Of a DNA stretch of 13,499 bases, positions 1 through 13,499 are shown in pieces. The number at the start of each line of letters is the position of its first letter. Position 1 is the stretch's first letter. The notes beneath the pieces were generated by a model. It was not told where the DNA came from, did not search any database, and was given only the letters and a program-made list of their open reading frames with translations. The position numbers and the translations under genes are program-made. The stretch is from contig JAHENE010000027.1 of the NCBI GenBank assembly GCA_024643305.1, forward strand, positions 1 through 13,499, read 5' to 3'. This DNA is from Thiobacillaceae bacterium. GTDB lineage: Bacteria > Pseudomonadota > Gammaproteobacteria > Burkholderiales > Thiobacillaceae.

Positions 1-702
1 ACCCGCGCAAAGGTCAGCCACCATTTCGCCGCGCCGCGCGCCTACCAGCAGGGCCAGCAACTGACTGCCTTCATCCTGTACTTCAAACACCCCCTTCTTG
101 AATAAAACATGGCGCGACAAATCCAGCGGGGTTTTGATGCGTATGCCCCAGGGGGAAAAAGGTGTGGCCTGGGCTTCGACGCCCTGTTTTGCCAGCAATT
201 CCAGAACGGCTTCGCGACTGTCTTTCAGGGTGTTGACGCGCAAATCCAGCGGAGCGGCGGTTTGCAGGCTGCGCCCCAAAGCGAGGATGCCCGAATCATC
301 ACGCTGGGTGCGCAGCGATTGCACCACCCACTCCGGCAGCTCGGCATGCACTTCAATGGGTGCCGCCTCGAGCGACTTCGATTTCAGCTCGGCCAGTTTG
401 GCCCGATCCTTTTCGCGGGTGAAGGGTTCCAGGTCGCGCAGGCTGATGCCCTGGAAGCGTGCCAGCCACAGCAGCAGCCACAGTCGCGGTGTGCCTTCCG
501 GCAGCAGCCAGCGCAGCGCCAGGAACTTTCTTAATACGCCATAAACACAATCAGCGATGAGGGCGCGATCCTGGCTGCCCAACTTGGGGTTGCGGCGAAA
601 ATAGGCAGACAGCAGCGCGTCGGCGGGTGCGGAGAATCGCAGCACCTCCACCAACAAGGTGCTTGCTTCCTGAAACTGGGCTGGGGTAAGTTTGAGAGAC
701 AC
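1..702 (-). CDS. RsmB/NOP-family RNA m5C methyltransferase, N-terminal part (runs off window)
   Basis: The reverse strand is open from a GTG at 702 to the window edge (234 codons, no stop). The N-terminal half is a helical region of the NusB-like kind seen in RsmB-type enzymes. It reads PADALLSAYFRRNP, then DRALIADCVYGVLRK. The last visible stretch, FEVQDEGSQLLALLVGA then VADLCAG, is the hallmark entry into the SAM-binding site of the NOL1/NOP2/Sun (RsmB) 5-methylcytosine rRNA methyltransferases. The catalytic cysteines would lie beyond the edge and cannot be checked. GTG 702 is chosen because an in-frame stop lies just upstream with no ATG between. The rightward gene starts only 10 bases away, so the promoters must lie inside one another's coding sequence. 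It could be the true 16S C967 enzyme or a paralogue; the family call is firm, the exact rRNA target is not. Confidence 0.88.
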   Translation of the reverse strand, partial: MSLKLTPAQFQEASTLLVEVLRFSAPADALLSAYFRRNPKLGSQDRALIADCVYGVLRKFLALRWLLPEGTPRLWLLLWLARFQGISLRDLEPFTREKDRAKLAELKSKSLEAAPIEVHAELPEWVVQSLRTQRDDSGILALGRSLQTAAPLDLRVNTLKDSREAVLELLAKQGVEAQATPFSPWGIRIKTPLDLSRHVLFKKGVFEVQDEGSQLLALLVGARRGEMVADLCAG

Positions 703-712
703 GAGAAAGATT

Positions 713-1120
713 ATGGAACTGACGCTTTACCGGGAAGCCCCGATTTTACGCGAGAGCCGGCATTTGCCGGCAGAAGTCTACAATCTCGCGCACCTCCTGC
801 TTGCGCACGCCGCCGCACCATGTGTTTTTGTGCCTGTCCGCAGCATGCAGTACCTGGCGGTCATCGACCATGAAGAAATCGTGTTCGTCGATCGTGAGTT
901 GCCCGGCCAAGTGCAATTGGCCTGGCAGAATTTCCAGCGTCAGGAAAGAACTTCACTTAACGAGCGCGTGGGATTTGATGTTGCGTTCTACACGCAGGAA
1001 TCCCTGCAAGTCATGGCGCGGCTCCTGACTGAATTTCCCAAGGCCTTGCAGGCCATCGCGGAAAAGGATCGCATTGGAGAACCGGCCGCTGTGCTGCCGT
1101 TTCCCGGCAAGAAGGACTAG
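713..1120 (+). CDS. Conserved-looking hypothetical protein, 135 aa
   Basis: I do not recognise this family. The ATG at 713 is preferred over an in-frame TTG at 692 because it has a purine-rich GAGAAAG upstream and because the TTG would overlap the divergent methyltransferase start. The predicted protein is soluble and mixed alpha/beta. It begins MELTLYREAPILRES, carries a strand-rich middle (CVFVPVRSMQYLAVID, then EIVFVD) and ends in helices and a Pro-rich tail. No signal peptide, membrane segment or metal-binding motif is visible. Its codon use matches the neighbours, which supports a real gene rather than a shadow. It ends three bases before the psiE stop codon on the other strand, so the two genes converge with essentially no room for a terminator. 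Confidence 0.7.
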   Translation: MELTLYREAPILRESRHLPAEVYNLAHLLLAHAAAPCVFVPVRSMQYLAVIDHEEIVFVDRELPGQVQLAWQNFQRQERTSLNERVGFDVAFYTQESLQVMARLLTEFPKALQAIAEKDRIGEPAAVLPFPGKKD

Positions 1121-1123
1121 GGC

Positions 1124-1531
1124 TTATTCGCTCGAGCTGTCTTCTTTGTAGGGCAGCTTCACGTGACCGTAGCGGATGGCTAGCACTGCCATGGCCAGCA
1201 GCAAAATCGCGCCAGCCACCACAAGCATGCGGATCTCGGTGATGTTCTTCATTTCAAGAATCAGGTATCGCGCCAGCGCGATCATGGCGATGTACAAAGG
1301 GTAGCGGATGGGCAGCTTGCCCTGCCGGTAATACACCGACACCATTGAAAGCACTTCCAGGTAGAGGAACAGCAAGAGCAGGTCTGTCAGGCTAACCGTG
1401 CCGGCGCCAAACATGACCCGTACTTCGCTGGCCGCAGCGACTACCGTGGCAATGGCGATGATGCCAAGGCCGATATGCTCAAGAAGCTCCAGGGCAAACT
1501 TGTTGAAGTTTTTGATAAAGTTCGTGGGCAT
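1124..1531 (-). CDS. psiE: PsiE family membrane protein
   Basis: A 135-residue, strongly hydrophobic protein with about four membrane helices. It resembles the phosphate-starvation-inducible PsiE family (PF06146). Helix 1 is around residues 17-35 (LEHIGLGIIAIATVVAAAS). A second is around 45-63 (the LTDLLLLFLYLEVLSMVSVYY region), followed by the family's charged turn RQGKLPIRYPLYIAMIALAR. The last is near VVAGAILLLAMAVLAIRYG. PsiE function is unresolved; it is an inner-membrane protein in the Pho regulon of E. coli. The ATG at 1531 is favoured over an upstream in-frame ATG at 1597 because AAGGAG and GAAGG lie just upstream, and because 1597 would overlap the ydcH-like gene. It sits 16 bases downstream of that gene, so the two probably form one leftward transcript. 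No Pho box was identified. Confidence 0.82.
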   Translation of the reverse strand: MPTNFIKNFNKFALELLEHIGLGIIAIATVVAAASEVRVMFGAGTVSLTDLLLLFLYLEVLSMVSVYYRQGKLPIRYPLYIAMIALARYLILEMKNITEIRMLVVAGAILLLAMAVLAIRYGHVKLPYKEDSSSE

Positions 1532-1547
1532 GCTTTGGGCCTTCTCC

Positions 1548-1763
1548 TTAAGCAGGAATGTCAGGCACCAGCTGCATGCCCAACTGCTCGATCTCATCTT
1601 TCAGCTGGAGTTTGCGTTTTTTCATGCGCTGCAGGGCAAGGCGATCATCAAATCCCGTGGCCTCAAGGTGGTTAAGCGCGGTATCGAGATCGCGATGCTC
1701 GGTTTCCAGTGCGGCAATGCGGACCTTGATGCGGACGGTTTCGGTATCACTCAGTGCGGGCAT
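1548..1763 (-). CDS. YdcH family (DUF465) small coiled-coil protein
   Basis: A 71-residue protein from the ATG at 1763. It shows the DUF465/YdcH pattern (PF04325): a helix with the TEHRDLDTAL signature at residues 21-30, a short turn containing FDD, and then the basic-acidic helix RMKKRKLQLKDEIEQL at 46-61. That is nearly the whole usual family length. Members are small, soluble, helical-hairpin proteins of unknown role. Here it heads a leftward pair with psiE and is divergent from purE. Longer in-frame extensions to 2096 on this strand run antisense through purE and are not real. The short coiled-coil design and the conserved KKRKL-LKDEI block make the family call strong even though function is unknown. 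Confidence 0.82.
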   Translation of the reverse strand: MPALSDTETVRIKVRIAALETEHRDLDTALNHLEATGFDDRLALQRMKKRKLQLKDEIEQLGMQLVPDIPA

Positions 1764-1821
1764 AAGCAGGCTCGGGGCATGTTTGAGTAGAATATACACT
1801 TTATAACAAGCAGGATCAGCC
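1764..1821. promoter_or_regulatory. Divergent ydcH-like / purE intergenic promoter region
   Basis: This 58-base gap between divergent starts is clearly richer in A+T than its flanks, with a core around 1791-1807. The reverse strand offers TATATT (1796-1791) with CTGATC 17 bases upstream (1819-1814) as a plausible sigma70 promoter for the ydcH-like/psiE pair. The forward strand has TATAAC at 1802-1807 and TATACA at 1793-1798 but no convincing -35 box. AGGA at 1812-1815, six bases before the purE ATG, is a good ribosome site. A PurR operator was not recognised. Confidence 0.4.
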
Positions 1822-2313
1822 ATGTCCCAGCCCCTTGTTGGTGTCGTCATGGGTTCTTCCAGCGACTGGGAAGTGATGCAGCATGCCGTTGCCCAGTTGC
1901 AGGCCTTCGGCATTGCCCATGAAGCGCGTGTCGTTTCCGCCCACCGCACCCCCGATCTGTTATACGAATACGCCGCCAGCGCCGAATCGCGGGGGCTCAA
2001 GGCCATCATCGCAGGGGCCGGCGGCGCGGCCCACCTGCCGGGCATGCTTGCCGCCAAGACCATCGTGCCGGTGCTGGGCGTGCCGGTGCCATCCAAGTAT
2101 CTAAAAGGCCAGGACTCACTTTATTCCATCGTGCAGATGCCCAAGGGCATCCCCGTTGCCACCTTTGCCATCGGCGAAGCCGGCGCGGCCAACGCCGGGC
2201 TGTTTGCCGTATCCATGATCGCGCGGGACAACCCTGAGGTGGCAAAGAAACTGGAGAAATTCCGCGCGGAACTGACCGAATCCGTGCTGGCCATGCAGTT
2301 GCCAGAAAGCTAA
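1822..2313 (+). CDS. purE: N5-carboxyaminoimidazole ribonucleotide mutase, PurE class I
   Basis: A 163-residue cytoplasmic enzyme that moves the carboxylate of N5-CAIR to C4, giving CAIR in de novo purine synthesis. It has the class I signatures: GSSSDW at residues 11-16 binding the ribotide phosphate, AHRTP at 40-44, and the glycine-rich [11 protein letters not shown] at 64-74 with the conserved His71. Length is standard for bacterial class I PurE, which works as an octamer. The start has AGGA six bases upstream. purK follows after nine bases; the pairing with purK identifies this as the two-step PurK/PurE route rather than the single-step class II PurE. It appears to be the first gene of a tight rightward run that continues into the lasso cluster. 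Confidence 0.97.
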
Positions 2314-2322
2314 CCCAAACCG

Positions 2323-3453
2323 ATGAGCAAGCTCCCTTTATTGCCGGGTGCCACGCTTGGCATCCTCGGCGGCGGCCAGCTTGGCCGCATGTTCACCATC
2401 GCCGCCCGCACCATGGGCTACAAGGTCATGGTGCTGGACCCCGACCCGCAAAGCCCGGCAGGGCAGATGGCCGACGTGCATTTGCAGGCCGACTACACTG
2501 ACCACGGCGCGCTTAAAAAATTGGGCGAAGCCTGCGCAGCTGTCACCACCGAATTCGAAAACGTCCCTGCCGAAAGCCTGATCGAACTTGCGAAAAACTG
2601 CCGCGTCTCGCCTGGCGCGGATGCAGTCGCCATCGTGCAGGACAGAAGCCGGGAGAAATCCTGGCTTGCCGACAACGGCTTTGCCACCGCGCCCTTTGCG
2701 TTGATCAATAACGAAGCTGATCTGGAAGCAGGTGCGAAAGCGACAGGATTTCCCGCGATATTGAAGGTCAGCCGCTTCGGCTACGACGGCAAGGGCCAGT
2801 TCCGGGTTGCTTCCGCCGAAGAGCTCAAGGCCGCGTTTGCTGAACTGAAAGGCATTGCCTGCGTGCTGGAAGGTTTCGTCAATCTGGAACGCGAAGTCTC
2901 CGTGGTGCTGGCGCGCGACGATGCCGGCCAATGCGCGCTTTTCCCTGTCGCGGAAAACCGCCACGAAAACGGCATCCTCGATGTTTCCATCGTGCCGGCC
3001 CGGGTGGCGGATGCGCTTGCCCAGACCGCCATCGACATGGCGCGAAACGTTGCCGGCAAGCTTGGCTATGTGGGCGTGATGGCCGTCGAGTTTTTTGTTG
3101 CCGACGGCAAGCTGCTGGTCAATGAAATCGCGCCGCGCCCGCACAACTCCGGCCACTACACCCTGGATGCCTGCGCCACGGACCAGTTCGAACAGCAGGT
3201 AAGGGCGCTCTGCGGCCTGCCCTTAGGAGATACGCGCCTGCTGTCGCCGGTCGTCATGGTCAACATTCTCGGCGACCGCTGGGTAAACGGCGGCCCGCAC
3301 TGGGACAAGCTGCTTGCCCACCCCAACATCAAACTGCACCTCTACGGCAAAGAAACCGCGCGCCCCGGGCGCAAGATGGGACACTTCAATGTGCTCGATG
3401 CAAACCTCGACGAGGCCTTGAGCCTGGCCGAAAACATGCGGCAAAAATTATGA
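2323..3453 (+). CDS. purK: N5-carboxyaminoimidazole ribonucleotide synthase, PurK
   Basis: A 376-residue ATP-grasp ligase that converts aminoimidazole ribonucleotide, bicarbonate and ATP to N5-CAIR, the substrate of PurE. The N-terminal biotin-carboxylase-like fold opens with GILGGGQLGRM (residues 13-23), followed by VLDPDPQSPAGQMAD. The ATP-grasp core includes ILKVSRFGYDGKGQ, LEREVSVVLARD, ENRHENGILD and the catalytic NEIAPRPHNSGHYT segment typical of PurK. The C-terminal part (LPLGDTRLLSPVVMVNILGD, then HLYGKETARPGRKMGHFNVL) is also standard. Length fits the family. It starts nine bases after purE, with only a weak Shine-Dalgarno, and its stop overlaps the manC start by ATGA, which points to translational coupling of purine and sugar-nucleotide genes. 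Confidence 0.97.
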   Translation: MSKLPLLPGATLGILGGGQLGRMFTIAARTMGYKVMVLDPDPQSPAGQMADVHLQADYTDHGALKKLGEACAAVTTEFENVPAESLIELAKNCRVSPGADAVAIVQDRSREKSWLADNGFATAPFALINNEADLEAGAKATGFPAILKVSRFGYDGKGQFRVASAEELKAAFAELKGIACVLEGFVNLEREVSVVLARDDAGQCALFPVAENRHENGILDVSIVPARVADALAQTAIDMARNVAGKLGYVGVMAVEFFVADGKLLVNEIAPRPHNSGHYTLDACATDQFEQQVRALCGLPLGDTRLLSPVVMVNILGDRWVNGGPHWDKLLAHPNIKLHLYGKETARPGRKMGHFNVLDANLDEALSLAENMRQKL

Positions 3454-4868
3454 TTCATCCCGTTATCCTCTCCGGCGGTTCCGGCACACGGCTTTGGCCC
3501 CTGTCGCGCGCAGCGCTGCCCAAGCAACTGCTGCCGCTGGTGTCCGAGCGCTCCATGCTGCAGGAAACCGTACTGCGCCTAAGCGGACTGCCGGATGTCG
3601 GCACACCCATGGTGGTGTGCGGCAACGACCACCGCTTTCTGGTCGCCGAGCAGATGCAGGAAATCGGTGTGGAGCACCCTGCGCTGCTGCTGGAACCCAT
3701 GGGACGCAACACTGCGCCCGCCGTCGCAATTGCAGCTTTTGCACTCATGGAGCAGGATGCCGATGCCGTCATGCTGGTGCTGCCGGCTGATCACCTTATT
3801 GCCGATACACCGGCGTTCCATCGCGCCATTGCTCGTGCGGCGAAGGCAGCCGAGGCGGGTTTGCTGGTCACTTTCGGCATCCAGCCCGATGCGCCCGAAA
3901 CCGGCTACGGTTACATCCGCCGCGGTGAGTTGTTGGCAAACCTTGACGACACATATCGCGTGGGTGCCTTTGTGGAAAAACCCGACCACGCCACGGCAAA
4001 GACCTATGTGAAGAGCGGTGACTTTTTCTGGAACAGCGGCATGTTCGTGTTCAAGGCGGCGCGCTACCTGCAGGAACTGGAAAAACTCCGCCCCGATATC
4101 CTGGAAGCTGCGCGTGCCGCCTGGTCAAGCCGCAAGAGCGATCTCGATTTCTGCCGCCTGGATGCAGATGCCTTCGGCGCCTGTCCCTCGGACTCCATTG
4201 ATTACGCCGTCATGGAAAAAACCGATGCCGCCGCCGTGGTGCCGGTCGACATGGGATGGAACGACGTCGGTTCATGGTCCTCGCTGTGGCAAACAGCCGC
4301 CACACGTGACGACAACGGCAACAGCGTGCGCGGCGATGTGTTGCTGGAAGAAGTCAGCAATTCCTACGTGCGCGCGGAAACGCGCATGGTGGCAGCGATA
4401 GGGGTAAAGGATATCGTCATTGTGGAAACGCCCGACGCCGTACTGGTTGCGCACAAGGACCAGGCGCAGCAGGTCAAGAAAATTGTCGAACGCCTGCACA
4501 CCAGCGAGCGCGACGAACACATCAGCCACACTCGGGTTTACCGACCCTGGGGCTGGTACGAACAGCGCGACGAAGGCGCGCGCTTCCAGGTCAAGCGCAT
4601 CATGTTGAAGCCCGGCGCCAAGATCTCCCTTCAGTCCCATAAGCACCGCAGCGAACACTGGGTGGTGGTAAACGGCACGGCGACCGTCACGCGCGGCGAA
4701 GACATCATTACCCTGCACGAAAACCAGTCCACCTACATCCCGGCCGGCATGGTGCACCGCCTGGAAAACAAAACTGATGATCCGCTGCACATCGTCGAAA
4801 TCCAGTCCGGCAGTTACCTGGGCGAAGACGACATCGTGCGGCTGGAAGACATTTACAAGCGTGATTGA
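3450..4868 (+). CDS. manC: Bifunctional mannose-1-phosphate guanylyltransferase / mannose-6-phosphate isomerase (type II PMI)
   Basis: A 472-residue cytoplasmic enzyme of the AlgA/ManC/XanB type that makes GDP-mannose and, in the two-domain form, also interconverts fructose-6-P and mannose-6-P. The nucleotidyltransferase domain opens with LSGGSGTRLWPLSR, the GMP-transfer signature, followed by PKQLLPL, and has LPADHLI and VEKPD in the expected order. The C-terminal cupin carries the zinc-binding isomerase motif at residues 395-407 (Q395, H397, H399, E402, H403, then W-V-V-V). It ends with GEDDIVRLEDIY as in other family members. Both activities therefore look intact. The ATG overlaps the purK stop. 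GDP-mannose would feed the exopolysaccharide genes implied at the right edge; use by the adjacent lasso cluster is possible but unproven. Confidence 0.95.
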   Translation: MIHPVILSGGSGTRLWPLSRAALPKQLLPLVSERSMLQETVLRLSGLPDVGTPMVVCGNDHRFLVAEQMQEIGVEHPALLLEPMGRNTAPAVAIAAFALMEQDADAVMLVLPADHLIADTPAFHRAIARAAKAAEAGLLVTFGIQPDAPETGYGYIRRGELLANLDDTYRVGAFVEKPDHATAKTYVKSGDFFWNSGMFVFKAARYLQELEKLRPDILEAARAAWSSRKSDLDFCRLDADAFGACPSDSIDYAVMEKTDAAAVVPVDMGWNDVGSWSSLWQTAATRDDNGNSVRGDVLLEEVSNSYVRAETRMVAAIGVKDIVIVETPDAVLVAHKDQAQQVKKIVERLHTSERDEHISHTRVYRPWGWYEQRDEGARFQVKRIMLKPGAKISLQSHKHRSEHWVVVNGTATVTRGEDIITLHENQSTYIPAGMVHRLENKTDDPLHIVEIQSGSYLGEDDIVRLEDIYKRD

Positions 4869-4912
4869 TCAACGCGCATACCGTTAACCGTAGGTTTGAT
4901 AGGTTGCGGCGC

Positions 4913-6001
4913 ATGGCTTCTTCCCCCACCAGACTACCCGATTACCGCAGCGCCTTGCTGCCGATTCTGGCTGGGCCAGCCGATTGCCGCCGGTTGCTGG
5001 CAGAGGCGGACACCACCTTCCTGAATTTCATTCTGTCGCAGGATCTTGGACCGCTCTGGCATTACACGCTGCAGAACGCAGGCTTGCTGGAAGGCTTGCC
5101 GCCAGAAACCGTTGAACCCCTGTCCGGATCGCGCAGAGTTGCTGTGGCGTCATATCTGGCGCAGCGGGCAGCGTTGGAAAAACTGGGCAAGATGTTTGAT
5201 GGCCAGGACATCGCCTATGCGGTAATGAAGGGAGTCCATGTGCGCGAATGCGCTTATCCCGAGGCTTCACTCAGAACGTCCTGTGATATCGATATTCTGG
5301 TGTTGCCGGGAAAAAAGCAAATGGCGGCACGGTTGCTTGTTGACGCGGGCTACAAGCTACATGCCGATCCCGCCAACATCAGCCACGAAGCGACATTCAG
5401 CAACCCACCGGTTGATATTGATCTGCATTGGGACATCATGCGGCCGGGGCGCACCCGCATAGACATGGCAGCCGGCCTTCTCGATCGGCGCCAACGCATC
5501 AATGGCATTTGGGGGTTGTCGGACAACGACACGCTTTTCCTGATGCTGACGCATCCGGCATTCACCAAGTACGTGTGCTCTCCAAATATGGGGCTGGCGC
5601 GCGTGGCGGATTTCCTGCTCTGGATAAAGCGCAGACAAATCGAATGGCCGGCAGTTTTGCGATTGCTCGATCAGGCTGGATTGAAAACAGCCGCCTGGAC
5701 CATGCTTGCCTGGTATTCGATGCTTGCCCCGGAACAATCCCTTGCATTGCTGTCCGAGTGGCGTAGCAGTGTGCGCCCCGGAAAATTGCGCTCGGCCTAT
5801 CTTCAATATTGGTTGACGCATGATTTGCCAAGCAGGTTGATAAACCAACCCTTACCTATACAAATTGGCTTCACGTTGGCCATGCATGACAAAATGGCTG
5901 ATGCATTGCACGCGTTGAGCGGCTTGCGCATTGCACGCAAAACCGCAATGCGTGACGTTGCCTTGCTTGTGGGCGGACAGGACAAGTTGGCGAACGGATA
6001 A
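4913..6001 (+). CDS. NTP_transf_5-type nucleotidyltransferase, lasso-cluster associated
   Basis: A 362-residue protein of the 'uncharacterised nucleotidyltransferase' family (PF14907). Numbering from the ATG at 4913, the family core is VMKGVHV (104-110), RTSCDIDILV (121-130) with the metal-binding Asp125-x-Asp127 pair, and VDIDLHWDI (167-175) supplying another Asp/His set. Family members sit in lasso clusters that also have an HPr-kinase-like gene, such as those of paeninodin and pseudomycoidin. Their substrate is not settled, so transfer of a nucleotidyl or sugar group to the peptide is only inference. The start is uncertain: an in-frame TTG at 4865 would overlap the manC stop, but ATG 4913 has an AGG nine bases upstream. 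The stop codon directly abuts the ABC exporter ATG. It opens the lasso part of the run. Confidence 0.82.
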   Translation: MASSPTRLPDYRSALLPILAGPADCRRLLAEADTTFLNFILSQDLGPLWHYTLQNAGLLEGLPPETVEPLSGSRRVAVASYLAQRAALEKLGKMFDGQDIAYAVMKGVHVRECAYPEASLRTSCDIDILVLPGKKQMAARLLVDAGYKLHADPANISHEATFSNPPVDIDLHWDIMRPGRTRIDMAAGLLDRRQRINGIWGLSDNDTLFLMLTHPAFTKYVCSPNMGLARVADFLLWIKRRQIEWPAVLRLLDQAGLKTAAWTMLAWYSMLAPEQSLALLSEWRSSVRPGKLRSAYLQYWLTHDLPSRLINQPLPIQIGFTLAMHDKMADALHALSGLRIARKTAMRDVALLVGGQDKLANG

Positions 6002-7660
6002 ATGAAAGACTCTGATTACAGATTCCTGCTCCAGCATGCCTACGCCTACAGGGGGATGCTTGCACTGAGCGCCTTGATGATGGTGGCCGAAAGCGGCGTG
6101 GCGCTGGCTGTGCCCTGGTTGGGCGGCCGGGTCGCAGAAGGGCTGCTGTCGAGCGCGCTCCGCAACACGGGTATCGTGCTGCTGGCCTTGCTGATACTTT
6201 TTGCTGTGCAGGCATTGCTCAAGTTTGGCAACACCTACCTATTGAGCCGAAGTGCTGAACATATCCTCGCTGACCTGCGTATCCGGCTCTACGACCACCT
6301 CCAGGCATTGCCACTAAGCTTTTACCATCAGCGTCGTCAGGGCGAGATACTGTCCCTGCTCACCTACGATGTCGAGAGGCTGAGCGGTTATGTAACCGGC
6401 ACCTTGCTTAGCGTGGTTCCCCTGCTCATTACCGTGGCAGGCGCACTGGTGTTCATGTTCCGTATCGACCCTACGCTTTCGCTGATTGCCGCGATACTCA
6501 TCCCGCTGTTCTATCTCATGCTTAAAATCGTCGGCCGCCGACTGCGCCCCCTTGCCAGCCAGTTGCAGGAAGCGCATGCCGGTGCGGTAGCCATCGCCGA
6601 AGAAAACCTCGGCATGCTGCCTGCCATCAAGACCTTTACCCGCGAGCCCCAGGAATCCGAGCGCTACCGCAGGCAGATCAATCAAATCCTGAGCCTGAGT
6701 GCCAGACAGCGCGCAATTTATTCAGGGCTTGGCCCGGCCGTGCAGTTGCTGGCAGCAGCCGGCATCGTGCTGGTGCTTTGGCTGGGAGGTGAACGCATCA
6801 CAGGCGGCACGATGAGCCCCGGCGAACTGGTCACTTTTTTGCTCTACACAACGCTGCTCACCCGTCCGGTCAGCGCACTGGCCGATGTTTACGGCCAGAC
6901 CCAGGGCGCACGTGGCGCCCTGCAGCGTCTTCAGGATGTAATGACAGAGCGGCCTGAACCCTTTACACGGACGGCGCATGAGTTGCCGCAAGTGCGCGGC
7001 GAAATAGCATTTCGCAATCTTGGCTTTGCTTACCCTGGCCGCAAGCCCGTGCTGGAAAACTTCAACCTGCACATCAAGGCAGGCGAAACCATCGCCATAA
7101 CCGGCGAGAATGGTGCAGGTAAAAGCACGCTCGCCCATCTGCTCATGCGCCTGCACGAGCCCGAGTCAGGCCAGATACTCATCGACGGAACGGACGTCGC
7201 GGCGGTAAGCCTTACCAGCCTGCGCAGCCAGATTGGCGTGGTTCCCCAACACGTACTGCTGTTCAACGGCACAGTGCGCGACAACATCGCTTATGGACGC
7301 CTCGATGCGGTTACAGAATCCATCGAACACGCCGCCAAGCTTGCACGTGCGCACGACTTCATCCTCAAACTCCCCAATGGTTACGACACCCTCATCGGTG
7401 ATCAGGGTGTTCGTCTTTCCGGCGGCCAACGCCAACGTATTGCGCTGGCTCGCGCGCTTCTCAAGAACCCGCCCATCCTCATCCTGGACGAAGCCACCGC
7501 CATGTTCGACCCAGAGGGGGAGCGTGAATTTCTGGAAGAAAGCCGGCAAGTCCTCAAGAACCGCACCGTCCTGCTGATTACTCATCGCCCGGCCAGTCTG
7601 GCGCTGGCAGACCGAGTAATTGAAATCGGCGAACATGGGCTACGCGAGCGAGTGTCCTAG
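6002..7660 (+). CDS. Lasso-type ABC exporter (fused membrane and ATPase domains)
   Basis: A 552-residue half-transporter of the MsbA/McjD kind, expected to act as an inner-membrane homodimer that exports the mature peptide and confers self-immunity. Residues ~1-300 contain six membrane helices with the coupling-helix segment LPLSFYHQRRQGEILSLLT. The ATPase domain has Walker A GENGAGKST (368-376), Q-loop VVPQ, signature LSGGQ (472-476), Walker B ILILDEA with Asp496 and Glu497, and the switch His528 in ITHRP. All catalytic residues are present. There is no N-terminal C39 peptidase domain, consistent with a separate leader peptidase (B2). The ATG follows the preceding stop without a gap. Sequence alone would also fit a lipid or toxin exporter; the lasso role is inferred from the neighbouring B1, B2 and cyclase. 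Confidence 0.93.
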   Translation: MKDSDYRFLLQHAYAYRGMLALSALMMVAESGVALAVPWLGGRVAEGLLSSALRNTGIVLLALLILFAVQALLKFGNTYLLSRSAEHILADLRIRLYDHLQALPLSFYHQRRQGEILSLLTYDVERLSGYVTGTLLSVVPLLITVAGALVFMFRIDPTLSLIAAILIPLFYLMLKIVGRRLRPLASQLQEAHAGAVAIAEENLGMLPAIKTFTREPQESERYRRQINQILSLSARQRAIYSGLGPAVQLLAAAGIVLVLWLGGERITGGTMSPGELVTFLLYTTLLTRPVSALADVYGQTQGARGALQRLQDVMTERPEPFTRTAHELPQVRGEIAFRNLGFAYPGRKPVLENFNLHIKAGETIAITGENGAGKSTLAHLLMRLHEPESGQILIDGTDVAAVSLTSLRSQIGVVPQHVLLFNGTVRDNIAYGRLDAVTESIEHAAKLARAHDFILKLPNGYDTLIGDQGVRLSGGQRQRIALARALLKNPPILILDEATAMFDPEGEREFLEESRQVLKNRTVLLITHRPASLALADRVIEIGEHGLRERVS

Positions 7661-7714
7661 CGGGTGGCAATGCCGGGTAAAATGCCCCAAGCACAGTAAG
7701 CAAGGTTCTCAGTC

Positions 7715-7984
7715 ATGTTGTCAAAACGCGTAATCCTTTCCCCCGAAGCCATGTTCCAGGAAATTGGCGGCGAGGGCGTCATTCTCGATTTGAAAAGCTC
7801 CAGCTATTTTGGTTTGGACGAAGTCGGCGTGCGCCTTTGGCAGCTACTGCAAATCGATCCAAGCCTGCAAGCCGCCTGCGCTGCGCTGCTGGAAGAATTC
7901 GAAGTCGAGCAGGGACAACTCGAGCAGGATTTGACCAAGCTTGTCGACCAGCTAATCGAAGCAGGCCTTGCCAGCATTGAATAA
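7715..7984 (+). CDS. Lasso peptide B1 protein (PqqD-like leader-binding, RRE)
   Basis: An 89-residue stand-alone PqqD-fold protein (RiPP recognition element). In lasso pathways B1 grips the leader of the precursor through its YxxPxL motif and delivers it to the B2 peptidase. The sequence follows the PqqD plan: strands in VILSPEAMFQEIGGEGVILDLKSSSYFGLDEVG (read in two blocks), then winged-helix helices containing VRLWQLL, and a C-terminal helix ending LVDQLIEAGLA. Length is standard for B1. AAGG lies nine bases before the ATG. A TAAAAT box at 7678-7683 in the 54-base gap upstream could be a -10, but no good -35 accompanies it. The gene overlaps the start of B2. A PqqD chaperone of an 'HPr-rel' system is the alternative; B2 and cyclase next door argue for lasso. 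Confidence 0.9.
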   Translation: MLSKRVILSPEAMFQEIGGEGVILDLKSSSYFGLDEVGVRLWQLLQIDPSLQAACAALLEEFEVEQGQLEQDLTKLVDQLIEAGLASIE

Positions 7985-8441
7985 TTTGCGACGCAAGCTC
8001 CAGCAGTGGCGTGCGCTCCAATCCTGGGAACGCCGTCTGTTGATCAAATTGTCTTTTCTGCTGCCCATGACCTGGCTTGCGCTGAGCATATTCGGATTTA
8101 ATCGCGCACGGCGCATGGCCGAATTTGAACTGCCGGACAACACAAGCGTACCCAACGAACCCGCCATGGAACGAGCACAGCGAATAGCGCAACTCGCCGC
8201 CATTGCATCCAGCCATGGCATCTACAAGGCAAACTGCCTGAAACAATCCCTGGTCCTTTGCTGGCTGTTAAGACGGCAGGGAATGCCCGCGCAAATAAAA
8301 ATCGGCGTAATCCCTAACGTACAACCCTTTCAGGCGCATGCCTGGGTTGAGCTGGTCAACATTCCATTGGGCCAGCAAGTCAACGAATACAGACCATTTG
8401 ATCATCTGCCGCTTGACCACGAAAAGCCATCAATGTCATGA
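7977..8441 (+). CDS. Lasso peptide B2 leader peptidase (transglutaminase-like cysteine protease)
   Basis: About 154 residues. B2 proteins cut the leader at the junction with the core, usually two residues after a conserved Thr. The catalytic Cys is C87 in ANCLKQSLVLCWLL and the His is H121 in AHAWVEL; both sit in the canonical lasso B2 context (CLxxSL...WLLRRxG, then AHAWVE). The usual third residue, an Asp in a 'vND' segment, reads N136-E137 here. The N terminus (residues ~1-45) is a basic amphipathic helix plus a hydrophobic stretch, as in other B2 proteins. All possible starts are TTG (7968, 7977, 7986). 7977 is chosen because GCAGG sits 11 bases upstream, giving an 8-base overlap with B1. 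The stop overlaps the methyltransferase ATG (ATGA), implying coupled translation. Confidence 0.88.
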   Translation: MNNLRRKLQQWRALQSWERRLLIKLSFLLPMTWLALSIFGFNRARRMAEFELPDNTSVPNEPAMERAQRIAQLAAIASSHGIYKANCLKQSLVLCWLLRRQGMPAQIKIGVIPNVQPFQAHAWVELVNIPLGQQVNEYRPFDHLPLDHEKPSMS

Positions 8442-9562
8442 GTTATTCTCAAATTGGTTCGCATCGTTCCATGGTGTTCGACGAGTTTCGCAATGACCTC
8501 TATGTACAGGCCATTCGCAATCTTGTCACACCGGATTTCGTGGTACTGGATCTGGGGGCCGGGCTAGGGGTACACGGTTTGATTGCGGCGGCTGCGGGGG
8601 CAAAGCGGGTTTATCTGGTCGAACCAGAACCGATTGTCAAAATTGCCATGGAAATAGCGCGTGCAAATGGCTTGGCAGACCGGATTGTGGTGCTGGAAGG
8701 CAAGATTGAAGAAGTCGAACTGCCCGAGCAAGTTGATCTCATCATTTCGGTGTTTACCGGCAACCTTCTTTTTAGCGAAGATCTCCTGCCCTCGCTTTTC
8801 CATGCCCGCGACCGTTACTTGAAGCCCGGTGGCAAACTCATCCCCGACCTTGCCGAACTGCTGCTCGCCCCGGTGTCCGCGCCGGAACTGCATGCCAAAT
8901 ACGTCGGCCGCTGGTCCGAGCCGAATATGGGATTAGACTTTTCGGCTGGCCGCCGTTTTGCAGCCAATGAGATTCTTTGGCTGAACCGGGGGGAATTAAA
9001 GGTCGAGCGGCTTGGCCCCGGGGCTGCTCTTTCCGCCATCGACTTGACGACCGCGACCAAGGCCGATTGCCAGGGTGAAGCGGTCTGCCACATCAACACA
9101 TCCGGCTTGTGCCATGGGCTCTTGGGCTGGATCAGGATGCGCCTGGGCGACGAATGGCTGAGCACCGACCCGGCCGGCCCCGAAGTGCATTGGCAGCCGG
9201 TCTTGCTGCCAATCGAACCGCCCCTGCAGCTGGAGCGGGACGAGGAGGTTGTCATCAAGTTGCAACGCCCGGCAAAGGGTGACTGGACTTGGGGTTTGGC
9301 GGCGGTTGCCGGCACGCGCAGGCATTCCAGTTTCCTGGCGCGTGCAGATGGGCCGCGGCGATTGCAAAAGATGGCGCCCGACAACTGCCCGGGGATTAGT
9401 GCAAACGGTGAAAATGTCCTGCGTATTCTGGAAATGATGCGAGAGGGGGCAAGCAACAGGGATATCGCACAGACACTTGCCGACAGCCGCCAAGAGGGTT
9501 TCCGGGATATTGAAGAAGCGATGCAAGCAGTTCAACGATTGGCCCTTCGTTATGCAAAATGA
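8438..9562 (+). CDS. PRMT-like SAM-dependent methyltransferase in the lasso cluster
   Basis: A 374-residue class I methyltransferase whose first ~150 residues follow protein arginine methyltransferases closely. It has GSHRSMVFDEFRN (7-19), SAM motif I VLDLGAGLG (36-44), the ribose-binding acid E62 in YLVEP, EGKIEEVEL (87-95), and the substrate loop S104-V-F-T-G-N-L-L-F-S-E114. In PRMTs that loop is SEWMGYxLxxE with two catalytic glutamates. Here the first is Val105 and only Glu114 remains, so guanidine methylation is doubtful. A beta-barrel-like middle follows. The last ~60 residues (312-374) form a separate helical, winged-helix-like tail (MMREGASNRDIAQTLAD). The substrate is presumably the precursor or mature lasso peptide, inferred from context only. 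It overlaps B2 by ATGA and precedes the cyclase by 45 bases. Confidence 0.85.
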   Translation: MSYSQIGSHRSMVFDEFRNDLYVQAIRNLVTPDFVVLDLGAGLGVHGLIAAAAGAKRVYLVEPEPIVKIAMEIARANGLADRIVVLEGKIEEVELPEQVDLIISVFTGNLLFSEDLLPSLFHARDRYLKPGGKLIPDLAELLLAPVSAPELHAKYVGRWSEPNMGLDFSAGRRFAANEILWLNRGELKVERLGPGAALSAIDLTTATKADCQGEAVCHINTSGLCHGLLGWIRMRLGDEWLSTDPAGPEVHWQPVLLPIEPPLQLERDEEVVIKLQRPAKGDWTWGLAAVAGTRRHSSFLARADGPRRLQKMAPDNCPGISANGENVLRILEMMREGASNRDIAQTLADSRQEGFRDIEEAMQAVQRLALRYAK

Positions 9563-9607
9563 TGGGTAATCGTAAAAGATGAAAACCGCACCCAGACATC
9601 GCACGCC

Positions 9608-11479
9608 ATGAGCGGCATCGCCGGAATTATCCGATTTGACGGCGCTCCAATCGAGCGCGGCTTGGTGGAAAAAATGACTACGGCCATGTCGCACCGCGGG
9701 CCGGACGGCATCAACCATTGGATTAAGGGCTCGGTCGCTCTCGGCCAGTGCATGCTGCGCACCACGCCAGAATCCCTCGAAGAAACCCAGCCGCTTACCA
9801 GTGAGGACCAAAGCCTGGTGCTGGTCATGGATGGCCGGGTTGATAACTGGGAGGAGTTGCGAAAAGAATTGCTAGGTCGGGGAGTTGTCCTGCGTAGCCG
9901 TGCCGATGCAGAGCTCATGCTCAGATCTTATGAGCTCTGGGGCGAGGATTGTCTGTCGCATATTGATGGCGATTTTGCCCTTGTGATCTGGAATGCGCGT
10001 CGGCAAGAAGTCTTTTGTGCTCGTGACCGGGTAGGCAATAAACCCTTTAATTACTACTGGGATGGAAAGTCACTCTACTTCGCGACTGAGCTACATGCGA
10101 TTTTGGCCCTGCCGGGCATAAAGCAGGTATTCAACGAGGGCTTGCTGGCGGAATATCTGGCCAACGAGTGGTACAGCCGCGATGAGACTTTCTGGAAGGG
10201 GGTCATGCGTTTGATGGGAGCGCACCATATGACTGTCTCTGCAAGCGGAATCAAGATACAAAAATACTGGCAGCCTGATCTTTGGGCAACTTTGCCATAC
10301 AAAAGGGACGAAGAATACGTAGAGCACTATCGAACATTGTTTGCCGACGTCGTGCGGCGCACGTCACGTTCACATTTGCCAATTGCCTTTGAAGTAAGCG
10401 GCGGACTGGATTCGTCTGCATTGTTTGCCATGGCCGAGCATCTTCGGCGTCGGCGGCAATTGCCGGCACCGGCGATTAGTGGCTATACCTTGGATTACCA
10501 TGATGACGTCAATGCAAACGAGTTGGAATATAGCCGAGCAGTAGGACAGCATCTTGGCGTTCATGTGAAGGAAATACCACCAACCCAGATGCAGCTGTCC
10601 TGGTATCAAAACTGGGCAAAAAAGTATCGTGAAATGCCAAGCTCACCCAATGCCGTACAGGCAATAGGACTCAGGCATGCTGCTCAACGGGATGGGGCGA
10701 GGGTAATCGTGGCGGGCGTGGGTGGAGACGAGTGGGTAGGGATGCCATGGACGGGGGCCTATTACGCTGAAGAATTGGCCCTGCGTCAGTGGCGAAATGT
10801 TTTAACTTGCCTTAAACATGATGTCAACGATCTAGGGTTTTCTCAGGCGCTGTGGTGGTTGTTTCGGCACGGGGCGGTGCCAGTGGCGCCTGAGACTCTC
10901 AAGAGACTGTTGCGTAAGTTCCGTAGGGTAAAAAAAATAAAATCTTGGCTTTCGTCGGATTTGCAAAGAGTGCATGACGAGCGGCGGAATCGCTTAAGAA
11001 TCCACGTACCCAAGCATCTCGCACGACGCGGCCAGCGCATCCAGACGCTGATTTATGAAGATGCTTATGAAGCTTCTGGCCGAGAATTCGAAGACAGGCT
11101 GTCCAGTAGTTTGCAACTGGAATTGCGCAGACCCTTCTTCAATCACGCAATCATTCAGTTTGCCTTTTCCACCCCGGAGCGACTTCGGTCAAGGGGGCAT
11201 GTAACCAAGTGGCTGCATCGACAGGCCATGAACGGGTTATTGCCTGACCTAGTTCTTAACCGCCCCACCAAGGCTGATTTCATGATTGCCTTCCGCCGTT
11301 ACCTGGATGGTCTGAGGAAAGAACTGGCCGATGAGGTTGTGCCACGCCGGGCTGCATGGCTTAATGCGGATCAGGCCAGGGTAATTATTGAGCATTATCA
11401 AGATGATGGTTATGCAGGCCGGGCAGAATGGTGGCTGTGGGCGTTGTTAGGCTGTGATGCTTTGCCTAACGACAATTAG
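9608..11479 (+). CDS. Lasso cyclase C (asparagine-synthetase-like)
   Basis: A 623-residue AsnB homologue. In lasso biosynthesis this enzyme uses ATP to adenylate the side chain of an Asp or Glu at core position 7-9, then joins it to the freed N terminus. The N-terminal glutaminase-like domain keeps HRGPDG and DGDFALVIWN. The nucleophilic Cys2 of true asparagine synthetases is replaced (Met-Ser-Gly-Ile-Ala-Gly-Ile), so no ammonia channelling is expected, as is usual for lasso cyclases. The synthetase domain has the PP-loop S264-G-G-L-D-S269 and GVGGDEWVGM near residue 370. The reading frame is intact. From about 10000 onward the gene is visibly lower in GC than the purine genes. It is followed by the precursor, an order different from the classic A-C-B arrangement. 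Confidence 0.92.
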   Translation: MSGIAGIIRFDGAPIERGLVEKMTTAMSHRGPDGINHWIKGSVALGQCMLRTTPESLEETQPLTSEDQSLVLVMDGRVDNWEELRKELLGRGVVLRSRADAELMLRSYELWGEDCLSHIDGDFALVIWNARRQEVFCARDRVGNKPFNYYWDGKSLYFATELHAILALPGIKQVFNEGLLAEYLANEWYSRDETFWKGVMRLMGAHHMTVSASGIKIQKYWQPDLWATLPYKRDEEYVEHYRTLFADVVRRTSRSHLPIAFEVSGGLDSSALFAMAEHLRRRRQLPAPAISGYTLDYHDDVNANELEYSRAVGQHLGVHVKEIPPTQMQLSWYQNWAKKYREMPSSPNAVQAIGLRHAAQRDGARVIVAGVGGDEWVGMPWTGAYYAEELALRQWRNVLTCLKHDVNDLGFSQALWWLFRHGAVPVAPETLKRLLRKFRRVKKIKSWLSSDLQRVHDERRNRLRIHVPKHLARRGQRIQTLIYEDAYEASGREFEDRLSSSLQLELRRPFFNHAIIQFAFSTPERLRSRGHVTKWLHRQAMNGLLPDLVLNRPTKADFMIAFRRYLDGLRKELADEVVPRRAAWLNADQARVIIEHYQDDGYAGRAEWWLWALLGCDALPNDN

Positions 11480-11491
11480 TATCGGTATACT
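11462..11491 (+). promoter_or_regulatory. Candidate sigma70 promoter for the precursor gene
   Basis: TTGCCT at 11462-11467 and TATACT at 11486-11491 are separated by 18 bases, a good sigma70 match that lies over the last codons of the cyclase. A second candidate is TTAGTA (11476-11481) and TATATT (11499-11504), 17 bases apart. Either would start a transcript some 30-45 bases before the precursor ATG. The stretch is AT-rich compared with the cluster. Function is inferred from sequence only. Confidence 0.45.
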
Positions 11492-11540
11492 TCATGGATA
11501 TATTCTTTGTGTAAAGACAGAAACTGAAAGGATGTTGCAA

Positions 11541-11933
11541 ATGCAAAATAAAACACCGTCCAGCCTCCCATCAATAAATAGTGATATTGGGGGCAAAAAA
11601 AAATATCAGAAGCCGGAATTAAAGACTTACGGCACCGTTAAGAACTTGACCCAAGCTACCGGAAGCGTCAATGGAGACGCAGGTCAAGGCATGATGCCTT
11701 CGGATCGGGCGCTCAAAGAGAACATTAACCGAATTGGTTCTCACCCTTTTGGGTTTGGTCTCTACTTGTTCGATTACAAGCCAGAATACCGCGACATTTT
11801 TGGCCATGGCCGCCAGTTCGGTGTGATGGCGCAGGAAGTTGAAACTGTCATGCCGGAGGCCGTTGGCATTCGGCCAGAGGGTTACAAAGTGGTCTACTAC
11901 GCAATGCTCGGAATTACTCAAACAATCCATTAA
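11541..11933 (+). CDS. Lasso precursor fused to a Peptidase S74 autoprotease/chaperone domain
   Basis: A 130-residue protein with three parts. Residues 1-38 are a lasso leader: Tyr22-x-x-Pro25-x-Leu27-x3-Gly31-x5-Thr37. Residues 39-54 are a short Gly/Ala-rich segment that I propose as the core. Residues 54-130 are a Peptidase S74 domain, opening S54-D-R-A-L-K59-E-N-I and continuing with FGFGLYLFDYKPEYRD, RQFGVMAQEVETVMPEAV and EGYKVVYYAMLGI. S74 domains are self-cleaving chaperones of phage tail spikes and of the eukaryotic Myrf protein. The domain stops soon after the last conserved block, so the usual C-terminal helices are missing. ATG 11541 is chosen for GAAAGGA at 11526-11532; in-frame ATGs at 11454 and 11532 are less likely. 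A lone S74 protein could be called a tail-fibre protein, but no phage genes are nearby and the leader is cluster-matched. Confidence 0.85.
   Translation: MQNKTPSSLPSINSDIGGKKKYQKPELKTYGTVKNLTQATGSVNGDAGQGMMPSDRALKENINRIGSHPFGFGLYLFDYKPEYRDIFGHGRQFGVMAQEVETVMPEAVGIRPEGYKVVYYAMLGITQTIH
11604..11651 (+). other. Lasso leader recognition motif in the precursor
   Basis: Codons for Tyr22 to Thr37. If the core starts at Ala39, Tyr is at -17, Pro at -14, Leu at -12 and Thr at -2. These are the positions known from lasso leaders that bind B1 proteins and are cut by B2 two residues after Thr. The agreement at all four positions is what fixes the proposed core start. Confidence 0.82.
11655..11702 (+). 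other. Proposed lasso core, Ala39-Ser54 (16 residues)
   Basis: The segment reads ATGSVNGDAGQGMMPS. Ala1 follows Thr(-2)-Gln(-1), and Asp8 (codon 11676-11678) is the only acidic residue, giving an eight-residue Ala1-Asp8 ring and an eight-residue tail. Ala at position 1 is known in some lasso peptides, paeninodin among them. Met13 and Met14 are the only large tail residues that could act as plugs. The C-terminal limit depends on S74 self-cleavage and is inference. Confidence 0.5.
11700..11717 (+). other. Predicted S74 self-cleavage motif (Ser54-Asp55, Lys59)
   Basis: Codons for SDRALK. In endosialidase tail spikes and in Myrf the S74 domain cuts itself at this motif using a Ser and a Lys five residues later. 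Ser54 and Lys59 have the same spacing. Cleavage between Ser54 and Asp55 would separate the leader plus core from the remaining 76 residues. Motif presence is seen; activity is inferred. Confidence 0.6.
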
Positions 11934-11949
11934 CCAAGAAGCGGACTAG

Positions 11950-12891
11950 TTGCTTCAAAGTGAGCTGCTCACGCTTGCAAGAGGTGGGCAGTTTGCATTT
12001 TCTGCCCTTGTGTTCCTTGTGACAGGCACCCCAACCCTACCCATTTTCAAAGTGTGCACCTCAAGGGAGCAGGTATCCATAGGCGCAGATCCGTTTCATA
12101 AATGGATTTTTCCAGATGGGACGCTCTGGGCTAGTTTCTACTATTTAAATGATGGCTACCTGCTGCGCTTCCCCGATCTGGCTGACTTTAGTGTTTCCCT
12201 GGATGGCACAAAGGTGGTGGCCTATCCGGTTGCAGGGGTATCCAAACAGACCGTTGACCATCTCTACCTGAACCAGGTGCTGCCGCAGGCCTTGAGTCGA
12301 CAGTACATGCTGGTGCTGCATGCAGCCGCAATCGAAATAAACAATTTTGCCGTGGCTTTTCTGGGTGTTTCTGGCCAAGGCAAATCCACGCTGGCTGCCA
12401 GTTTTGCTACCAGAGGCTTCCGCTTCCTTACAGACGATGGCCTGCAGCTTGAAAAGAGTGGAAACGTATATCTTGCAAAGCCGAGCCACCCATCGATTCG
12501 GCTTTGGGATGACTCGCGCAGCGCGGTCATGCCGGAAGGCGCCCAGGCAGCACCGCCTGTTGACTACACTCCCAAATCACGCCTGTTGGCGGGTGATGAA
12601 GTTCCGCATTGCGATGAGCCACGCCCTCTTCGCGCCTTGTATTTTTTAGGAGAGGGCAACACGGATATGGTCTCCATCGAGCCAATCAGCGGGCGCGATG
12701 CGATGATAGAACTGGTCAAACATTGCTTCCTGCTCGACATCGAAGAGCGGGAAATGCTGAAACATCACTTTGGCCAACTTACAGAGTTGGCCAAACGTCC
12801 GATATTCTTCCGCCTGGATTATCCAAGGCGATACGAAATGCTGCCAGAGGTAAGGGAAGCCGTGATCCGGCATGCGACGGCATTGCAGTAG
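11950..12891 (+). CDS. HPr-kinase-like lasso peptide kinase
   Basis: A 313-residue protein related to the C-terminal domain of HPr kinase/phosphorylase. Numbering from TTG 11950: VLHAAAI (122-128), the P-loop G139-V-S-G-Q-G-K145-S146-T147, and L-T-D162-D163 after the next helix, as in HprK-like proteins of RiPP clusters. The region before residue 110 (VDHLYLNQVLPQALS) is the linker common to this subfamily. In the paeninodin system a homologue phosphorylates the hydroxyl of the precursor's C-terminal Ser. Here the precursor lies 16 bases upstream, so it is the obvious partner. An in-frame TAG directly precedes the TTG, no ATG lies near, and the ribosome site is weak, so translation may depend on the precursor gene. 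An 'HprK-related kinase A' from non-lasso systems is the alternative. No clear terminator follows. Confidence 0.85.
   Translation: MLQSELLTLARGGQFAFSALVFLVTGTPTLPIFKVCTSREQVSIGADPFHKWIFPDGTLWASFYYLNDGYLLRFPDLADFSVSLDGTKVVAYPVAGVSKQTVDHLYLNQVLPQALSRQYMLVLHAAAIEINNFAVAFLGVSGQGKSTLAASFATRGFRFLTDDGLQLEKSGNVYLAKPSHPSIRLWDDSRSAVMPEGAQAAPPVDYTPKSRLLAGDEVPHCDEPRPLRALYFLGEGNTDMVSIEPISGRDAMIELVKHCFLLDIEEREMLKHHFGQLTELAKRPIFFRLDYPRRYEMLPEVREAVIRHATALQ
12769..12795. repeat. Perfect 11-bp inverted repeat inside the kinase gene
   Basis: TTTGGCCAACT (12769-12779) and AGTTGGCCAAA (12785-12795) are perfect reverse complements around the five-base loop TACAG. The hairpin lies about 100 bases before the kinase stop and has no following T-run, so it is not a typical intrinsic terminator. 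Both arms encode normal protein, so chance is possible. Confidence 0.55.
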
Positions 12892-12939
12892 TAGTGACCC
12901 GCCCCCGCGATTTCAGGCGTCAACCCTAAATATCCCGTA

Positions 12940-12968
12940 TTGCCCATCCTTAAACTTGATCGTACAAT
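12940..12968 (+). promoter_or_regulatory. Sigma70-type promoter before the EPS-associated regulator
   Basis: TTGCCC at 12940-12945 and TACAAT at 12963-12968 are separated by exactly 17 bases. Transcription would start near 12975, only a few bases before the ATG at 12982. It lies in the 90-base gap after the kinase and probably marks the end of the lasso run and the beginning of an EPS transcript. The gap holds no obvious terminator hairpin. Confidence 0.6.
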
Positions 12969-12981
12969 TTCACCCCATAAA

Positions 12982-13380
12982 ATGAACGATCAATCCAACT
13001 CCCCGCCCGAAGCCTGGCGCCTGCAAATGCTTAAAGTATTGCAGGCCAACCCCGGCCTGAGCCAGCGCCAGTTGGCCGCGCAAATGGGCGTAAGCCTGGG
13101 CAAGGCCAACTACTGCCTGCGCGCGCTGGTGGAAAAAGGCCTGATCAAGCTGGGCAACTTTGGCAAAAACCCCAACAAGCGCCAGTACGTCTACATCCTG
13201 ACCCCGGCAGGTCTGGAAGAAAAAACCCGCATCACCCTGGCTTTCCTCAAGCGCAAGGAAACCGAATTCGAATCCATCCGGCGCGAGATCGAGACGCTGA
13301 GAGGCGATCTTGAATCTGCCGCAATGGCAAGGCAGGACGAATCATCCATAACCAACCCAAGTCGGTACTCCAATAAATGA
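12982..13380 (+). CDS. MarR-type EPS-associated transcriptional regulator
   Basis: A 132-residue DNA-binding protein. The N-terminal winged helix-turn-helix spans about residues 10-80: [19 protein letters not shown] (read as helix 1 to 2), then [19 protein letters not shown] as the recognition helix, then a basic wing around [19 protein letters not shown]. The rest is a charged coiled coil ([18 protein letters not shown]) likely used for dimerisation. This layout matches the 'MarR family EPS-associated' regulators found at exopolysaccharide loci of betaproteobacteria. ATG 12982 is chosen over an in-frame TTG at 12940, which would overlap the promoter. No Shine-Dalgarno is visible and the predicted 5' leader is very short. 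Its stop overlaps the next gene by ATGA, tying it to the sugar-nucleotide gene it may control. Confidence 0.88.
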
Positions 13381-13499
13381 GACTCTACGACTCCCGCAAG
13401 CGCATCATGGTCACCGGCGGCGCCGGCTTTCTGGGTTCGCACCTGTGCGACAAGCTGCTGGAGCAGGGCCACGACGTGCTGTGCGTGGACAACCTCTTC
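13377..13499 (+). CDS. NAD-dependent SDR, UDP-glucuronate decarboxylase-like, 5' end only
   Basis: Forty-one codons are visible from the ATG overlapping the previous stop to the window edge. They contain the Rossmann signature [20 protein letters not shown] followed by [10 protein letters not shown], which is the typical opening of UDP-glucuronate decarboxylases (UXS, making UDP-xylose) and of close UDP-sugar epimerases. The catalytic Ser/Tyr-x3-Lys residues are outside the window, so the exact reaction cannot be confirmed. Pairing with the EPS-type regulator supports a role in polysaccharide precursor supply. Confidence 0.85.

Follow-up and report, generated by a model that had tools for sequence, protein, structure and literature searches.

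In lasso peptide biosynthesis, B1 binds the leader of the precursor, B2 cuts the leader off, and the cyclase C joins the N-terminus of the core to an acid side chain. Precursors of the TbiA/TbiB1 type (split B1/B2, NF033528 leader) share with the locus described here the leader residues Y-x2-P-x-L-x3-G, a Thr at position −2, an Asp or Glu at core position 8 or 9, and the B1, B2, C and ABC genes. They lack an S74 domain, whereas the precursor studied here has 77 extra residues that form such a domain directly after the core. Kinase-containing lasso clusters such as those of paeninodin and pseudomycoidin have the genes for an HprK-like kinase and a nucleotidyltransferase in common with our locus, and known lasso kinases are reported to phosphorylate a conserved C-terminal Ser (PMC9266682); our locus differs in that neither core nor precursor ends in Ser. 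In an artificial fusion of astexin-1 to GFP (Zong 2016), a folded protein likewise sits on the lasso C-terminus, and a review reports that lasso enzymes accept a C-terminal protein, astexin-1 and sometimes pandonodin having been made with GFP or a leucine zipper (PMC8498205). That fusion is engineered and kept, whereas the S74 domain described here is natural and probably removed.

Cleavage by S74-type domains has been dissected in the ICA proteins MyRF and the endosialidases. The cut in MyRF falls between P586 and S587 and is abolished by S587A or K592A, these two residues corresponding to S911 and K916 of endoNF; changes at Y615 and Y617 have a partial effect singly and cause full loss at that site when combined, and the protein must be trimeric to be cleaved, the trimer being maintained by a C-terminal coiled coil (PMC8326128). 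The MYRF substitutions D579A and G626A markedly lower cleavage and match N912 and G956, which are essential in K1F endosialidase (PMC3742443). Among the matches listed from open-licence PMC full text, no paper links lasso peptides with S74, and an earlier, sequence-only reading of this DNA had stated that no characterised S74-using lasso pathway was known to it; in a 2026 review of interlocked peptides, the terms 'fused', 'follower', 'autoproteo', 'C-terminal extension' and 'tail fiber' are absent. Lasso precursor and S74 domain are each known, and their combination in one precursor appears to be new.

Here, we analyse such a precursor in a 13,499-nucleotide stretch of DNA from a Thiobacillaceae bacterium (hereafter the window; contig JAHENE010000027.1), compare it with its relatives, and propose how it may release its own product.

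A three-part precursor in a lasso gene cluster

The precursor gene (11541..11933, + strand) encodes 130 residues between the genes for a lasso cyclase and an HprK-like kinase, with AAAGG at 11527–11531 preceding its ATG at 11541. The leader (residues 1–38, 11541..11654) carries Y22, P25, L27, G31 and T37, the last at position −2. It is followed by a putative lasso core of 15 residues (ATGSVNGDAGQGMMP, residues 39–53, 11655..11699) with Asp at position 8, for which we predict an eight-residue ring A1–D8 (11655–11678) and a seven-residue tail. Directly after the core comes a Peptidase_S74 domain (residues 54–130, 11700..11930) that starts SDRALK and matches PF13884 (E 8e-10; residues 54–108, 39.3 bits against a cut-off of 22, model positions 1–57 of 58), with putative catalytic residues S54 (11700–11702) and K59 (11715–11717) and a predicted self-cleavage site at P53|S54. 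The residues after the S74 domain (11907–11930) are variable among relatives, His or Gln often being last.

The ORF check, the PF13884 match and the leader residues bear out the sequence-only reading of the ORF, its coordinates and neighbours, and its pairing of a lasso leader with S74. The leader type it had named, NF033521, is absent among the matches; NF033528 'lasso_cyano' matches instead, over residues 19–42 at 25.1 bits, under its cut-off of 33. The SDxxLK motif it had given fits the SDRALK of the window but not the family, whose motif is SDxxxK because the residue preceding Lys varies across relatives. A PDB search with a profile of 32 relatives returned four matches at E≤10: on the S74 side 7dc3, the ICA domain of MyRF (E 4e-4), and 6f45, a long tail fibre of a phage (E 6e-4), and on the leader side two weak ones, both leader peptides of the lasso precursor TbiA (5v1v, E 0.5; 5v1u, E 1.6). 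As the matches split between MyRF/phage and TbiA, the leader half and the S74 half are each recognised separately.

The presumed lasso operon runs from 4865 to 12891 on the + strand with short or zero gaps between genes. Its first gene encodes an NTP_transf_5 nucleotidyltransferase (4865..6001; PF14907, E 8e-36), followed by an ABC exporter with membrane and ATPase domains (6002..7660; PF00664, PF00005), the PqqD-type leader-recognition (RRE) protein B1 (7715..7984; PF05402, E 4e-17; NF033536 lasso_PqqD_Bac at 49.7 bits, under its cut-off of 80), the transglutaminase-like leader peptidase B2 (7968..8441; NF033537 lasso_biosyn_B2, 74.7 bits, cut-off 33), a PRMT-like SAM methyltransferase (8438..9562; PF13649, PF22528), the asparagine-synthetase-like macrolactam cyclase C (9608..11479; PF00733, PF13537; NF033535 at 379 bits, under its cut-off of 525), the precursor, and the HprK-like kinase (11950..12891; PF07475 E 1e-5 and TIGR04352 E 9e-12, both under curated cut-offs). 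Among the nine window proteins scanned, B2 and the S74 precursor are the only members of protease-type families. The cluster is flanked by a gene at 3450–4868 that we take to resemble a sugar-1-phosphate guanylyltransferase gene, and by a MarR_EPS regulator at 12940–13380 (TIGR04176, 141.9 bits against 88), and therefore lies near exopolysaccharide-type genes. Scans for repeats and for promoters or terminators around the precursor gene gave nothing usable.

The architecture recurs beside lasso genes

Two homology searches recovered 948 of 952 candidate proteins at E≤0.01 and 2594 of 4461 at E≤1e-10, the best 120 being listed from each. The 210 different proteins across both listings all have the leader Thr at −2, and several bear the NCBI name 'tail fiber domain-containing protein'. 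Together with 30 ORFs from 28 genome loci they make up an alignment of 240 rows for which no motif was demanded; two rows without the leader part (L023 and L029) were excluded from the core count, leaving 238 cores. We used this alignment because an earlier one, which parsed 144 of 150 rows, had demanded S[DE]xxxK, so that its Ser and Lys counts hold by construction. Some counts below come from a set of 114 rows, namely 114 of the first 120 listed proteins; it omits six longer proteins (140–167 residues: P0021, P0048, P0051, P0060, P0078 and P0111) that the 240-row alignment includes.

The 28 loci come from named genomes that are, by record title, those of alpha-, beta- and gammaproteobacteria and a Cyanobium. 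Each was scanned with the seven window proteins besides the precursor as queries (at least 40 bits), and distances were taken between ORF bounds on the same (+) strand, so divergent or opposite-strand copies were missed. On this count, the precursor has a cyclase gene no more than 250 bp away in 23 of the 28 loci, and within 5 kb we found the kinase in 23, B1 in 19, the methyltransferase in 18, the ABC exporter in 14, B2 in 13 and the NTP_transf_5 gene in 2. The recurrence of a PRMT-like methyltransferase like that at 8438–9562 of the window (18/28 loci) is a side observation. Three further precursors stand at a contig end, beside methyltransferase and kinase (L003), ABC exporter and B2 (L025) or kinase (L029).

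In two Erythrobacter loci (L027:9986-10366 and L028:9953-10375) no lasso gene was found within 10 kb of the S74-tailed precursor; both genomes have a cyclase cluster elsewhere, which owns a short precursor, and it is possible that the orphans act in trans with it. These being the only orphans (2/28), we rejected the idea that the family is mostly remote from lasso genes. Nor is the fusion peculiar to one genome, given the related proteins that both searches returned. Neither outcome that the sequence-only reading had named as refuting was thus seen, whereas recurrence in many genomes beside lasso genes, which it had named as support, was seen in the 28-locus survey; the claim of a distinct precursor architecture is supported. 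Among 369 genomes sampled from the window's own class, a clear full-length member was found only in the window's own genome, with partial or weak matches in 5 others; searching this sample for the cyclase (E≤1e-60) yielded 2 distant relatives, of which one (L038) is adjoined by a short ORF with a leader-like stretch. We set this ORF aside because it has no Asp or Glu at positions 7–9.

A Dechloromonas locus (L009:5889-10363) holds three S74-tailed precursors, two of whose cores end in Cys or Cys-Ser and contain a second Cys; this pattern suggests that their tails may be closed by disulfides.

Conserved leader and ring residues, variable cores

Y22, P25, G31 and T37 are present in 114/114 rows and L27 in 99/114, and the Thr at −2 is found in 238 of the 240 rows, the other two being without that part. 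Position 8 or 9 is acidic (Asp or Glu) in all 238 parsable cores (226 of them different); the acid is at position 8 in 223 and at position 9 in 17, some cores having both. When the letters within each core were shuffled (2000 trials), 32 cores on average and 50 at most had an Asp or Glu at these positions; the shuffles ignore the relatedness of the rows, although only the N-terminus varies more than the cores. On sequence grounds, the acid at 8 or 9 is the signature of a lasso ring. With the leader residues, a ring acid at positions 7–9 and nearby genes for RRE protein, leader peptidase and cyclase all present, the protein belongs among lasso precursors.

The median length of the stretch from position −1 to the S74 Ser is 17 residues. 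The last core residue is most often Pro, narrowly (44/238), followed by Met (40); MyRF, too, is cut at Pro|Ser. Mean pairwise identity is 74% in the S74 domain, 47% in the leader and 30% in the core. A conserved S74 domain with a variable core is as expected if a constant helper serves a diversifying product.

The S74 domain keeps a Ser-Lys dyad

In relatives that were drawn by similarity mainly to the S74 region, with locus-search patterns that also lie in S74, so that conserved copies are favoured, S54 is kept in 237/240 rows and K59 in 240/240; at the residue beside the Ser, D55, some rows have E, H, A or C instead. The three rows without the Ser are a contig-end loss (L029), a stop codon (L023) and a Cys (L019). 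The last of these (L019:9929-10363, CDMRLK) is the only full-length member in which Cys replaces the S74 Ser, possibly a Cys-Lys variant.

We mapped the alanine-sensitive residues of MyRF/MYRF onto the precursor by profile alignment, and they fall on S54, K59, D55, G94, F77 (Tyr in MyRF) and Y79. Across the 114 rows, D55 is kept in 113, G94 in 114, F77 in 114 (as Phe) and Y79 in 110. By the same mapping, however, the counterpart of R590 is A57, which varies, that of I637 is Met (106/114) and that of Q639 is Asp (86) or Gln (28). MyRF and endosialidase NF thus share with the precursor sequence homology (MyRF, E 4e-4), a Ser and Lys five apart and a predicted cut directly before the Ser. They differ in having a large trimeric protein upstream and a coiled coil, where the precursor has a leader and a 15-residue core, no coiled coil, and a cleavage that is predicted only. 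The precursor ends five residues after LGI, the last helix of the structural model covers residues 120–123, and the protein stops where the coiled-coil helix would start, which counts against activity. The predicted structure weakly backs an ICA-like fold. Because the coiled coil is absent, we do not file the precursor as a MyRF-type ICA protein; the class that fits is that of a lasso precursor bearing a short S74 domain, set apart from MyRF-type ICA proteins.

Short precursors place the end of the core

In the two Erythrobacter genomes with orphan precursors, the distant cluster has the order C-A-MT-K-B1 and a short, S74-less precursor in the A slot. These short precursors stop after GSSALTSDSGGSMVGGMLM or GSVSTLSNDSGGSMVGGVDMMM, ending ...VDMMM or ...GMLM at the stop codon. 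In three other clusters (L017, L018 and L026) the equivalent slot holds an S74-tailed precursor. In a cyclase tree, whose deepest joins are weak and several of whose rows are long, the S74-linked cyclases form two groups; the cyclases of the short precursors (L040/L041) are nested in the larger one, where they and those of L017, L018 and L026 belong to a six-member group (support 100/100). A single Thiobacillus cluster (L005) encodes both an S74-less precursor with core AGSGKNKENVNNCIKGTANIKRQRTC and an S74-tailed one with AGTGKQSEFSFLNGLIKNCATNRISIKACA|SDRNVK. In L023, an in-frame stop codon at 8231–8233 occupies the position of the S74 Ser, with the S74 frame open behind it; this stop may be real or a sequencing error. 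By these comparisons, the S74 domain starts about where an ordinary core ends. The short precursors were chosen by eye from a pattern list of mostly chance ORFs, those of L040/L041 then being placed in clusters. A search with a short Erythrobacter precursor gave 4 proteins from 8 candidates, three of which carry the NCBI name 'lasso RiPP family leader peptide-containing protein' or similar.

Related S74 domains in phages

The short S74 domains in which some phage virion proteins end have size, Ser and Lys in common with those of the lasso family. In 60 distinct phage domains (from the best 80 of 97 IMG/VR loci), Ser and Lys are present in 60/60, one of the three patterns used for the viral search including the Lys, and the protein ends within 22 residues of the domain in 60/60 and within 12 in 58/60. 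A lasso-type leader upstream was found in 0/60 of these domains. The IMG/VR relatives being phage-type proteins that lack this leader, we rejected the reading of the precursor as phage cargo. The phage domains differ further at domain position 15 (counted without gaps), which is His in 2/60, against 239/240 rows of the lasso family, where it is His68; this near-invariance hints at a lasso-specific role. Among five phage records inspected, four proteins end within a few residues of the domain and one, a long tail fibre (L082), continues into a helix-like tail. Across the viral loci (L083–L162), a short S74 domain ends many phage proteins, often behind a Gly/Ala-rich stretch. The plasmid records searched gave 2 weak S74 matches.

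Proposed mechanism and alternatives

From this analysis we propose, with reasonable confidence, a precursor of three parts: a leader, a core closed at D8, and an S74 follower that would cleave itself off at P53|S54 and so set the end of the tail. B1 would read the leader and B2 would cut after residue 38; cyclase C would then close the ring by joining the A1 amino group to the D8 side chain, as the chemistry of the lasso family implies. For the lasso without other modification, ATGSVNGDAGQGMMP minus water, the calculated mass is 1373.570 ([M+H]+ 1374.578). The S74 domain would fold behind the core and, by analogy with MyRF and the endosialidases, hydrolyse P53-S54, S54 being the nucleophile and K59 the residue that assists it; this self-cleavage would fix the C-terminus of the lasso tail and give parts of 53 and 77 residues with calculated monoisotopic masses of 5594.82 and 8820.43. 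If cleavage came early, as in MyRF, the pathway would then handle an ordinary leader-core precursor. If it came late, the ring would close round a tail bearing a folded domain, and the closed lasso would then be freed from a bulky plug. Of the roles that the sequence-only reading had offered for the domain, a removable C-terminal tag fits best, with S74 itself as the presumed remover; we found no evidence for delivery.

The domain might instead be retained, giving a lasso ring on an S74 protein, possibly oligomeric, that is displayed or secreted as a lasso-capped protein. The tolerance of lasso enzymes for C-terminal GFP or leucine zipper on astexin-1 and, in some cases, pandonodin (PMC8498205) would allow this, and no part of the precursor is better conserved than S74. 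We consider it unlikely, since the Ser-Lys dyad is more constant than the adjacent D55 and S74-less precursors ending at the core occur in two Erythrobacter clusters and in that of L005. Quite unlikely, too, is that S74 is only a handle for folding, solubility or recruitment, its Ser and Lys being kept for the fold while another protease trims the core. This reading would account for the absence of the coiled coil that MyRF needs and for the Ser and Lys of all 60 phage relatives, whose cleavage is itself putative, and an extra protease gene in relatives would escape a scan limited to seven window proteins; it sits poorly with B2 and S74 being the sole protease-type proteins of the nine scanned in the window, and with the one full-length replacement of the Ser in 240 rows being Cys, another nucleophile.

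The cluster kinase offers another reason why S54 might be kept: the core could end in Ser54 and be phosphorylated there, as by PadeK, ThcoK and SyanK. A kinase gene lies within 5 kb in 23/28 loci, and a conserved C-terminal Ser is the reported target of known lasso kinases (PMC9266682). The short precursors of kinase-bearing clusters, though, end ...MMM and ...MLM in Erythrobacter and ...RTC in L005, and the conservation of K59 would go unexplained; we therefore regard Ser54 as a very improbable kinase substrate. The precursor is not of the PadeK/ThcoK-type phosphorylated kind, its core ending in Pro and the whole protein in His, and cores ending in Ser number 10/238. Residues H124, P-loop K145 and D163 of the kinase are nevertheless conserved in at least 92% of 25 rows, and because this goes together with core, precursor and short precursors that lack a C-terminal Ser, the kinase is probably active on another site. 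A chance fusion, frameshift or mis-annotation could be suspected in a fragmented genome (311 contigs, 83% complete, a single copy of the precursor gene), but we rate it as negligible because the architecture recurs, with 210 listed relatives from other sources equal in architecture and a conserved gene order.

Discussion

Against these alternatives we lean, with modest confidence, toward a lasso precursor with a built-in autoprotease at its C-terminus: an S74 domain of phage type would serve as a self-removing follower that ends the tail and perhaps plugs it until closure, in what would be a large unnamed branch of the lasso family. With 2594 proteins at E≤1e-10, the best 120 of them listed, the family looks large, yet it is easily missed: several listed members are named after tail fibers and, in our view, proteins of about 120–165 residues may fall beyond searches for short precursors. 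It offers 226 different predicted cores, with both ends proposed. It also makes it testable whether a RiPP precursor can free its own product, may show in nature how a lasso closes while its tail bears a folded protein, and adds a further setting for S74 beyond phage fibres and MyRF. The design suggests a route to lasso peptides by precursors that may trim their tails themselves.
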